From: Opitutus sp.
GTDB taxonomy: Bacteria; Verrucomicrobiota; Verrucomicrobiia; Opitutales; Opitutaceae
Length of the DNA: 64,000 nt
Reading direction: 5' to 3'
Assembly: GCA_009695305.1 (NCBI GenBank)
Contig: SIBG01000009.1
Span: forward strand, 1-64,000
Positions within the stretch are counted from its first letter, which is position 1. Each line of letters opens with the position of its first letter. The translations under genes and the position numbers were made by a program. The notes below the pieces were generated by a model. That model saw only the letters and a list, made by a program, of their open reading frames with translations. It ran no database searches and had not been told where the DNA came from. Below, in pieces: positions 1-64,000 of this stretch.

Positions 1-64
1 AATGAATCGCAACTTCTTCAGAGGAGAGCAGGGCGTAATGGTGCTCCGTGTGGGCACCAATTTT

Positions 65-100
65 GACCCGTTTTTTTCACAAAGAACGGGATTTTTTATT
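65..100 (+). terminator. Rho-independent terminator-like hairpin
   Basis: CCCGTT pairs with AACGGG across an A/T-rich loop and is followed at once by ATTTTTTATT. It would end transcription entering from a gene left of the window. No coding region is supported in bases 1-282; the overlapping short ORFs look random. Confidence 0.55.
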
Positions 101-282
101 GCCCAAACCCCGGGTCGAGCGCGAGGTCAGGGGGTGAAATCGTCCAACCGGTCCAACTCGAGGTCTGTCACGGGGCTTCCACCACGAGCGCGCGAGCCAA
201 TTTTCTTCCCGTCGTCCCGCGCGGCCTCCGGCCGCTCCTCGTTCTCCCCTGCTCAACCGACCACCCACTTCCATTGATCGAC

Positions 283-3200
283 ATGCACTCTCCATCCACC
301 GCCGCCGGCTTTATCACTGATCGTCGACGCTTTCGACTTGCCCGCCGGCTGCTGACGGCTGGCGCTCTAACCGTCGCCCTAGCTTCGATGTGGGCGCAAA
401 GTTCCAGTGTGCCCCTCGCCGTAACCACCCTAGCCGGGCAGGCCGGCGCCTCCGGCTACGCGGACGGCAGCGGCACCGCGGCGCGCTTTCTTAACCCCAG
501 CGGCCTCGCGGTTGACACCAAGGGCAACCTCTTCGTCGCCGACTCGGGCAACAACACCATCCGTAAGATCACCCCGGCCGGAGTCGTGACAACCTTCGCC
601 GGGATCGCGGTTGATCCTGACACGGGAGTGGCCGGAAACGGCGGCACCGCAGATGGCGCCGGCAGCGCCGCACAGTTTTCCTTCGGCAAAGCCAACATCG
701 ACAACATCGGATCCACCGGCCTAGCCATCGACATCAACGACAATCTCTTTGTCGCCGACACGCTAAACAACTCGATCCGAAAATTATCGCCGACGGGAAT
801 CGTGACCACCATGGCGCTGAAGGATGCTGCGACCGGTAGTAGCATCGCCCTCAACTCTCCCGACAGCGTCGCCGTGGATACTGCCGGCAATCTCTACGTG
901 GCCGACTCGGGCATCAATCAAGTCCGCAAGATCACCCCCGCCGGCAACGTGAGTGTCTTTGCCGGGTCGACCAACCCCAACGCCTCCTCCGGCAGCGCCG
1001 ATGGCACGAGCACCGCGGCCTCATTTAATAATCCGCGCGGGATCGCCGTCGACAGCGTGGGCAATGTCTACGTGGCCGACACGAACAACCACACGATCCG
1101 CAAAATCACCCCCGCCGGCGTCGTCACGACGTTGGCCGGTTCGGCTGGCACCCCGACCAAGAACAGCGCCGGCAATTCTGACGGCCTCGGAAAGAACGCC
1201 CGCTTTAACACTCCCATCGGCCTCAGCGTCGATGCTTCCGGCAATCTCTATGTCGCGGACAAGGGCAACAACGTCGTGCGCAAAATCTCCCCGTCCGGCC
1301 TCGTCACCACGCTAGCCGGTGCGCCGGGCGCCGCCAGTGGCACCGACGGCACGGGCAACGCCGCCCGCTTCAGCCAGCCCTACAGCCTCACCGCGGACAC
1401 CGCCGGCAACCTCTACGTGGCCGACACGAAAAACCAGACCATCCGCAAGGGTGTTGCCAGCAGTTCAACGGCGAGTGTGCAAATCCAGACCCAGCCGTTG
1501 ATTCAAATCGTCCATGTCGGCCAGAGCACGACGTTCAGCGTGAACGCCACTGGCACGCCGGCGCCGACCTATCAGTGGCAGAAAAATGGCGTGAATATTT
1601 CGGGCGCGACCAGCGCGAACTACACGCTGGCTTCCCCGCAGCTCGCCGACGATCGCACTTATTACGCCGCCGTCATCAGCAGCGGCGGCGTGTCGCTCAC
1701 CACCAGCGCGGCGCAACTCCAGGTCTATTCCGCGGCGGTTTTCATTCCATCGATCATCATTCTAACTCAACCGACCGACCTGACCGTCACGGCCGGCCAG
1801 AGCGCCACGTTGTCCATCGATGCTTCGGGCAGTCCCGTGCCGACCTATCAGTGGCAAAAGAACGGCACCAATATTTCTGGCGCCACTGGGGCCGACTACA
1901 CCCTCAACGCCGCGCAGGCTTCCGACGGCGGGCTCTACAAGGTCGTCCTCACGAGCTCGGGCACCTCGCAGTCCTCGAACGAAGTCGGCCTCACCGTGAG
2001 CGCCGCGGTGGTCACTCCGGTGGTGATCGTCAGCCAGCCCAACGCCCAGACGATCAATCTCGGGCAAAATGTGACGTTTACCGTGCAAGCCACGGGCAAC
2101 CCTCTCCCGACTTATCAGTGGCAGAAAAACGGCGTGACCATTTCCGGCGCGAACAGCCCAAGCTACGCGATCACGTCCGCCCCGGCCAGCGCCGCCGGTA
2201 ACTACAAGGTCATCGTCACCAATTCCGCCGGCTCTGTCACGTCCGCCGAGGTCGCACTGACGGTCAACACCATCGTCGTGTCCGCCATCGTCATCACCAG
2301 CCAGCCGGCCACCCAAACCGTCACCGTCGGTCAGAACGCGATTTTTTCCGTGCAGGTCACCGGCACCACCCCCGGCTACCAGTGGCAGCGAAACGGCGCG
2401 ACGATTACCGGTGCCACCAGCGCGACCTACACGATCACTGATGCGCAAATCAGCGATGCGGCCAATTACCGGGTCATCGTCACCAACTCTGTGGGTGCCG
2501 TCACCTCCAGCGAGGTCGCCCTCACCGTCAATGCGCCCGTGCCGGTAATCACCAACCCCGGGCGGTTGATCAACCTCTCCGTGCTCGCTCCGCTCACCAC
2601 GGCCGGCGACACGTTCACGCTCGGCTACGTCGTCAACGGCGCCAGCGCGACCAACGCGAAGCCGCTCGTCATCCGCGCCGCCGGCCCCTCACTCGGCGCG
2701 CTCGGCGTCCCTGGCACGCTCGCCGACCCACAGCTCGAGCTGTTCGCCGGCCCAACGAAAACCGGCGGCAACGACGACTGGGGTGGCTCGCCCGCCACCG
2801 CGACCGCCATGGCCGCCGTTGGAGCGTTTGCCTACACTGGCGCCACCTCGCGCGACGCCGCTGTCGCCGCCAACATCACCTCCCGCGATAACTCCGTGAA
2901 AATTTCCGCGGGGCCCGGCGCGCCCGCTGGCATCGGCACCGTCATCGCCGAGGTCTATGACGCCACTCCGGCGACCAGCTTCAACGCGACCACCCCCCGA
3001 TTGATTAATTTTTCTGTCATCAAGAACGTCAGCACCAAAGTCACGCTGGGGTTCGTGGTTGGCGGCGGGGCCAACAAGACCGTGCTGATCCGTGCCATCG
3101 GACCAACCCTCGGGATCCCGCCGTTCAACGTCGGGGGCGTGATGGCTGACCCGAAAGTCGAGCTCTTCAATGGCGCCTCGGTTAGCATCGGGACCAACGA

Positions 3201-3387
3201 TAACTGGGGCGGCACGATTGATCTCACGGCGGCGTTCGTCGCAACCGGAGCCTTCGCGCTGCCGCCGACTTCGAAGGACGCCGCTCTGATCGCCACGCTG
3301 ACACCCGGAAATTACAGCGTGGAAGTCACCCCGGCGACCGGCACGGCAGGCGGCACGGCGCTGCTCGAAGTCTACGACGTGCCGTGA
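283..3387 (+). CDS. Secreted NHL-repeat / Ig-like domain protein
   Basis: Large exported protein of 1034 residues, probably cell-surface or secreted. After a Twin-Arg-rich but ordinary N-terminus and hydrophobic stretch (about residues 20-40) come six NHL units, each carrying a GNLYVADSGNN-type core (about 45-385), enough for a six-bladed beta-propeller. Four Ig-like domains follow, each with a YQWQKNG strand (about 390-750). Two tandem C-terminal modules of about 130 residues (about 760-893 and 903-1034) begin RLINLSV/RLINFSV and contain NDDWGG or NDNWGG; this module recurs at the ends of large verrucomicrobial proteins. The ATG at 283 was chosen over the TTG at 274. A binding or adhesion role is inference; no catalytic motif is visible. 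A hairpin just after the stop suggests a monocistronic unit. Confidence 0.88.
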   Translation: MHSPSTAAGFITDRRRFRLARRLLTAGALTVALASMWAQSSSVPLAVTTLAGQAGASGYADGSGTAARFLNPSGLAVDTKGNLFVADSGNNTIRKITPAGVVTTFAGIAVDPDTGVAGNGGTADGAGSAAQFSFGKANIDNIGSTGLAIDINDNLFVADTLNNSIRKLSPTGIVTTMALKDAATGSSIALNSPDSVAVDTAGNLYVADSGINQVRKITPAGNVSVFAGSTNPNASSGSADGTSTAASFNNPRGIAVDSVGNVYVADTNNHTIRKITPAGVVTTLAGSAGTPTKNSAGNSDGLGKNARFNTPIGLSVDASGNLYVADKGNNVVRKISPSGLVTTLAGAPGAASGTDGTGNAARFSQPYSLTADTAGNLYVADTKNQTIRKGVASSSTASVQIQTQPLIQIVHVGQSTTFSVNATGTPAPTYQWQKNGVNISGATSANYTLASPQLADDRTYYAAVISSGGVSLTTSAAQLQVYSAAVFIPSIIILTQPTDLTVTAGQSATLSIDASGSPVPTYQWQKNGTNISGATGADYTLNAAQASDGGLYKVVLTSSGTSQSSNEVGLTVSAAVVTPVVIVSQPNAQTINLGQNVTFTVQATGNPLPTYQWQKNGVTISGANSPSYAITSAPASAAGNYKVIVTNSAGSVTSAEVALTVNTIVVSAIVITSQPATQTVTVGQNAIFSVQVTGTTPGYQWQRNGATITGATSATYTITDAQISDAANYRVIVTNSVGAVTSSEVALTVNAPVPVITNPGRLINLSVLAPLTTAGDTFTLGYVVNGASATNAKPLVIRAAGPSLGALGVPGTLADPQLELFAGPTKTGGNDDWGGSPATATAMAAVGAFAYTGATSRDAAVAANITSRDNSVKISAGPGAPAGIGTVIAEVYDATPATSFNATTPRLINFSVIKNVSTKVTLGFVVGGGANKTVLIRAIGPTLGIPPFNVGGVMADPKVELFNGASVSIGTNDNWGGTIDLTAAFVATGAFALPPTSKDAALIATLTPGNYSVEVTPATGTAGGTALLEVYDVP

Positions 3388-3393
3388 TCCGGA

Positions 3394-3422
3394 AACCGGC
3401 GATGTTTCCGCCGGCTTTCTTG
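3394..3422 (+). terminator. Terminator of the NHL/Ig gene
   Basis: CCGGCG and CGCCGG form a six-pair stem with a seven-base loop, followed by TTTCTT, starting nine bases after the TGA of the NHL/Ig gene. Confidence 0.6.
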
Positions 3423-3547
3423 ATCAGCAGCGCGAACTTTGCGCCTCACGGTTTTAGCTTCCGTGAATTAATCTCCGCCTGCCGCGGATGACTCCGGCCG
3501 CGACAAGGGCCGTCGCGCCGGCGATGAAGGCGACCGTCCGCGGCGGT

Positions 3548-5668
3548 TCATTTGGCCTCCACCCCGAAGCGCAATAAGCGGCTCTCCAAACTGACGCTCT
3601 GCACCAACAGGAGTCCGCGTGCGGCCGGGACCGGCGTCACCGGCGACACCCGCAGCGTGTAGCGATTAGACCCGGAGGTGGCCGCGATCCTAAACGTCGT
3701 CAGCGTGGGCGACCGCACTTCCGCGACCTGAACCATGCCCGTGCGCTGCTCGATGAATTCCACGCGTGCAGCTGCCAAGCCGTCGAGCGGAGCCAGTCCC
3801 AGCTCAAGAAACCAGGTGCGCTCCGCGGCGCCGAAATCGCTGCTGCGCTCCAACGTGAGTTCGGTTTCTCGACCGACGACCCGAATAACCTCCGCCCACC
3901 CCGCCATCGTCTGCAGCGGCTCGATGAACACGAGGACCGGCGTCGGTTCAAAACCCTGAACCGGCCCCGCGCGTTCCAGATCGAGCCACCACATCGACAC
4001 GCCGGCCGGCACTTGCCGAAACGCCGCCCGTCCACTGGGGACGCGTCGATCAGAGATGGAGCCGAGATCGTAGTAGACGTTCGCCCCACGCGCGAAAAAA
4101 CACAGCCACGCGCCCACGTAGGAGTTGCCCTCCGCCACCAACCACGTGCGGCCGGGCTGCGCTTCCACCCGGTCGCGGGCCGCCCAGATCTTATTCCAGT
4201 CATCGGCTTGGGCTCCGCGCACGTCGGCGACCAGCTGACGGTGCATCACCCACGATCCCAGGGCGGAACCACTCGCCAACAGGGCCGCCATGCCCACCGG
4301 CACCCACCGCCACCCCGCCGGCAATCGCCGCCAGGCAGCCGCGATGCCGATGGCCGCCGCCATGACGCACAACGGCGCAAAGCCCAAGGCGAGCTTGTGG
4401 CTCGCGTAGACTGGCAAGCGCGGCTGCATCGCCAGCCACGCAAACAACGCCGTCGCTGCCGCGAGTCCCGACCAAAGCCATTCCCGCCGTCGCCGCGGGA
4501 GCCACCACGAAGCGAGGAGCGCTCCAAGCAAGCCGACCCCAGCCCATGCATCCCAACGCGTCTGCGTAAGCGCAAAATTCCGCCCCCAGCCGAGCCAGAT
4601 CCCGCCGTCAGTTGCCCAGACCGCCAAATAATCCGCGCGACCGGCGTTACCCGACTGCGCCACCCAGAAACGCACTCCCGCCGGAAGGTAACTCGCCGTC
4701 AGCGCCACGCAGATTCCCACCGCCGCCGCCAGTCCGACGACGCGTGTGCGCCGCGCCCCGTTGCCTCGCAGCAGCAACAGACCCGCGGTCGCCACGCCAG
4801 AGGAAAAAATTCCGTGTAGGCACCTAGCAGCCAGCCGAGCATCGTCCCGGTCAGCACCACCTGGGCCCGCCACGGCAACGCGCCGGCGCGACCGAGACCC
4901 ACCAAAGCAGGAAACACCCATAGCGTGCTGAGCTGAGAATAGAATCCATTGAGTAGCACGGTGGCCACCGCTGGCGTCGCCGCCGCCCACGTGCCCGCCA
5001 ATGCCGCCCACGGCGCACTGATCGAGCCACTCCCCGCGCCGTCGCCGCGATCGCCATGCCGAGCACCGCCACATAAAACAGCGCCGATGCGCCCCACGCC
5101 CGTTGCGCATCAGAGCGACCCACGACCGCCCCCGCCCCGAGCGCGATGCACTGCGTCAAACGCTGCTCCTTCGCATCGACCGCCTTGTAGAGCCATGGAC
5201 GCAACCCGATCTCGCGAAATCCGGTGGAATACGGCTGCTCAACGAGAAACTGCGCCGTGAGGACGTAGTTCACCTGGTCGATCGTGCCGCGCCCCACATA
5301 GCGCTCGGCGCCGATTCCGCGCAGACTCGCCCCCTGCCAGCGGCACTGGCCAGCCCGGCGGCGATCACCAGGCCAATTTCCCACCACCGTCCCACCGGGA
5401 AAGTGCGCCACTCCCGCCACCCACGCACCAGACCCAGCAACGCTCCCACGGCGACCACGCCAAAGGCCCACGGCGCGCTTACGCGAAGCGGCACATTCAG
5501 ATAAACCAGCCCCTGCAGCAGCAGGGCGTGGACGGCGTAACCGGCGAGGCCACACCACAGCCAGGTCGCGTTCCGTCCCAATCGCGGCCGTCCCGCGAGC
5601 CACCAGATCCAAAATCCGCCGCCCGCCGCGGTGACCGTCAGGATCGCAAATTGTCGCAGCATTTCCAC
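3548..5668 (-). pseudogene. Multi-pass membrane protein, disrupted by three -1 frameshifts
   Basis: The reading frame changes three times, always as if one base were missing from a homopolymer: a C5 run at 5330-5334, a C4 run at 5032-5035 and an A6 run at 4804-4809 (plus strand). Restoring one base at each gives a continuous protein of 707 residues from a GTG at 5668 (an ATG follows at 5662). The N-terminal two thirds has many hydrophobic segments, like polytopic glycosyltransferase or sugar-lipid membrane enzymes. The C-terminal third is soluble, probably periplasmic. I do not recognise the family. The joined frames read well (for example GAYTEFF then SSGVATAGLLLL). Either the gene is decaying or the assembly has uncorrected homopolymer errors; three in one gene favours true decay or a local low-quality patch. 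Confidence 0.72.
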
Positions 5669-6045
5669 CGCGCCAACGTGGCGGGCCGTCGAGCGGCGTC
5701 AACGCACACGACACCGGCAGGTCGGATCTTGGCGCCCCGAGCCAGGTCGCATCCTTATTCGTGGACCCGAGCGATCGTCCGCCGAAAATTTTCGTCTTGA
5801 ATTGCTCGGAACCTAGGCGGCGGAGCCGCCCCGCGAAACCCAGATTCTGCACCCCCCTGAGCCGACCTGATTGGCTTGCTCGATCCCCGGTGGAAAATTC
5901 GCCGGACGGACAAGAACCGCGCTTTCTTTTCGCAAGATGTGCGGAGCCGAAGCGGCGGATTTATTGCATACTCCACTCGTCACGGGATTCCCCTTTCATG
6001 GCCGGCGACCGGCTCTGACACCTTTCCGTCTTTCTTAATTCCAAA
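5669..6045. other. Intergenic stretch with one small hairpin
   Basis: No convincing gene. The short ORFs on both strands overlap one another and have no recognisable domain. The only structure seen is a hairpin at 5816-5830 (GGCGGC, loop GGA, GCCGCC). The 143-bp repeat begins immediately to the right. Confidence 0.4.
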
Positions 6046-6188
6046 AAGTAAAAATCCCCGGGGCAAGCCCCGGGGCATTTGACAAGACCGCCGCAAACTC
6101 ATCCGACCATAATGCAATTCGCGCTTAAACCCGTCCGTCCAACCAAGCCGAAGCAAGCTTCGGGGTATCGGACCCATCGCGAATGAAA
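6046..6188 (+). repeat. 143-bp two-hairpin dispersed repeat, copy 1
   Basis: Matches 19746-19888 base for base without gaps except at 6177-6178 (141 of 143 identical, offset 13700). It holds two perfect hairpins with the same GC-AA-GC tip: CCCCGGGGC/GCCCCGGGG at 6056-6075 and CCGAAGC/GCTTCGG at 6148-6163. It encodes nothing obvious. Size and structure fit a REP/BIME-like or MITE-like non-autonomous element; no transposase is in the window. The last bases (GAATGAAA) supply the ATG of the small ORF that follows. Exact ends are uncertain because only two copies can be compared. Confidence 0.85.
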
Positions 6189-6464
6189 ACGACGAAGCCT
6201 GTCGCCCCGGTCATTCGCCGTCGGCGGCTGGAACGCCAAGCCATCGGTTTGTCGAAGCGCTGTCCCGTCGACCGCTCGAATCCAGGCAGTTGCCCGTTGT
6301 GCGATCTGCGCCTGCTGGGCATTCGTCAAAGGACGAAGTGGGTGCATGGGCTCACCCTCGGCGAATTGAAATATCTGCTCTCCTATCATGTCTGCTGCGC
6401 CGCCGAAAAAAAGCGGGAAATCTCCGGGCAACGGAAACGACGGGCGCGCCCTGCCAAGGGCTGA
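6183..6464 (+). CDS. Small Cys-containing conserved-type hypothetical protein
   Basis: A 93-residue basic protein with a CPVDRSNP...CPL core (about residues 27-40), an LR...W...L stretch, then YLLSYHVCC (about 66-74). This spacing of Cys/Pro and a YHxxC-like end recalls small conserved proteins found in several Gram-negative phyla, perhaps metal-binding; I know of no assigned function. Codon third positions are GC-rich as in neighbouring genes, whereas the ORFs on the other strand look like shadows. Its ATG lies inside the end of the 143-bp repeat, so the native start may have been displaced or replaced when the element inserted. No clear ribosome binding site is seen. Confidence 0.6.
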   Translation: MKTTKPVAPVIRRRRLERQAIGLSKRCPVDRSNPGSCPLCDLRLLGIRQRTKWVHGLTLGELKYLLSYHVCCAAEKKREISGQRKRRARPAKG

Positions 6465-6597
6465 CGACTCTCGCGGTCACGTCCGCCCCGCGTCGGGCGA
6501 TCGGGATCATTCCCCAACCACAGCGGCGGCGCCACGCCTCGTTCGCTGAAGCTTCGTTTTTCTCGAAAAAACCGCCGTCAACCAGAAATAATTCGCC

Positions 6598-7017
6598 TTA
6601 GCCCGCGTAGAGCTCTTCAGCCTTGAAGAAGCGCGCCAGCTCGGCCTTCGCGTTCTCCACGCTGTCCGAGGCATGGATGACGTTCTTCATCATCTCGGTG
6701 CCAAAGTCGCCCCGGATCGTGCCCTTCGCGGCCTTGCGCGAATCGGTCGGTCCCAGCAGGTCGCGCACTCGCTGCACGATGTCCTTGCCTTGAAGCGCCA
6801 CCATGATGACTGGGCGCGAACTCATGAACGCCTCGATCTCGGGATAAAACGGCTTGTCGGCCACGTGCGCGTAGTGCTCACGCAAAAGCGCCGGCGAGAG
6901 GCGCGTCATTTTGCACCCAATTACGTCGAAGCTGGCGGCTTCGAAGCGGCTGAGCACGGCGCCGACGAGGCGCTTTTCCATACAATCGGGCTTAAAGATA
7001 ACAAAGGTTTTCTGCAT
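6598..7017 (-). CDS. ndk: Nucleoside diphosphate kinase
   Basis: Transfers the gamma-phosphate from ATP to nucleoside diphosphates through a phosphohistidine, balancing NTP and dNTP pools in the cytoplasm. At 139 residues it has the normal family length. It begins with the typical TFVIFKPD strand and carries the NVIHASDS active-site motif with the phosphorylated histidine at residue 115. RGDFG (about 102-106) belongs to the nucleotide-binding region. It stands alone, with the epimerase gene upstream on the same strand and a 60-bp gap. Confidence 0.97.
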   Translation of the reverse strand: MQKTFVIFKPDCMEKRLVGAVLSRFEAASFDVIGCKMTRLSPALLREHYAHVADKPFYPEIEAFMSSRPVIMVALQGKDIVQRVRDLLGPTDSRKAAKGTIRGDFGTEMMKNVIHASDSVENAKAELARFFKAEELYAG

Positions 7018-7077
7018 AGGAACTGACCAAAGTAGCCCTCCCGCGCCGTTTGAAAAGCCTAGAGTTTGCCCTCGAAA

Positions 7078-7980
7078 TCAGCTCTCCCGGCCCAGCGTCT
7101 GCCGTAAAGCCGCCTCCAGCGTCTCGTGCTGAAACACGAAGCCTGTCTCGCCCAGCCGCACCGGCTGCGCCCGCGTGCTCGCGAGCACCGTCTCCTCCGC
7201 CATCTGGCCGAAAACCGCCCGCAACCCCCACGCCGGCACTGCCGCCAGCGCCGGCCGCCGCAACACCCGCGCCAAAGTCGCCGTGAACTCCACGTTCGTC
7301 ACGGCGGCGGGCGCGACCACATTCACTGGCCCGCTGCAACGTCGGTCCGTCAGCACGTGACCAATCGCGCCAATCGCATCAGCGAGACTCACCCAACTCA
7401 TCCACTGCCGTCCGTCGCCGAGCCGACCACCGACTCCAATTCGGAAAATCGGCAGCATTTTCGCCAGCGCGCCACCATCGCGCGACAGCACGACGCCGAA
7501 TCGCGTCGTTACCGTGCGAATGCCCATGCGCGCGGCTCCCTCGGCGTGCGTCTCCCACGCGAGGCACACTTCCGGCAAAAACCCCTGCCCGATTCCGTTC
7601 GCCTCAGTCAGTTGCTCGTCGCCGCGTGAGCCATAGAATCCAACCGCCGAGGCACTGACGAACACCGCCGGCTTGCGCGCCAGCTTCGCGAAGCCCGTGA
7701 CCAGGGTGAGGGTCGTATCGACCCGGCTCCGAAAGATCTTCTCCCGCCGTCCCGCCGTCCAGCGCCCTGTGCCGACATTTTCGCCCGCGAGATTCACGAT
7801 GGCATCCGCTCCCTCCAGTTGTCCGGCGTCGAGTTCGCGGACCGCAGGATTCCAGAAAATCTCGTCGGCGCTCGTGGGGGCGCGACGCACGAGGCACCGC
7901 ACCTCATGCCCGGCGGCGACCAGGGCCGGCCCCAGTGCGCCACCGATCAACCCCGAAGCTCCGGCGATGACGACTCTCAT
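7078..7980 (-). CDS. TIGR01777-type SDR epimerase
   Basis: An NAD(P)-binding short-chain dehydrogenase-like protein of 300 residues. The N-terminal Rossmann motif GASGLIGGAL (residues 7-16), the NLAGENVG segment near 64-71 and the SASAVGFYG segment mark the TIGR01777/YfcH group. Its C-terminal DUF1731-like end is also present. Substrate is unknown for the family. The ORF extends upstream to 8133, but the ATG at 7980 fits the family's MRVVIAGASG start. That ATG overlaps the stop of a small upstream ORF (ATGA), so the two are probably translationally coupled. Confidence 0.9.
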   Translation of the reverse strand: MRVVIAGASGLIGGALGPALVAAGHEVRCLVRRAPTSADEIFWNPAVRELDAGQLEGADAIVNLAGENVGTGRWTAGRREKIFRSRVDTTLTLVTGFAKLARKPAVFVSASAVGFYGSRGDEQLTEANGIGQGFLPEVCLAWETHAEGAARMGIRTVTTRFGVVLSRDGGALAKMLPIFRIGVGGRLGDGRQWMSWVSLADAIGAIGHVLTDRRCSGPVNVVAPAAVTNVEFTATLARVLRRPALAAVPAWGLRAVFGQMAEETVLASTRAQPVRLGETGFVFQHETLEAALRQTLGRES

Positions 7981-8120
7981 GCGGGCGGGCCTCCACGCAA
8001 TTGTTTGAACGCTGCGAGTGCTTCCGCGGGGACGGTCGCGGGATCGACCATCAATCGTGGACGGATGTCCGGCCGATGCAGACGCTGCCAAAACCAAAGA
8101 AGCGGGAGGAAAATTTCCAC
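7977..8120 (-). CDS. Small single-TM protein, coupled to the epimerase (start uncertain)
   Basis: A third reading frame between glgA and the epimerase stays open from about 8168 down to a TGA that overlaps the epimerase ATG as ATGA. It encodes a hydrophobic helix (LAIGLAGACLWCVEIFLPL) followed by a soluble tail. The only in-frame start is GTG at 8120, giving 47 residues and cutting into the helix, so the true start may lie upstream or another one-base error may be present. Not in the ORF track because it is short. Coupling to the next gene and the clean TM-plus-tail layout are the evidence that it is real. Confidence 0.42.
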   Translation of the reverse strand: MEIFLPLLWFWQRLHRPDIRPRLMVDPATVPAEALAAFKQLRGGPPA

Positions 8121-8187
8121 GCACCAGAGGCAAGCGCCCGCGAGGCCGATTGCAAGTGGCGCGGCGCTTTATCCCGGGCGGCCTGAC

Positions 8188-9630
8188 CTACAGCGAATCC
8201 TGATAAAGCTTCTCGTAGCCCGCCGCGGCGATTTTCCAGCTGAAGTCGTGGGCCATGCCGCGCCGCTGCACGGCGGCGTAGCGGGGCTTGTCGGCGAACA
8301 GCGCGAGCGCGCGTTGCAATGCATCGCGCAGGCTCGCGGCGTTCGGTTCGCACATCAGGCCGGTGCCGTCGGCGGGTCGCTCATCCGCATCGGTCACCGT
8401 GTCGGCCAGTCCGCCCACCCGGCTGACGACCGGCACCGTCCCATAGACCTGTGAATACATCTGGTTCAGCCCGCACGGTTCAAACAGCGAGGGCATGACG
8501 AAGAAATCGCTGCCGGCTTCGATCAGGTGGCTCATCGCCTCGTCGAGTCGCGCGCTGAGCGCAATTTTTTGCGGCGCCTCGACGGTCAGGGCGTGGAGTT
8601 CCTGCTCGATGCGCTTGTCGCCCGAGCCCAACACCACGAGCCGGCACTCGGACGCGAGAAACAGATCGCGGTTGGCCAGCACGAGGTCCACGCCTTTTTG
8701 CGGGGTGAAGCGACAGACCATGCCGAAGACGGGGCCCTTGAAATTCACCGCAAACCCGCAGCGCTTCAGCAATTCGGCGCGGCACGTTTGCTTGCCCGTC
8801 ATGTTGGCGGGTGAGTAGCGCGCCGGCAGGGCGGCATCGACCGCTGGATTCCAGATCGCGGTATCCACGCCGTTGAGCAGGCCCACCAGATCCTCGACGC
8901 GCGTCTGCACCACGCCGTCGAGGCCGCAGCCAAACTCCGGCGTCTGGATTTCCTTCGCATAGCGCGGACTGACCGTGGTCACGCGGTCGGCAAACAGGAT
9001 GCCGCCCTTCATTAGGTTGATCTGCGAGTAATATTCGAGCCCGTCGATGTTGTTGAGTTCATCCGGCAAGTTCGTGCGCGCAAACGCCGGCGCGGGAAAC
9101 AGGCCCTGATAGGCGATGTTATGAATCGTGAAAACGGTCTTGAGCGAAAGCGTCACCCCGTGCCGGCGCTCCGCGTCCCGCAGCAACAGCGGCAGCAGCG
9201 CCGCCTGCCAGTCGTGGCTGTGGACGACGTCAGCCCGCAGATCGCCCAGCCGGAGTGTTTCGACCACGCCCTTGCAGAAAAAAATGAAGCGCTCGGCGTT
9301 GTCCTCGAAGTCCCGGTCGCCGTTGCCGTAGGGGGTGCGGCGATCGAAGAATTCCTCGCGGCAGATGAGGTATATTTTCAGGTTCTTTCGCGGCGAAAAA
9401 ACGCGCACGTCACCCGAAAGAAACTGGTCGCCCATCTCAATCTTCAGGCGGAGTTTCCGCTCGGCCGACGCGGCGTCGGGGTGCTCGAGCGCCGCGCGAT
9501 AGCCCGGGAGAAAGACGGACACCTCATGGCCGTTGTCCGCGAGTGCCGCCGTGAGCGCGCCGACGGCGTCCGCGAGGCCGCCCGTCTTCATATAGGGAAA
9601 TAGCTCGCTCGTCGCGTGGACGATTTTCAT
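8188..9630 (-). CDS. glgA: Glycogen synthase (ADP-glucose type)
   Basis: GT5 family retaining glucosyltransferase that extends alpha-1,4-glucan from ADP-glucose. The full 480-residue length matches bacterial GlgA. The N-terminal KTGGLADAVG loop (residues 15-24) binds ADP-glucose. FTPQKGVDL and the late PSLFEPCGLNQMYSQ segment, with the E-x7-E type region, form the C-terminal Rossmann half. No other glg gene is adjacent. The gene is divergent from rnr with only 77 bases between the start codons, so both promoters must lie in that gap. Confidence 0.96.
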   Translation of the reverse strand: MKIVHATSELFPYMKTGGLADAVGALTAALADNGHEVSVFLPGYRAALEHPDAASAERKLRLKIEMGDQFLSGDVRVFSPRKNLKIYLICREEFFDRRTPYGNGDRDFEDNAERFIFFCKGVVETLRLGDLRADVVHSHDWQAALLPLLLRDAERRHGVTLSLKTVFTIHNIAYQGLFPAPAFARTNLPDELNNIDGLEYYSQINLMKGGILFADRVTTVSPRYAKEIQTPEFGCGLDGVVQTRVEDLVGLLNGVDTAIWNPAVDAALPARYSPANMTGKQTCRAELLKRCGFAVNFKGPVFGMVCRFTPQKGVDLVLANRDLFLASECRLVVLGSGDKRIEQELHALTVEAPQKIALSARLDEAMSHLIEAGSDFFVMPSLFEPCGLNQMYSQVYGTVPVVSRVGGLADTVTDADERPADGTGLMCEPNAASLRDALQRALALFADKPRYAAVQRRGMAHDFSWKIAAAGYEKLYQDSL

Positions 9631-9707
9631 CGCCCGACGTTAAACAGCCGGGTTTGTTAAGGCCAATCCCAAAGCACGGCTCTCGCGCCTCCGCCCGCCA
9701 CTCCTAC

Positions 9708-12167
9708 ATGACTCTCCGTGACCGCCTGCTCGCCCTGCTCCGCGAGCCAAAATATTCTCCCGGCAACGAATTTGAACTCTCGCGCCGACTCGGCCTGACC
9801 AAAAAAGAACGCGCCATGCTCGCCCACGAGGTGCGGCAGGTGATCAAGAGCGGCCAGTTCGTGCGCGCCGGCAACGGTCGCGTCACTTCGCGGGCGGTCG
9901 TCGACCAGTCGCCGCCCTCGGCTGGTCCTCGGAAAATTTTCACGCCGACCAAACGCGGCCTCGGCGCCGCTCAACCGGTCGCACCCGTCCCGCCCGCCGC
10001 CGACAGCCGCAACCGTTCGCCCCGCCAGCCCGGCAAATCAGGCAAGTCCACCCCGCCGCCCGCACCGGCGCCCCGCCGTGAGCCTGAGCAGCGCAGCGCC
10101 GCCCCGACGCCGAAGCTCCGGAGCGACGAATTGATCGGCCGCATCCAGTTTCGCGCCGGCGGCTCGGCCTTTGTCGTGCGCGAAGCCGTGCCGGGTGAAC
10201 CCGCTGAGCCCGCCTTGCAGGTTTTCCCGGAAGACACGGGCGTCGCCCTCCCCGGCGATCGCGTGCTCGCGCGCGAATTTCCCGGCCGGAAGGGCCGCCG
10301 TCTTGGCGAGAAAATCGGCGGCGTGGTGCGGGTGCTCGAGCGCGAGCGCGCCACCATCGTCGGCGATCTCCGCCGTGGCCGCCGCGGGTTTGTCGTCCAG
10401 CCGGACGATCCGCGTTTCAGCTACGAAATTTCGGTTGCAGAACCCGCGAAGAGCGGCGTGTCCCCCACTCCGAAGGAAGGTGACAAGGTCGTCGTCAAGC
10501 TGGGCGAGTGGAAACGCCGCCAGGAGCCGCTCACGGGCACGGTGACGGCGCGACTCGGCCGCACCCATGAGCCGCGGGCGGAGTTGCTCGGAATTTTTCT
10601 CAAATACGATCTCGCGAAAGAATTTCCCGCCGACGTCGAGCGCGAGGCCGCGGCCATTCCCGACCGCGTGCTCCCCTCCGAGCTACCCGGTCGGCTCGAC
10701 TATCGCGAACGCACAGTGTTCACGATTGATCCCGACGACGCGAAGGATTTCGACGACGCCCTCTCCTACGAGCCGCTCGCCGACGGCGAAGTGCGGGTCG
10801 GCATCCATATCGCCGACGTCTCGACCTACGTGCATCCCGCCACCGCCCTCGATCGCGAGGCGCAACGCCGCGGCAACTCGACCTACCTCGTCGGCGTGGT
10901 CATCCCGATGCTGCCGGAAAAACTTTCCAACGGCCTCTGTTCGCTCGTCGAGGCCCAGGACCGGTTGTGCAAGGCCGTCTTCCTGACGTTCGCGAAAAAC
11001 GGCCGGCTCAAGGAGACCACCTACGCGAACACCGTCATCCGCAGCCGCAAGCGCCTCACTTACAAACAGGCCTACGCGTTCATGTTTGAGGACGATCTCG
11101 CCAAGATTCGCGCGCTGCCCCTCCCTGCGAAACACCAGACCGGCTCCACCGGCCGCGCCCTTCGCGATCTCACCGACGCCGAGCTGCACGACTTGCAGAC
11201 CTGGTGCCGCGCGCTCTGGAAAATCGCCAGTCGCCTCCGCAAGGATCGCATGGCGCACGGCAGCCTCGATCTCGACATGCCCGAGACCAAAATCTTTGTC
11301 GACGAGCAGGGCTATGCCGACCGCCTCGAAAAAATTCACCACGACGAAAGCCACCAGCTCATCGAGGAGTTTATGCTCGCGGCCAACGAGGCCGTCGCGC
11401 GGCTGACGCGCACGCATTCGCTGCCGTCGCTCTACCGGGTGCACGACGATCCCGATGCGGAAAAACTCGAGGAACTCCGCGGTTTGCTCGGGACGTTCGG
11501 CATCGAGGTCGGCGACCTGACGGTGCGCGCGGAGATCGTCCGCCTGCTTCAGACCCTGAGCACGCATCCGCAAGGCTACACTCTCCGCACGCAGCTCCTC
11601 CGCAGCCTGAAGAAAGCCGCCTATCGCGCCACGCCCGACGGCCACTACGGTCTCAACAAGAAAGACTACACGCATTTCACCTCCCCGATCCGCCGCTACG
11701 CCGACCTCGTCGTGCATCGCGTCTTCGAACACTATCTCGTGAAACACGGCGGCCAGTCCGCGGTCGGCGGCCGCGGCGCTGGTCACGAGCTCGCGCGCAT
11801 CGAGCGGCTCGGCGAGCACATCAGTCTCACCGAAATCGCCAGTGCCGAAGCCGAGCGGGAAAGCGTGAAGATAAAACTGCTCGAGTTCTTCGAGCGCGAA
11901 GTGGCCAAGAAGCCGAAGACCAGGTTTGCCGCCGTCATCACCGATGTGCGGGCCAACGGCTTCTTCATCGAACTCGTCGAGTCGATGACCTTCGGCTTCA
12001 TCTCCGCGCTCAAATTGGGCGACGACCGTTACGCGCTGGCGGACGACAATTCCGCGCTGGTGGGCCGTCGCACCAAGCAACGCTTCGCCCTCAACGGCCG
12101 CCTCGACGTCGTCGTCGATCAAGTTGATCGCTTCAAGCGCCTGATCGACTTTCGACCGGCCGACTGA
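9708..12167 (+). CDS. rnr: Ribonuclease R (RNase II family 3'-5' exoribonuclease)
   Basis: Degrades structured RNA processively from the 3' end. From the ATG at 9708 the protein has 819 residues, normal for RNase R; the ORF also allows a TTG at 9654, which adds 18 atypical residues. An N-terminal winged-helix region (about 1-65) is followed by a Pro/Ala/Arg-rich linker (about 75-140), cold-shock domains, the RNB catalytic domain with the DPDDAKDFDDAL metal-binding motif near 343-354, and the LNKKDYTHFTSPIRRYADL signature near 647-665. An S1 domain occupies about 735-808. The long basic linker is typical of high-GC verrucomicrobial copies. Confidence 0.95.
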   Translation: MTLRDRLLALLREPKYSPGNEFELSRRLGLTKKERAMLAHEVRQVIKSGQFVRAGNGRVTSRAVVDQSPPSAGPRKIFTPTKRGLGAAQPVAPVPPAADSRNRSPRQPGKSGKSTPPPAPAPRREPEQRSAAPTPKLRSDELIGRIQFRAGGSAFVVREAVPGEPAEPALQVFPEDTGVALPGDRVLAREFPGRKGRRLGEKIGGVVRVLERERATIVGDLRRGRRGFVVQPDDPRFSYEISVAEPAKSGVSPTPKEGDKVVVKLGEWKRRQEPLTGTVTARLGRTHEPRAELLGIFLKYDLAKEFPADVEREAAAIPDRVLPSELPGRLDYRERTVFTIDPDDAKDFDDALSYEPLADGEVRVGIHIADVSTYVHPATALDREAQRRGNSTYLVGVVIPMLPEKLSNGLCSLVEAQDRLCKAVFLTFAKNGRLKETTYANTVIRSRKRLTYKQAYAFMFEDDLAKIRALPLPAKHQTGSTGRALRDLTDAELHDLQTWCRALWKIASRLRKDRMAHGSLDLDMPETKIFVDEQGYADRLEKIHHDESHQLIEEFMLAANEAVARLTRTHSLPSLYRVHDDPDAEKLEELRGLLGTFGIEVGDLTVRAEIVRLLQTLSTHPQGYTLRTQLLRSLKKAAYRATPDGHYGLNKKDYTHFTSPIRRYADLVVHRVFEHYLVKHGGQSAVGGRGAGHELARIERLGEHISLTEIASAEAERESVKIKLLEFFEREVAKKPKTRFAAVITDVRANGFFIELVESMTFGFISALKLGDDRYALADDNSALVGRRTKQRFALNGRLDVVVDQVDRFKRLIDFRPAD

Positions 12168-12208
12168 CGCGCTGGCGCGCCAGATTTTTTGCGCCATCGT
12201 TTGGTTCG

Positions 12209-12733
12209 ATGAAACACTACGATTTCGCCCAACAGTTCCGCGCCCTCTACGATCAAGCGGTGGCGCGCTATGCCGCCGGCCAACGCGGGGCCGCCAATTT
12301 TTTCTCGGCGGACGAGCTCGCGTTTCTCGCCGCCAATGGGGCCACCGCGCAGCATCTCTACGACTACGCCGAGGATCGCAACAACTACGGTGAACCCGGC
12401 CCGGACAGCGCCCTCAGCATCGAGCTCGTGCGGCGCGATTACTTCCTCAACGTCCAACACGGCTGCCCCTCCACGATCGTCCTCGACGCCACGAAGCTCC
12501 CGGCGAAGACGGACGCACTCCGCGGCTTCACGTGGCTCCCGCGCTTGCTGCCGAAAGCTCGCGCCAAACTCCGCGGCGAACTGCCCGCCTCGCTCATGTA
12601 TGGCTGCGGCGGCGATCGCGCGTTCTTCGCGCAGCACAACATCCAGCCCGGCGAATTTCTGCATCTCCTCTGGCGGCTGGCGGGCGACAATGTCGCGATT
12701 GCCGACTGGGTCGCCCGCCGCAGCAAATCGTAG
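12209..12733 (+). CDS. DUF5069-like hypothetical protein
   Basis: A 174-residue soluble protein. The C-terminal third, with [20 protein letters not shown], a [10 protein letters not shown] stretch and a closing VADWV-like segment, resembles DUF5069 proteins. The N-terminal two thirds ([14 protein letters not shown]...) is not recognised. Function is unknown. It lies 41 bases after rnr on the same strand and could be co-transcribed with it. The following gene is 125 bases away and is functionally unrelated. Confidence 0.7.
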
Positions 12734-12858
12734 GAAGCTCACGGGCCGGCGCGCGGACCAAGGCCGCGGTTCATGCGTTGACCGCGCGAGAGTTTTTATT
12801 ACCGTCCGTCACGTCGTTGGTTCCTCCCCGTCTCGCCGGTCGTCTTCCCCTCCTCCTT

Positions 12859-13341
12859 ATGAGCAAATACACCCTCAACGTAAACGGCCAGTCCCGCACC
12901 GTGGACGTGGCTTCCGACACTCCCCTGATGTGGGTGCTGCGCGATAATCTCGACCTCGTCGGCACCAAGTTCGGCTGTGGCGTGGGCAAATGCGGCGCCT
13001 GCACCGTCCACCTCAACGGGGTGCCGACCCGCAGTTGCATGACCTCCGTCTCGACGGTCGGCCGCAAGGCGGTCGTCACCATCGAGGGCCTTTCCGCCGA
13101 CGGTTCGCATCCGCTACAGCAAGCATGGTGCGAACTCGACGTCGCGCAATGCGGCTACTGTCAGCCCGGCCAGATCATGACCGCCGCTGCGCTCCTCAAG
13201 GAGAATCCCAAGCCGACCGATCAGGACATTGACGATGCGATGGACGGCAACCTCTGCCGCTGCGCCACCTATCTTCGCATCCGCGCCGGCATCAAGCTCG
13301 CCGCCGGACTCACCACCGCGGGCCATGGAGGTGGCAAATGA
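12859..13341 (+). CDS. Mo-hydroxylase 2Fe-2S subunit (isoquinoline 1-oxidoreductase alpha type)
   Basis: Small electron-transfer subunit of a xanthine-oxidase-family molybdenum hydroxylase, 160 residues. The N-terminal plant-type ferredoxin domain holds [15 protein letters not shown] (about residues 38-52). The helical domain holds [10 protein letters not shown] and [10 protein letters not shown] for the second 2Fe-2S cluster. Start at the ATG at 12859 (MSKYTLNV) follows the family; the longer ORF upstream is non-homologous. Its stop overlaps the ATG of the large subunit by four bases (ATGA), so the two are coupled. Two-subunit, FAD-free enzymes of this kind oxidise N-heterocycles or aldehydes; the substrate here cannot be told. 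Confidence 0.93.
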
Positions 13342-15569
13342 ACACGCCGTCTCTCTCTCGCCCGGTCGACCGCCGCGACTTCCTGAAATTCTCCGCCTTC
13401 GCCGGTGGCGGACTCGTGCTCGGCTATTATCTCAAATCAGCCGGTTCGGCGTCGGCCGCGGAAGTCGTCAAGCCCGCGGCGGGGGCCGAGTTCAAGCCGA
13501 ACGCCTTCATCCGGATCGCGCCGAACGGCGTGGTCACGCTCGTCTCCAAGCAGCCTGAAATCGGCCAGGGCGTTAAAACCTCGCTGCCGATGATCATCGC
13601 CGAGGAGCTCGAGGTAAACTGGAAGGACGTCGTCGTTGTTCAGGGCGACCTCGATGCCGCCTACGGCGGTCAGAGCGCCGGCGGGAGCCGCTCCACGCCG
13701 AACAATTACAACGAGTTTCACAAGCTCGGCGCGACTGCGCGCACGATGCTCGTCGAGGCCGCTGCCCAGACTTGGGGCGTCCCCGCGGGCGAATGCTCCG
13801 CCGCCGGCAGCGCCGTGCATCACGCCGCAACCAAACGCACGCTCAAATTCGGCGAACTTGTCGCCAAGGCGTCCACCCTCCCCGTGCCGGCCGCCGCGGA
13901 CGTTAAGCTAAAAGACCCGAAAGATTTCAAGCTGCTCGGCACGCGCATCGGCGGAGTGGACAACCCGAAGGTCGTCACCGGCCAGCCGCTCTTCGGCATG
14001 GACACGAAACTCCCTGGGATGCTCTACGCCGTCTACGAGAAATGTCCGGTGTTCGGCGGCAAGGTTGTCAGCGCCAACGTCGACGCCATCAAGGCGCTCC
14101 CCGGCGTAAAGGACGCGTTCATCATCGAAGGCACCGCCAACCTCGGCGGCCTCATGCCGGGCGTCGCCATCGTCGCCGACTCCACTTGGGCCGCGTTCAG
14201 CGCCCGCAAGCAACTCAAGGTCACCTGGGACGAGGGCAAGGCCGCCAATGACAGCTGGGATGCTTTCACCGCCAAGGCCCTGGAACTCTCCAAGCAACCC
14301 GGCGCCTCAACCGTCCACCAGGACGGCGATGTGACCACCGCGCTCGCGGGCGCCGCCAAGACGGTCGAGGCCGCCTACAGTTATCCGTTCATCTCGCATG
14401 CCAGCATCGAGCCGCAGAACTGCACCGCGTGGTTTAAGGACGGCGGCTTCGAGCTTTGGGCCCCTTCGCAAAATCCCGGTGGTGGCCAGAGTGCGATTGT
14501 GAGTCAGTTTGGTGTGCCGAAAGAGAAAGTCATCGTTCACCTGACCCGCAGCGGCGGCGGCTTCGGCCGGCGCCTCAGCAACGACTATATCCTCGAGGTG
14601 GCGGCCATCGCGCAAAAAGTCAGTGCCCCGGTCAAGCTCACGTGGAGCCGGGAAGACGATCTGCGCCACGACCAATACCGCGCGGGCGGATTCCATTTCC
14701 TCAAGGGTGGAATCGATGCCGCCGGGAAGATCGTCGGCTGGAAAAATCACTTCATCGCCTTCGGGTCAGTGCAGGCCGGACGGGGCGGCGCGGCCCCTGC
14801 GCTGCGTGCCGGCACCGGTGGCAACCTCGATGCCGAGCAGTTCCCCTCCAAATTCCTGCCCAACTTCCTCAACGAGATCAGCGTGATCGAGTGCAATATC
14901 CCGATGGGCCCGTGGCGGGCGCCGAATAACAACGTGTTCTCGTTCGTCATGCAGTGTTTCATCGACGAACTCGCCCACGCCGGCGGCCGCGACCCGCTCG
15001 AACTCCGCCTGGAATTGCTCGCCCAAAAAATGAGCGGCAATTACGACGCCGCCCGCATGACTGCAGTCGTGAAACTCGTCGCCGCAAAAGCCGGCTGGAA
15101 TCCCAAGAAGTTTCCGCGCGGTCAGGGTCAGGGCATCTCGTTTCACTTCAGCCACAGCGGCTACATCGCGCAGGTGGCGGAGGTCACCGTGTCGAAGCAA
15201 GGTGAGTTGAAAGTCGATCGGTTCGTCTGCGTCTGCGATGTCGGTCAGCAAATCGTCAACCTCAGCGGCGCGGAAAACCAGGTGCAAGGGTCCATCATCG
15301 ACGGTATCGGCACCGCCATGTTCCAGGAACTCAACTTGGAGCGCGGCCGGATGGTGCAGGGCAATTTCAACGACTACCCGATGATCCGGATGCCCGACGC
15401 CCCCGGCAAGGTCGAGGTGCACTTCCTGAGCTCGAACAATCCCACGACCGGCCTCGGCGAGCCCGCCATTCCGCCCGTCGCGCCCGCGCTCTGCAACGCG
15501 ATCTTCGCCGCCTGCGGCAAACGGGTCCGGCAATTCCCGATTTCGCGCACGGATCTGCGGTGGAGCTAA
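13338..15569 (+). CDS. Mo-hydroxylase molybdopterin subunit, Tat-exported (IorB type)
   Basis: Catalytic subunit of 743 residues. It starts with a twin-arginine signal ([14 protein letters not shown], residues about 12-25), so the holoenzyme is folded with cofactor in the cytoplasm and exported. Duplicated molybdopterin-binding domains follow; GGGFGRRL near 410 and [12 protein letters not shown] near 652 are family signatures, and GLGEPAIPP near 706-714 holds the conserved catalytic glutamate. It is coupled by ATGA to the 2Fe-2S subunit and followed 87 bases later by a c-type cytochrome, the likely electron acceptor. The physiological substrate is unknown. Confidence 0.93.
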
Positions 15570-15656
15570 CCGTCAGCCACCGCCCTCGGCCTCGCGCCGC
15601 CGCGCTTCCGCTGACCGGAACGCGGCGACATTTTGTGCGCGCCTAAATCCCACCAA

Positions 15657-16070
15657 ATGAGAAGAACCTCAGTCCTGCTTCTCGCTCTGGCCGCGGTGGC
15701 CGCAGTGGCCGCGGCGGCGCCCGGTTCGATTTGGGCCGGCGTCTATACCACCGCGCAAGCCGCCCGCGGCCAGAAGGCCTACCTGGCTGACTGCGCCGAA
15801 TGCCACGGCGAAGCCCTGCGGGGGATCGACGATGCCTTGCCGCTGGTGGATCAGGTCTTCCTCAAGAAGTGGACCGGCAAGTCCGTGGGCCACCTCGTCG
15901 ATGTCACGCGGCGGACGATGCCCACGGATTCTCCCGGCACGATCAGTCGCCAGGTCTGCACCGATATCGTAGCCTACGTGCTCAGCGTGAATGGATTTCC
16001 CGCGGGTCAGCGCGAACTCGCGCCCGCCACCGTTCTGCTCAAGCAGATCCTGATCGAACCGAAAAAATAG
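15657..16070 (+). CDS. Periplasmic c-type cytochrome
   Basis: A 137-residue exported monohaem cytochrome. A signal peptide (about residues 1-27) precedes one CAECH haem-binding motif (46-50). RRTMPTD further on contains the probable axial methionine. The ATG at 15657 was chosen over the TTG at 15633 because it opens a standard signal sequence. Its position behind the two Mo-hydroxylase subunits indicates that it carries electrons from the exported enzyme to the respiratory chain; this is inferred from gene order. It converges with the polymerase gene, with 20 bases between stops. Confidence 0.9.
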   Translation: MRRTSVLLLALAAVAAVAAAAPGSIWAGVYTTAQAARGQKAYLADCAECHGEALRGIDDALPLVDQVFLKKWTGKSVGHLVDVTRRTMPTDSPGTISRQVCTDIVAYVLSVNGFPAGQRELAPATVLLKQILIEPKK

Positions 16071-16090
16071 GAACCAGCGGTGGCGCTCGC

Positions 16091-18268
16091 CTAGAGCAAC
16101 TCCCCCTGCCCGTCGCCTCGCGGCTTCACCCCGAGAAAAGTCCCATAGCGCTCCACCCAGTCGTCGAGTTTGTCCGCATAGTAATTCGGATCATAGGGCG
16201 CGCTGACCGCGTCGTAAAGCGCGAGCGCCCGGGCTCGCTGCCAGTCACTGGTTTTTCCCTTCGCCTTCGCGGTAATGTAGTAGCTCACCCGCTCACCCAT
16301 CCGCGGGCGGGGCGTCAGCTGCAACGCGACCTCGGCGGACGCGCGGCGCGGCTTGCCCCCCGCGGCGATCAGCCGCTCGTAGGATGCGGGATCCTGGTTT
16401 AGCGTCTCACTCTTCGCCAGCTCCGCCACCGGCACCTCTCGGGTCGGTAGACGCCGGCGATAGTCTTCCAGCAATGGTCGCGGCGATTCTTCCGACGCGC
16501 CGACCAAAAACGTGATGAGCCGGTCGCTGAGTTTTTTCAGATAGGGCTCGATGCCGCGCGAGCGGAGTGCGCTGCCGCGCAACGTGAGCTTCTTCCCATC
16601 ATAGAGTGCGTAGTTCTTCGCCTTGTAGCACCACATCGCGGTGTAACGACCGTCGTATTCGAGTTCGATTCCGGTGGGTAAAATCGGCGCGACCAGTCCG
16701 AGCAGTTCCTCCGGTTGCGCAAAAAACTTCTCTGACGAAAGATAAATCCCGTCCGTGTCGGCTTCCAGGATCGTGCAACCGTGTTTCGTAAATTCGTCGA
16801 TTAACTGCTGGAGCAATTCGCGGCCCCGCCGCGTAACCTCGGCCGCGAGTTCGCCATCGCCGAAGCGGGCACCCGAGAAACCAAGGTAACCGTAGAACGA
16901 GTTGATGAGGATCTTGAAATTCGCCTGCCGCGCCTGCGCCTCATCCCGGGCGGCCCCGGTCGGCGCACTGCGGGCGAGCAGCTTGAATTTTAGCCGATAC
17001 TCGCGCAGCCGGCGGAGCAGCGGGATGAAGACCCCGAGCGTGTCGTTCTTCGGATTGCGCGCAATGTGCAGCAGCAGGCTCGGGTAGAGCGAGGCGACAT
17101 CGAAGTGCAGCACATGTTTGAAAACGCCTTCCTGAAAACTCCGCGTGTAGCCGCCCTCAAACGGCTGCACTTCGGGCGGCAGCGGACAAGCCTGCCGCGC
17201 GTGGTAATATTCCTCGAGGAAAAGCAGGTCGATCTTGGAGGTCGCGCCGCGCAGCGTGGCCTCCTGCAGCATCGTGGGAAAGGTCCGCGTTTGCTCGAAA
17301 TAGGTCGGGAGCAATTGGTCGGCGAGACCCGCCGTTTCGCGCAGATCATCCTGCAGGTAGGCGCAGAAACGCGCGCGGTCCTGCACGAACGTTTCCGCAA
17401 TTTTATTGCCCGCGAGGTAGGTTCGTTCCGCGCTGCCCTCGTCCGTGATGCCGAGATAGACCGCGACGTCCTTCAGGCCATACGAGGTCAGCTCGCGCGT
17501 CGTGATGTCGTAGAGCTGCACGAGCAGATAGGTATCGACGATCGCCCGGCCCGGCAGATCGCACCGCGGGAACTCGATCCAGCGTTCGGCGACTTTCAGG
17601 CGGGAATTGCGAAACGTCGCGCGCTGTCCGTAGCGACCCCACGCGCAGGGCACCTTGTGCAGCCGGCAGCGTTGCCGGAGGTAATCGAGGTCGAACTTGA
17701 AGATATTATGCCCCTCGATTACGTCGGGATCCGCGTCGCGCAATTCGACGCCGAAACGCTCGAGCAGTTTTTTCTCCGCCGCGTCGGTCATCTCGTCAAG
17801 CAGCAACAAGCGGCTTTCCCCGCCCACCCGCAGTCCGATCGCCAACACGCGATCGCCGGGTCGCGCCGCATCGGAAAAGCTCCCATCAGCCGAGGCCGTC
17901 TCAATGTCGAGCTGGCCGCGGCGGAGTTGGGCAAAGCTCAGCTCGCGGTAAAGCCGCTGGCGATGTTGGAGCAGAAACTGGCTTTCGAGCGGACGAATCG
18001 CGTCCGCGTTCACCGTCGCTTTGGCCTGCTTGATGAAAGCATCGAAAACTCCGAGATCGTCGGCATGCGCGAGCCGGTCGAACGGCCCCGGCCCGTGCAG
18101 TCGCTCGATGTTCACGCCGACGAGATTGGCCTCGGGCGGCGTGTCGTTCAGCCATGCGAAGGGCCGGAAACTCTCGACGCTCTCCTCGCGTTGGCCGTCG
18201 GGCATGGCGACCGTCGTGTGAACGCGTCCCGTGTCGTCCACCCACAGGCCGCAAAGCGATCCAGTCAT
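16091..18268 (-). CDS. Family B DNA polymerase (Pol II-like)
   Basis: DNA-directed DNA polymerase with 3'-5' proofreading, 725 residues, a little shorter than E. coli Pol II. The exonuclease domain has DIETASADGS (Exo I, about residue 121) and DVIEGHNIFKFDLDYL (Exo II). The polymerase domain has FDVASLYPSLLL (motif A, about 390), KILINSFYGYLG (motif B, about 450) and EADTDGIYLS (motif C with its metal-binding aspartates, about 503). All key residues appear intact. A role in translesion or repair synthesis is assumed by analogy with Pol II. The start at 18268 is the only reasonable ATG. It follows a small membrane gene on the same strand by 16 bases. Confidence 0.93.
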   Translation of the reverse strand: MTGSLCGLWVDDTGRVHTTVAMPDGQREESVESFRPFAWLNDTPPEANLVGVNIERLHGPGPFDRLAHADDLGVFDAFIKQAKATVNADAIRPLESQFLLQHRQRLYRELSFAQLRRGQLDIETASADGSFSDAARPGDRVLAIGLRVGGESRLLLLDEMTDAAEKKLLERFGVELRDADPDVIEGHNIFKFDLDYLRQRCRLHKVPCAWGRYGQRATFRNSRLKVAERWIEFPRCDLPGRAIVDTYLLVQLYDITTRELTSYGLKDVAVYLGITDEGSAERTYLAGNKIAETFVQDRARFCAYLQDDLRETAGLADQLLPTYFEQTRTFPTMLQEATLRGATSKIDLLFLEEYYHARQACPLPPEVQPFEGGYTRSFQEGVFKHVLHFDVASLYPSLLLHIARNPKNDTLGVFIPLLRRLREYRLKFKLLARSAPTGAARDEAQARQANFKILINSFYGYLGFSGARFGDGELAAEVTRRGRELLQQLIDEFTKHGCTILEADTDGIYLSSEKFFAQPEELLGLVAPILPTGIELEYDGRYTAMWCYKAKNYALYDGKKLTLRGSALRSRGIEPYLKKLSDRLITFLVGASEESPRPLLEDYRRRLPTREVPVAELAKSETLNQDPASYERLIAAGGKPRRASAEVALQLTPRPRMGERVSYYITAKAKGKTSDWQRARALALYDAVSAPYDPNYYADKLDDWVERYGTFLGVKPRGDGQGELL

Positions 18269-18284
18269 AGCCCGACGTTCGCCG

Positions 18285-18629
18285 TCAGAACGGCCGCACG
18301 TAGACCATCACGACGGCAACCAACAAAAGGCTGAGCGCCGTGAAGGCGAGCGCGCCGCGCAGCTGGGGACGGCGATAGACGATGCCGCCCAGCGCCATGA
18401 GACCCAGCCAGCAGACCAGCTTGACGATGGCCCAGCCCGGAAACGTTCCCGGATGGAGTTTCGCCAGCAGGCCAAACCCGCTGATCAGGACGAGCAGGCC
18501 GTCACTGCCGATGATCATCATGGTTTTTTTCCGGTTCTCCGGTGCCGGATTCGAAAACGCCATGAACGTGTGTGCCGTCAGCACGAACAGCGAAAAAATG
18601 TGGAGGATGTAGTAATACGTCGGGTTCAT
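18285..18629 (-). CDS. Small four-helix integral membrane protein
   Basis: A 114-residue protein with four predicted membrane helices (about 5-25, 40-57, 64-82, 90-110) and short loops, one of which is NPAPENRKK. No catalytic motif and no certain family; the pattern is that of small conserved inner-membrane proteins of unknown role. It sits 16 bases upstream of the polB gene, so the two may share a transcript. Confidence 0.75.
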   Translation of the reverse strand: MNPTYYYILHIFSLFVLTAHTFMAFSNPAPENRKKTMMIIGSDGLLVLISGFGLLAKLHPGTFPGWAIVKLVCWLGLMALGGIVYRRPQLRGALAFTALSLLLVAVVMVYVRPF

Positions 18630-19039
18630 GGGAAAAATGAAGTGACACCCTGCCTGTGCCGTATGCCCAAAGGCTCAGGACCTTTTTAGGTTAAGGTGGG
18701 CGCCTCCTCCGCAGCGTCTGCTTTCCGATTTACGGCCTAGCATCTTCCGCGACGGTTTTGGCTCCCGTAATAATTCTAAGGCAAAGAGCAGTTATTGAAA
18801 GCACCTCGAACACTGCAGGGTGTCGGCGGTCACCGTAAGTCGCATCCGGCCGCCGTCAAATGCCAATCATGATGCCGGTCGCACCGGGGCGAAGGGGCCG
18901 TGGCACGGAAGCCTTGCGTTTCGCCCTGGCCGCCGCAGCGTCGCGCGCCAACGGGGCATCCAGCTCGACTCCGCCCGCCGCAGTCGCTGGGACGGCGCCG
19001 AACGCGTGGGCGGGCTGAAATTCCACTGACTTTTCCGCC
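18630..19039. other. 410-bp intergenic region with a spaced inverted repeat
   Basis: No firm gene. GACACCCTGC at 18644-18653 recurs inverted as GCAGGGTGTC at 18815-18824, framing about 181 bases that are less GC-rich than the surroundings. This could be a decayed mobile element or chance. A short minus-strand ORF (18856-19041) is listed separately. Confidence 0.35.
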
Positions 19040-19041
19040 AT
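18856..19041 (-). CDS. Possible small hypothetical protein
   Basis: A 61-residue frame starting at an ATG that overlaps the divergent radical SAM ATG at the CCATGG site. Third codon positions are about three-quarters G or C, as in real genes here, and the sequence (APLARDAAAARAKRKASVPR) is plausible for a basic soluble peptide. No family is recognised. The overlap of start codons with a divergent gene and the short length argue for caution. Confidence 0.3.
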   Translation of the reverse strand: MAEKSVEFQPAHAFGAVPATAAGGVELDAPLARDAAAARAKRKASVPRPLRPGATGIMIGI

Positions 19042-20602
19042 GGCACGAGTCCTCCTAATCAACCCTTCTTACAAGGTAACCTACTCGAGCACGATGGCTC
19101 GCTTCGGTGTGCCGTTTTATCCGGTTCTTTCCCTCGCCACCATCATTCCCAAACTCAAGGAGTCGGGACACCTGGTGCAGGTGATGGATCTCTGTTACGA
19201 GGATTTCAACCTCCCCCTCATTCAAGAGCGAATTAGAACATGGAAACCCGATATCGTCGGACTCACTGGCACCACGCCACTCTTCTCGCAGATCCGGACG
19301 ATTGCGCGGGCGGTCAAGGAGATTTCACCCGCCATCGTGACCGTCGGCGGCGGGGCGCATTGCTCGGCGCTGCCCGAACTCGCCCTCGAAGAGGCGGGCT
19401 TCGACTTTGTCTGCTTCGGTGAGGGCGATTTTACCCTCGCCCAAATCGCCAACGGCCGGGATCCCGCCGGGATTCTGGGGATCGTGCGACGGGACGGCGG
19501 CGGGCACATCGTCAAAAACTTTCCCAACGCCTGGCTCAAAGACCTCGACGACCTGCCCTACCCGAGCTGGGACGAGTTCAATCTGCCCCAATATGAGCGT
19601 TATTGGTCGCGGCTGATCGCGCGCCGCCAGCCCGTCGCGTTCTTTGAAACAACGCGGGGCCGTGTCTTCTCCTGCAATTATTGCGGCTCCAAGAACACGG
19701 TTGGACGCGGTTTCCGCAAGAAGTCGGTCGCCCGTGTCATCGACGAAGTAAAAATCCCCGGGGCAAGCCCCGGGGCATTTGACAAGACCGCCGCAAACTC
19801 ATCCGACCATAATGCAATTCGCGCTTAAACCCGTCCGTCCAACCAAGCCGAAGCAAGCTTCGGGGTATCGGACCCACAGCGAATGAAATACAGTCGCCGC
19901 CATGGCTTTCGCGAATTTTTCATCGTCGACGACATTTTCACCACCGATGTCCCTCGCGTGAAGGAGATTTGCGAGGGCATCATCCGCGAGCAGCTCGATA
20001 TCGCCTGGAGCTGCGCCAACGGCATCCGGGTCGACTCGGGCGACCAGGAGATGTTCGACCTGATGCGCCGCGCCGACTGCTACAAAGTCGCCTTCGGGTT
20101 CGAGTCAGGAGACGATCGCGTGCTAAAGGAATTTGGGAAAGGCGGACGCGCCACCGTCGAAGCCGCCCGGGGGACCGTCGCGATGGCGCGAAAGGCGGGC
20201 ATCGATGTCTTCGGCTTTTTCATGGTCGGACTGCTCCAGGACACCGAGGAATCGATGGCCAAGACCATCGCGCTTGGCCGCGAGCTGAAGACTGACGTCC
20301 TGAAGATCAGCATCTCGGTCCCGTTTCCCGGGACGCCCATGTATTCCGAACTGAAGGCCAAGGGGCTCCTGAACGAATTCGACTGGGACAAATACAACGT
20401 CTACAATCCCCAGCGGCTTTACCGGCACCCGACGTTGTCGTGGGACACGATTGAGCGGTTCTACAAACTCGCCTATCGGAAAATGGTCCTGACCAATCCG
20501 TCCTTTTACTACCGGCGCCTCCGCCACGGTCTGCTGACGGGCGAATTCCTCTACGACATCTACTACTTCATCCGCTTTCTGTTAGCCGGCGCGAAGATTT
20601 AG
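19040..20602 (+). pseudogene. B12-binding/radical SAM protein, interrupted and missing a cluster cysteine
   Basis: Originally about 475 residues: an N-terminal B12-binding-like domain (about 1-150), a radical SAM barrel and a C-terminal tail, as in B12-dependent radical SAM methyltransferase-like or cyclase-like enzymes. Two lesions are visible. First, the 4Fe-4S motif CxxxCxxC reads RVFSCNYC, with Arg208 (CGT, 19661) where Cys (TGT) is expected. Second, a copy of the 143-bp repeat sits after DEVK. The insert adds 135 bases, so the frame is kept, but TAA at 19826-19828 ends the first ORF. The second half resumes in the same frame from the ATG at 19883 and looks intact to its stop. The enzyme is very probably inactive unless another gene supplies the function. 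Confidence 0.85.
19746..19888 (+). repeat. 143-bp two-hairpin dispersed repeat, copy 2 (inside radical SAM gene)
   Basis: Same element as at 6046-6188, in the same orientation and with the same two hairpins (19756-19775 and 19848-19863). It interrupts the radical SAM reading frame and introduces one TAA. The near-identity of the two copies indicates recent spread or strong constraint. The bases outside the element read cleanly as one protein when the 135-base insert is removed, which gives a good estimate of the insertion point. Confidence 0.88.
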
Positions 20603-20630
20603 CAGGATGCGCGGATCGACGGCCAAAGTG

Positions 20631-21092
20631 TCAATGGCCCAGGATGCTCTCGTCCAGATGCTGGATGATCAGCTCCTGCACAGTCGCCAGGAATAGGTAA
20701 CACATAAACGCCTTGCGCAGCGGCTCGGCGAGCGAGGTCAAGTCGAGGTCACCGGTCTCGAGCGTCTCGTCACCCAGCGGTTTGAGATAGCACTCGCGCA
20801 GCCGCAGCCGCACCGCCGCGCAGGCCCGCATGATCGGCTCCGCGTTCTCCTCGTCAAATGCGACCACTCCTTCCGAAAAAAAATTCCCGTCGAACAGCGC
20901 GAGCAACGTGTGCACATCGTCATTCTGCGAACTCACCAGCTCCCCCACCCACGCATCGCGGAAATCGTCGTCCAGCTCCGTCAAGGTGGACGGTGCCGCC
21001 AGATTCTTGCGCAGGCCGTCGGCCAGCTCCCGGATGACGTCGAGCAGCGGCGCGACGACGGGCAGGCTCAGTTTTACTTCAATGCGCTTCAT
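20631..21092 (-). CDS. DUF2017-like hypothetical protein coupled to clpS
   Basis: A 153-residue, acidic, mainly helical protein. The ORF reaches upstream to 21263, but the ATG at 21092 (MKRIEVKLS) lies inside the end of clpS, overlapping it by 14 bases, and gives a coherent N-terminus. DUF2017 proteins are known as neighbours of clpS in Actinobacteria; this protein has a similar size, helical content and position, but I cannot confirm membership by eye. Tight overlap with clpS suggests a linked role in regulated proteolysis, which is inference. Confidence 0.7.
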   Translation of the reverse strand: MKRIEVKLSLPVVAPLLDVIRELADGLRKNLAAPSTLTELDDDFRDAWVGELVSSQNDDVHTLLALFDGNFFSEGVVAFDEENAEPIMRACAAVRLRLRECYLKPLGDETLETGDLDLTSLAEPLRKAFMCYLFLATVQELIIQHLDESILGH

Positions 21093-21378
21093 CGGTCTCC
21101 AGCACGGTGGTGAGATGCCACTGTTGCAGCGTGAACGCATAGGCCTCGGCCTTCTCCCGCAGTCCGCTCCAGACGATGGAGCGGCCCTGCTCGTGGACCT
21201 CGAGCATGTGCTGGCGGGCCGTGGCCTCGTCGAAGCCGAAGACTTTTTTGAACACCAGCACAACGTAGGACATGAGATTCACCGGATCGTTGAGGACCAC
21301 GACGCGCCAGGCCCCATCGGTGGCCAATAACGTGTGGGTCTCGTGCTGCGGCAGAGTGTGGGAGCGGGTGGTCGTCAA
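21079..21378 (-). CDS. clpS: ATP-dependent Clp protease adaptor ClpS
   Basis: Binds the N-domain of ClpA-type unfoldases and delivers N-degron substrates. The core WRVVVLNDPVNLMSYVVLVF (from about residue 27) and the following HMLEVHEQGR match ClpS, with NDPVN being the hallmark that contacts N-degrons. The annotated ORF reaches 21630, but those residues look non-coding. A TTG at 21378 opening TTTRSHTLPQHETHT fits the N-terminal extension of relatives and gives 99 residues. The next gene starts within its last codons. No clpA is in the window. Confidence 0.88.
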   Translation of the reverse strand: MTTTRSHTLPQHETHTLLATDGAWRVVVLNDPVNLMSYVVLVFKKVFGFDEATARQHMLEVHEQGRSIVWSGLREKAEAYAFTLQQWHLTTVLETDEAH

Positions 21379-21575
21379 CGTGCGGAGGAGGGAACGGGCT
21401 TCGCGCCAACGAGCAACTCCGTGCCCCAACGCTGAAGAGTTCCGCCACTGGTTTTCAAGACTTCGTTTCGCTCCGCCGCCCGCGCCCGTCGACGACGATG
21501 GGCTTGCGCTCCGGGGCAAGGCCGGGAATTTTCGGCCCGGATGTTTCGCTCTTTTTTTGACCCGGCCCGCTGGCA
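21379..21575. other. Divergent spacer between clpS and a TMTC-like gene
   Basis: About 200 bases holding the promoters of both divergent genes. I see no repeat, no RNA gene and no strong promoter hexamers. ORFs running through it in several frames are shadows. Confidence 0.35.
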
Positions 21576-23423
21576 ATGAAACCCTCCATCGATCAGGACC
21601 ATCGGCGCGAATTGACATCGCCAGCCGCACCCGCGAGTCCGTGGCGGGCGCCGTTGATCATCGTGCTGCTCCTCGCCACCACCGTCACGGCCTACTGGGG
21701 GGTTGGTCGCTGCGGCTTCGTCAACCTCGACGACGACGCTTACGTCGAAACCAACCCACTCGTAAATCAGGGCGTGCGCCCTGCCGCCGTCGTGTGGGCC
21801 GGCACCGCGGCGCACAGCTCCATGTGGCACCCGCTCACCACCCTGTCTCACATCCTGGATTGTGAGCTTTTCGGCGTGCAGCCGGCGCCGATGCATTGGG
21901 AGAACCTCCTGTGGCATGCGCTCAACGCCGTGCTGGTGTTTCTCGTCTGGCGTGCGCTCACCGGCACGACGTGGCGGTCGGCCCTCGTCGCCGCATTTTT
22001 CGCGCTCCATCCGCTTAGCGTCGAGTCAGTCGCGTGGATCTCCGAGCGGAAAAATCTTCTCTGCACATTTTTCTGGCTGCTCGGCCTCGGCGCCTACGTG
22101 CGTTACGTCCGCGCGCCCTCCGTCGCCCGCTACGCGGTGCTGTTCATTTGCTTCACCCTTGGTCTCCTCTGCAAGCCGATGATCGTCACCTTCCCGTGCA
22201 CCCTGCTGCTGCTCGATTTCTGGCCGTTACACCGTTGGCCGGATCGGAGCTGGCGCCCGCTCTTCGGGGAGAAAATTCCGCTCTTCGCGCTCGGGGCCGG
22301 ACTGAGTGTGGTGACTTTCCTCGCGCAGGATTCTGGCGGCGCCGTGGACTATGGCCGGCGCTTCTCTGTCGTGATGCGACTCTCCAATGCGGTCGTCTCC
22401 TATGTCCGCTATCTCGCCAAGGCCGCGTGGCCGGAATCCCTGTCCGCCTTCTATGCGCACCCCGGACTTTGGCCGGCTTCGCGCACGGCGGGCGCCTGCG
22501 CGCTGCTCATTGGCGTTAGCTGGCTCGTCTGGCGGCAACGGACTGCGCACCGGTGGCTCGCGTTTGGCTGGCTGTGGTTTCTCGGCACCCTCGTGCCGGT
22601 CATCGGCCTCGTGCAGTCCGGCGCCCAGGCGATGGCCGACCGCTACGGTTATGTGCCACTCCTCGGTGTCTTCACCATTCTCATCTGGGCTGGAGCCGAA
22701 ATCGCCGCCCGGCGGCCGCCGCTTCGCCTGCCGCTCGTGCTCGTGAGCCTCCTCGCACTCGGCGCGTGTTTCGTCCTGACCCAGCGGCAGGTGCGCGCTT
22801 GGGAAAATAGCACCCGACTCTACGAGCACAGCATCGCGGTCGGCGAGGACAACGGCACCGTCCGCTACCTGCTCGCCGTCGCGCTGCACTCCGCCGGCCG
22901 CCCCGAGGCCGACGTCGCCGCTCAATTCCGCCGCGCCCTTGAACTCCAACCCGATTACGTCAACGCCTACTCCCAGCTCAGCATTCTCGCCTTGCGCCAT
23001 CAACGCTTCGACGAGGCCTGGAGCCTCGTCGAAACCACGCTGCGCCTGGAACCGCGTAATCCCACCGTCCATCGCAACGCCGCCGCGGTCGAGTTGTGGC
23101 GCCAGCGCCTCCCCGCGGCCATCGGCCACCTGCAGGATGCCGTGCGCCTCAACCCCGCCTACGTCGATGGCCATCATGACCTCGCCCGAATCTACGTCAG
23201 CCAAAACCGCCTCGAAGAAGCGCGCGGCGAACTTGAAACCGTGCTCCGGCTCACGCCGTGGGACTGGGCGGCGTGCGGCGAACTCGGGGTGCTGCTCGCG
23301 AATTTGAACCAACCCGCAGCCGCCCGCGACCGCCTCGAACGCTCGCTCTGGATCAATCCCGCCTACGAACCGGCCCGGCGCGATCTGGCCGCGCTGAGCC
23401 AACTCCAGCAATCGAAGCGGTAG
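21576..23423 (+). CDS. TMTC-like TPR membrane protein (putative glycosyltransferase)
   Basis: A 615-residue protein with about ten membrane helices (about 28-410) followed by a soluble TPR region (about 420-610). The lumenal loop near residue 50 has NLDDDAYV, the acidic pair typical of GT-C mannosyltransferases, and HPLSVESVAWISERKN is a hallmark of the DUF1736/TMTC group. Such proteins are thought to transfer sugars, often mannose from a lipid carrier, to exported proteins. The acceptor is not known. It appears monocistronic. Confidence 0.85.
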   Translation: MKPSIDQDHRRELTSPAAPASPWRAPLIIVLLLATTVTAYWGVGRCGFVNLDDDAYVETNPLVNQGVRPAAVVWAGTAAHSSMWHPLTTLSHILDCELFGVQPAPMHWENLLWHALNAVLVFLVWRALTGTTWRSALVAAFFALHPLSVESVAWISERKNLLCTFFWLLGLGAYVRYVRAPSVARYAVLFICFTLGLLCKPMIVTFPCTLLLLDFWPLHRWPDRSWRPLFGEKIPLFALGAGLSVVTFLAQDSGGAVDYGRRFSVVMRLSNAVVSYVRYLAKAAWPESLSAFYAHPGLWPASRTAGACALLIGVSWLVWRQRTAHRWLAFGWLWFLGTLVPVIGLVQSGAQAMADRYGYVPLLGVFTILIWAGAEIAARRPPLRLPLVLVSLLALGACFVLTQRQVRAWENSTRLYEHSIAVGEDNGTVRYLLAVALHSAGRPEADVAAQFRRALELQPDYVNAYSQLSILALRHQRFDEAWSLVETTLRLEPRNPTVHRNAAAVELWRQRLPAAIGHLQDAVRLNPAYVDGHHDLARIYVSQNRLEEARGELETVLRLTPWDWAACGELGVLLANLNQPAAARDRLERSLWINPAYEPARRDLAALSQLQQSKR

Positions 23424-23445
23424 CAGTGGCTCGCGGCCCGCGGAG

Positions 23446-25218
23446 TCAACCCGCCGCCTTCGCCTGCGCCTCCGCGACCGCCGCCGCGACGCGCCCCTCG
23501 GCCTCGGCGAGCGGAATTTTCGCGACGTCTTTCTGCGCGCGCCACTTCAGCTCAAAAATTCCTTCCTTCAGCCCCTTGCCCCCGATCGTGAGGCGCAGCG
23601 GGATGCCGATGAGATCGGCGTCCTTGAATTTCACGCCCGGCCGCTCCGCGCGATCATCCACGAGCACATCCGCCCCGGCGCGTTCGGCGGCGGTGGCGAG
23701 TTTTTTCGCCAACTCGATCGCCTCGGGCAGTTGCGGATCGAGCACGCAGATAAGCACCTGAAACGGCGCGGCGTTCCACGGCCAGACGATCCCATCCGCG
23801 TCGTGGCCCTGCTCGATCACCGCCTGCATCGTGCGACTCACGCCGATGCCGTAGCAGCCCATCACCATCGGGTGCGATTGCTTTTGGTCGTCAGTGTAGA
23901 CGGCGCCAAACTTCTCGGAGTATTTCGTGCCAAGCTTGAAAATGTGCCCGACCTCGATGCCCCGGCGCACTTGCAACGGCTGACCCGACTTGGGACACGG
24001 CTCGCCCGGACGCACCCGGCGGAAATCGCCGAACTTCGTGATCGCGAGATCGCGCGCCACGTTCACGTGGCGCAGGTGGAAACCGTCCTGGTTTGCGCCA
24101 GTCGTGCCATTCCCGATGAGCCGGATCGCCTGATCGGCAAAAATTCCCGCGAGCGCCTCCGGACTCTTGATCGTGCCCCTGACCGCGCCGAGACTGCCGG
24201 GCTTCGCCCCCATCACCGGTTCGATCTCCTCCACCGTCGCTTGACGGAAAAGCGTAAAACCCAGTGCACCGAGTTTCGCTTCCTCGAGTTCATCGCTGCC
24301 CCGCAGCACGACGAGGAATGGTTTTCCATCACCGATGAAGACCAGAGTCTTGAACTGCTGGTCCGCCGCCACCGCGTAAGGCGCGGCTTCGAGCGCTGCA
24401 ATCGTCACGATACCCGGCGTCGCAAATTTTTCGGTCGCACCCTCGGGCGCGGCGTCTGTCAGGTCGGCGGGCACCAGACCGCTCGTCGCCTTTTCCCGAT
24501 TCGCCGCATAGCCGCTCGCGTCACAGTAGATCACATCGTCGTCGCCGACCTCGGCCGGCACCATGAATTCGTGGGAGAAACTTCCGCCCATCACGCCCGT
24601 GTCGGCCTCGACCGCGATCGCGTGCGCGCCGATGCGTTTGAAGAACGCCTCGTAGGCCGCCTTCATCGCGAGGTAGCTCTGGATCGCGCGGTCGTCGTCC
24701 ACGTCAAACGAGTAGGCATCCATCATCACGAACTCCTTCGCCCGCATCAGGCCGTAGCGCGGGCGGATTTCATTGCGAAACTTCGTGCCGATTTGGAAAA
24801 AATTCTTTGGCAGGTCGCGGTAGCTCGTGATCTCGGCCTTGACCAGCGGCGTGATGACCTCCTCGTGCGTCGGCCCGAGCACATAGTCCGGCTCCCGTCC
24901 CCCGCGCTTCCCGTCGCCGGCGCTGTCCGCGCGAAACATGATCTCCCTCGCCGCCGTCCACCGCGGTCCCTGCTGCCAGTTCTCCACCGGATGGAGGAAC
25001 GGCATCGCCAGTTCGATGCCGCCGCCGCGCTCGATTTCTTCGCGGCAGATTTGCGTGAGCTTCTGCATCACCCGCAACCCGAGGGGCAGGAACGTGTAGA
25101 GCCCGCCCCCAAGCCTGCGCACGAGGCCCGCCCGGATGAGCAGCTTGTGCGAGGCGATTTCGGCGTCCGACGGACTTTCCTTCAGTGTCGGGATAAAATA
25201 CTGGGACCAGAGTTTCAT
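23446..25218 (-). CDS. proS: Prolyl-tRNA synthetase
   Basis: Charges tRNA-Pro; a class II synthetase of 590 residues with the long bacterial architecture. Motif 1 region and VLGPTHEEVIT, FRNEIRPRYGLMRAKEF (motif 2) and the C-terminal GCYGIGVSRTMQA (motif 3) are all present. An insertion of about 170 residues between motifs 2 and 3 is the editing domain that removes Ala-tRNA-Pro. A C-terminal anticodon-binding domain closes the protein (LVDDRAERPGVKFKDAD). The ATG at 25218 (MKLWSQYF) was chosen over 25257. Confidence 0.97.
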   Translation of the reverse strand: MKLWSQYFIPTLKESPSDAEIASHKLLIRAGLVRRLGGGLYTFLPLGLRVMQKLTQICREEIERGGGIELAMPFLHPVENWQQGPRWTAAREIMFRADSAGDGKRGGREPDYVLGPTHEEVITPLVKAEITSYRDLPKNFFQIGTKFRNEIRPRYGLMRAKEFVMMDAYSFDVDDDRAIQSYLAMKAAYEAFFKRIGAHAIAVEADTGVMGGSFSHEFMVPAEVGDDDVIYCDASGYAANREKATSGLVPADLTDAAPEGATEKFATPGIVTIAALEAAPYAVAADQQFKTLVFIGDGKPFLVVLRGSDELEEAKLGALGFTLFRQATVEEIEPVMGAKPGSLGAVRGTIKSPEALAGIFADQAIRLIGNGTTGANQDGFHLRHVNVARDLAITKFGDFRRVRPGEPCPKSGQPLQVRRGIEVGHIFKLGTKYSEKFGAVYTDDQKQSHPMVMGCYGIGVSRTMQAVIEQGHDADGIVWPWNAAPFQVLICVLDPQLPEAIELAKKLATAAERAGADVLVDDRAERPGVKFKDADLIGIPLRLTIGGKGLKEGIFELKWRAQKDVAKIPLAEAEGRVAAAVAEAQAKAAG

Positions 25219-25303
25219 GCAGCCGGCCAACGAAACATCTCGCACCGGCCGGAGCAATTTTATTTGCGAGCCGCCGCCCGCCCGCGGTTAATCGTCCTCC
25301 CGC

Positions 25304-25918
25304 ATGCCTCCCGCGCCTCAAGACCGTTCGCCCTGGCCGATGAAGTGGATCGCCGTTGCGATTCTCGTCGTCATCATCCCCTACACTTATCTCACGCTGC
25401 ATTACCGTCGGCCCGGCCCGGCCTTCCAGCCCTACGCGGACCTGCAGGATCGCGCCAACGTCATCCGCCTCCTGGGCGCTGGCTACCAGCGCATCACCCT
25501 CGGCGCCCAGCGCCCCGCCGACCCGCTCCCTGCCGCGTCCGCCGCGCCCACCACCTCCGCCACCGGCGGCCTGCCCGCCGATCTCCTTCGCACCCTGGTC
25601 CAGCAGCCGCTGCTCCCCGCGGAAATTCTCCGCGTCTCCGCCGCGCCCAGCGCCAGCGCGATTCTCCCCTACGCCATTCAATTCACCTGCACCCTGCCCG
25701 ATAATAAGGAGCAACTCGCCGGCGCCGAGCTCTACGTGAAGGGCGGCGAGATTCTTATCACGCCCGACTTTGAGCGCCTCACCGGGGGCCTTCTCACCCG
25801 CACGCGGGAAAACATCATCCTCCTCACCGTCCCCCCCGGCGCGCTCAAGCCCGGCCGCTATCACATCACACTCGCCGGGCGAAACACCTCTCGCGCGTGG
25901 ACGCTGCAAGTGCATTGA
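25304..25918 (+). CDS. Membrane-anchored hypothetical protein
   Basis: A 204-residue protein with one N-terminal membrane helix (about 14-31) and an exported remainder rich in Ala/Pro, ending in what looks like a small beta-sandwich (LKPGRYHITLAGR near the end, as in Ig-like folds). No family recognised. It is divergent from proS and 42 bases upstream of argA on the same strand, so it may share a promoter with argA without any evident functional link. Confidence 0.72.
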   Translation: MPPAPQDRSPWPMKWIAVAILVVIIPYTYLTLHYRRPGPAFQPYADLQDRANVIRLLGAGYQRITLGAQRPADPLPAASAAPTTSATGGLPADLLRTLVQQPLLPAEILRVSAAPSASAILPYAIQFTCTLPDNKEQLAGAELYVKGGEILITPDFERLTGGLLTRTRENIILLTVPPGALKPGRYHITLAGRNTSRAWTLQVH

Positions 25919-25960
25919 CGCGCCGCGCTGCATCGTCGAGAACTGCGCGCCCAAACAACG

Positions 25961-27304
25961 ATGAGCAACGGCACCGCTCCCTCCACTCCCTCCTCCGGCC
26001 CCTCCGCCATCGCGACGACGATCAAGCCCACCGATCTGCGTGGCATCCTGACCTACGTTCCGCGTTTCCAAGGCCAGATCTTTATCATCGCGATCGACGG
26101 TGCCATCGTCGCCGACGAAAATTTCAGCAATCTCCTCGTCGACATCGCTGTCCTCCGCTCGCTCGCGATCAAGGTCGTCCTCGTCCACGGCATCGGCCTG
26201 CAGATTCAGGAGCTGTCCACCACGCGGAACATTCCGATCACCAACACCGACGGCACCGGTGTGACCGACGCCGCCACGCTTGATCTCGCCATTCGCGCCT
26301 CGTCCCGCGTCTCGCACGCCCTTGTCGAGGGCCTCACACAAAACGCGATGAAATGCGCGACCACCAACGCCATTCGCGCCCTCCCGACCGGCATCATCAA
26401 GGGCGTTGACCAGCAGTTCACCGGCAAAGTCGAGCGCATCGACAAAGATTTCCTCGGCGAACTCATCGAACGTTCGGTCGTGCCCGTCGTCTCGCCCATC
26501 GGCTTCGGCCCGGACGGCAAATCCCTCCGCGTCAACTCCGACCTGCTCGCCGCCGAACTCGCCGAGGCGCTGCACGCCACCAAAGTCATCTACCTCGGCC
26601 CGACGGACGGCCTCGAGATCGATGGCAAGGTCCGCCGCGAAATCTCCGTGGAGGCCGTGAAGAAAATTCTGTCTGAGCGCCCCGAGTCGATCGCGGAGGC
26701 CGGCCGCAGCAAGGCCGAGCACGCCGTCAAGGCGATCGAGACCGGGACCCCGCGGGTCCACATTCTCGACGGCCGCGTTTTCGACGGCCTGCTCAACGAG
26801 ATTTTCTCCAGTGATGGCGTGGGTTCGCTGGTCTACGGCAACGACTACCAGCAGATCCGCCAGGCGCGCAAAAGCGACGTCCGCCTGATCTACAACCTCA
26901 CCCGCGCCGCCGTCCGCCGCGAGGAGCTCATCCACCGCACCCAACAGGCCATCGAGAAAAATATCGACCAGTTTTACGTGTTCGAAATCGACGAGAACAT
27001 CATCGCCTGCGTCACCCTCTACTTCTATCCCGGCAAGGCGCAGCTCGCCGAGGTCGGCTCGCTCTATGTCATGCCGTTTTATCACAACCGGGGTATCGGT
27101 AAGAAAATGGTGGAGTATGCCTGCTTGATGGCGAAGGAGCGGGGCGCGGCCACGGTCATCGCGCTCTCCACGCAGAGCTTCGGTTTCTTCAGCAACGTTT
27201 GCGGTTTTGAGGAGACGACGAAAGACGTCCTGCCCGATTCCCGTCTGAAACTCTACGAAGACAGCGGCCGCAACGCGAAGGTGCTGGTGAAGCAGCTCGG
27301 CTGA
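25961..27304 (+). CDS. argA: Amino-acid N-acetyltransferase (N-acetylglutamate synthase)
   Basis: First step of arginine synthesis: acetyl-CoA plus glutamate to N-acetylglutamate. The protein, 447 residues, has the classical ArgA layout: an amino-acid-kinase-like domain (about 20-295) that normally binds arginine for feedback control, and a C-terminal GNAT domain (about 300-447) with VGSLYVMPFYHNRGIGKKMV, the acetyl-CoA binding loop. DLRGILTYVPRFQGQIFII is a typical N-terminus. No other arg gene is adjacent. Confidence 0.94.
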   Translation: MSNGTAPSTPSSGPSAIATTIKPTDLRGILTYVPRFQGQIFIIAIDGAIVADENFSNLLVDIAVLRSLAIKVVLVHGIGLQIQELSTTRNIPITNTDGTGVTDAATLDLAIRASSRVSHALVEGLTQNAMKCATTNAIRALPTGIIKGVDQQFTGKVERIDKDFLGELIERSVVPVVSPIGFGPDGKSLRVNSDLLAAELAEALHATKVIYLGPTDGLEIDGKVRREISVEAVKKILSERPESIAEAGRSKAEHAVKAIETGTPRVHILDGRVFDGLLNEIFSSDGVGSLVYGNDYQQIRQARKSDVRLIYNLTRAAVRREELIHRTQQAIEKNIDQFYVFEIDENIIACVTLYFYPGKAQLAEVGSLYVMPFYHNRGIGKKMVEYACLMAKERGAATVIALSTQSFGFFSNVCGFEETTKDVLPDSRLKLYEDSGRNAKVLVKQLG

Positions 27305-27661
27305 GCCTGGTTTCCGGGTGATTTCAGCAACGACGCGACCGAAATTCTAAACGAATCTGGCAGGCGACCGATGGTCCGTCTTTTGTTCTTAAAACCTCCG
27401 TCGAGTGAGCGCCCTTCGCCGCGACGCCGTCTCCGTTTTTCCCGCAAAAAACAGTGCGACGATCAAAACGTGGTGGGCAGGGACGGTTCGCTCCATCCTG
27501 ACCGGAACCGAGGACAATCGGCGTGGCACGGCACCAGCAGGCAACGCTCATCACCTTCAACGAAGATTTTTCCAGAATTGCTACCGTCACCGAGCTGCGC
27601 GTAAGATTTCTGCCACGCCCGTCCGCCTAAACGCCATCGTGACCCTCGCCGAGCCCTCTCT
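27305..27661. other. 357-bp intergenic region
   Basis: No gene, repeat or convincing structure seen between argA and the response regulator. The promoter of the latter must lie here; no clear -35/-10 pair could be picked out. Confidence 0.35.
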
Positions 27662-28098
27662 ATGAACGCCATGAAAAAATCCTTTTGATCGATGATGATC
27701 CGTTGGTCGCTCAGCTGATGGGCATGCTCGTGGAAAAATTTTCCGGCGAGCCGTATGCGTTGGAGCACGTTGCCGACTACGCCGGCGGGCTGCAACGCCT
27801 GTTGAGCGGTGGATATGCGCTGTGTCTGCTGGATTACCGCCTGGGCGATGGCAACGGCTTGGAGTTGCTGCGCGAGGCCAAGGCGAAGCTCTGCCCCACC
27901 CCGATCATCTTGCTCACCGGGGACACGCACGAAGAAACCGATCTCGCCGCCATGGAAGGCGGCGCCGCTGATTTCATCGTGAAGCGGGATCTCAAGCCCG
28001 ACGCGTTGGAGCGGGCCATCGACTACGCGATCAAGACCGCTGAAGCCTTGAACAAACTCCAGGCCAAGACGAAGAAGCCTGAGCCGGGACCGGGCTAA
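27662..28098 (+). pseudogene. Response regulator receiver protein with a frameshift at its start
   Basis: A stand-alone CheY-like receiver. The sequence ATGAACGCCATGAAAAAATCC stops after eight codons, but adding one A to the A6 run at 27674-27679 gives MNAMKKILLIDDDPL, the standard receiver start, and a 145-residue protein. The phospho-acceptor Asp lies in LLDYRLGD, and LLTGDTHE and the Lys of IVKRDL complete the acidic pocket. As written, translation could only begin at TTG 27685, losing the first strand. This is the same type of lesion as in the membrane gene at 3.5-5.7 kb, so an assembly error is quite possible. No histidine kinase is adjacent. Confidence 0.78.
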
Positions 28099-28110
28099 GA
28101 CGCCGGTCCC
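28086..28110 (+). terminator. Hairpin at the end of the response regulator
   Basis: GGGACCGG and CCGGTCCC form an eight-pair stem around a nine-base loop that contains the TAA stop. The downstream T tract (TTAGATTTT) is weak. Confidence 0.5.
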
Positions 28111-28223
28111 TCGCTTAGATTTTAACCAAAAAACGCGCCGGGAAAGGAGCCGTGGTCCGATCAGGCATTCCGCGCTCCGCGGTCTTCGTTCCCTCCCAAA
28201 AAGCAGCGGGCGTTTCCGCTACG

Positions 28224-28685
28224 TCACTCCTTTACTTCCACCACCACTTGCACCTCGGTCGTCGAGCCGCGCGGGAGGCCGTTGACGGCGACGGCGGCGC
28301 GGGCGTGCTTGCCCGCGTCGCCAAAAACTTTCACGAACAGGTCGCTCGCGCCGTTGATCACCGCCGGGCTGTCCGCGAAATTATCCACCGCGTTGACGAA
28401 GCCGCTCACGAACACGATCCGGGCAACACGGTCGAGCGAGCCGAGCGCGGCCTTGATGTTGGCGAGCGTGTTGAGGGCACACACCTCGGCGGATTTCTTG
28501 GCGGTCTCGACGGTTTGCTCCTTCCCGACCTGGCCAGTGTGGGTCATCTGCCCGTTGCATAGGCAGACGGTGCCAGCGCAATAAAGCAGGTTGCCCGTGC
28601 GCACCGTGGGCACGTAGCTGCCGGCAGCGGCGGGAGGGGTCGGGAGCGTGAGGCCAAGTTCAGCGAGGCGGGCTTCAGGATTCAT
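28224..28685 (-). CDS. RidA-family protein (YjgF/YER057c/UK114)
   Basis: A 153-residue member of the RidA superfamily, the longer type whose N-terminus reads PEARLAELGLTLP. Typical RidA proteins hydrolyse reactive enamines/imines produced by PLP enzymes; longer subgroups have less certain activities. The TVCL-CNGQMTHTGQVG stretch and the C-terminal STTEVQVVVEVKE strand are seen; the canonical catalytic Arg of the archetypal subgroup (in a xNRVAV-type motif) is replaced by the ARAAVAVNGLP context. Next upstream on the other side is a binding lipoprotein gene 44 bases away on the same strand. Confidence 0.88.
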   Translation of the reverse strand: MNPEARLAELGLTLPTPPAAAGSYVPTVRTGNLLYCAGTVCLCNGQMTHTGQVGKEQTVETAKKSAEVCALNTLANIKAALGSLDRVARIVFVSGFVNAVDNFADSPAVINGASDLFVKVFGDAGKHARAAVAVNGLPRGSTTEVQVVVEVKE

Positions 28686-28728
28686 CGTGGGCCGAGCGTC
28701 ACGCTTTGGCGCGCGGACGCAAAGTTTT

Positions 28729-29724
28729 TTAGCGCAAACCCGGCGGCAGAAACTCCGTCGTCACGATCGACGGTAGCGCCACCGGCGCATCCAGGATTTT
28801 CAGCTCCATCAGCACCGCCATCTCCCGCCCCAATCGTGCCAAGGAAAGCTGGCCGAGATCCTCGCCTTTGGCGCGATCGCCCGTCGCGAACGAATGCGCG
28901 ATCAGTTCGCCGCGCGAGAATTCGAGCTGTTCGCGCGTCATCTGCGAATTTCGCTCCAGGATCATCGCATGGGCGGGCGCGGGATCGCCGTCGAGGTAGT
29001 CCCGCCAGCCGCGCAGCGTGGCCGTGACAAATGCGCGCACCAGCGCCGGCTCCGTGCGCGCCAGCTCCCGACGGCAGATGATGGTTTGATACACGTCGTA
29101 GCCCGAGTCCGCCAGCAGCAGCGTCCGCACCTTCAGGCCGCGTTGCTGCACGTAGAACGGTTCATTGGTAATGAAGCACTGCTGCACGGTCGACTTATCC
29201 ACGAGGAAGCCAGCCACCCCGTAGTTCAGCGGCCGCAGGTCGAATTTGATGCCGTATTTTTTTTGAATGAAGGGGATCCATGCCATGCCGACGGCCGCCG
29301 TGACGGTGCGGCCTTGCAGGTCTGGGAACGAACGCACCGGGCTTCCGTCGTGCACCATCAGCGCCTGCGGGTCGTGCTGAAACGTAGCGGCGACGATAAG
29401 CAGCGGCAGCCCCCGCGCGGCGGCCAGCATCACATCGTCGCTGCGATTCATCCCGAAATCAGCGGTGCCTTTTGCCACGGGCACCTTGATCGCGGCCCCC
29501 GGTCCGCCGGACCGGATGTCCACCGTCAGTCCCGCTTCCGCATAATACCCCCGGGCCAGCGCCTGATAAAAACCGCCGTGCTCTGCTTGGGGAAACCAGT
29601 CGGTTTGCAGTGAGACCGCGCGCAACCCCGCCTTGGTCGGAGGTTCGACCAGTGCCGGGCGCGAGCAACCCGCCGCGGACAAAACGGCGACAGTCGCAAC
29701 CAGGGTGACACGCAGAAGACTCAC
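28729..29724 (-). CDS. NMT1/THI5-type ABC substrate-binding lipoprotein
   Basis: Periplasmic binding component of an ABC importer, 331 residues. From a GTG at 29724 it opens with a lipoprotein signal ending in the lipobox AAGC (about residues 18-21). The mature part begins with SLQTDWFPQAEHGGFYQA, the NMT1/ThiY signature, suggesting a pyrimidine, thiamine precursor or organosulfonate/nitrogen ligand. Upstream residues of the ORF (to 29973) overlap the divergent amidase gene and are rejected. No permease or ATPase is adjacent, so they must lie elsewhere. The neighbouring amidase and purine genes hint at a nitrogen-compound ligand. Confidence 0.85.
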   Translation of the reverse strand: MSLLRVTLVATVAVLSAAGCSRPALVEPPTKAGLRAVSLQTDWFPQAEHGGFYQALARGYYAEAGLTVDIRSGGPGAAIKVPVAKGTADFGMNRSDDVMLAAARGLPLLIVAATFQHDPQALMVHDGSPVRSFPDLQGRTVTAAVGMAWIPFIQKKYGIKFDLRPLNYGVAGFLVDKSTVQQCFITNEPFYVQQRGLKVRTLLLADSGYDVYQTIICRRELARTEPALVRAFVTATLRGWRDYLDGDPAPAHAMILERNSQMTREQLEFSRGELIAHSFATGDRAKGEDLGQLSLARLGREMAVLMELKILDAPVALPSIVTTEFLPPGLR

Positions 29725-29812
29725 GCCCCCATGATGAAAATCCTGTCGCCCGCGCGGCGAGCACCAAACCCGCAGGGTTGCGTCATAGTCCCGCCTCTGA
29801 AATATCCGCGGC

Positions 29813-31054
29813 ATGCGTTTCGCCGAGTGGCAGCAATTTTCCCCCACCGCAGCCGCCCGTGAATTGTTGCGGCGGGTGCGCACGCAGCTGCCACCGGCGC
29901 AGCAACGGGCGGCGATCGCGTGCCTGGCCGCGGAAGCAGAACTCGCCGCCAGCTTCACCACGGCCGGACGCACCGGGTTGCTCGGCGGCGTGCCCTACTT
30001 CGCCAAGGACCTCTTCGATGTGGCCGGCCGGCCCACGTTCGCCGGCTCCACGTTTCTCCCGGAGGCGCGTTCGACCCCGGCGCGCGACAGCCATCTCCTT
30101 CGCGCCATGACTGCCGCCGGCGCCGTCCTGGCGGGCAAGACGCAGCTCCACGAATTTGCCTACGGCATCACCGGCGAGAATCCGCACTATGGCGACTGCG
30201 AGCATCCGCGCTTTCCAGGCCGGACCACGGGCGGATCGAGCAGCGGCTCCGCCGCCGTCGTGGCGGCGGGCATCGCCCCGCTCGCGCTCGGCACCGATAC
30301 GGGCGGGTCGGTGCGCGTGCCCGCGGCGTTTTGCGGGCTCTTTGGTTTTCGACTTACGGCGCGCGACCAGTGGATCGCCGATGCGTTTCCGCTCGCGCCG
30401 AGTTTTGATACCGCCGGCTGGTTCACCGCCAACGCGGAGGACATGCGCACCGCGATCGCCGCACTTATCGGACTGCGCACCTGCGAACGCGAACCCCGCG
30501 GCTGTTACCTGGAGCTGCCCGGCCTCGACGCCGAGGTTGCGACCGCCTGCCGTGACGCCGCCGCCCGCTTCACGACGCCGGCCGAGGCCACGGTGCGGGA
30601 TGATTTGCTCCACGGGTTTTCCAGTGCGTCGGATACCTATCATACCGTCGTCGCCCTCGAAGCGTGGGCGGTGCATCAGACTTGGGCCGAGCGCTTCCGC
30701 TCGCGTTATGATCCAGTCGTGTGGCAGCGACTGAACCGGGTGCACTCATTCACACCCGCCCAGATCGACTCGGCGCCAACTGGCCTGACCGCCATGCGAT
30801 TGCTCTGGACGAACTTTTTTCTCACCTACGATTTTCTCGTCCTGCCCGCTACACCCTGTCCGGCGTTAACCAAAGCCGACTGCACGCTCGCCAGCCGCAG
30901 TCGCCTCCTCGCGCTCACCGCGCCCGCCAGCCTCGGTGGATTGCCGGTGCTCACCGTGCCCGTCGCCCTGCCGTCCGGCCTGAGCACGGGCCTGCAAATC
31001 ATTGTGAACCATCCGCAGAGTCCGGCCGTGAACTGGGCGTTGGGTCGCACGTAG
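29813..31054 (+). CDS. Amidase (amidase signature family)
   Basis: A 413-residue amide hydrolase of the Ser-cisSer-Lys class. Lys65 (PYFAKDLF), the GGSSSGS loop (about 141-146) with the cis-serine, and Ser166 (TDTGGSVR) are all present, so it should be active. The short length and C-terminus resemble plant-type and AtzF-like amidases rather than GatA; no gatB/gatC is nearby. It is divergent from the binding lipoprotein gene (88 bases). The stop codon is the TAG of the GTAG head of the palindrome that follows. Confidence 0.88.
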   Translation: MRFAEWQQFSPTAAARELLRRVRTQLPPAQQRAAIACLAAEAELAASFTTAGRTGLLGGVPYFAKDLFDVAGRPTFAGSTFLPEARSTPARDSHLLRAMTAAGAVLAGKTQLHEFAYGITGENPHYGDCEHPRFPGRTTGGSSSGSAAVVAAGIAPLALGTDTGGSVRVPAAFCGLFGFRLTARDQWIADAFPLAPSFDTAGWFTANAEDMRTAIAALIGLRTCEREPRGCYLELPGLDAEVATACRDAAARFTTPAEATVRDDLLHGFSSASDTYHTVVALEAWAVHQTWAERFRSRYDPVVWQRLNRVHSFTPAQIDSAPTGLTAMRLLWTNFFLTYDFLVLPATPCPALTKADCTLASRSRLLALTAPASLGGLPVLTVPVALPSGLSTGLQIIVNHPQSPAVNWALGRT

Positions 31055-31079
31055 GAGCAGCCTGCTGGCAGGCTGCTAC
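31051..31079. repeat. GTAG-headed palindrome giving stop codons to two convergent genes
   Basis: GTAG, then a near-perfect hairpin (AGCAGCCTGC / GCAGGCTGCT), then CTAC. On the plus strand the TAG of GTAG ends the amidase; on the minus strand the TAG of the opposite GTAG ends the amidohydrolase. It also has the shape of a bidirectional terminator. REP sequences in other bacteria carry a GTAG head recognised by REP-associated Y1 transposases. Confidence 0.75.
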
Positions 31080-31945
31080 TGCCAGAACAGGCGCTCCGCA
31101 TTTCCGCCCAACACGGCCTCGCTCACCCCGTTCGCTTTCGCCTCGGCGATCAAACGCCCCATGGTCGGCTCCGCGTCGAGCTTCGGATAGAGGTTGAGCG
31201 GATAATCCGAACCGAACAAGACGCGCTTCGCCGGCACCAACTCGAGAAATTTCCTCCATACGTCCGCGCCGTAGAGCAACGGCGACGCGGCGGTATCAAA
31301 ATAAATATTTTCCAACTTGTTCGCGCCCGCCTCACGCCGCGGCAGCATTCCGCCCCAGTGCGCGAGCACGAAGGTCGTCGTAGGATGCTCGCGCGCGAGC
31401 CGCACAAAATCCGCCAGCGGCGTCTCGACGCGACCTGGATAGGCGCGGCCCTCGGGATCCGTCACATGGAGATTCACGGGCAGCTTCCACTGGCCCGCCT
31501 GCTCCAGCACCGCGCGAAACACGGGATCATCCACCCCGTAGCCTTGCGAGTGCGGCGAGAGTTCCCCGACTCCAATCAGGCCCTCGCCCTGCGCCCGGGT
31601 CATCTCCTCCAGCGTCGCCGCCCTGCCGGCGAGTGGCTGCAACGCGGCGAAGGCCGCCAGCCGCTGCGGCTGGGCCCGGACACACTCGGCATAAAATCGA
31701 TTTTGCCAGGCACACGATTCCGGTTTCTCCCAATACCATCCCAGCAAAACCGCCCGCGCCACCTCCGCGCGATCCATCTCGCGCAGCAGTTCGCCCACGC
31801 TGGGGAAAGCCTGCACCGCCCGCCCGTCCGCTCGCCGCCGCGTGCTCAGCGCGACCCACTGCCCCTCGCCGTGCGCCGCCGCCCACCCCGCGGGGTCGGC
31901 GTTGAGTTCCGAAGGATAGAGGTGGACGTGGCTGTCGATTATCAT
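31076..31945 (-). CDS. Amidohydrolase-2 family metal-dependent hydrolase
   Basis: A 289-residue TIM-barrel hydrolase. DSHVHLYP (residues 4-11) supplies the HxH metal ligands; LHVTDP and FVLAHWGGMLP carry further histidines and FGSDYPLNLYP the late aspartate. The family acts on C-C or C-N bonds of small cyclic acids or lactones; the substrate is not evident. Start at ATG 31945 (MIIDSHVH); the ORF upstream to 33046 runs antisense through the nucleoside permease gene and is rejected. Its stop lies in the palindrome shared with the amidase. Confidence 0.88.
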   Translation of the reverse strand: MIIDSHVHLYPSELNADPAGWAAAHGEGQWVALSTRRRADGRAVQAFPSVGELLREMDRAEVARAVLLGWYWEKPESCAWQNRFYAECVRAQPQRLAAFAALQPLAGRAATLEEMTRAQGEGLIGVGELSPHSQGYGVDDPVFRAVLEQAGQWKLPVNLHVTDPEGRAYPGRVETPLADFVRLAREHPTTTFVLAHWGGMLPRREAGANKLENIYFDTAASPLLYGADVWRKFLELVPAKRVLFGSDYPLNLYPKLDAEPTMGRLIAEAKANGVSEAVLGGNAERLFWQ

Positions 31946-32023
31946 CGCACGCGGGAGAGCGGCCAAGATGCTTGACCCACTCGCACGGCACAAGCCGGGC
32001 TTAACGTTTTCGCTTCTTTCTCG

Positions 32024-32995
32024 ATGATCGCTCGCGCCACCGCCGTTTTCCTTGGCCTGATGGGCTTCGCCGCCGCCGGCGCGGAAGTATTCCAGCCTAA
32101 AGTCGTCATCGTCGTGATGTTCGAACCGGCCGGCGGCGGCAGCGCGACCGGCGAACTCCGCTTCTGGCGCGAGCGTGAGCAGCTCGACCGGACCATTCCA
32201 CTCCCCGCCGCGCTGCATGATGTGCAGGCCAAGGCCGACGGCTCGGTGATCGCGATCCTCACCGGCGTCGGCAACACCAACGCCGCGGCGTCCATCATGG
32301 CCCTGGGCCTGGATCCGCGCTTCGACCTGCGCCGCAGTTACTGGCTCGTGGCCGGCATCGCGGGCATCGATCCCGCCGACTGGCCGACCGGTTATTTTCC
32401 CCTCGGCAAAAAACGTCCCTACGAAAAGCCCCATCCGGCCACGGACTTCGCCGCCGGCAACGTCTATCAGCTGGACCCAGGCCTCGTGCGCTGGGCTTAC
32501 GAGCTCACGCGAGACACTCCGCTCGCCGACTCCGACAAGATGCGCCAGCGCCGCGCCAAATACCCCGGCCAGCCGAATGCCCAGCGCCCGCCCTTCGTGC
32601 TCATCGGCGCCAATCTCGCCTCCTCCACCTACTGGTCGGGCCGACTGCTCAACCAGTGGGCCAACGCCTGGGTTGACTATTACACCGACGGCCGGGCCAA
32701 TTACGTCACCACTGCGATGGAGGACAGCGGCACGCTGCGTTCGCTCACGAATCTCGACCGCGCCGGCAAGGTCGACGCCAAACGCGTGCTCGTGCTGCGC
32801 ACGGCGAGTGATTTCGACATGCCATGGCCCGGCGCCACCACCGTGGAGGCACTGAACGACGATGAAGACGGACTCTACCCGGCCTATCTGCCTTCGCTCG
32901 AAGCGGCGTATCAGGTCGGCAGTCGCGTCGTCCATGCGCTCATCGCCGACTGGGACCGATACGCGACCGCCCTGCCGGGCGCGGCCAAAAAATGA
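32024..32995 (+). CDS. Purine nucleoside permease-like protein (NUP family)
   Basis: A 323-residue protein with a signal peptide (about 1-20) and no further membrane helices. It matches the NUP family named after a Candida nucleoside permease, whose fold is related to nucleoside phosphorylases. PKVVIVVMFEP and ILTGVGNTNAAASIMALGL correspond to phosphate- and base-binding strands of phosphorylases. A periplasmic nucleoside-binding or phosphorolytic role is therefore likely. A purine permease gene follows 74 bases downstream, which supports nucleoside salvage. Confidence 0.86.
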   Translation: MIARATAVFLGLMGFAAAGAEVFQPKVVIVVMFEPAGGGSATGELRFWREREQLDRTIPLPAALHDVQAKADGSVIAILTGVGNTNAAASIMALGLDPRFDLRRSYWLVAGIAGIDPADWPTGYFPLGKKRPYEKPHPATDFAAGNVYQLDPGLVRWAYELTRDTPLADSDKMRQRRAKYPGQPNAQRPPFVLIGANLASSTYWSGRLLNQWANAWVDYYTDGRANYVTTAMEDSGTLRSLTNLDRAGKVDAKRVLVLRTASDFDMPWPGATTVEALNDDEDGLYPAYLPSLEAAYQVGSRVVHALIADWDRYATALPGAAKK

Positions 32996-33069
32996 GCGCC
33001 CATTGTCGGCCCCCATTTTCGCCGCGCCTCCGCTCTTCGCTCCCACCGCGCTAAAGCCACTGAACCTTT

Positions 33070-34404
33070 ATGCTGCAACGTCTCTTCAAACTCTCGGAAA
33101 ATAACACCACCGTCGGACGCGAACTTCAGGCCGGTCTCACGACGTTTGCGGCGATGGCCTATATCCTGGCGGTTAATCCGGCCATCCTCGCCAACACCGG
33201 CATGGACAAAGGCGCCCTGGTCACGGTCACCGCGCTCACCGCCGCGGTCGCCACGCTCCTGATGGCGCTCCTCACCAACTATCCCATCGCGCTCGCGCCG
33301 GGCATGGGCATCAACGCGTTCTTCACGTTCACCATTTGTCTCGGCCGCGGGGTGCCGTGGACGGAGGCCCTCGGAATGGTCTTCGTCAACGGCGTGATTT
33401 TCCTCCTCCTCTCCGTCACCGGCGTGCGGGAGAAAATCATCGCGGCCATTCCCCACTCCCTGAAAATCGCCGTCACGTGCGGCATCGGGCTCTTCATCGC
33501 CTTCATCGGGCTCAAGAATGGCGGCGTGATCGTCGCCAATCCCGCGACGTTTGTCTCCCACGGGAGCTTCACCTCCGGGCCGGTCGCGCTCTGTCTCGCG
33601 GGCGTCGCCCTCACCGCGATCCTCGTCGCCCGGCGGGTGCCGGGGGCGATCGTGATCAGCATCGCAGTGCTCACGGTCGCCGGGATTTTCGTCCCGGCCG
33701 GCGGCGGCGCGAGAGTCACCCAACTGCCGGCGAGTTTCTTCTCCCTCCCGGCTTCGCCCGCACCCGTGATGTTCAAGCTCACGTTTCATTTTCTCACGAG
33801 CTCCAACGCCATCTTCCTCGCGCTGCCCCTCATCCTCACGCTGCTGCTCGTCGATCTGTTTGATAACATCGGCACGCTCATCGGCGTGACGAAACGCGCC
33901 GGCTTCCTTCGCGCCGACGGCACGCTGCCCCGAGCCGGCCGCGCCCTGCTCGCCGATTCGATCGCGACGATTCTCAGCGCGCTCGCCGGCACTTCGACGG
34001 TCGTCAGCTACATCGAGTCGGCCTCCGGCGTCGAAGCCGGCGGCCGCACCGGGCTCACGACGACCACGACGGCGGCGCTGATGCTCTTGGCGTTGTTTCT
34101 GACACCGCTGATTTTGATTATCCCCGCAGCGGCCACGGCGCCCGCCCTCGTCATTGTGGGCGTGTTCATGATGCAGTCGGTCGTGGATATCGACCTGAAG
34201 GACTTCACTGTCGCCGCGCCGGCGGTGCTGACGATCCTGGCGATTCCCCTCACGTTTAGCATCGCCGACGGCATCGGCCTGGGCCTGATCTGCGCCGCGC
34301 TGCTCGCCCTGGCGCTGGGCGATTCCAAAAAAATGACCGTCGCCGGCTATGCCGTGGCGGTGATTTTCTTCCTCGAATTCTTCAAAATCTGGCCGTTTCG
34401 GTAG
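33070..34404 (+). CDS. NCS2-type purine (adenine/guanine/hypoxanthine) permease
   Basis: Proton-coupled nucleobase importer of the AzgA-like branch, 444 residues with about 12-14 membrane segments. TTFAAMAYILAVNPAIL (about 25-41), APGMGINAFFTF and LDLFDNIGTLIGVTKRAG-like segments are hallmarks of this branch. It is flanked by the NUP-type protein (same strand) and adenine deaminase (convergent, stops one base apart), giving a clear purine-salvage context. Confidence 0.93.
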   Translation: MLQRLFKLSENNTTVGRELQAGLTTFAAMAYILAVNPAILANTGMDKGALVTVTALTAAVATLLMALLTNYPIALAPGMGINAFFTFTICLGRGVPWTEALGMVFVNGVIFLLLSVTGVREKIIAAIPHSLKIAVTCGIGLFIAFIGLKNGGVIVANPATFVSHGSFTSGPVALCLAGVALTAILVARRVPGAIVISIAVLTVAGIFVPAGGGARVTQLPASFFSLPASPAPVMFKLTFHFLTSSNAIFLALPLILTLLLVDLFDNIGTLIGVTKRAGFLRADGTLPRAGRALLADSIATILSALAGTSTVVSYIESASGVEAGGRTGLTTTTTAALMLLALFLTPLILIIPAAATAPALVIVGVFMMQSVVDIDLKDFTVAAPAVLTILAIPLTFSIADGIGLGLICAALLALALGDSKKMTVAGYAVAVIFFLEFFKIWPFR

Positions 34405-34405
34405 A

Positions 34406-36226
34406 TCAAGTCTTCCGACCCTGCACTTCAAACAACGGCACGATCTTCATCGCGATCACGTCAACGAGCCCCTTGTCCGTCAGCCGCAACTCAGGGATCA
34501 CCGAGAGCGGCAGGAGGTTAAAGCCCATATACGGCACGCGGCAGCCCAGCTTCACCCAGGCGCGCTTGAGCGCGGTCGTTTCTTTCGCCACCACCGGGGC
34601 CCGCCGATCGGATAGCAAACCCGCAATCGGCAGCGCCACACTGGCGAGGACTTTTCCTCTCTGGACCACGCAGACGCCGCCGCGAAGTTTTTTCACCGCG
34701 GCCAGCGCCCGTTGCATGTCGTGCTCATTCGTGCCGGCGAGCACCACGTTGTGGGCATCATGGCCCACGCTGCTCGCGACCGCGCCGTCCCGCAGGCCGA
34801 AGTCGCGCAACAAGCCATGCGCCACTCCGCCGTTTTTTCCGTGACGCTCGACCACGGTGAGGAAACACAGCTCGTGCCGCGTAAAGTGATCCGCCCAGGC
34901 GGCCGCCGGCGCGAGAGCCACGCGGTCACGCGCCGTCACGATGCCGGGCGGGATGAAGCGAATCACATTCGCCGTCACTGCTGCGACCGGCAGTTTGGGC
35001 GTCAGCGTCACCCGCCGCGGCAGTTTCACCGTCTGGTAGGCCGCACGCGGATAGCGGTAGCGCCGGCTGAGCGCGCGATCGAGGAGTGAGGTGATCTTCC
35101 GCCCCGCGACGACCAACTCGCCGCCGAACCAAGTGTTCTGCACCTCGAGCGCGTCGTTGAGCAAGACGACGTCGGCGCGGCGCGGCGGAGCGAGCCCGCC
35201 GAAATCACCGTCCAACGCATAGCGCGTCGCGGGATGCAGCGAACCCAGGCTCCACGCCGTGGTCGTCTTCAAGCCGGCCGCGACGGCCTGCCGCACGACC
35301 CAATCCATCCCGAATAAAAACAAATCGTCCGCATCGCGATCATCGGTGCAGACGCACACCCGCTTCGGGTTCGCACCCAGCTCGGTCACCGCCTTGATCG
35401 CCTGCGGCAGCGAATGCCAAGGCGTCGTCGGATTACCGCCGCGCAGAAACACCCACACGCCATTCTCAAGAAAATCGTTACTGATCTCCCGGTCGATGGC
35501 TTCGTGGGTGTCGCTCACGCCGCTCGCGGCGCCCGCCGCGACAAACTCGCGCCCATAGATGTGCCCGCACACGGGTCGGCCGCGCTTCAGTGCCTCCGCG
35601 AGGATCGCGTGGCTCCGCGCATCGCCCATGGCGACGGAAATGTAGTCCATCTTCTCGCCGAGCGCCTTCGCCTCGGGCCAGCGGTCGAAGATCCGCCCGA
35701 TCTTGGCCGGCGTAAGATCGCCCCCGGCGGTTTCGAGCTGCGCATTCGTCGCCGGCACCGTGCTCGGCACCGTGAGAAAAACCGACAGCGGCGCCTGGCG
35801 CGCATCCGCCAACATCCACTCAATGCCGGCGACGTCGCACACGTTCCCGATCTCGTGGCTGTCGCAAAACACCGTCGTCGTGCCATTCAGCAACGCCGCC
35901 TCGGCAAACGCGCACGCCGTCATCATGCTGCTCTCAATGTGCACATGCGGGTCCACCAGCCCCGGGGCCAAAATGCCGCCGCGCGCGTCGTAGATCCTTG
36001 TCCGCGCGCCCGGCAATTTCGCGCGTTTGAACGCACCCGCTGGTTTCACCACTGCGATCCGTCCAGCCTTGATCCAAAGCTCGCGCCCCGGATGGATTCG
36101 CTCGGTGTAGGTCGAGAGCAGCCGCGCGCCGGTAATCACGAGGTCGGGCGCCGCCCGGCCCATGGCGACCGCGGCCAGCGAACGCGTCATGGTGTGCAGC
36201 GGGGCCACGGAAAAGCGGGTGAGCAT
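34406..36226 (-). CDS. ade: Adenine deaminase
   Basis: Converts adenine to hypoxanthine and ammonia. From the ATG at 36226 the protein has 606 residues, close to E. coli Ade (about 588). It has the amidohydrolase metal motif [11 protein letters not shown], the [15 protein letters not shown] segment and [10 protein letters not shown], followed by a C-terminal domain (from about 420) with [13 protein letters not shown] that is characteristic of the Ade2 type. The ORF upstream to 36631 is unlikely to be translated. Convergent with the purine permease gene; together with NUP this forms an adenine uptake and deamination set. Confidence 0.93.
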
Positions 36227-36349
36227 GGCAGCGTTGAAGCAGGCGGCGGGCCGCCGCGCGAATCCATTTTTGCCCCGGAGGCACCCGCGGCGTGAGCGGC
36301 GGGATCGCTCGACTGCCCGAGCCCGTTGCCTTCCCTGTGCTCCCGCGCC

Positions 36350-36379
36350 GGGCGACGCGGCACTGGGATCTCGCCCTAC
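36350..36379. repeat. GTAGGGC palindrome overlapping the stop of the C13-like gene
   Basis: Read on the minus strand, GTAGGGCGA ... TCGCCC forms a six-pair stem with a 15-base loop directly at the end of the C13-like gene, whose TAG stop is part of GTAG. Possibly a terminator of the long operon. The stem is shorter than in the other copies. Confidence 0.5.
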
Positions 36380-37332
36380 TTCACCTCGTAGACTGTCGCG
36401 AGCTCGAGCAATTTTTTCTCCAACTCGCGGAAATATTCCTCCTCCGCCATCTTCGGCTTGGCCAGGCGCAGTTTCGCCACCGCGATTTCCAGCTCGTCGC
36501 GGCGCATCCGCACCGTCGGCGGCAGTTGCTGCTCGGTGACGCTGCGCAGGAGGTGAAACTGATGCGCCCGCGTGCCGTCGAGCGTGGCGCCGTCCTTCGC
36601 CTGTTTCTTGGCGCGCACTCCGCGAAACCACTCGGCCGGCGTGCCGAGCCCGTCGCCGTTGTCGTCGAGGAGCGCGTGCTCCGTCGCGAGGCGGCCCTCC
36701 GTCTTATAGAATTCGTTGGTGCGCTGCCCCGCCCCGAGAAACGCCTCGAGCAGCGAAACCTGCCCGTCCTTGTCGAGATCGCTTTTGGGATCGGCCATCG
36801 CCTCCGCCAGATATTTTCCGAACCTCGCATAGTTCTGCTCGAAGCCGCTCCGCGTCGAGGAGATGACCACCCGGTTGGGCGCGGAAAGTTTCGCCAGGAA
36901 CGGCGCGCTGGCCGACGCCGTGTCGATGACCGCCACCGGCCGGTGGAATGGTTTCAACCAGAGGGCCAGTTCGCTCGCCGGCAGGTCGGGACCGCGCAGG
37001 TTGAACTTCGCCTCCTTGCCGTCGAACGTCCCGTGGCCGACCAGCACCACCCAAAGCTCGCCCACGCCTTCTTTCGGTTCGGCCGCCAACGCCTCCCGCA
37101 ACCGGTCATGATCGCTCACCGCGCCCGGTTCCCCGCCGCCGAACGCGAGGTGTCTGGCCCCGGCCTGCGCGCTGATCGCCGCCCACGTCTCCACCGCCTT
37201 CGTGAACACCGGCGCAAATTCCGCTTCACCCGCCGCACCGGCGAGCACGATGACCGTGGCGCGTTCCGCCGCCAGCTCCGCGGCGCGCAGGCTCACCATG
37301 GCCAGGAAGAATAATGCCACGACGTTTCTCAT
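36376..37332 (-). CDS. C13/caspase-like exported protein, catalytic Cys apparently lost
   Basis: A 318-residue exported protein; signal peptide about 1-16. The central domain resembles legumain/caspase-hemoglobinase folds: a strand ending in LVGHGTFDG carries the histidine, and [11 protein letters not shown] occupies the place where a Cys is expected, with Ala or Ser instead. [14 protein letters not shown] and [10 protein letters not shown] look like EF-hand calcium loops. A helical C-terminus follows. It is the last gene of the MoxR/VWA operon and its ATG overlaps the preceding stop (ATGA). Probably a binding or scaffold pseudo-peptidase; a Ser nucleophile cannot be excluded. Confidence 0.75.
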
Positions 37333-39713
37333 GGCAGCCCTTTCCACCGCCGCAGGCCCCACTCTGCCAGCAGACACGCCAGCGCGAACGCGAACATTGC
37401 CGGTGTGTGCCACGCCGGATAAGTCCACGTCTCCATGACGGGCGCCTGCTGCTGCGGCAGCCGGCGCGCAAACTTGTCCAAATCCGCCGCCGCGATCAAT
37501 TCACCGCCCGTCTTGCGCGCGAGGTCCGCCAACAGCGCGACGTTGGGCGTGAGCGAGCGAAATTCCTCCGCCGCGAGGTCGGTGCTCCAGCCGGCCTCGG
37601 CGCGACCCAGATCGGCCCCGGCGTTGTTCTTTACCAGCGCCGTCGCCTTGTAGCCGCCGGTTTGCCGGGGCACGTAGGTCGCCTGATAAAGACCCGGCTC
37701 GCTGAGGGCGGGCTCCGCTTCGAGCCGAATGGGCGTCGCCGCCGCTCCCGCCGTGCCCTCAAAAATCTGCGACTGCACCTCGATGGTCACGGTCGCGTCG
37801 TCCACCGCCTGAAATTTTTCGTCGCGCACCCGCACCTGCACGAGCATCGCGCCATTCGCATCGGCCGGCAGTGGTTCGACCGCGCAGTCGACGCGACTCG
37901 GCACATCGGCGACCAGCCAGCGCGCCAGTTGCCGCCACGCCTTGTCCATGTCGGCGTGCGCCGCGGCGTCCTTCGCGCCCCAACGCCAGACATCGCCCAC
38001 CATCAGGGCCGCGCTGCGACCACGCCCAAAACGCTGCACCGCGAGCGCCGGCAGCTCCGTTCCCTGGGCATCGCGCAACGTTGCGATGACGGTCGCGCCG
38101 GGCTTGATCGCCCGCACGCGGTTCACGATCTCAAAGGTCTGCATCCCGTCGAGCCGCGTGCGCTCGTCGGCCTCGTTGTCGCGCAGCCGCGCCCACGCCT
38201 GCAACCAACCTTCCCGGGCGAGCTGAAAATGCATCGGACCGGGCGGCACGATCGTCTCTTCGCGATCAAGGTAGACCGGCAACATGTCGCCGACCGGCGT
38301 TCGCTGGTATTTTCCCTCTTGAAAACTTTCCATGCCACCGAGCATCAGAAAACCGCCACCGCGCTCGGACACAAATTTCTGCAACAGCTGGGCCTGCGTG
38401 GGCGAGAAAAACTCCGCCTCCAGGTCGTCGACCATCACGGCGTGATAACCGTAGAGATCCTCCGGGGTCTGCGGGAACCCCGCGCGCAGCTCGACTTCAT
38501 CGCGCGTGTTCAGCCGCACGAGCACTGGCTGGTCGTAGCGCTGCACCTCTTCCGGCGATTGGTTGCCAAAGCCGCGGAACAGCGGGTTGCTCGTTTCGCC
38601 GATCCGGCCGCGGAAATCGAACTTCGGCTCGCGCTTCGCCACGCGGATGAGCCCGACGAGCTGCACCTGCTCGTCCGACTGCAGGGCGCGATTGAGAAAC
38701 TTGAATTCCCAATTCGGCCGGCCGGAGACATAGAGAATACGGAAAGGCCCCTGCCCGCGATCGACCGCGACCACGCGGGTATTGTTGGCCAAGGTCGCTT
38801 CACCGCCGGTCGGCGCCGCCGCCCCGGCTCCGGCTGCCGTCTCGCCGCGAGCGCCCACGCTCACTTGATAAAACGACAGGCCCGGCAGCTCCGGCTTCAG
38901 TTGAAAACGAAAGGCCACCGTCTCGCCCTCGCCGCGCGCATCGATCGTCTGCTCCTGGACCGTCCGACCGTTGCGATCCACCAGTCGCGCGACAATCGGC
39001 TGGCCGCGATAGCCCGCCGCCGTCACGTCGGCCTGAATCGAAACGGGCGCATCCTCAAATGAACTCTGACTCACGTGCACCTGTTGCACCGCGATGTCGC
39101 GCACCGGCTCGGTGCGGCCGACCACGACGGGATAAATCGGCGGCAGCCCGCGCAGGTCTGGCAGCACGCCGCCCGGCAGATCGGTGGCGTTGCCATCGGT
39201 CAGCAGCAAAATCCCTGCGAGCGGCCGGCCTTGGAAACGCTCCGCCATCGTGTGCAGCGCGGAGCCGAGGGCGGTGGCGCGGCCATCGAACGTGAGCTCG
39301 TGAAAATCCGCGGTGGCCTGCAGGCGCGCATCGAACAAATAGCGGCGCAGCTCAAAGGTGCCCGCGAGCGCCGACTGCCAGCCCGCGCCGCGGGGATCGA
39401 CGAGTTCGCGCAGCACCTCACCCCGGGTGCGTGGATCACCCCGGTCGTGGATTTGCAGGCCGGCGCTGTTGTCCGCCACGACGGCGAAAAGATTCGCCCC
39501 GGGCCGGGGACGCTGGCCGAGCCAGAGTGGCTCCAGCAGACAGAGGGCGAGCGCGGCGATCCCGACGACCTTGAGCGTGAGGCACACCCAGCGCAGCGGC
39601 TGCGCCGCCGCCGCTCGATAGCTCCACACCAGCACGAGCACGGCCACCGCGCAAAACGCGACCGCCGGCCAAAGCCAGCTCCAGCCGGAAAATGTGAGAG
39701 AGAGCGCAGGCAT
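37329..39713 (-). CDS. Membrane-anchored VWA / class I GATase-like protein
   Basis: A 794-residue protein with two N-terminal membrane helices (about 12-30 and 43-62), a vWA-like domain whose MIDAS is degenerate (ADNSAG instead of DxSxS), Ig-like beta domains, and a GATase-like fold in the middle (VMVDDLEAEFFS, GGGFLMLGGMESF) without a catalytic Cys. A C-terminal membrane helix (about 770-788) is followed by a short RRWK tail. This layout occurs in MoxR/BatA operons of Planctomycetes and Verrucomicrobia. It starts at TAATG with the micro-ORF and overlaps the C13-like gene by ATGA, so the three are coupled. Confidence 0.82.
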   Translation of the reverse strand: MPALSLTFSGWSWLWPAVAFCAVAVLVLVWSYRAAAAQPLRWVCLTLKVVGIAALALCLLEPLWLGQRPRPGANLFAVVADNSAGLQIHDRGDPRTRGEVLRELVDPRGAGWQSALAGTFELRRYLFDARLQATADFHELTFDGRATALGSALHTMAERFQGRPLAGILLLTDGNATDLPGGVLPDLRGLPPIYPVVVGRTEPVRDIAVQQVHVSQSSFEDAPVSIQADVTAAGYRGQPIVARLVDRNGRTVQEQTIDARGEGETVAFRFQLKPELPGLSFYQVSVGARGETAAGAGAAAPTGGEATLANNTRVVAVDRGQGPFRILYVSGRPNWEFKFLNRALQSDEQVQLVGLIRVAKREPKFDFRGRIGETSNPLFRGFGNQSPEEVQRYDQPVLVRLNTRDEVELRAGFPQTPEDLYGYHAVMVDDLEAEFFSPTQAQLLQKFVSERGGGFLMLGGMESFQEGKYQRTPVGDMLPVYLDREETIVPPGPMHFQLAREGWLQAWARLRDNEADERTRLDGMQTFEIVNRVRAIKPGATVIATLRDAQGTELPALAVQRFGRGRSAALMVGDVWRWGAKDAAAHADMDKAWRQLARWLVADVPSRVDCAVEPLPADANGAMLVQVRVRDEKFQAVDDATVTIEVQSQIFEGTAGAAATPIRLEAEPALSEPGLYQATYVPRQTGGYKATALVKNNAGADLGRAEAGWSTDLAAEEFRSLTPNVALLADLARKTGGELIAAADLDKFARRLPQQQAPVMETWTYPAWHTPAMFAFALACLLAEWGLRRWKGLP

Positions 39714-39820
39714 TATTTGCGATGATCCGACGCGGGTGCGCCGGGCCGCGCGCCGCCAGCCGATCGATCCCGCCGTTCACCCGGCCAGCTACGATACGGA
39801 TGATGCATCGCGCGTTTCAT
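39713..39820 (-). CDS. 35-residue translationally coupled micro-ORF
   Basis: Starts with ATG overlapping the stop of the DUF4175 gene (ATGA) and ends with TAA that shares its last base with the next gene's ATG (TAATG). The peptide is basic (MKRAMHHPYRSWPGERRDRS...) with no recognisable domain. It fills the only gap inside an otherwise fully overlapping gene run. It may be a coupling device that carries ribosomes to the next gene rather than a functional peptide. Confidence 0.45.
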   Translation of the reverse strand: MKRAMHHPYRSWPGERRDRSAGGARPGAPASDHRK

Positions 39821-42800
39821 TTGTCCTTGCCGAGCTCCTCGTAATAACGGCGCACCGATTCCGCGAAGCGGGTCGGCACCGGGTCGCGGTCGATCGGCGC
39901 GAGCGAATCCTTCGAGTCGTGCCGCGCCAGTTCCTCCGCCACGCGACTGCGCACCTCCACCAGCGGCTTCAAAATCTGCAGTCGCACGACCGTCCAGTCG
40001 GGCTTCGTGCGCGTCTGCGCCACATCCCGCCGAAACAGTCGCGCGCGCTCCCGCGCGGTCGCGACGGCATTGCGCAGTTCCGGGGTGTCGAGCAATTCCT
40101 CGACATTGCGGAGCCGCTCGGTCCACGGCCCAAAATCTCCGCCGGTCAGCGGCCCGCCATTCCAGTTGCCACCCATCACGCCACCGCGATCTGTGGCCCC
40201 GCGATTGTCGACGCCGCCATTGAGGATATCGTCAACGTTGAGGCCACCGCCGCGCGCGCCCGGACCGTTGCGCGCGCCACCGCGAGTGTTGTTCGCCACC
40301 GCCCCGCCCCGCTGGCCCGGCTGCTGGCCGCGCTGACCGGACGGCTGACCACCCGGCCCGGGCTGCTGGCCGTCGCGGCCCGGTGACGCGGCGGATGGCT
40401 CACCTTCGCCCGGGGCCTGGCCGGGCTGATTGCCGCCCTCGGGCGGCGGCGTGCCGGCCTGGCGCTGATCGCCCGTCGCCGCGCCGGGTCGTGATTCGCC
40501 CCCGGGGGCGGCATCACCGGCCGCCTGAGCGATCTCGCGGCGCAGTTGATCGGTCAGAGCGTCGAGCTCCGATTGGGCCAGCTTCAACTGTTCGGCGTCA
40601 TCGCCGAGCACGCTTTCGGCAGCGCGCTCGACCCCGCGTCGCAGTTCATCTATCTCGCCGCGCGCGCGCCGGCCGGCCTGGCCCGCCTGCGGGAGATAGC
40701 CCAACCGCAGCATCTCGCTCGCCAGATCCAACACCTTTCCGCCACTCGCCCGTTCCTCGGTTTTTTTCAGACGGTCGTTCAGGTCTCGCGTCAGCATGCC
40801 ACGGTTGAGCAGCTCTTGTTTCGCTTCCTTCACGCTGTTGGCGTCGTCCTGATTTAGTTTCCGAATGCTGTCGTAAAGCTGCCGCGTGATTAGCGGCTCG
40901 GTGTTTTCCGCCTGTTCGGAGATCTGCGTGGCCCGGTCAACGAGCTTGTTCAGGCGTTCCTTCTGCTGCGCCAGTTCTTTGCTCAGCTCCGCGCGATCGA
41001 CGGTGTCGCTCAGGGTCTTGCGCTGGGCGCCACCAAGTTCGTCGAGTTTCTGGCCGATTTGTTCCTGCTCGCGGGCGAGCTCGCGGGCTTCGCCGCGCAT
41101 CTCGCGCAGTTCGTCGGCGAACTGACTGGAATTTTCCTTGCGCAGATCGTCGCGCATTTGCTGGAGCTGGCGCTGGGCGCGGGTGCCGGCGGCGAGGGCC
41201 TGCGCCACGGACCCCTGCGCAGCTGCCTCCGAGGCTTTTTGCAGTTCGCTGCGCGTCTGCTCGAGCTGCTCGCGCTCCTGCGACATCTGCGCCTGGTTTT
41301 CTGGACGGTCCATCCGCTGGCGCACCTCGTCCGCATCGGCGAGCATCTGCTGCTGCTCCTCCTGCAGGCGTTTCAGGCGGTGGCGGAGATCCGCGCGCTC
41401 CTGCTCCGTGTGCGCTTCCTGCAAAGACGTCTGCAATTCCTTGAGCCGTTCATTGATATCCTGCTGACGGCGGGCGAGCTCCTGCAGCCGGTTCATCACC
41501 TGCAACTGTTCCTGCCGCTCCGTGCTCTTCGGCGCCTGCGCCTGGCGCTGGGTCTCGTAACGGTTTTCCGCCTGCGTAAGATCGAGCTGGTCGATCTGCC
41601 GCTGGTTCGCCTGCTGGCCCTGCCCACCCTGGCCGCGGCTCCGACTGCGGTTGCGCGCGACGTTCGTCTCGCGCGCCTGTAATTTTAGCAACGCCTGATA
41701 GGCCGCTTGCTCGGCCGGCAGTGCGGAGGCGAGGTTCGCGGGGGATTTCGCCGCCCCGGCCAGTTTCTCCAACGCCAGTTCCATCTCCTTCGTGGCGGCG
41801 CCCCAGAGCGCGGTCTCGCGCGGCGAGCGGGCGTTGCCCGCCGTTTCCTCGGCCTGCTCGAGCGCCTGCTTTTGCGAATCGTGGACCACCGCGGCATCGT
41901 CCGCATATTTCGGCGTGGCGCCATCGCGCTGGAGTTTCCACGTGGCGTTGATGATTTGTTTTTGCAACTCGGTGAGCCGGCGCGACTGGTTGCCCTGGCC
42001 CGACTGCTGTTGCTGCTGCTGTTGTTCTTCAGTCTGCATGCCCTGACTCTCGCGAAAAATTTCATCGAACGGCCGCACTTCGCCGAAAAATAAATCGCTG
42101 CTCGTGCGTCGCAGCTTGCCGTCGGGTCCAAGGTCGTCGGCCCAGGCATACCACGAGACGAGGTCATCCGGCTTTACGCCGATTTCCTCCAGCTTCAGCA
42201 GATAGCTGAACGGGCGTTTTTCCTTCGCTCCCGTATTCTTGCCCAGCTCGATGAACTTCGTCTCGCCACCCGCCACGGCATAAGCGAGGCCATAGGCCGG
42301 CGACCCAAAATCGTCGAAGACGGTGCCCTCAAACGCGATTTCCTCGAGCGCCGACGGCCGCACGTCACCGCGCGGCGAGGCGAGCCGCAGCTCGGGCGGG
42401 CGGTTCGGTTGCACGTCGATGATGAAGGGCGCGGAGATCTTATTTTTGCGACCATCGGCATCCACAAGTTGCAAATCGTAGGCCTGGCTCGCCGCGAGCA
42501 CGAAAGCCGGCAGTTTCGCCACGGCCTGACCGGGGACGACTTGCAGCGGGATCTCCGTCTTCTTCACGCCGCGAGTGACGAGCTTCGCGGACGCGACCGG
42601 CTTGTTGAGTTGCAGCGCGTAGTCGAGCTTCGTCCCTTCGACCGCGCTGATGCGGCGCGTATCTTCGATGTGCTTTTTCGGCAGCTTGGTATAACCGGGA
42701 AACGCGAGGTCGGCGTCGGCGCGCACCAGCCGCGGATGCTCATAAACGGCCACCTTGAAATCGCGCGTGCGCTGGCCCCGGTATTCGAGATGGTAGGTAA

Positions 42801-43533
42801 AATCACTGGCGACCTCCGGCACACTGCCGCCGAAGACCGGATCGGCGAGGCTCTTGACCAGCGGGATGGTGCGCGCGGGGACGGCGTTCTCGCGCACCAC
42901 GAGAGTCACCGTCGCGGGCAACGTGCGGCCAAAACGCGCCAGCACCACGAGGCTATCGCCCCGCTCGATGCTGGTGTCGCCGGGCGTGACCGTGATTCCG
43001 TCCGCACCCAGCCAGGGAGTCGGGGCGCGACTGGTCGAGGTCACCCGCACGCCGCTCAGCGCCACGAGAAAACATCCTAACGCCACCGCGTGCGCCGCGT
43101 GCGTCCACGCGAGCCGCGCCGTGGGGACGACCTTGTGCCAGTCCTGCTCCCGGCTGCGCGTCATCGCCTCCTGCAGCACGCGATGTTGCAAGTAGCCCGG
43201 CTCACGGCCGGCGGTGAGACGTTGCTGCACCGCGGTCAGCAGCACGCCGTTCAACTCGGGATGGGCTTCTTCAATTTTGTTCGCGGCCCAGCGATGATCG
43301 GGCGTCGTCTCAAAATGTCGGATTGTCAGCGCGGTCACCAGCATGGTGGCGAGGCCCGCGAGTGCGGGCAGCGTGAACGTCGACGTCCAACCGGTCGCGC
43401 GTTCGAGCCCCAGCAGCGCCATGCCCGCGACCGCCGCGACGGCCCAGCCCAACGCGAGCTTCCGCGACAACCCGAGCCACTGGTGACGGCGAATTACGCG
43501 CTGCAGCCGGTCCTGGAGAAAATTTTCATTCAT
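39817..43533 (-). CDS. DUF4175-type giant coiled-coil membrane protein
   Basis: A 1238-residue protein, start ATG 43533 overlapping the BatA gene by ATGA. Two membrane helices (about 25-45 and 53-73) and a third near 135-150 anchor it. Beta-rich extracytoplasmic domains extend to about 500. A long charged coiled coil follows (about 520-1010), rich in Gln/Glu/Arg, including a Q7 run after MQTEE. The next part (about 1080-1190) is Gly/Pro/Gln-rich and disordered, ending in a short helical domain. DUF4175 proteins are uncharacterised. The coiled coil suggests a long periplasmic spacer or scaffold serving the MoxR/VWA machine. Confidence 0.85.
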   Translation of the reverse strand: MNENFLQDRLQRVIRRHQWLGLSRKLALGWAVAAVAGMALLGLERATGWTSTFTLPALAGLATMLVTALTIRHFETTPDHRWAANKIEEAHPELNGVLLTAVQQRLTAGREPGYLQHRVLQEAMTRSREQDWHKVVPTARLAWTHAAHAVALGCFLVALSGVRVTSTSRAPTPWLGADGITVTPGDTSIERGDSLVVLARFGRTLPATVTLVVRENAVPARTIPLVKSLADPVFGGSVPEVASDFTYHLEYRGQRTRDFKVAVYEHPRLVRADADLAFPGYTKLPKKHIEDTRRISAVEGTKLDYALQLNKPVASAKLVTRGVKKTEIPLQVVPGQAVAKLPAFVLAASQAYDLQLVDADGRKNKISAPFIIDVQPNRPPELRLASPRGDVRPSALEEIAFEGTVFDDFGSPAYGLAYAVAGGETKFIELGKNTGAKEKRPFSYLLKLEEIGVKPDDLVSWYAWADDLGPDGKLRRTSSDLFFGEVRPFDEIFRESQGMQTEEQQQQQQQSGQGNQSRRLTELQKQIINATWKLQRDGATPKYADDAAVVHDSQKQALEQAEETAGNARSPRETALWGAATKEMELALEKLAGAAKSPANLASALPAEQAAYQALLKLQARETNVARNRSRSRGQGGQGQQANQRQIDQLDLTQAENRYETQRQAQAPKSTERQEQLQVMNRLQELARRQQDINERLKELQTSLQEAHTEQERADLRHRLKRLQEEQQQMLADADEVRQRMDRPENQAQMSQEREQLEQTRSELQKASEAAAQGSVAQALAAGTRAQRQLQQMRDDLRKENSSQFADELREMRGEARELAREQEQIGQKLDELGGAQRKTLSDTVDRAELSKELAQQKERLNKLVDRATQISEQAENTEPLITRQLYDSIRKLNQDDANSVKEAKQELLNRGMLTRDLNDRLKKTEERASGGKVLDLASEMLRLGYLPQAGQAGRRARGEIDELRRGVERAAESVLGDDAEQLKLAQSELDALTDQLRREIAQAAGDAAPGGESRPGAATGDQRQAGTPPPEGGNQPGQAPGEGEPSAASPGRDGQQPGPGGQPSGQRGQQPGQRGGAVANNTRGGARNGPGARGGGLNVDDILNGGVDNRGATDRGGVMGGNWNGGPLTGGDFGPWTERLRNVEELLDTPELRNAVATARERARLFRRDVAQTRTKPDWTVVRLQILKPLVEVRSRVAEELARHDSKDSLAPIDRDPVPTRFAESVRRYYEELGKDK

Positions 43534-45632
43534 GATGCGGGCTCCTCTTGTTTCACGTTCAGCCGGCGCGCCGTCCAACCGGCGAGCACGGACTCCATCA
43601 ACAACACGGCGAGCGTCGCCGCAATAAACCAGCGCCAAAGCTTCTGGCGGTTTTCCGCCGCGCTCCCTTGGAGCAAAAGCTTGTTTTCGACCGGGCGGGC
43701 GGCGTCAGTCTCGGGTGGCGCGACCGGCACCCCAAGATGCTCGAGCTCATCCGCGGCGAGCGGCGCGGTGCGGCTCTCGTTGGCATCAACGTTCACGGCG
43801 AACCGTTGCGCGCGGCCCGCGACCGTTAGTTCATAGAAACCGGGTTGGGCCGTCGCGGTGAAACTCTTGGTGTCTGCCGGCCACGGGGTCGGAGTGGCGC
43901 TGCCGGGCACGCGAATCGTCGTGGCGCCGACGGGCCAGGGCACCGCGTCACCCACAAACCACTGGGCCGGCGGTGCGCCGACGCCCCCGCCGAGTTCGAT
44001 CAGCGAGTAAAGCAGCGGCACAAATTTGGACGAGACCGCGAGCTGGCTGTCCTCGGGTTGCCAGCCCGTCGTCAAGATGATCAGGCGCCCTTTGCCGAGC
44101 GGAACCTCCACCAGCGCCGGTGCCCCGCTGTCGAAGCGCGCGACGACGCGAGCGTCGGGAATCGAAGCTGGATCGAGTTTCCGGTATTTCCAGATGTGAA
44201 TCTTGGTGAAGTCGCTGAACCGCGGGTCCGCAAACGGGGCAAAGAGCGGATGTTTGAAATCGATCTCGGCCAACATCGCGTAATTTCCCGGCCGCGCCTC
44301 CTCCAGCGCGACGCCCTCGCGGCCCAGCAGGGCGGCGAGCGTCGGCGCGGCGGCCGCCGACTCGGGCGTGAAGACCACGGTCTTCCCTGCTAGCATCCGT
44401 TCCCGGAGGGCGTTCGCCGGTGCGCCCGGCAGCAATTCGGCCACGAAGATCACGGACGCGGCGTCGACTTCGTCGGCGAGCAGCGGGGCGGTGGGCGCGC
44501 GCGCCACGACCGCCACGGCGAGCCGGGGCGTGTCGGACAGTGCGCGGCGCAGGAAGAAAAGCGGGCGACGCACATCGTCGGGCGCATCGCGCCCGAGCCA
44601 CAGCACGCTGAGTTTTTGCTGGGCGGGCGGGAGGACGAAGACGGTGTTGTCAAAATCCTCATCATCGCCGCGCAGCACAATGCGATCGGAAGCCGGGGAA
44701 TTCTTTGGCACGGGCACCGCGACGACGCGGCTTTGGCCGGGCGGCACGTAGACCTCGAGGGGCGGGCCCGCGAAATCGGCGCTGCCGTCGGGACGCCCCC
44801 AGCCGACCTTGAATTGCTCGCGCTTTGAATCGGCGGAATTGCTCACCCGCACCCGCACCGTGGGGGTGGCTGCCGCAGCCGAGTCGGCGCTGTCGGCGAC
44901 AAGTTGCAGGCCGGCGTTGGTTACGTTTCGCGCCTTTACCGGCTCGACGAGCAGGTCGACGCCTTTCGGCCATTCGTAGGCCTGCAGCGCATCGAGGCGG
45001 CTGCCCGCCTGAAGATCGCTCACGAGGACAATCTGGCGCGGGCCCGCGGCCCGCTTGCCATCGGTCTCGGCCAGCGCCTCGGCGGCAGTGATGAGGGCGT
45101 TGCCCAAATGCGTGCCGGCCCAGCCGGGCGTCACGGCGGCCAGCCGTGCGCTGGCCAGAGCGGCCCGATCGCCGGCGGGCGTCCGATTCCATTCGTCGAA
45201 GGGCACGAGCGCCGTCGCCGCGCGATCGAAGGTAAGCAACGCGAGTTCATCCATCGGGGCAACGCGGCGGAGGACCGCTTCGACGCGTTCACGCGCGGCC
45301 GGCCACACGCCGTCGCGCCGCATGCTGGCGCTGACGTCGACGAGCACGACCAGGCGTTTCGGCCGGGCCCCGGTCGGATCGATGAGCGGCGTCTCCTTGA
45401 AAAACGGCCGGGAAAAACCGAGCGCCAGCAATCCCAGGGCGAGGCAGCGGAGCAGGAGCAACAGCAGATGTTCCAGCCGGCTGCGCTGGGACAGGCGCGG
45501 TGGGGTGGGCCGCAGGAACATCAGCGAGCTGAACGTCGCCCGCTCGCGCGTCGTGCGCCGGACGAGATGGTAGATCACCGGCAGCGCGACGGCGAGTCCG
45601 CCGAGCAGAAAGAGCGGCGCGAGGAAATTCAT
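43530..45632 (-). CDS. BatA/VWA-domain membrane protein
   Basis: A 700-residue protein whose N-terminus (FLAPLFLLGGLAVALPVIYHL) is the typical BatA anchor, with a second helix near 60-75. The vWA domain (about 90-280) has an intact MIDAS start, DVSAS, and a typical VSDLQAG segment. Beta-rich domains and a GATase-like segment follow, and a last helix lies near 665-685. BatA proteins bind metal through vWA and work with MoxR AAA+ ATPases. Start ATG 45632 overlaps the DUF58 gene by ATGA; the ORF beyond is a shadow. Confidence 0.88.
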   Translation of the reverse strand: MNFLAPLFLLGGLAVALPVIYHLVRRTTRERATFSSLMFLRPTPPRLSQRSRLEHLLLLLLRCLALGLLALGFSRPFFKETPLIDPTGARPKRLVVLVDVSASMRRDGVWPAARERVEAVLRRVAPMDELALLTFDRAATALVPFDEWNRTPAGDRAALASARLAAVTPGWAGTHLGNALITAAEALAETDGKRAAGPRQIVLVSDLQAGSRLDALQAYEWPKGVDLLVEPVKARNVTNAGLQLVADSADSAAAATPTVRVRVSNSADSKREQFKVGWGRPDGSADFAGPPLEVYVPPGQSRVVAVPVPKNSPASDRIVLRGDDEDFDNTVFVLPPAQQKLSVLWLGRDAPDDVRRPLFFLRRALSDTPRLAVAVVARAPTAPLLADEVDAASVIFVAELLPGAPANALRERMLAGKTVVFTPESAAAAPTLAALLGREGVALEEARPGNYAMLAEIDFKHPLFAPFADPRFSDFTKIHIWKYRKLDPASIPDARVVARFDSGAPALVEVPLGKGRLIILTTGWQPEDSQLAVSSKFVPLLYSLIELGGGVGAPPAQWFVGDAVPWPVGATTIRVPGSATPTPWPADTKSFTATAQPGFYELTVAGRAQRFAVNVDANESRTAPLAADELEHLGVPVAPPETDAARPVENKLLLQGSAAENRQKLWRWFIAATLAVLLMESVLAGWTARRLNVKQEEPAS

Positions 45633-46591
45633 GAGACCCCTCCGTTGCCCGAACGGGTGGCGCGGCGGAACTGGCGACCGCGTTTCATCCGCTCCTGCAG
45701 GAATCCAAACAGCGCGATTTCGAGCGGTTGATCGGTCGAGAGCCGGTGACAGTTGATCCCGAGCTTGCGGCAAATGGCGCTCAACGCTTCGCCATGCGCC
45801 TTGATCTTCACCATGTAGTCGGCCCGGGCGGCGGCGGGATCGAGATAGAGCGTGCGCCCCGATTCCACGTCCTCAAACAAGGCGGGTTGCTCGAGCCCAA
45901 GGTTGAGCTCCGCGGGATCAAGCACCTGAAAAACGCTGACGTCATGGCCGCAGGCGGTCAGCGCAAGGAGATTTCGCTCCAGCTGATCGAGCGGGGCGAG
46001 AAAATCGGAAATCAGCGCCACGAGCCCGCGCCGGCGGACGAGGGCGGTGATGCGCTCGAGCGGCGCCGCCAGATTGGTCGCGGAGCCGGCGGAGGGTTTA
46101 TCCAACGCGTGCATGAGCTGGCGCAAATGGCCGGCGCGGTGGCGCGCGGGGAGAAACTCGCGCACCTGATCGTCGAACGTGAGCAGGCCGACGGCGTCGC
46201 CCTGCAGGTGAAGAAAATGCGCGAGCGTGGCGGCCAGGGTCGCGGCGTAGAGCGCCTTGGTGTAGCCGCGCGTGCCATAGTTCATCGAGCGGCTCTGGTC
46301 GACCAGGAGCTGGCAACGAAGATTCGTCTCGTCCTCGTATTTCTTGATGAAGTAGCGGTCACTGCGCGCATAGACCCGCCAATCGAGGTAGCGCGGATCG
46401 TCGCCCGGCGTGTAGGGACGATACTCGGTGAACTCGACCGAGAAGCCGTGATAGGGACTGCGATGCAGTCCGCTCCAGAAACCCTCCACCACGGCCCGCG
46501 CGCGCAACTCCAGGCTGCGAATGCTCATCAACGCCTTTGGGTCGATGAGCTTCGCCGACGAGAGCGCGGGACTCGGCACGGTGGCGGTCAT
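45629..46591 (-). CDS. DUF58 / vWA-fold protein
   Basis: A 320-residue cytoplasmic protein. SPYHGFSVEFTEYRPYTPGDDPRYLDWRVYAR (split by eye into YRPYTPGDDP and LDWRVYAR) is the DUF58 signature, followed by LVDQSRSMNYG, an intact DxSxS metal site. DUF58 proteins are usual partners of MoxR ATPases, next to which this gene sits (4 bases). It overlaps the BatA gene by ATGA. It probably adapts the ATPase to its membrane partners. Confidence 0.92.
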   Translation of the reverse strand: MTATVPSPALSSAKLIDPKALMSIRSLELRARAVVEGFWSGLHRSPYHGFSVEFTEYRPYTPGDDPRYLDWRVYARSDRYFIKKYEDETNLRCQLLVDQSRSMNYGTRGYTKALYAATLAATLAHFLHLQGDAVGLLTFDDQVREFLPARHRAGHLRQLMHALDKPSAGSATNLAAPLERITALVRRRGLVALISDFLAPLDQLERNLLALTACGHDVSVFQVLDPAELNLGLEQPALFEDVESGRTLYLDPAAARADYMVKIKAHGEALSAICRKLGINCHRLSTDQPLEIALFGFLQERMKRGRQFRRATRSGNGGVS

Positions 46592-46595
46592 GGAT

Positions 46596-47645
46596 TCATC
46601 CCGTCTTGACCGGAGTCGGGATCGTCGCGAGCACGCGTTTGATCACTTCCTCGACGCTGATGCCGTCGGCTTCGGCGCGATAGTTCAGGAGGATGCGATG
46701 GCGCAGCGCCGGAGCCGCCAGCGCCTGGATGTCCCCGGTCGTGACGTGCGCGCGGCCTTGCAGGAGCGCGCGGGCCTTGGCGCCGAGAATGAGAAACTGG
46801 CCGGCGCGGGTGCCCGCGCCCCAGCTCACCCAATCGTTGACGAAGTCCGGGGTGGCGGCTTGATGCGGGCGGGAGGCGGCCGCGAGCTGCACCGCGTAGC
46901 GGACCATTTCCTCGGCGACGGGAACTTTGCGAACGAGTTCGTGGAAGCGCAGCACGTCCTCACCGGTGAAGAGCGCGTCGATCGCGGCGGGCCGTCCGGC
47001 GGTCGTTTCCGTCACGACGCGCACTTCCTCAGCCTCGGGCAGGTAGTCCATCACGACGTTGAACATGAAACGATCGAGCTGCGCCTCGGGGAGCGGATAG
47101 GTGCCCTCCATCTCGATCGGGTTTTGCGTGGCGAGGACAAAGAACGGCTCGGCCAGCACGTGGCGGATGCCCGCCGCCGTGACTTGGTGCTCCTGCATCG
47201 CCTCCAGCAACGCGGCCTGCGTCTTTGGCGGCGTGCGGTTGATCTCATCGGCGAGAATCATGTTCGCAAACACCGGACCGCGCACGAAGGTCATCTTCCG
47301 CTCCCCGCCGGTGTCCTGCAGAATCTCCGTGCCGGTGATGTCGGCCGGCATGAGGTCGGGCGTGAACTGGATGCGTCGGAACTCGAGGTGGAAAATTTGC
47401 GCGATGGATTTTACGAGGAGCGTCTTCGCCAGGCCCGGCGCACCGGTGATCAGGCAGTGGCCGCCCGCCAGGAGGGCGACCATGATCTGCTCAATCACGT
47501 CGCGCTGGCCGACGATGACCTTGGCCAGCTCGGCCTCGATGCGGGCGCGGCCGGCGAGCAGGTGCTCGGCGGTTTCACGCTCGGCGGCGAAGGCGGCGGA
47601 GCTCGGGGCGGAGGGGGCGAGGACGGGCGGGATGGGGATGCTCAT
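46596..47645 (-). CDS. MoxR-family AAA+ ATPase
   Basis: A 349-residue AAA+ protein. Walker A GAPGLAKT (about 66-73), Walker B MILADEINR, sensor 1 FFVLATQNPIE and a DRF arginine-finger region are intact. MoxR ATPases act as chaperones that insert metals or remodel vWA partners; here the DUF58 and BatA genes follow directly. It is the motor of this operon. Start at ATG 47645, 11 bases downstream of the first DUF4159 gene's stop. Confidence 0.95.
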   Translation of the reverse strand: MSIPIPPVLAPSAPSSAAFAAERETAEHLLAGRARIEAELAKVIVGQRDVIEQIMVALLAGGHCLITGAPGLAKTLLVKSIAQIFHLEFRRIQFTPDLMPADITGTEILQDTGGERKMTFVRGPVFANMILADEINRTPPKTQAALLEAMQEHQVTAAGIRHVLAEPFFVLATQNPIEMEGTYPLPEAQLDRFMFNVVMDYLPEAEEVRVVTETTAGRPAAIDALFTGEDVLRFHELVRKVPVAEEMVRYAVQLAAASRPHQAATPDFVNDWVSWGAGTRAGQFLILGAKARALLQGRAHVTTGDIQALAAPALRHRILLNYRAEADGISVEEVIKRVLATIPTPVKTG

Positions 47646-47656
47646 TTGAAAAATTC

Positions 47657-48640
47657 TCAGTGGGTCATCAGATGGAAGATGATATTGATGCCGAGCGGAT
47701 AGGCGATCTTCTCGGAAAAAATGTGAAAGTAATCGCTGTCCTCACCCTCGCGCTCCCAGCCGTCACTGACGTCACTGTTGTGGATCACCAGGGCCATGAT
47801 GCGCTGTTTGTCGTCGAGCCACGCGCGAACGTGCATCTTGTCCGAGCCCTCGCCGCGATCGACGCGTTGAAGGTGGGAGTTCGGATCGCGCGGGTCGAAA
47901 TCCTGATTCCAAAACTGGATCGTCGGCACCTGCAGCCGCTGCATCGGGCCCTTGAGGTCGAACACGCAGTGAAAGATCGGATGATCCGTCGTCAGCTCGG
48001 TCCAGGTCCGCCCCGGCAGCACCCGTTTCATCTGCGCCTCAAAGCCGTCCCACTCCCGGGCGCTCCAAAAATCGTTCACGAACAGCGCGCCACCATTGCG
48101 AAGATATTTTTGCAGAATATCAACCTCCGGATCGCTCAGCAGAATATACCCCGCATGCTCCATATAAATGAGCGGATAGTCGGTCAGCGCGGGATCCGAC
48201 AGCTTCAGCACGCGGCCGTCGGGGTCGACTCTGGTGGACGTGAGTTGCTGCAACCGGTAGGAGAAGTTCAGATCGGCGTCGGGGAAGTCCACCCACCAGC
48301 CGAGCCAGGGGCCGATGCCACGCCCGGGGCCGAAGGGGCGCGTCGTCCCAGCCGTAGCCGTTTTGAAAATGACGCGGGCAAACGTGAAGACATCCCGCTC
48401 AAAGCCCGGCGGATTGGTCCACTCCGGCGTGCCCGTGCTATGCGATGCCGCCTCGCGCGCGGTCTTCACGGTGTCCTCGTTGATGAACGTGCCGCCCTCG
48501 CCCCGAATCAAACCCGGCCCGTCCTCGGTGCCGGGTCCATAACCGCCCCGCCCGCCGCCCCGCCGGAATTGTCCGGAACACACGCCGGACCCAAAGACGG
48601 CGACGGCGCCCAGCAGGAGAATTGTTCGGCGCCCGTTCAT
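47657..48640 (-). CDS. DUF4159 exported protein A
   Basis: A 327-residue exported protein with a signal peptide (about 1-23), a Gly/Arg-rich stretch (RRGGGRGGYGPG) and a DUF4159 domain. The domain has FPDADLNFSYRLQQLTS, LSDPEVDILQKYLRNGGALF and the end DYFHIFSEKIAYPLGINII. DUF4159 is predicted to have a GATase-like fold and is often found with MoxR/BatA genes. It is about half identical by eye to the next gene upstream, so the pair arose by duplication; one base separates them. Confidence 0.88.
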   Translation of the reverse strand: MNGRRTILLLGAVAVFGSGVCSGQFRRGGGRGGYGPGTEDGPGLIRGEGGTFINEDTVKTAREAASHSTGTPEWTNPPGFERDVFTFARVIFKTATAGTTRPFGPGRGIGPWLGWWVDFPDADLNFSYRLQQLTSTRVDPDGRVLKLSDPALTDYPLIYMEHAGYILLSDPEVDILQKYLRNGGALFVNDFWSAREWDGFEAQMKRVLPGRTWTELTTDHPIFHCVFDLKGPMQRLQVPTIQFWNQDFDPRDPNSHLQRVDRGEGSDKMHVRAWLDDKQRIMALVIHNSDVSDGWEREGEDSDYFHIFSEKIAYPLGINIIFHLMTH

Positions 48641-48641
48641 G

Positions 48642-49544
48642 TCAGTGCGTGAGCGAATAGAAGATGATGTTTATCCCAAGCGGATAGGCGATCTTCTCGG
48701 AGAACAGCTTGAAATATTCGCCGTTTTCGCCCTCGCGCTCCCAGCCATCGCCGTTGTCGGTGTTGTGCGTGGCGATGACCATCATGCGGCCCTTGTCGTC
48801 GAAGATCGCGCGGTGGTGCACCACGGCCGACTCCTCGCCGCGCTCAGAGGTTTCGCCCCCGCTCCATTCCCACCCCCGGATGCTCGGCACCTGCCCCTTG
48901 GCTTTGATCTCGAAGACGCAGTGATAAACCGCGTGAGTCAGCGGCAGCTCAGAAAAAGCGCGGTCGGGCAGGACTTCCTTCAAAACGCGGGCGGCGTTGT
49001 CCCACTCGCGCTCACCCCAGAAGTCGTCGAGCATCAGGAAACCGCCGTTGAGCAGATATTTTCTCAATGCAACAATTTCCGGGTCGGTTAAGTAAAGACT
49101 GCCGGGCTCGACCATGTAGATGAACGGATAATCGGAAAGATCTGGATCGGTAAGCTGGATGAACCGGCCGTCGGGATCCACCTTCATCGACGTCATCTGC
49201 TGGAGCCGGTAAGAAAAATTCAGATCGCTGTCGGGTGTGTCGGTGGACCAGGAACCGCGGGAACGGTAACCGGTGTTCGCCATGCCGCGCCGCACGCGGA
49301 CAAAAGTGAACACGTCCTTTTCGAACCCGCGCGGGTTGGTCCAGACCGGCGTGCCCGTGCTGTGCGTCGAGACTTCGCGCGCGGTGCGCACGTCCTCACC
49401 GATCCAGCCACCCTCGCCCCAGTCGCCCCCGCCTCCGCCTCCGCCCCCGCGACTGCCACCCCGACCGCCGCCGCGCCGGCCCTGCGCCACCGCCAGTGTG
49501 ACGAGGACGAGAAAAACTACCGCAAATAGAACAGGTTTTTTCAC
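48642..49544 (-). CDS. DUF4159 exported protein B
   Basis: A 300-residue paralogue of the neighbouring DUF4159 protein with the same plan: signal peptide (about 1-16), a stronger glycine run (RGGSRGGGGGGGGDWGEGG) and a DUF4159 domain ending EYFKLFSEKIAYPLGINIIF. The domains diverge in the middle, where this copy is shorter and has its own AVVHHRAIFDDKGRMM strand. Its ATG overlaps the upstream metallopeptidase gene's stop (ATGA). Tandem retention suggests non-identical roles, perhaps as a heterodimer. Confidence 0.88.
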   Translation of the reverse strand: MKKPVLFAVVFLVLVTLAVAQGRRGGGRGGSRGGGGGGGGDWGEGGWIGEDVRTAREVSTHSTGTPVWTNPRGFEKDVFTFVRVRRGMANTGYRSRGSWSTDTPDSDLNFSYRLQQMTSMKVDPDGRFIQLTDPDLSDYPFIYMVEPGSLYLTDPEIVALRKYLLNGGFLMLDDFWGEREWDNAARVLKEVLPDRAFSELPLTHAVYHCVFEIKAKGQVPSIRGWEWSGGETSERGEESAVVHHRAIFDDKGRMMVIATHNTDNGDGWEREGENGEYFKLFSEKIAYPLGINIIFYSLTH

Positions 49545-52171
49545 GATTTCTTCGGCGGTAAATCCGACTCTGACGGTCGCGTGACCGCGGGCGCGGGTTT
49601 GGATCCGGCGGTGGCTCCCTCCGCGCCCTGGAGTTCGAGCAGCAGCTTGAGCGCAGCGCGGAAGCGCGGTGTTTCCTCGAGTGCGAGCAGGGTCTGGCGG
49701 CGGGCCTCGGCGGCGTCGCCGTGGCGGTGCAGCAATTGGGCGAGTTGAAAATGTGCATCGGCGGCGTCGGGTGGATCGAGTTGCAGCAGCGTGCGCCAGG
49801 CGGCGATGGCGGCCGGCACGTCACCCGTCGCGGCGCTGGCCTGCGCAAGATAGCGATAAGGCGGCGCCACGAGTGGATTAACCGCCAGGTAGCGCTCAAC
49901 GTTTTTCACCGTGGCCGGCCAGTCTTGGGCGGCGGCGGCGAGTTCCATGAGCCGCAGGTAGGCGTCGGGCGCCTCGTCGTCGATCGCCGCCCATCTGGTC
50001 AACGCGGCGCGCTCGGCCGCAGTGTCACCGAGCGAATGCAACGCGGCGACGAGCGGGCGGTGGGCGGAATCCGAACCTTTCTGGGAGGGATACAGCTCGG
50101 TCACCCGCGCGAGCACGTCCCGGGCCTCCGCCCATTTCTGCGCCTCGATGAACTGTCGTGCATGCAGCAGCATCGCCCAGTAATTATCGGGATGCTGTTG
50201 CTCCCACGCCGCGAGCTCCGCGGTGCCCGCGGGCAGCATCAGTTCCGGCGCGGGTTTTTCCCAGTCGAGCTTGGGCGCGAGCTGGGTCGCGCGCTCGCGG
50301 GCGAACGCCGCGAAGTCTTTTTCCAATTGCGCCAAGGGCGCGACGTTTTTGGCGAGCGCGGCATTGATCTCCGCTCCATCGCGCAAATCGCGCAGCACCC
50401 CGCGCAGATGGTCGTGGCCAAAGCGGTTGATGATGAATTCCACCACCAGCGACGACTCCAGATAGGCCAGCTGCATGTGCTCGGGGGTTTTCGGTGAGAG
50501 AAACGCCGCGCTCAGGCTGCCGACTGGAACGAGATCCTCGCCTAGAATCATGGTGCGGTAGCGCGAATTTATCCGCATGCCGCGCGCGGGGTCCACCTGG
50601 CTTTCTTCATAGACGGAAATTCCTTCACTCAACCAGCGCGGCATCTTGTTTTTCGTCAGCTGCAGCGTGACGACGTGGCAGAATTCGTGCCACAGCACCG
50701 ACTCCCAGTTCACCGGATGGCCGCCCACCGCAGCGGGACCGTTGGCCGTGACCACCCGGCCGAAGCACACGCCGAGAAAGCCCGGAATGTCGGGCAGGCC
50801 AAAGGTCCGCACCGCAAAATCCTTCTGGTCGGCGAAAATTTCCACGTAGGTCGGGCGCGCGAGTTCGACGCCATACTTCGCCGTGAGGGTCTCTTTCGCC
50901 CGCGTCAGCAGCGCCAGCACCCGCGGGCCGTAGATAGCCGCCTCGGTCGCGGCCATCCGCACGACGAAGTCGGCGTGGGTGAGCGTCGCGTATTTCGCCA
51001 TCGTGTCGCGCAGCGTGATCAGGTTGTAGGCCTCGACGTCGTAGTCATCCTTGTCGTGCACTGCCTGCGCGAGCGCCCAGCCTTCGGTTTCGTCGCCGAG
51101 CCGGAGCAAATCGCTCGCGAGTTGCGCCGTCGCGGGCAGGTAGGTCGGATCGGACGCCCGGGCCCGGCGCTGGTAGGCGGCACCCTCGGCAAAGCGGTAT
51201 TTCTGCGAAAGCTTCTGGCCGATGAGAAAGTCCACCCGCGGGTTGGCCGGCCACGCCCGGAGCGCGGTGGCCCGCGCGTCCGCCTCGGCCGTGATGTCGT
51301 TGCGCAGATGGGCGAGCACCGCGCGGTCCGCCCACGCGTCTGGCTCCACCGGATTGATCGCGATCACCTGGTCGAGGAGCTTGGCCGCCTCGCCGTAGTC
51401 CTCCGCATCGATGTGATGGTCGGCCATCAGGAGCAGGCTCGGCACATGGCGGGGATTCAGCTTCAACGCCGCGGCCAGCGCCTCGAGCATCGCCGCCCGG
51501 GCCCCCGTCGCATAGGCGCGGGCGCGGCCGAGGTGCAAATCGGGATCGTCGGGCAGCTGCTTCAGGCCGTCCTCAAACGCCTTTGCCGCGAGCGCAAAAT
51601 CGTGCTTCTCCAGCGCCAGCTCGCCGCGCGCGAGATAGACATCGCGCAATTTCGGGTCGGCCTTCTGCGCCGTGGCATACAGTTTATCAAGCACATCCTT
51701 CGGGTCGGCGCCGAGGAGCAGCGCCGCGCGGCCGAAAACCACCAACTCCGCCGGGTCCCGATACATCCACTGCCGCGCCGCGACCGACTGCCGGATTTCG
51801 TCGAGCATCTTCTCCGCCACCGCCGGCTGGCCGTTGGCGTAGGCCACGGTGCGCCCGAGCCAGCGGAGACGAATGCTCTGCGAATCCCGGGAACGAGCTT
51901 CGGCCATCGCGGCGCTCGCATCAGCGTGGCGCCCGACCGCGAGCAGGCCCTGCACGAGCAGCAGGGACCACTCGGCGTTGCCCGGCGCGTCGGCCACGCC
52001 GGCCTTCGCCCGCGCGATGACATCGGCATAATTACCGGCGAGCAATTCCCGCTGCGCCTCGGCCGGTTCCGCTCCGCGCCCTGCGAGCAAGCCCGCCATG
52101 GTCAGCGCCAGCCACCACCGCCGGAGGCGAGGACCGCGTGGTGCGGTCGCAAATTTCCAACCTTCGCTCAT
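49541..52171 (-). CDS. TPR protein with gluzincin metallopeptidase domain
   Basis: An 876-residue protein and first gene of the operon. A membrane or signal segment (about 19-35) precedes N-terminal TPRs (about 40-400). A peptidase-MA-like domain follows, with HEFCHVVTLQL near residue 494 and the downstream WLSEGISVYEE glutamate (about 515-525), an intact HExxH...E zinc site. More TPRs fill about 630-850. Such proteins are usually periplasmic. A protease at the head of a MoxR/vWA operon suggests quality control or processing of an exported client. Start ATG 52171; the ORF begins at 52216 without support. Confidence 0.86.
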   Translation of the reverse strand: MSEGWKFATAPRGPRLRRWWLALTMAGLLAGRGAEPAEAQRELLAGNYADVIARAKAGVADAPGNAEWSLLLVQGLLAVGRHADASAAMAEARSRDSQSIRLRWLGRTVAYANGQPAVAEKMLDEIRQSVAARQWMYRDPAELVVFGRAALLLGADPKDVLDKLYATAQKADPKLRDVYLARGELALEKHDFALAAKAFEDGLKQLPDDPDLHLGRARAYATGARAAMLEALAAALKLNPRHVPSLLLMADHHIDAEDYGEAAKLLDQVIAINPVEPDAWADRAVLAHLRNDITAEADARATALRAWPANPRVDFLIGQKLSQKYRFAEGAAYQRRARASDPTYLPATAQLASDLLRLGDETEGWALAQAVHDKDDYDVEAYNLITLRDTMAKYATLTHADFVVRMAATEAAIYGPRVLALLTRAKETLTAKYGVELARPTYVEIFADQKDFAVRTFGLPDIPGFLGVCFGRVVTANGPAAVGGHPVNWESVLWHEFCHVVTLQLTKNKMPRWLSEGISVYEESQVDPARGMRINSRYRTMILGEDLVPVGSLSAAFLSPKTPEHMQLAYLESSLVVEFIINRFGHDHLRGVLRDLRDGAEINAALAKNVAPLAQLEKDFAAFARERATQLAPKLDWEKPAPELMLPAGTAELAAWEQQHPDNYWAMLLHARQFIEAQKWAEARDVLARVTELYPSQKGSDSAHRPLVAALHSLGDTAAERAALTRWAAIDDEAPDAYLRLMELAAAAQDWPATVKNVERYLAVNPLVAPPYRYLAQASAATGDVPAAIAAWRTLLQLDPPDAADAHFQLAQLLHRHGDAAEARRQTLLALEETPRFRAALKLLLELQGAEGATAGSKPAPAVTRPSESDLPPKKS

Positions 52172-52309
52172 GTGGGAACGATGGTTCGCGGGGAATTTGG
52201 GGCAAAACACCGGCACACAGCTAGACAGACGAATCGCACGGCAAAGAGTAATGCACTAGCCGAGAAATTTCTCAAGTGCCGCGACCCACGTGCCCCGGCC
52301 GCGGCAGCC

Positions 52310-52789
52310 TCACCTGGAGTCGGCCGAGGCGGCCGGGGGCGGGGCCGAAAACGGCGGCATCGTCCCCGTGCCGGCGCGCACCACCAAAATCGGGATCAGA
52401 GTGTTATGGCGCACCCGGGCGATCGTGCTGCCGAAGAAAAAATCGCCCAACAACTTGTGCCCGTGCGAGGTCATCGCGATCAAATCGCACCCGCGCCCCT
52501 GAGCGACTTTCAGGATTTCCGTCGGCGGGTTGCCGAGCGCCAGCTCCGTCTTGACCGTCAGGCCGCCGGCCCGCAGCTGCCCCGCCACTTCCTCAAGATA
52601 CCCTCGGTCCGCCTTCATCTCGTCCGACTCCGCCAGCTTGAGCTGCTCGAAATTGCGCGCCGCCCAGCCATCGGCCACATGCACGAGGAGCAGCTCCGAA
52701 CCCAGCCGGCGCGCGAGCTCCGCGATGTGCGGCACCAGCGTGTCGTCGGCGCGGCTGTTTTCGAGAGCCACGAGAATTTTTTTATACAT
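52310..52789 (-). CDS. Universal stress protein (UspA family)
   Basis: A 159-residue cytoplasmic protein with the single-domain Usp fold. MYKKILVALENS opens it and AMTSHGHKLLGDFFFGSTIARV holds the G-x2-G-x9-G(S/T) ATP-binding pattern near residues 120-141. A Pro/Ala tail ends it. It is on the same strand as mntH, 23 bases downstream, so the two may be co-transcribed. The ORF upstream to 53146 overlaps mntH and is rejected. Confidence 0.92.
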   Translation of the reverse strand: MYKKILVALENSRADDTLVPHIAELARRLGSELLLVHVADGWAARNFEQLKLAESDEMKADRGYLEEVAGQLRAGGLTVKTELALGNPPTEILKVAQGRGCDLIAMTSHGHKLLGDFFFGSTIARVRHNTLIPILVVRAGTGTMPPFSAPPPAASADSR

Positions 52790-52812
52790 GAGATGGGGCT
52801 GGGGAGCTGCGC

Positions 52813-54213
52813 TCAGGCCGTGGGCGAAAGACCGATGAGGCCGTAAAACGCCTGCGTCCACGCCTCGGGGAGCAGGGTGTCGATGAGGAGCTTCACGTTG
52901 AGCAGGATAATGACGAGCGTGATCGTCCAACCGAGGAATTTGATCCATCCCGGGTTCACGAATTCGCCCATCTTGGCGCGGTCGCCGGTGAAACGCATCA
53001 GGGGCCAGCAGGCGAAGCCGAGCTGCATGCTGAGACACACCTGACTGGCGACGAGCAGCTCGGTGCTCTTGCTCTCGCCAAACAGACTGATGACGATGAC
53101 GGCCGGCACGATCGCAATGCCGCGGGTGATGAGCCGCCGCAGCCACGGGCGCAGGCGGAGGTTGAGAAATCCCTCCATCACGATCTGTCCCGCCAGCGTG
53201 CCGGTGAGCGTGGAGTTTTGCCCGGACGCGAGGAGCGCGAGCGCGAAGAGCGTGCTGGCAAACGTCACGCCGAGCACGCCGTCGAGCAGGTGATAGGCCT
53301 CCTGGATGGCGCCGACCTGCTGGTGCCCGGTGCCATGAAACGCGGCGGCCGCCAGGATCAGGATCGCGGCATTGATAAAGAGCGCGAACATCAGCGCGAA
53401 CGTCGAATCGATGGTGCCGAACTTGATCGCCTCCGCCTTGCCGGCGGGTGTCTGCTCAAATTTCCGCGTCTGGATGATCGAGGAGTGCAGATAGAGATTA
53501 TGCGGCATCACCGTGGCCCCGAGAATTCCGATCGCGACGTAAAGCATCTCGGAATTGCGGAGGACTTCGAGGCGCGGGATGAAGCCAGTAAACACGCCAC
53601 CGAGATCCGGCTTCGCGATGAAGAGCTCGACCGCGAAACATCCGCCGATGGTCAGGATCAGAGTGATCACGAGCGCCTCGATGTAGCGAAAGCCGCGGTG
53701 CTGGAGCAGCAGCACAATCATCACGTCGAGCGCCGTGATGCCACAGCCCCAGACGAGCGGGATGCCAAAGAGCAGTTGCAGGCCGATCGCCGAACCGACG
53801 ACTTCCGCGAGGTCGCAGGCGGCAATCGCTAATTCGCAGAGAATCCACTGAAACCACACCGTCGGCCGCGAGTAGTGATCGCGGCACGCCTGCGCCAGGT
53901 CGCGACCCGTGGCGACGCCCAGCTTGATGCACAAGTGCTGGAGCAAAATCGCCATCAGATTTGAAATCATGATGACCGAGAGGAGCGTGTAGCCGAACTT
54001 CGCGCCGCCCGCGAGATCGGTGGCCCAGTTGCCCGGGTCCATGTAGCCGACCGCCACCAGGAAGCCCGGGCCGGAGAACGCGAGGACCTTGCGCCAAAAC
54101 GAGGCCCCCGCCGGCACGGTGATCGAGCGGTAAACCTCGGGCAGGCTCACGGCCGTCGCGACCCGCTGCCAGCCGGCGTCGGCGGGAGATTCGAGGGGAG
54201 GCGAGTCATTCAT
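52813..54213 (-). CDS. mntH: Nramp-type Mn2+ (Fe2+) transporter
   Basis: Proton-coupled divalent-metal importer, 466 residues and about 11 membrane helices. [12 protein letters not shown] (first helix, metal ligands Asp and Asn) and [10 protein letters not shown] (sixth helix, Met and the His pair) are the Nramp signatures and are intact. It is divergent from a DtxR/MntR-type regulator with a palindromic operator between them, which supports manganese as the main substrate. Confidence 0.95.
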
Positions 54214-54295
54214 AAAGGGGCGAGCGGCGCCCCGGTGCCCGCGCCCGCGGGCGCCCGGGTCAGGCCGGAGCGCGGAAGTAGATATTTATACATCT

Positions 54296-54311
54296 TGTAG
54301 CTTAGGCTACA
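54296..54311. promoter_or_regulatory. Putative MntR operator between mntH and mntR
   Basis: TGTAGCTTAGGCTACA is a perfect 6+6 inverted repeat with a 4-base spacer in the only AT-rich part of the divergent spacer, next to TATACA, a plausible -10 element. It resembles the E. coli MntR box in its TAGC/GCTA arms. Manganese-bound MntR would repress here. Confidence 0.62.
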
Positions 54312-54357
54312 TTTTGCCCGCTCGACTTGTCAAGCCGTTGTTTGTTGAGATGCGCGG

Positions 54358-54816
54358 GTGCCCCCCAAAAAGCCCTCCCGGACCGCCGCCAAACCCGTGC
54401 GCCCCTCCGCTCTCCAGGCGGAGAGTCTGCAACAAACCCGGCGTGAGCACGCTTCGGAGACGGCGGAGGATTACGTCGAGGCCATCGCGGACCTCACCGC
54501 GTCGCTCGGCGAGGCGCGGGTCGTCGATCTCGCCCGCCGGCTCGGCGTCACGCACGTGACGGTCAACCGCACGCTCGCCCGCCTGCAGCAGGCCGGCTTC
54601 GTCACGGCGCGCCCGTATCGCGGGATCTTTCTCACGGCGGAAGGCCGCCAGCTCGCGGCCGCCTGCCAGCAACGGCACACCACCGTGATCGCGTTTCTCC
54701 GGTCGCTGGGCATTTCGGAACATGCCGCGGAGATCGACGCCGAGGGCATCGAGCATCACGTGAGCCCTGAAACGCTCGCCGCCTTCGAACGCCACCTGCG
54801 CCGGGAGGCACGTTGA
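54358..54816 (+). CDS. mntR: Manganese-responsive regulator, MntR-like (DtxR family)
   Basis: A 152-residue DtxR/MntR-type repressor starting at GTG 54358. The basic N-terminal extension (about 1-28) resembles E. coli MntR. EHASETAEDYVEAIADL carries the first metal-ligand region and RVVDLARRLGVTHVTVNRTL the winged-helix DNA-recognition segment. AAEIDAEGIEHHVS supplies the late Glu/His ligands. No SH3-like domain, as usual for MntR. Divergent from mntH with an operator-like palindrome between. Confidence 0.9.
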   Translation: MPPKKPSRTAAKPVRPSALQAESLQQTRREHASETAEDYVEAIADLTASLGEARVVDLARRLGVTHVTVNRTLARLQQAGFVTARPYRGIFLTAEGRQLAAACQQRHTTVIAFLRSLGISEHAAEIDAEGIEHHVSPETLAAFERHLRREAR

Positions 54817-54847
54817 GCGTCGCGCCGCTCCGACGGTTACCGCAGCC

Positions 54848-55609
54848 TCAAAACGTCCACCGCACCCGAAGCACGTTGTTCCAATCCGTTGCCCGACCGC
54901 CGAGCCCGCGACTGATGTTGTAATCGACCTGGAAGGTTTTTGAGAAATCGAACGTCGCGCCACCCCCGACGGTGCCGGCGAAACTCGACGAACTCCCCGA
55001 CGACACCGCCAGCGTCGCCTCCGCATACGCGCCGAAGCCGCCCGCGATGTGCTGCCGCACGAAACCGCTCGCATACCAGCGCGAATCGTAGCCGTTGTTG
55101 GCGTCATTGCGCACCAAATCCCACTCCGCCATCGCCCCCGCCTCGGCATCGGACCCGAGCGACCGCGACCACGGCACGATGACGCCGCCCTCGACGTGGT
55201 TGTTGCCGATGCCCGTGGTCTTCGAAGGCAGCTTCACGAAGGGAATCACCGCTGCCGCCATGCCCGCGGCTGGGTCGCGCCAGAAGGTCCATTTCGTCCG
55301 AAACGACGTGTCGCCCCACCCCGACCGCGAACTGCTCGCCCCACGATACTGGTAGGTTTGCCGCACGAAAAACTGCGCGCCCACCTGCACATCCACATTC
55401 TGAGTCATCCCGATCGAGAGGATCGACGACGCGAGACCGAGCGCCGTGAATTTGTTTGGCCCAGTGTTATCGCGGTTCACGCCGACGGTGATCGCGTCCA
55501 TCCGCAGCAGAAATTTTCCCGGCTCGATGGTCTGCGGTGTCTCGGTCACCTGCGCGCGGAGCGGCAAGGCGAGAAGGAGCCACCCGAACGGGAGAAATTG
55601 TTTCATCAT
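54848..55609 (-). CDS. Outer-membrane beta-barrel protein (phenol MetA-type transporter family)
   Basis: A 253-residue exported protein: signal peptide (about 1-19), then alternating amphipathic strands, and a final VLRVRWTF whose terminal Phe is the usual outer-membrane assembly signal. Overall pattern, with ETPQTIEPGKFLLRMD at the start and ATFDFSKTFQVDYNISRGL near the end, fits the pfam13557-type 'MetA-pathway' barrel family. Substrate unknown. Confidence 0.8.
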   Translation of the reverse strand: MMKQFLPFGWLLLALPLRAQVTETPQTIEPGKFLLRMDAITVGVNRDNTGPNKFTALGLASSILSIGMTQNVDVQVGAQFFVRQTYQYRGASSSRSGWGDTSFRTKWTFWRDPAAGMAAAVIPFVKLPSKTTGIGNNHVEGGVIVPWSRSLGSDAEAGAMAEWDLVRNDANNGYDSRWYASGFVRQHIAGGFGAYAEATLAVSSGSSSSFAGTVGGGATFDFSKTFQVDYNISRGLGGRATDWNNVLRVRWTF

Positions 55610-55652
55610 TGCAGCAGTGTCCGGTAAAACCCGCGGTGGCGGCCAGCGTAAA

Positions 55653-55715
55653 GTAGGGCGGGCTTCAGCCCGCCATTAGCCCCACACGCAACCATGGGCG
55701 GACTGAAGTCCGCCC
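55653..55715. repeat. Paired GTAGGGC hairpins (BIME-like)
   Basis: GTAG heads a perfect hairpin (GGCGGGCT, loop TC, AGCCCGCC; 55657-55674), followed about 20 bases later by a second perfect hairpin (GGGCGGACT, loop GA, AGTCCGCCC; 55696-55715). Two REP units like this form a BIME in other bacteria. It lies between divergent genes. Confidence 0.75.
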
Positions 55716-55764
55716 TGCCTTCCGCCTTGCCGCGGCGCGCCTGCCGCACCCACACTCCGCGCCG

Positions 55765-57459
55765 ATGTCGCAGACCTTCGCGCGCCTCGTCTTCGGCCTG
55801 ACCGCCACGTTCTTCGCCGCGTTTTTCCTCTGGCCCGTCCTCCAGATTTTGAAAGGCGGCTTCGTCGACGCCGACGGCCATTTCACCCTCGCCTATCTCG
55901 GCGCACTGCTCGCCGACCCAACTTACCGCGATGGTCTCGTCAACTCCTTCCTCCTCGCCTGCGCCGCCACCATCCTCGCGCTCCTCATCGCCTTGCCGCT
56001 CGCGTTCATCAGCGACCGGTTTCTGTTTCCGGCCAAGGGTCTCCTCGGCTCGCTCGTCCTCATTCCGATGATCCTGCCGCCCTTCGTCGGCGCCATCGGC
56101 ATCAAGCAGATCTTCGGGCAATCCGGCGCATTCAACGCCCTCCTCCACCATCTCCACCTGCTCGCGCCCGCCGCGACCATCGACTGGTTCGCCGCGAACC
56201 AGTTCTGGGGCATCGCCGTCGTCGAGGCACTCTCGCTCTACCCCATCATCTACCTCAACGCCGTCGCCGCCCTCGCCAACATCGACCCCGCCATGGAGGA
56301 GGCCGCGCAGAATCTCGGCTGCACCGGCCTCCGCCGTTTCTGGAAAATCACGCTCCCGCTCATTCAGCCCGGCCTCTTCGCCGGCGGCACGATCGTCTTC
56401 ATCTGGGCGTTTACCGAACTCGGCACGCCCCTCGTCTTCGACTATGCCCGCGTGACGAGCGTGCAGATTTACTATGGCCTGCGCGACATCGGCGGCAACC
56501 CGTTCCCCTACGCGCTCGTCGCCGTGATGCTCGCCGCCTCCGTCGCCCTCTACGCCATCGGCAAGGGCGTCTTTGGCCGCTCCAGCTACGCCATGATGGC
56601 CAAGGCCACCAGCTCGGGCGGCCCGCGCGCACTCCCCGCCGCACCGGCGTGGCTCTGCACCGTGCTCTTCGCCGGCGTCATCTTCGTCGCGGTGCTGCCA
56701 CATCTCGGCGTGATTCTCGTCGCGTTTTCCTCGGACTGGTATGGCACCGTCATCCCGCACGACTACACGCTCGATAACTTCCGCCTCGCCCTCGGCCACG
56801 ATCTTACCGTCCCCGCCATCGCCAACAGTCTCAAGTTCGCGAGCATCTCGACCGTCGTGGACATCGTCCTCGGCATCGCGATCGCCTACGTCGTCGTGCG
56901 GTCGAAAATCGCCGGCCGCCAAGTGCTCGACTTCCTCGCGATGCTCCCGCTCGCCGTGCCCGGCCTGGTGCTGGCGTTCGGCTACCTCGCGATGTCGCAG
57001 GAGGGGAAATTCTTCTCGTTCCTCAACCCGGTGCAAAACCCCACCGTGCTTCTCATCATCGCCTACTCCGTCCGTCGGCTGCCCTACGTCGTCCGCGCCG
57101 CCGCGGCGGGTTTTCAGCAGACGAGTGAGACGCTCGAGGAAGCCGCGCAAAACCTCGGCTGCCCGCCGCTCAAGTCCGTCATCAAGATCACGCTCCCGCT
57201 CATCGCCGCCAACCTCATCGCCGGCGGCCTGCTCGCCTTCGCCTTCGCGATGCTGGAGGTAAGCGACTCACTCGTGCTCGCGCAAAAGACGGCGTTTTAT
57301 CCGATCACCAAGGCAATCATGGAGCTCTTCCAACTCCTCGGCGACGGCAAGTTCCTCGCCAGCGCCCTCGGCGTCTGGGCGATGGTGTTTCTGGGCGTGA
57401 CCATTGTCGGCATGAGCCTGCTGCTCGGGAAGAAACTCGGCGCGATTTTCCGCGTGTAA
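55765..57459 (+). CDS. Fused two-domain Fe(III)-type ABC transporter permease
   Basis: A 564-residue inner-membrane protein with about 12 helices formed by two BinPD_transp domains in one chain, as in FbpB/AfuB-type iron permeases. Each half carries an EAA loop: EEAAQNLGCTGLRRFWKITL (about 170-190) and EEAAQNLGCPPLKSVIKITL (about 457-477), which dock the ATPase. No binding protein or ATPase gene is adjacent, so the partners are elsewhere. Iron(III) as substrate is by family. Confidence 0.9.
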   Translation: MSQTFARLVFGLTATFFAAFFLWPVLQILKGGFVDADGHFTLAYLGALLADPTYRDGLVNSFLLACAATILALLIALPLAFISDRFLFPAKGLLGSLVLIPMILPPFVGAIGIKQIFGQSGAFNALLHHLHLLAPAATIDWFAANQFWGIAVVEALSLYPIIYLNAVAALANIDPAMEEAAQNLGCTGLRRFWKITLPLIQPGLFAGGTIVFIWAFTELGTPLVFDYARVTSVQIYYGLRDIGGNPFPYALVAVMLAASVALYAIGKGVFGRSSYAMMAKATSSGGPRALPAAPAWLCTVLFAGVIFVAVLPHLGVILVAFSSDWYGTVIPHDYTLDNFRLALGHDLTVPAIANSLKFASISTVVDIVLGIAIAYVVVRSKIAGRQVLDFLAMLPLAVPGLVLAFGYLAMSQEGKFFSFLNPVQNPTVLLIIAYSVRRLPYVVRAAAAGFQQTSETLEEAAQNLGCPPLKSVIKITLPLIAANLIAGGLLAFAFAMLEVSDSLVLAQKTAFYPITKAIMELFQLLGDGKFLASALGVWAMVFLGVTIVGMSLLLGKKLGAIFRV

Positions 57460-57521
57460 CCATGATCAAGGATAGTTTGGACCGCGGCCGGCCGACCCCG
57501 ATTCCAGCTACCTTCATGATG

Positions 57522-57553
57522 GATTGCCTCGATGCGGCGCTCCTCGCAATGAC
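57522..57553. repeat. CHCEERSDEAI-type dispersed repeat
   Basis: ATTGCCTCGATGCGGCGC followed by TCCTCGCAATGAC is a variant of a short imperfect palindrome known from many bacterial genomes, whose translation (CHCEERSDEAI / VIARSAATRQSI) pollutes ORF calls. Here the overlapping ORFs read CHCEERRIEAI and VIARSAASRQSI. It lies between the ABC permease and EamA genes. Confidence 0.7.
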
Positions 57554-57586
57554 AAGGAGGATCAAACTGGTCCGCCAACTCCGCCC

Positions 57587-58423
57587 ATGCCTCTTCTCCT
57601 CCTCGTCTCCTTTTTCTGGGCCTTCTCCTTCGGGCTCATCAAGCGGCTCGGGCTCGACGGCACCTTTGTCTCGGCTGCGCGGCTTGGGCTGGCGCTGATT
57701 GTCTTCGCTCCGTTTCTGAAGCTGCGCGGACTCGCCTCGCGGACGGCGCTCTCGCTGCTCGGCATCGGCGCGGTGCAGTTCGGGCTCATGTATCTCGCCT
57801 ACAACGAGAGCTTCCGTTTCCTGAAAAGTTACGAGATCGCGCTCTTCACACTGACGACACCCATCCTCGTCACGCTGCTCGCCGATGCGTTCGACCGCAC
57901 GCTCCGCGCCCGCGCACTCCTTGCCGCACTTCTCGCGGTCCTCGGTGCCGGGTGCATCGTCGTCAAGACCGCCACGGTCGGCGGCACGTTTACCGGCATC
58001 GTGCTCGTGCAGCTCTCCAATTTCGCCTTCGCCCTCGGCCAGGTGCTCTACCGCCGACTCCGTGCACAGCACACCGCACTGCGCGATCGCGACGTCTTCG
58101 GCCTGCTCTATGCCGGCGGCTTTGCCATCGCGCTCACCGCCATGCTCACTCGCGGCGCCAGCGTGACACTCAACGCGACCCAGCTTTGGATTCTTCTTTA
58201 CCTTGGCGTGATTGCCTCGGGTCTCGGTTTCTTCCTCTGGAATCTCGGCGCCACGCGCGTCGCCGCCGGCACGCTCGCCGCGATGAACAACGTCAAAATT
58301 CCCCTCGGCATTACCGTTTCTCTCCTCGTCTTCGGCGAGAGCGCCGACCTGCCCCGCCTCCTCGTCGGCGGCGCACTCATGGCGCTCGCCGTGTGGGTGG
58401 CGGAGAGAAAATCCGTCACGTAG
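57587..58423 (+). CDS. EamA/DMT-family transporter
   Basis: A 278-residue inner-membrane protein with about ten helices arranged as two EamA repeats (about 1-128 and 140-275), as in RhaT/YdcZ-type exporters of the drug/metabolite superfamily. ATG 57587 (MPLLLLVSFFWAFSFGL) opens the first helix; the ORF start upstream lies in the dispersed repeat. The substrate cannot be told. The TAG stop is part of a GTAGGGC palindrome. Confidence 0.88.
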   Translation: MPLLLLVSFFWAFSFGLIKRLGLDGTFVSAARLGLALIVFAPFLKLRGLASRTALSLLGIGAVQFGLMYLAYNESFRFLKSYEIALFTLTTPILVTLLADAFDRTLRARALLAALLAVLGAGCIVVKTATVGGTFTGIVLVQLSNFAFALGQVLYRRLRAQHTALRDRDVFGLLYAGGFAIALTAMLTRGASVTLNATQLWILLYLGVIASGLGFFLWNLGATRVAAGTLAAMNNVKIPLGITVSLLVFGESADLPRLLVGGALMALAVWVAERKSVT

Positions 58424-58449
58424 GGCGGCTGCAAGACCGACGCCCTGCC
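58420..58449. repeat. GTAGGGC hairpin at the EamA stop codon
   Basis: GTAGGGCG and CGCCCT form a six-pair stem around a 12-13 base loop in the 29-base gap between two convergent genes. The TAG is the EamA stop. Could serve as terminator for both. Confidence 0.55.
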
Positions 58450-58452
58450 GTT

Positions 58453-59538
58453 TCACTTCGCCGTCGTCTGATAGGTTCGGGAATGCCCGTTGGCCGGAAT
58501 CGAGATCGTGTAGCTCTTCCCGTCAGGTGCGACCGACATCTTGATGAGATTGGCCGGGCATTTTAACGCCTCGGCGCCCCGCAGATCGTCGACGTTGGCG
58601 ATGAACTCCGCCGGGGCGTTCGCCTCGGCCGGCGCCAGGTAGCTCTTGTGCACCTGATAAAGTGCTTTCACGGACGCGGTCCCCCTGATCGCCGCAAACG
58701 CTCCCGCCTGTCCGCCTTTGCGCGGACCGTTGTTCATCACGACCACGGTCGGCGCGAGACTCTTCACGAAGAGTGGATTGTTGCTGTTCTCCTGGCCGTG
58801 GTGATTCGTCTGATAGACGTCCACCCCCCCCGCCACGTTATGGGGAGTGACCACCTTTTCCTCGATATTCCAGGTCAGGTCGCCGCCGTCAAAAAACCGA
58901 AAGGCCCCCAACGCCAGCACGAAGCCCGCGCTGTTCGCATTGTCGCTCGGGTCCGGCTCCTTCAGCGTGCCGGTGCCGGTCAGCGGATTCGTCACCTTCA
59001 TCTGCTCCGCCGTCGGCGCGATGATTTTCTGATCCGCATAAATGCAGCGCAGCTCGAGCGTCGGCGCACCGGCGACCGGCTTCAGCGGCACCACGATCCC
59101 GGGCGTCAATGTCTCGCGCTTCGCCGGAATATCCCGCCAGCCCTTGATCTGCGTCTGGAACGAAGACTGCGCGCGCCCATCCGGATCCCCCGCCGGAATC
59201 GTCCGCTGATAAATTGTGCCGACCGGGATTTGCTGCGCAACTTCTGCCCCGCCGCCGAAATGATCACCGTGGAAATGCGTCAGCAGCACGTAATCGATCT
59301 TCGCCAGCCCAGCGGCTTTCGCCACGGCCACAATGCGACTTGGGTCGCGGCCACCGGGATTGCCGGTGTCGATCAACACCGATTCATCGTTTGGCGTCAC
59401 GATGAGCGTCGAACCACCGCCCTCGGAATCGATCCAGTAAACATCGAGGGTCTTGACTGGGCTGGCGATCGTGGAGCAGGAGGTCGTAAGGCCAAGGCTG
59501 ACGACGAAAATAAGGGTTATGCTCAGGAGTTTTTTCAT
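58453..59538 (-). CDS. MBL-fold metallo-hydrolase, lipoprotein-like
   Basis: A 361-residue exported protein. A signal with lipobox-like LTTSC (about 17-21) precedes a metallo-beta-lactamase/ComEC-like domain. LLTHFHGDHFGGG holds the HxHxDH zinc motif, FFDGGDLTWNIE and NHHGQENSNNP later ligands. The spacing resembles ComEC-type extracellular nucleases or phosphodiesterases ('SEGGGSTLIV' near the start). Substrate unknown. The ORF extends to 59694 through a repeat; ATG 59538 is the clear start. Confidence 0.87.
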   Translation of the reverse strand: MKKLLSITLIFVVSLGLTTSCSTIASPVKTLDVYWIDSEGGGSTLIVTPNDESVLIDTGNPGGRDPSRIVAVAKAAGLAKIDYVLLTHFHGDHFGGGAEVAQQIPVGTIYQRTIPAGDPDGRAQSSFQTQIKGWRDIPAKRETLTPGIVVPLKPVAGAPTLELRCIYADQKIIAPTAEQMKVTNPLTGTGTLKEPDPSDNANSAGFVLALGAFRFFDGGDLTWNIEEKVVTPHNVAGGVDVYQTNHHGQENSNNPLFVKSLAPTVVVMNNGPRKGGQAGAFAAIRGTASVKALYQVHKSYLAPAEANAPAEFIANVDDLRGAEALKCPANLIKMSVAPDGKSYTISIPANGHSRTYQTTAK

Positions 59539-59559
59539 CGGGTGAAAGAGGATCGGAAG

Positions 59560-59639
59560 GTAGGGCGGGGTCTTTGACCCACCCACGAATTGCCAGCAGT
59601 CGCGGTTCGTCGGAAGGCAGGTCGGAGACCCTGCCCTAC
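59560..59639. repeat. Facing GTAGGGC elements (BIME-like) reaching into the TPR gene stop
   Basis: GTAGGGCGGGGTC...GACCCACCC at the left and GGCAGGTC...GACCCTGCCCTAC at the right form two imperfect hairpins headed by GTAG on opposite strands. The minus-strand TAG of the right GTAG is the stop codon of the TPR gene (59636-59638). Confidence 0.65.
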
Positions 59640-61021
59640 TTCGCATAGAACGCGTTGACCTTGTCCGCGACGTCACGGAAGCCGATGTCTTCACTGTAAA
59701 TCGCCTTGAATTCCAAGATCGCCAGGTCGGCCTGGCCCATCAGTTCGAGGCAGGTGCCGAGTTCGTAAACGATATCCTTTTTCGTGTCGTCCATCTGGCC
59801 GAGATCGGCCTTCGCGGTGGTCAGCTGCGCGACGGCGAGGTCGAAGAGTTTCTTCGCCTTGAAGCAGCGGGCGAGGCCGACCAGTGCGGCGAGCCGCACC
59901 TGCGGGCCCTTCTGTGCTTGTTGAAATTGCGCGATCGCCACGTCGACCTGGCCCGACTCCAGCAGTTGCAGGGCAAACGCATGCCGCGCGGCAAAATCAT
60001 TGGGGTAGCGGTCGATGTAGCGCTTGGACTCGGAGAGCTTGAAACTCGCGAGTTCCGCGCGCACGCCGGGGAGGCGCGCTTGCGCCGCGGCATCGCCCGC
60101 AGTGGCCGCCGTCTCGGTGGCGTGCACGCGCTGTTCGATCACCGCGGCCGCCAGCTCCGATTCCTGTTTCTCCAGCGCGGCGTCGACCTGGCCGGCCGGC
60201 TGCTGGCGCGCCTTGCGCACCCAGACCAGCGCCTGAGTGAGATCGCCGAGTTGCCGGTAAGTCTGCGCGACCGCGCGGTAGTGATTGAGATTGGCCGGCT
60301 CTTTCGCGGCGCGCGCGAGCGCCTCCTCGAGGAGTCGCAGCGTCATGGCATCCCCCGTGACAATTTTTTTCTCCTGTTCGAGCGAGACGGCCTGCTCCTC
60401 ATCGCGGAGCTTTTCACGGTAATTACTCTTCGCGTCCCACTTGTTCTGCGTGACCGTTTGCGCCACCGAGGCCCGGCGCATGAGGTTTTGCGCGTCGGCA
60501 TCGTTTAGCTTGGTGCGGAGAATCTCGTCGACGACCTTCAACGCTTCGGCCGGCTTGGCGGCGGCGAGCCAGGCTTCGCCGAGGGCGAGCAGATTGGGGC
60601 GGTTGTCCGGTTCGATTTCCCGGATGGCATCGAGCGCAAAAGCCACCGTCTCGGGAAACCCGAGCCCGCCCGCCGCCTCGGCGAGCATCTTGAGCGCCGG
60701 CACGCTCGTCGGATCTTTGCCGAGCAGCGTTTCCGCGGTCTCCATCATTTTCGCCGGCTCCTTGTTGCCGCCACCGAACATGAAAGGCGCGGCCGAAAAT
60801 CCGCTCATCGTCTTCGCCATAAAACCGCCCTTGCCCTTGGCGGCGCGGAGTTGGGCGACGCGCTGGAGCTTGCGCACCGGCAGACAGCCCGGCACGGCCT
60901 TGAGCACTTGCGCCGTGACCTCGGCGACATAGTCAAAATTGCCGCGATCGAGCGCGACGCGGGCATTTTCGAGCTGCTTTTGGTGACGAGGGTCGAGCGA
61001 AGTGACGGGAACGTCTGGCAT
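59636..61021 (-). CDS. TPR-repeat protein
   Basis: A 461-residue soluble protein made of helical TPR-like units, with no signal peptide. NARVALDRGNFDYVAEVTAQ opens the first unit and the last ones end DLAILEFKAIYSED. A Gly-rich insert (FMFGGGNKEP) interrupts the N-terminal part. No enzymatic motif. Relatives with this length are common in Verrucomicrobia without assigned function; a scaffold role is assumed. ATG 61021 (MPDVPVTSL) was preferred to 61048. It sits 53 bases downstream of glmM on the same strand. Confidence 0.82.
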   Translation of the reverse strand: MPDVPVTSLDPRHQKQLENARVALDRGNFDYVAEVTAQVLKAVPGCLPVRKLQRVAQLRAAKGKGGFMAKTMSGFSAAPFMFGGGNKEPAKMMETAETLLGKDPTSVPALKMLAEAAGGLGFPETVAFALDAIREIEPDNRPNLLALGEAWLAAAKPAEALKVVDEILRTKLNDADAQNLMRRASVAQTVTQNKWDAKSNYREKLRDEEQAVSLEQEKKIVTGDAMTLRLLEEALARAAKEPANLNHYRAVAQTYRQLGDLTQALVWVRKARQQPAGQVDAALEKQESELAAAVIEQRVHATETAATAGDAAAQARLPGVRAELASFKLSESKRYIDRYPNDFAARHAFALQLLESGQVDVAIAQFQQAQKGPQVRLAALVGLARCFKAKKLFDLAVAQLTTAKADLGQMDDTKKDIVYELGTCLELMGQADLAILEFKAIYSEDIGFRDVADKVNAFYAK

Positions 61022-61074
61022 AGGGGAAGTGGAGCGAAATCGCCGCATCCGGTGCGGTCAACGCCAGAGTCGCT

Positions 61075-62397
61075 CTAGACCACCTCCAACTCCGCCCTCA
61101 CCGCCGCCTCCAGCCGTGCCAGACCGGAGCGAATGGCCCCATCGGTCGGCCCCTCCACCAGCAGACGCAGCTTCGGCTCAGTGCCAGAATAGCGCACGAG
61201 CACGCGGCCCCGCGCCCCGAGTTCCTTTTCCAGCGCGCGAATCGCCGCCCTGACCGCTGGAAGACTCTCCAGCGATTTTTTCGCACGCACCGTCAGTGCC
61301 GACGTAATCTGCGGAAATTTTTTTAACGCGCGGCGCAACTCCGACAGTGGCCGGCCCGTGGCCCGCATCACTTCCATGACCTTCAACGCCGCAACCAAGC
61401 CATCCCCCGTCGGCGAAATCTCTGAACAGATGATATGCCCGCTCGACTCCCCGCCGAGTGTGGCACCCTCGGCGAGCATCCGCTCGATCACATAGCGGTC
61501 GCCGACGGCCGTGCGCAGCACCCGCCCGCCCGCCGCGGCGATCGCGGCGTCAACCCCGAGATTACTCTGGATGGTGACGACGAGCGTTTGCTTCGCGAGC
61601 CGTCCGTGCGCCAGCGCGTGCGCCGCCAGCAGCGTGAGAATCTCATCCCCGTCGAGCACGCCGCCGTGCTCGTCGCACAGCACACAGCGATCGCCGTCGC
61701 CGTCGTGTGCGACCCCTAGCCGCGCGCCGGTCGCGAGCACGCGCGCCGCCAGTTGCTCAGCGTGTTCGCTGCCGACCCCGGCGTTGATATTGCGTCCGTC
61801 GGGGGCGTTGCCCAGACCGATGACCTCGGCGCCAAGCGCCCGCAGCACCACCGGGCTCGTCGCGCACGTCGCCCCATTCGCGGTGTCGAGCACGACGCGC
61901 CAGCCCGCGAGGGCCCCGGCCGGCAGCAGCGCTTGCATCGCCGCGACATAGCCAGTGCACGCGTCGAGCGCCGGAAGCGGTGATTCCTCGCCCGTCACGC
62001 CGTCCGGCAGCCGCTGCTCGATCTGGAGTTCCTCGGCGTCCGTCAGCTTCACTCCGCCGGGGCCAAAAAATTTGATCCCATTGTCCGCGGCCGGATTGTG
62101 CGAGGCGGTGATGACGACGCCGAGCACCGCGCCGGTCGTGCGGACCGCCCGCGAGACCGCGGGCGTCGGCACCACGCCCAGCGATACCGGCTCCGTTCCG
62201 CCCACCCGCAGTCCGCGCGCAACCGCCGCCTCCAGTGTCGCCCCCGAGTAACGCGGATCGCGCCCAACCAGCACGCGTCCTTTTTTCGGCAGCCATGACG
62301 CCGCGGCGAAACCGAGCCGCGCGGCAAAGGCTTCATTGATCACCGGCCCGCCATACAGCCCGCGCACACCATCGGTGCCAAAATATTTTCGACTCAT
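61075..62397 (-). CDS. glmM: Phosphoglucosamine mutase
   Basis: Interconverts glucosamine-6-phosphate and glucosamine-1-phosphate for UDP-GlcNAc, peptidoglycan and LPS synthesis. At 440 residues it is the usual length. It starts YFGTDGVRG, has the phospho-serine loop VITASHNP (Ser99), the metal-binding DGDGDR, GGESSGH for sugar binding and RYSGTEPKLR for phosphate binding. All are intact. ATG 62397 (MSRKYFGTD) was chosen over 62415. Confidence 0.97.
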   Translation of the reverse strand: MSRKYFGTDGVRGLYGGPVINEAFAARLGFAAASWLPKKGRVLVGRDPRYSGATLEAAVARGLRVGGTEPVSLGVVPTPAVSRAVRTTGAVLGVVITASHNPAADNGIKFFGPGGVKLTDAEELQIEQRLPDGVTGEESPLPALDACTGYVAAMQALLPAGALAGWRVVLDTANGATCATSPVVLRALGAEVIGLGNAPDGRNINAGVGSEHAEQLAARVLATGARLGVAHDGDGDRCVLCDEHGGVLDGDEILTLLAAHALAHGRLAKQTLVVTIQSNLGVDAAIAAAGGRVLRTAVGDRYVIERMLAEGATLGGESSGHIICSEISPTGDGLVAALKVMEVMRATGRPLSELRRALKKFPQITSALTVRAKKSLESLPAVRAAIRALEKELGARGRVLVRYSGTEPKLRLLVEGPTDGAIRSGLARLEAAVRAELEVV

Positions 62398-62499
62398 ACG
62401 CGACAAAATTCCCAACGGATTGCCCTCGCCAGCCCGCCGCAGCCGGCCGGGGCGAGCCTGCCGGATTGCTTCGGCGCTCTACTCCTCATCGGGCCAGGC

Positions 62500-63546
62500 T
62501 CAGGTGGCATAAAATTCCCGCGTTGCCGCGATTTTTTTCTGCACCGCGCCGCCCAGCAGGAATTCGCGTGCCGGGGCCAGGCCGTCGCGCACCGTCGGCA
62601 CTTTCCCGACGATCCACATCGCGGTGGCCGCGTTGAGCACAATCGTGTCCGCAAGTCCCGCCGCGCCGCGACCGGCCAGCAGCGCCTCGACGATCGCGAG
62701 GTTGGCCGGGAGATCTCCGCCCAGGAGGTGCTCGAAGGGCGCGGTCCGCAGCCCGAAATTCTCCGCGCGCCACTCGGCATCGAGGTCGCGCCACCGGCCG
62801 AAGCCGCGCACCCGGTTGGCGGTCGCCGTCGTCAATTCATCGATGCCGCGGCCCGGCGCGATCACCCCGTGAGCCACGAGTCCCGCCTGTGCGCCGAGGG
62901 TCTCGAGCGCGGCGGCGAATTTTGCCACCCACGGTTCCGCGAACACGCCGAGCAGGAGGTGCGCCGGACGTCCGGGGTTGATCAGCGGGCCGAGGAGGTT
63001 GAAGACCGTGCGCTGGCCGCGCGCCGCGAGCGCCCGGCGGACGGGCGCGATGTGCTGGAACGCCGGATGGTAGCCGGGCGCGAAGAAAAACGCGAAGCCG
63101 AGTTCGTCGAGCGCCCGGCGGATTTTTTCCGGTGGCGCGTCGAGCTTGACCCCCAGTGCCGCGAGCAGATCCGCGCTGCCACATTTCGACGTGATACCAC
63201 GATTACCGTGTTTCATCACGGTCACACCCGCGCTCGCGAGCACGAGCACGACGAGGCTGGAAATATTGAAACCGCCGGCGTGATCGCCGCCGGTGCCGAC
63301 GATATCGATCGCGCGAGGTGCCCAAGCCTCGACGCCGGGATTGACGGCGCGGGCCCGAAACGCGGCCGCAAACGCCGCGACCTCCGCGACCGATTCGCCC
63401 TTCGCCGCCAGGGCGGTCAAGAAATCCGCCTTCGACTCGTCCGCGACGTCGATCGCCGTCAGCGCGGCCGCCGCCCCCTCGACCTCCGTCGGCACGAGAT
63501 CGCGGCCGGCGGCGAGTTGAGCAGTGAGGGCGGTGAGCGGGGACAT
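62500..63546 (-). CDS. trpD: Anthranilate phosphoribosyltransferase
   Basis: Second committed step of tryptophan synthesis: anthranilate plus PRPP. The protein has 348 residues. GTGGDHAGGFNISS binds the PRPP diphosphate, MKHGNRGITSKCGSAD lines the anthranilate channel and FNLLGPLINPG is the typical late segment. ATG 63546 is the true start; the ORF upstream runs antisense to uppP. No other trp genes are in the window, so the pathway is dispersed or split. Confidence 0.95.
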   Translation of the reverse strand: MSPLTALTAQLAAGRDLVPTEVEGAAAALTAIDVADESKADFLTALAAKGESVAEVAAFAAAFRARAVNPGVEAWAPRAIDIVGTGGDHAGGFNISSLVVLVLASAGVTVMKHGNRGITSKCGSADLLAALGVKLDAPPEKIRRALDELGFAFFFAPGYHPAFQHIAPVRRALAARGQRTVFNLLGPLINPGRPAHLLLGVFAEPWVAKFAAALETLGAQAGLVAHGVIAPGRGIDELTTATANRVRGFGRWRDLDAEWRAENFGLRTAPFEHLLGGDLPANLAIVEALLAGRGAAGLADTIVLNAATAMWIVGKVPTVRDGLAPAREFLLGGAVQKKIAATREFYAT

Positions 63547-63625
63547 GAGCGGATCGAGTGAGGCGGCTCGGCCACGCGCCGCAAATAAAATTGCGCCACT
63601 CCGCGAAAGCTGAAACCAACCCCGC

Positions 63626-64000
63626 GTGCGAAAAACTCTTCTGTTCCTCGCCGCGTGGCTCGGATTTTCCGCGGGCGCGCTGGCCCAGCCCAAGGCCCGG
63701 GTCCCGGAAATCATCGTCCCCGCCGCCGCGCCGGTCGCCGAACTCAGCATCTCCGACGCCATTATCCTGGGCGTGGTCGAGGGCGTGACCGAATTTTTGC
63801 CCATCTCGTCGACCGGCCATCTCATCATTGTGACCCGCGTGCTCCGGCTGGAGTCGGACCGACCGCTGGTCGGGCGCGATGGCCGGCCGTTGTGGTTTCG
63901 CCCGCCCTCGGCGAAGCATCCCGCCGGCCAGCCGCTGACCCTCAAGCTCGCCGCCGACACGTTTAACGTCGTCATTCAATTCGGCGCGATCGCCGCCGTG
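63626..64000 (+). CDS. uppP: Undecaprenyl-diphosphatase UppP, 5' part
   Basis: Removes a phosphate from undecaprenyl diphosphate to recycle the carrier lipid for cell-wall synthesis. Only the first 125 codons are in the window; the frame is open to the edge, which is why it is missing from the ORF track. From GTG 63626 a signal-like helix (about 1-20) is followed by [20 protein letters not shown], the (E/Q)xxxE and SSTGH motifs of the BacA active site. The sequence between this motif and residue 125 is longer than in E. coli. Confidence 0.9.

Follow-up and report, generated by a model that had tools for sequence, protein, structure and literature searches.

The 64,000-nucleotide stretch of Opitutaceae DNA analysed here (the window) carries a plus-strand gene at 19040–20602 that is split by an insertion. 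The first part (19040–19747) encodes a B12-binding domain (PF02310, 6.2e-18) and the N-terminal part of a radical SAM protein, with orthologues in L131–L135; the second part (19883–20602) encodes the radical SAM domain (PF04055, 3.7e-11) and shares 95% amino acid identity with L134. As a sequence-only reading of this DNA had noted, the two halves share one frame, and 135 bp with a single TAA have been added between them. The radical SAM orthologues in Opitutaceae are single intact frames. The radical SAM CxxxCxxC motif has lost its first cysteine: 5/5 orthologues checked have it (as TTRGCVFSCNYC or TTRGCVFACNYC), and the codon here is CGT for arginine (19661–19663, plus strand). A dN/dS of about 0.03 relative to L134 shows that the gene was under strong constraint until recently. 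Owing to the insert and the loss of the first radical SAM cysteine, the split gene is best read, from its sequence, as a young pseudogene, and the insertion as a recent inactivating event.

The inserted segment occupies 19748–19882, with borders defined by 44 aligned copies and by the empty site in orthologues; another copy lies at 6048–6182. We refer to these as copy 2 and copy 1, respectively. In IS200 terms, the top strand of the transposon is the minus strand at 19748–19882. The sequence-only reading had described a two-copy repeat at 6046–6188 and 19746–19888, and these stretches do share 141 of 143 bases without indels (mismatches at 6177 and 6178); the repeat stands, but the inserted segment itself is slightly shorter. 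The A at 19747, common to both window copies, lies outside the insert and reflects a strong flank preference: A directly precedes the insert in 40 of the 44 copies, compared with 12.5% of genomic ATGAA sites. On the IS strand, the base past the cleavage site is thus T (A on the plus strand) in 40/44 copies, and a +1 base preference is a known kind of effect (PMC5934647).

Every aligned copy starts with GTAAA and ends with GCGA. The GTAA at 19748–19751 is, on the minus strand, the RE cleavage site TTAC at the element end and is invariant (44/44 copies). Directly after the element stands ATGAA in 42 copies, and ATAAA and ATGAC in the remaining two. On the minus strand this reads TTCAT and flanks the IS strand on its left, at 19883–19887 for copy 2 and 6183–6187 for copy 1. 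Empty sites, which the sequence-only reading had proposed to look for, were found in Opitutaceae orthologues, which have exactly 135 bp fewer and read GACGAG|ATGAAA; L131 and L134 have ATCGACGAG|ATGAAATACAGC at the position of the insert, and L132 has TTGAAG there, likewise without an insert. As ATGAA is present only once in empty sites, it is the retained target and there was no target duplication.

The window belongs to an Opitutaceae metagenome-assembled genome (4.29 Mb, 136 contigs, 87% complete). A DNA search of this genome gave, among the matches listed, at least 40 at ≥99% identity, with E values down to 2.7e-75, which excludes chance as the source of the repeat, and searches with hairpin patterns found further copies. 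In total, 44 copies were listed and aligned, so the prospect that only the two window copies exist, raised earlier as grounds for rejecting mobility, did not materialize; 3 of the 44 are at contig ends and may represent two sites. Thirty-five are letter-identical, and all are 135 bp in length except one, which was shortened by a hairpin deletion. One additional, more diverged copy on contig 17 brings the total to about 45. The letter identity of the copies points to a very recent burst. Relatives of the element are present in 82 of 252 family genomes, with 135-bp versions in several genera; a search of viral contigs and plasmids for the element gave no match.

Beside the main burst, contigs 102 (L079) and 17 (L044) carry two diverged elements of this type, one of them with compensated hairpins (CCCCGCGG/CCGCGGGG), pointing to older waves of the element. 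Contig 27 carries, at about 3160–3230 (L078), a near-perfect long palindrome in which two LE ends stand head to head (TTCATTCGCTATGGGTCCGATACTCCGAAGCAAGCTTCGGAGTATCGGACCCATAGCGAGTGAA), possibly a terminal-only or aberrant transposition product.

Each end of the element carries a hairpin on the minus strand: the RE hairpin CCCCGGGGCTTGCCCCGGGG at 19756–19775 and the LE hairpin CCGAAGCTTGCTTCGG at 19848–19863. They share the GC-AA-GC tip that had been noticed from the sequence alone. Relatives show paired variants of the RE hairpin (CCTCGGGGC/GCCCCGAGG, CCCCGGAGC/GCTCCGGGG and CCCCGCGGC/GCCGCGGGG) and of the LE hairpin (CCGGAGC/GCTCCGG and GCGAAGC/GCTTCGC). Single-strand folding energy is by itself unremarkable (z of −1.3 and −1.6); it is these compensatory changes, rather than folding energy, that support the predicted hairpin structure.

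Putative guides precede both hairpins on the minus strand: AATG, the RE guide, is directly 5′ of the RE hairpin (19776–19779), and GATA, the LE guide, lies just 5′ of its LE counterpart (19866–19869). In the IS608 structure, guide base 4 pairs with position −1. Each IS608 hairpin has on its 5′ side a tetranucleotide guide that base-pairs with both the target and the RE cleavage site; the partner of guide base 1 is target position −3, and that of base 2 is −4 (A+16:T−3 and A+17:T−4; PMC5934647). This rule predicts GATA for TTCAT, AATA for TTTAT and AATG for TTTAC, and allows the RE guide to pair with the terminal TTAC. With the present genome excluded, LE guides and targets covary as predicted: GATA goes with TTCAT in 22/23 elements, AATA with TTTAT in 10/14 and AATG with TTTAC in 4/4 (all four from one genome); one GATG element at TTTAC, for which TTCAC is predicted, is an exception. 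Where guide base 1 is G, target position −3 is C in 24/25 cases; where it is A, C is found in 0/18 (17 T, 1 G; P = 3e-11, a value that overstates independence, as do the other P values on these pairs, because the counts include related copies). The RE guide also covaries with its cleavage site (AATG with TTAC, n = 17; AATA with TTAT, n = 1). No other evidence speaks as strongly as this guide–target covariation for movement of the element along the single-strand route of the IS200/IS605 family.

Candidate partners for the element are visible in the same genome as fragments. Six contigs stop inside the 5′ part of tnpA adjoining a matching LE (TATCGGACCCATCGCGA|ATGAA), and five stop inside the 3′ part of tnpA adjoining the same kind of RE (GTAAAGATCCTCGGGGCAAGCCCCGAGG). 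These IS ends all lie at contig ends, which shows that the assembly broke at every full-length IS copy; the full-length IS is known here from its ends alone, the interior being unassembled. In one search for IS ends, the middle of the query was a guessed IS200-like sequence; matches were confined to the true ends, taken from this genome, and these alone were counted. Relatives have an intact IS with matching ends and a TnpA of 151–152 amino acids. The TnpA of a relative's copy belongs to Y1_Tnp (PF01797, 8.6e-36) and matches the TnpA structures of IS608 and ISDra2 (2a6m and 2xm3); its DHVHFL and GYF align to the HUH motif and the catalytic tyrosine of ISDra2 TnpA. No tnpB was seen beside tnpA. 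About ten other Y1_Tnp genes (L031–L040; open frames of 155–340 amino acids) occur in the genome without a link to these ends.

The LE of the 135-bp element is almost letter-identical to the IS LE, and the element and the IS also share the RE and a portion of the 3′ end of tnpA. The element's interior is similar to the 3′ end of the IS, and 0 of 1,000 shuffles were as good. Shared LE, RE and tnpA 3′ part form the pattern expected of an internal deletion derivative. Most copies differ slightly from the resident IS at their ends, in the LE (CCCACAGCGA compared with CCCATCGCGA), in the RE hairpin and at one base outside it. Three copies—window copy 1 and those on contigs 23 (L045) and 51 (L050)—have at the LE not CCCACAGCGA but CCCATCGCGA, the variant of the autonomous IS, which suggests that ends were exchanged or that a second copy served as source.

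Palindrome-associated transposable elements (PATEs) of the IS200/IS605 type have been described in Haloquadratum walsbyi (PMC3119063) and Halanaerobium (PMC7290912). Judged by the definition given in PMC3119063, the 135-bp element is very probably a homogeneous PATE, a transposase-less derivative of an IS200-type element of the IS200/IS605 family. It has palindromes near both termini (the two hairpins), left no target duplication (empty site in L131, L132 and L134), is at 135 bp and at most 45 codons too short for a transposase, and has ends in common with a transposase-bearing IS, both in its own genome and in relatives; guide pairing is seen in natural covariation, and the TnpA of the relative's copy has the Y1_Tnp domain, HUH motif and tyrosine of the family. 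The sequence-only reading had proposed a recently mobile, non-autonomous, REP/MITE-like element and a transposase, to be sought as a Y1 gene, that acts on it from elsewhere. The many copies and the empty site bear out the first part of that proposal, and the label gives way to that of a PATE. A MITE in the strict sense is rejected, as the element has neither terminal inverted repeats (read inwards, GTAAAAATCC at one end bears no relation to TCGCTGTGGG at the other) nor a target duplication.

We compared the landing sites of 41 copies with 660 background ATGAA sites, using a rough codon-usage gene call for gene location. Copies are depleted in genes (10/41 compared with 495/660 background sites, P = 8e-11). 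About 9–12 of the 41 (9 by the gene call) stand exactly at a start codon, compared with 72/660 in the background; among non-genic ATGAA sites, start codons are not overrepresented (9/31 copies compared with 72/165, P = 0.16). Purging from genes together with the ATGAA target explains the landing pattern, and a start-codon targeting mechanism is unnecessary after the background test of ATGAA sites. Five copies (L006, L012, L019, L021 and L055) lie in ATGA stop–start overlaps of gene pairs, the background figure being 18/591 sites. Each of these five insertions changes the last codon synonymously from NAA to NAG and substitutes the TAA of the element for the TGA, leaving both proteins unchanged. 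Such protein-silent insertions follow from the sequences of the element end and of the target, and selection for them would be hypothetical.

It is nonetheless conceivable, if improbable, that the end design (G|TAA, ATGAA target and preceding A) is maintained for protein-silent insertion at ATGA-coupled operon junctions, with the element as a mobile spacer or leader that uncouples neighbours. We hold it quite improbable that the element is selected and domesticated at operon junctions, its G|TAA end and start-codon target being kept to give the gene pair a new leader or spacer while leaving the proteins unaltered. The copies exactly at start codons, the unchanged proteins at all five ATGA overlaps and the 135-bp versions in several genera would agree with such a role; however, there is no start-codon excess among non-genic sites, pairing to the RE guide AATG already explains the GTAA end, and the copies are too young to show retention.

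There is very little likelihood that the element is a REP/BIME-type repeat spread by a RAYT (TnpA-REP), to which the hairpins, the many copies, the involvement of a Y1 transposase and the other Y1_Tnp genes of the genome might point. The two hairpins differ and stand at fixed spacing, the 135-bp units have constant borders, an empty site exists, the ends match a tnpA element of IS200 type, and the copies are mostly letter-identical; unlike REP sequences (PMC2817692), the element has no GTAG or GGAG 5′ of a single palindrome. The REP/BIME (RAYT) class is defined by a single imperfect palindrome with a 5′ GTAG-type tetranucleotide, whereas the guides here are GATA and AATG, and we rejected this assignment.

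The option, also raised by the sequence-only reading, that an insert of 45 codons with one TAA and an ATG directly after it is tolerated through readthrough or reinitiation, the split gene still working as one or two proteins, is highly implausible: that ATG is part of the retained target ATGAA and lies outside the insert, length does not vary between sites, whether genic or intergenic, copies overall avoid genes, orthologues are single intact frames, and arginine has replaced the first radical SAM cysteine, which five orthologues retain.

The PATE retains two subterminal hairpins, two putative guide tetranucleotides, cleavage sites and a degenerate tnpA 3′ remnant. We infer that it is mobilized in trans, through single-stranded steps. 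A TnpA dimer (HUH, single tyrosine) supplied by full-length IS copies would recognize the hairpins on single-stranded DNA; pairing of guides with cleavage sites would lead to excision of the strand as a circle; and the circle would enter on the 3′ side of a TTCAT, a target selected through base pairing to the LE guide GATA, and would leave this target unduplicated.

The split-gene observation is thereby settled as a recent transposition event, and a recent burst of an IS200-type PATE is documented in Verrucomicrobiota; searches of an open full-text library turned up no earlier description from Verrucomicrobiota or Opitutaceae, which is weak evidence of absence. The burst conceals its own transposase, given that the assembly breaks at each full-length copy. 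The differences in guide and target among related elements support, from natural variation, the guide-pairing rule established with IS608. Elements of this kind are already known; the data are a clear natural example of target choice by such elements.

Like known PATEs, the element lacks terminal inverted repeats, has near-terminal palindromes, causes no target duplication, is too short for a transposase, has IS200/IS605 ends and has expanded as near-identical copies (a ‘homogeneous PATE’). It differs from them in its host (Opitutaceae, Verrucomicrobiota), its IS200-type partner with tnpA only, its target TTCAT, its two different hairpins with the same tip and a 135-bp length kept in several genera. 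With REP/BIME sequences and their RAYTs (PMC2817692) it shares palindromes, abundance and a link to a Y1 transposase; in contrast to them, it is a fixed two-hairpin unit with an empty site and an IS200-type partner, and not a GTAG-type single-hairpin unit. With IS608 and ISDra2 it has in common a homologous Y1 HUH TnpA, subterminal hairpins, the rule by which guides pair with cleavage sites, insertion 3′ of a short target and a +1 base preference, whereas the element itself is gene-less and has a GATA guide and TTCAT target in place of the AAAG and TTAC of IS608.
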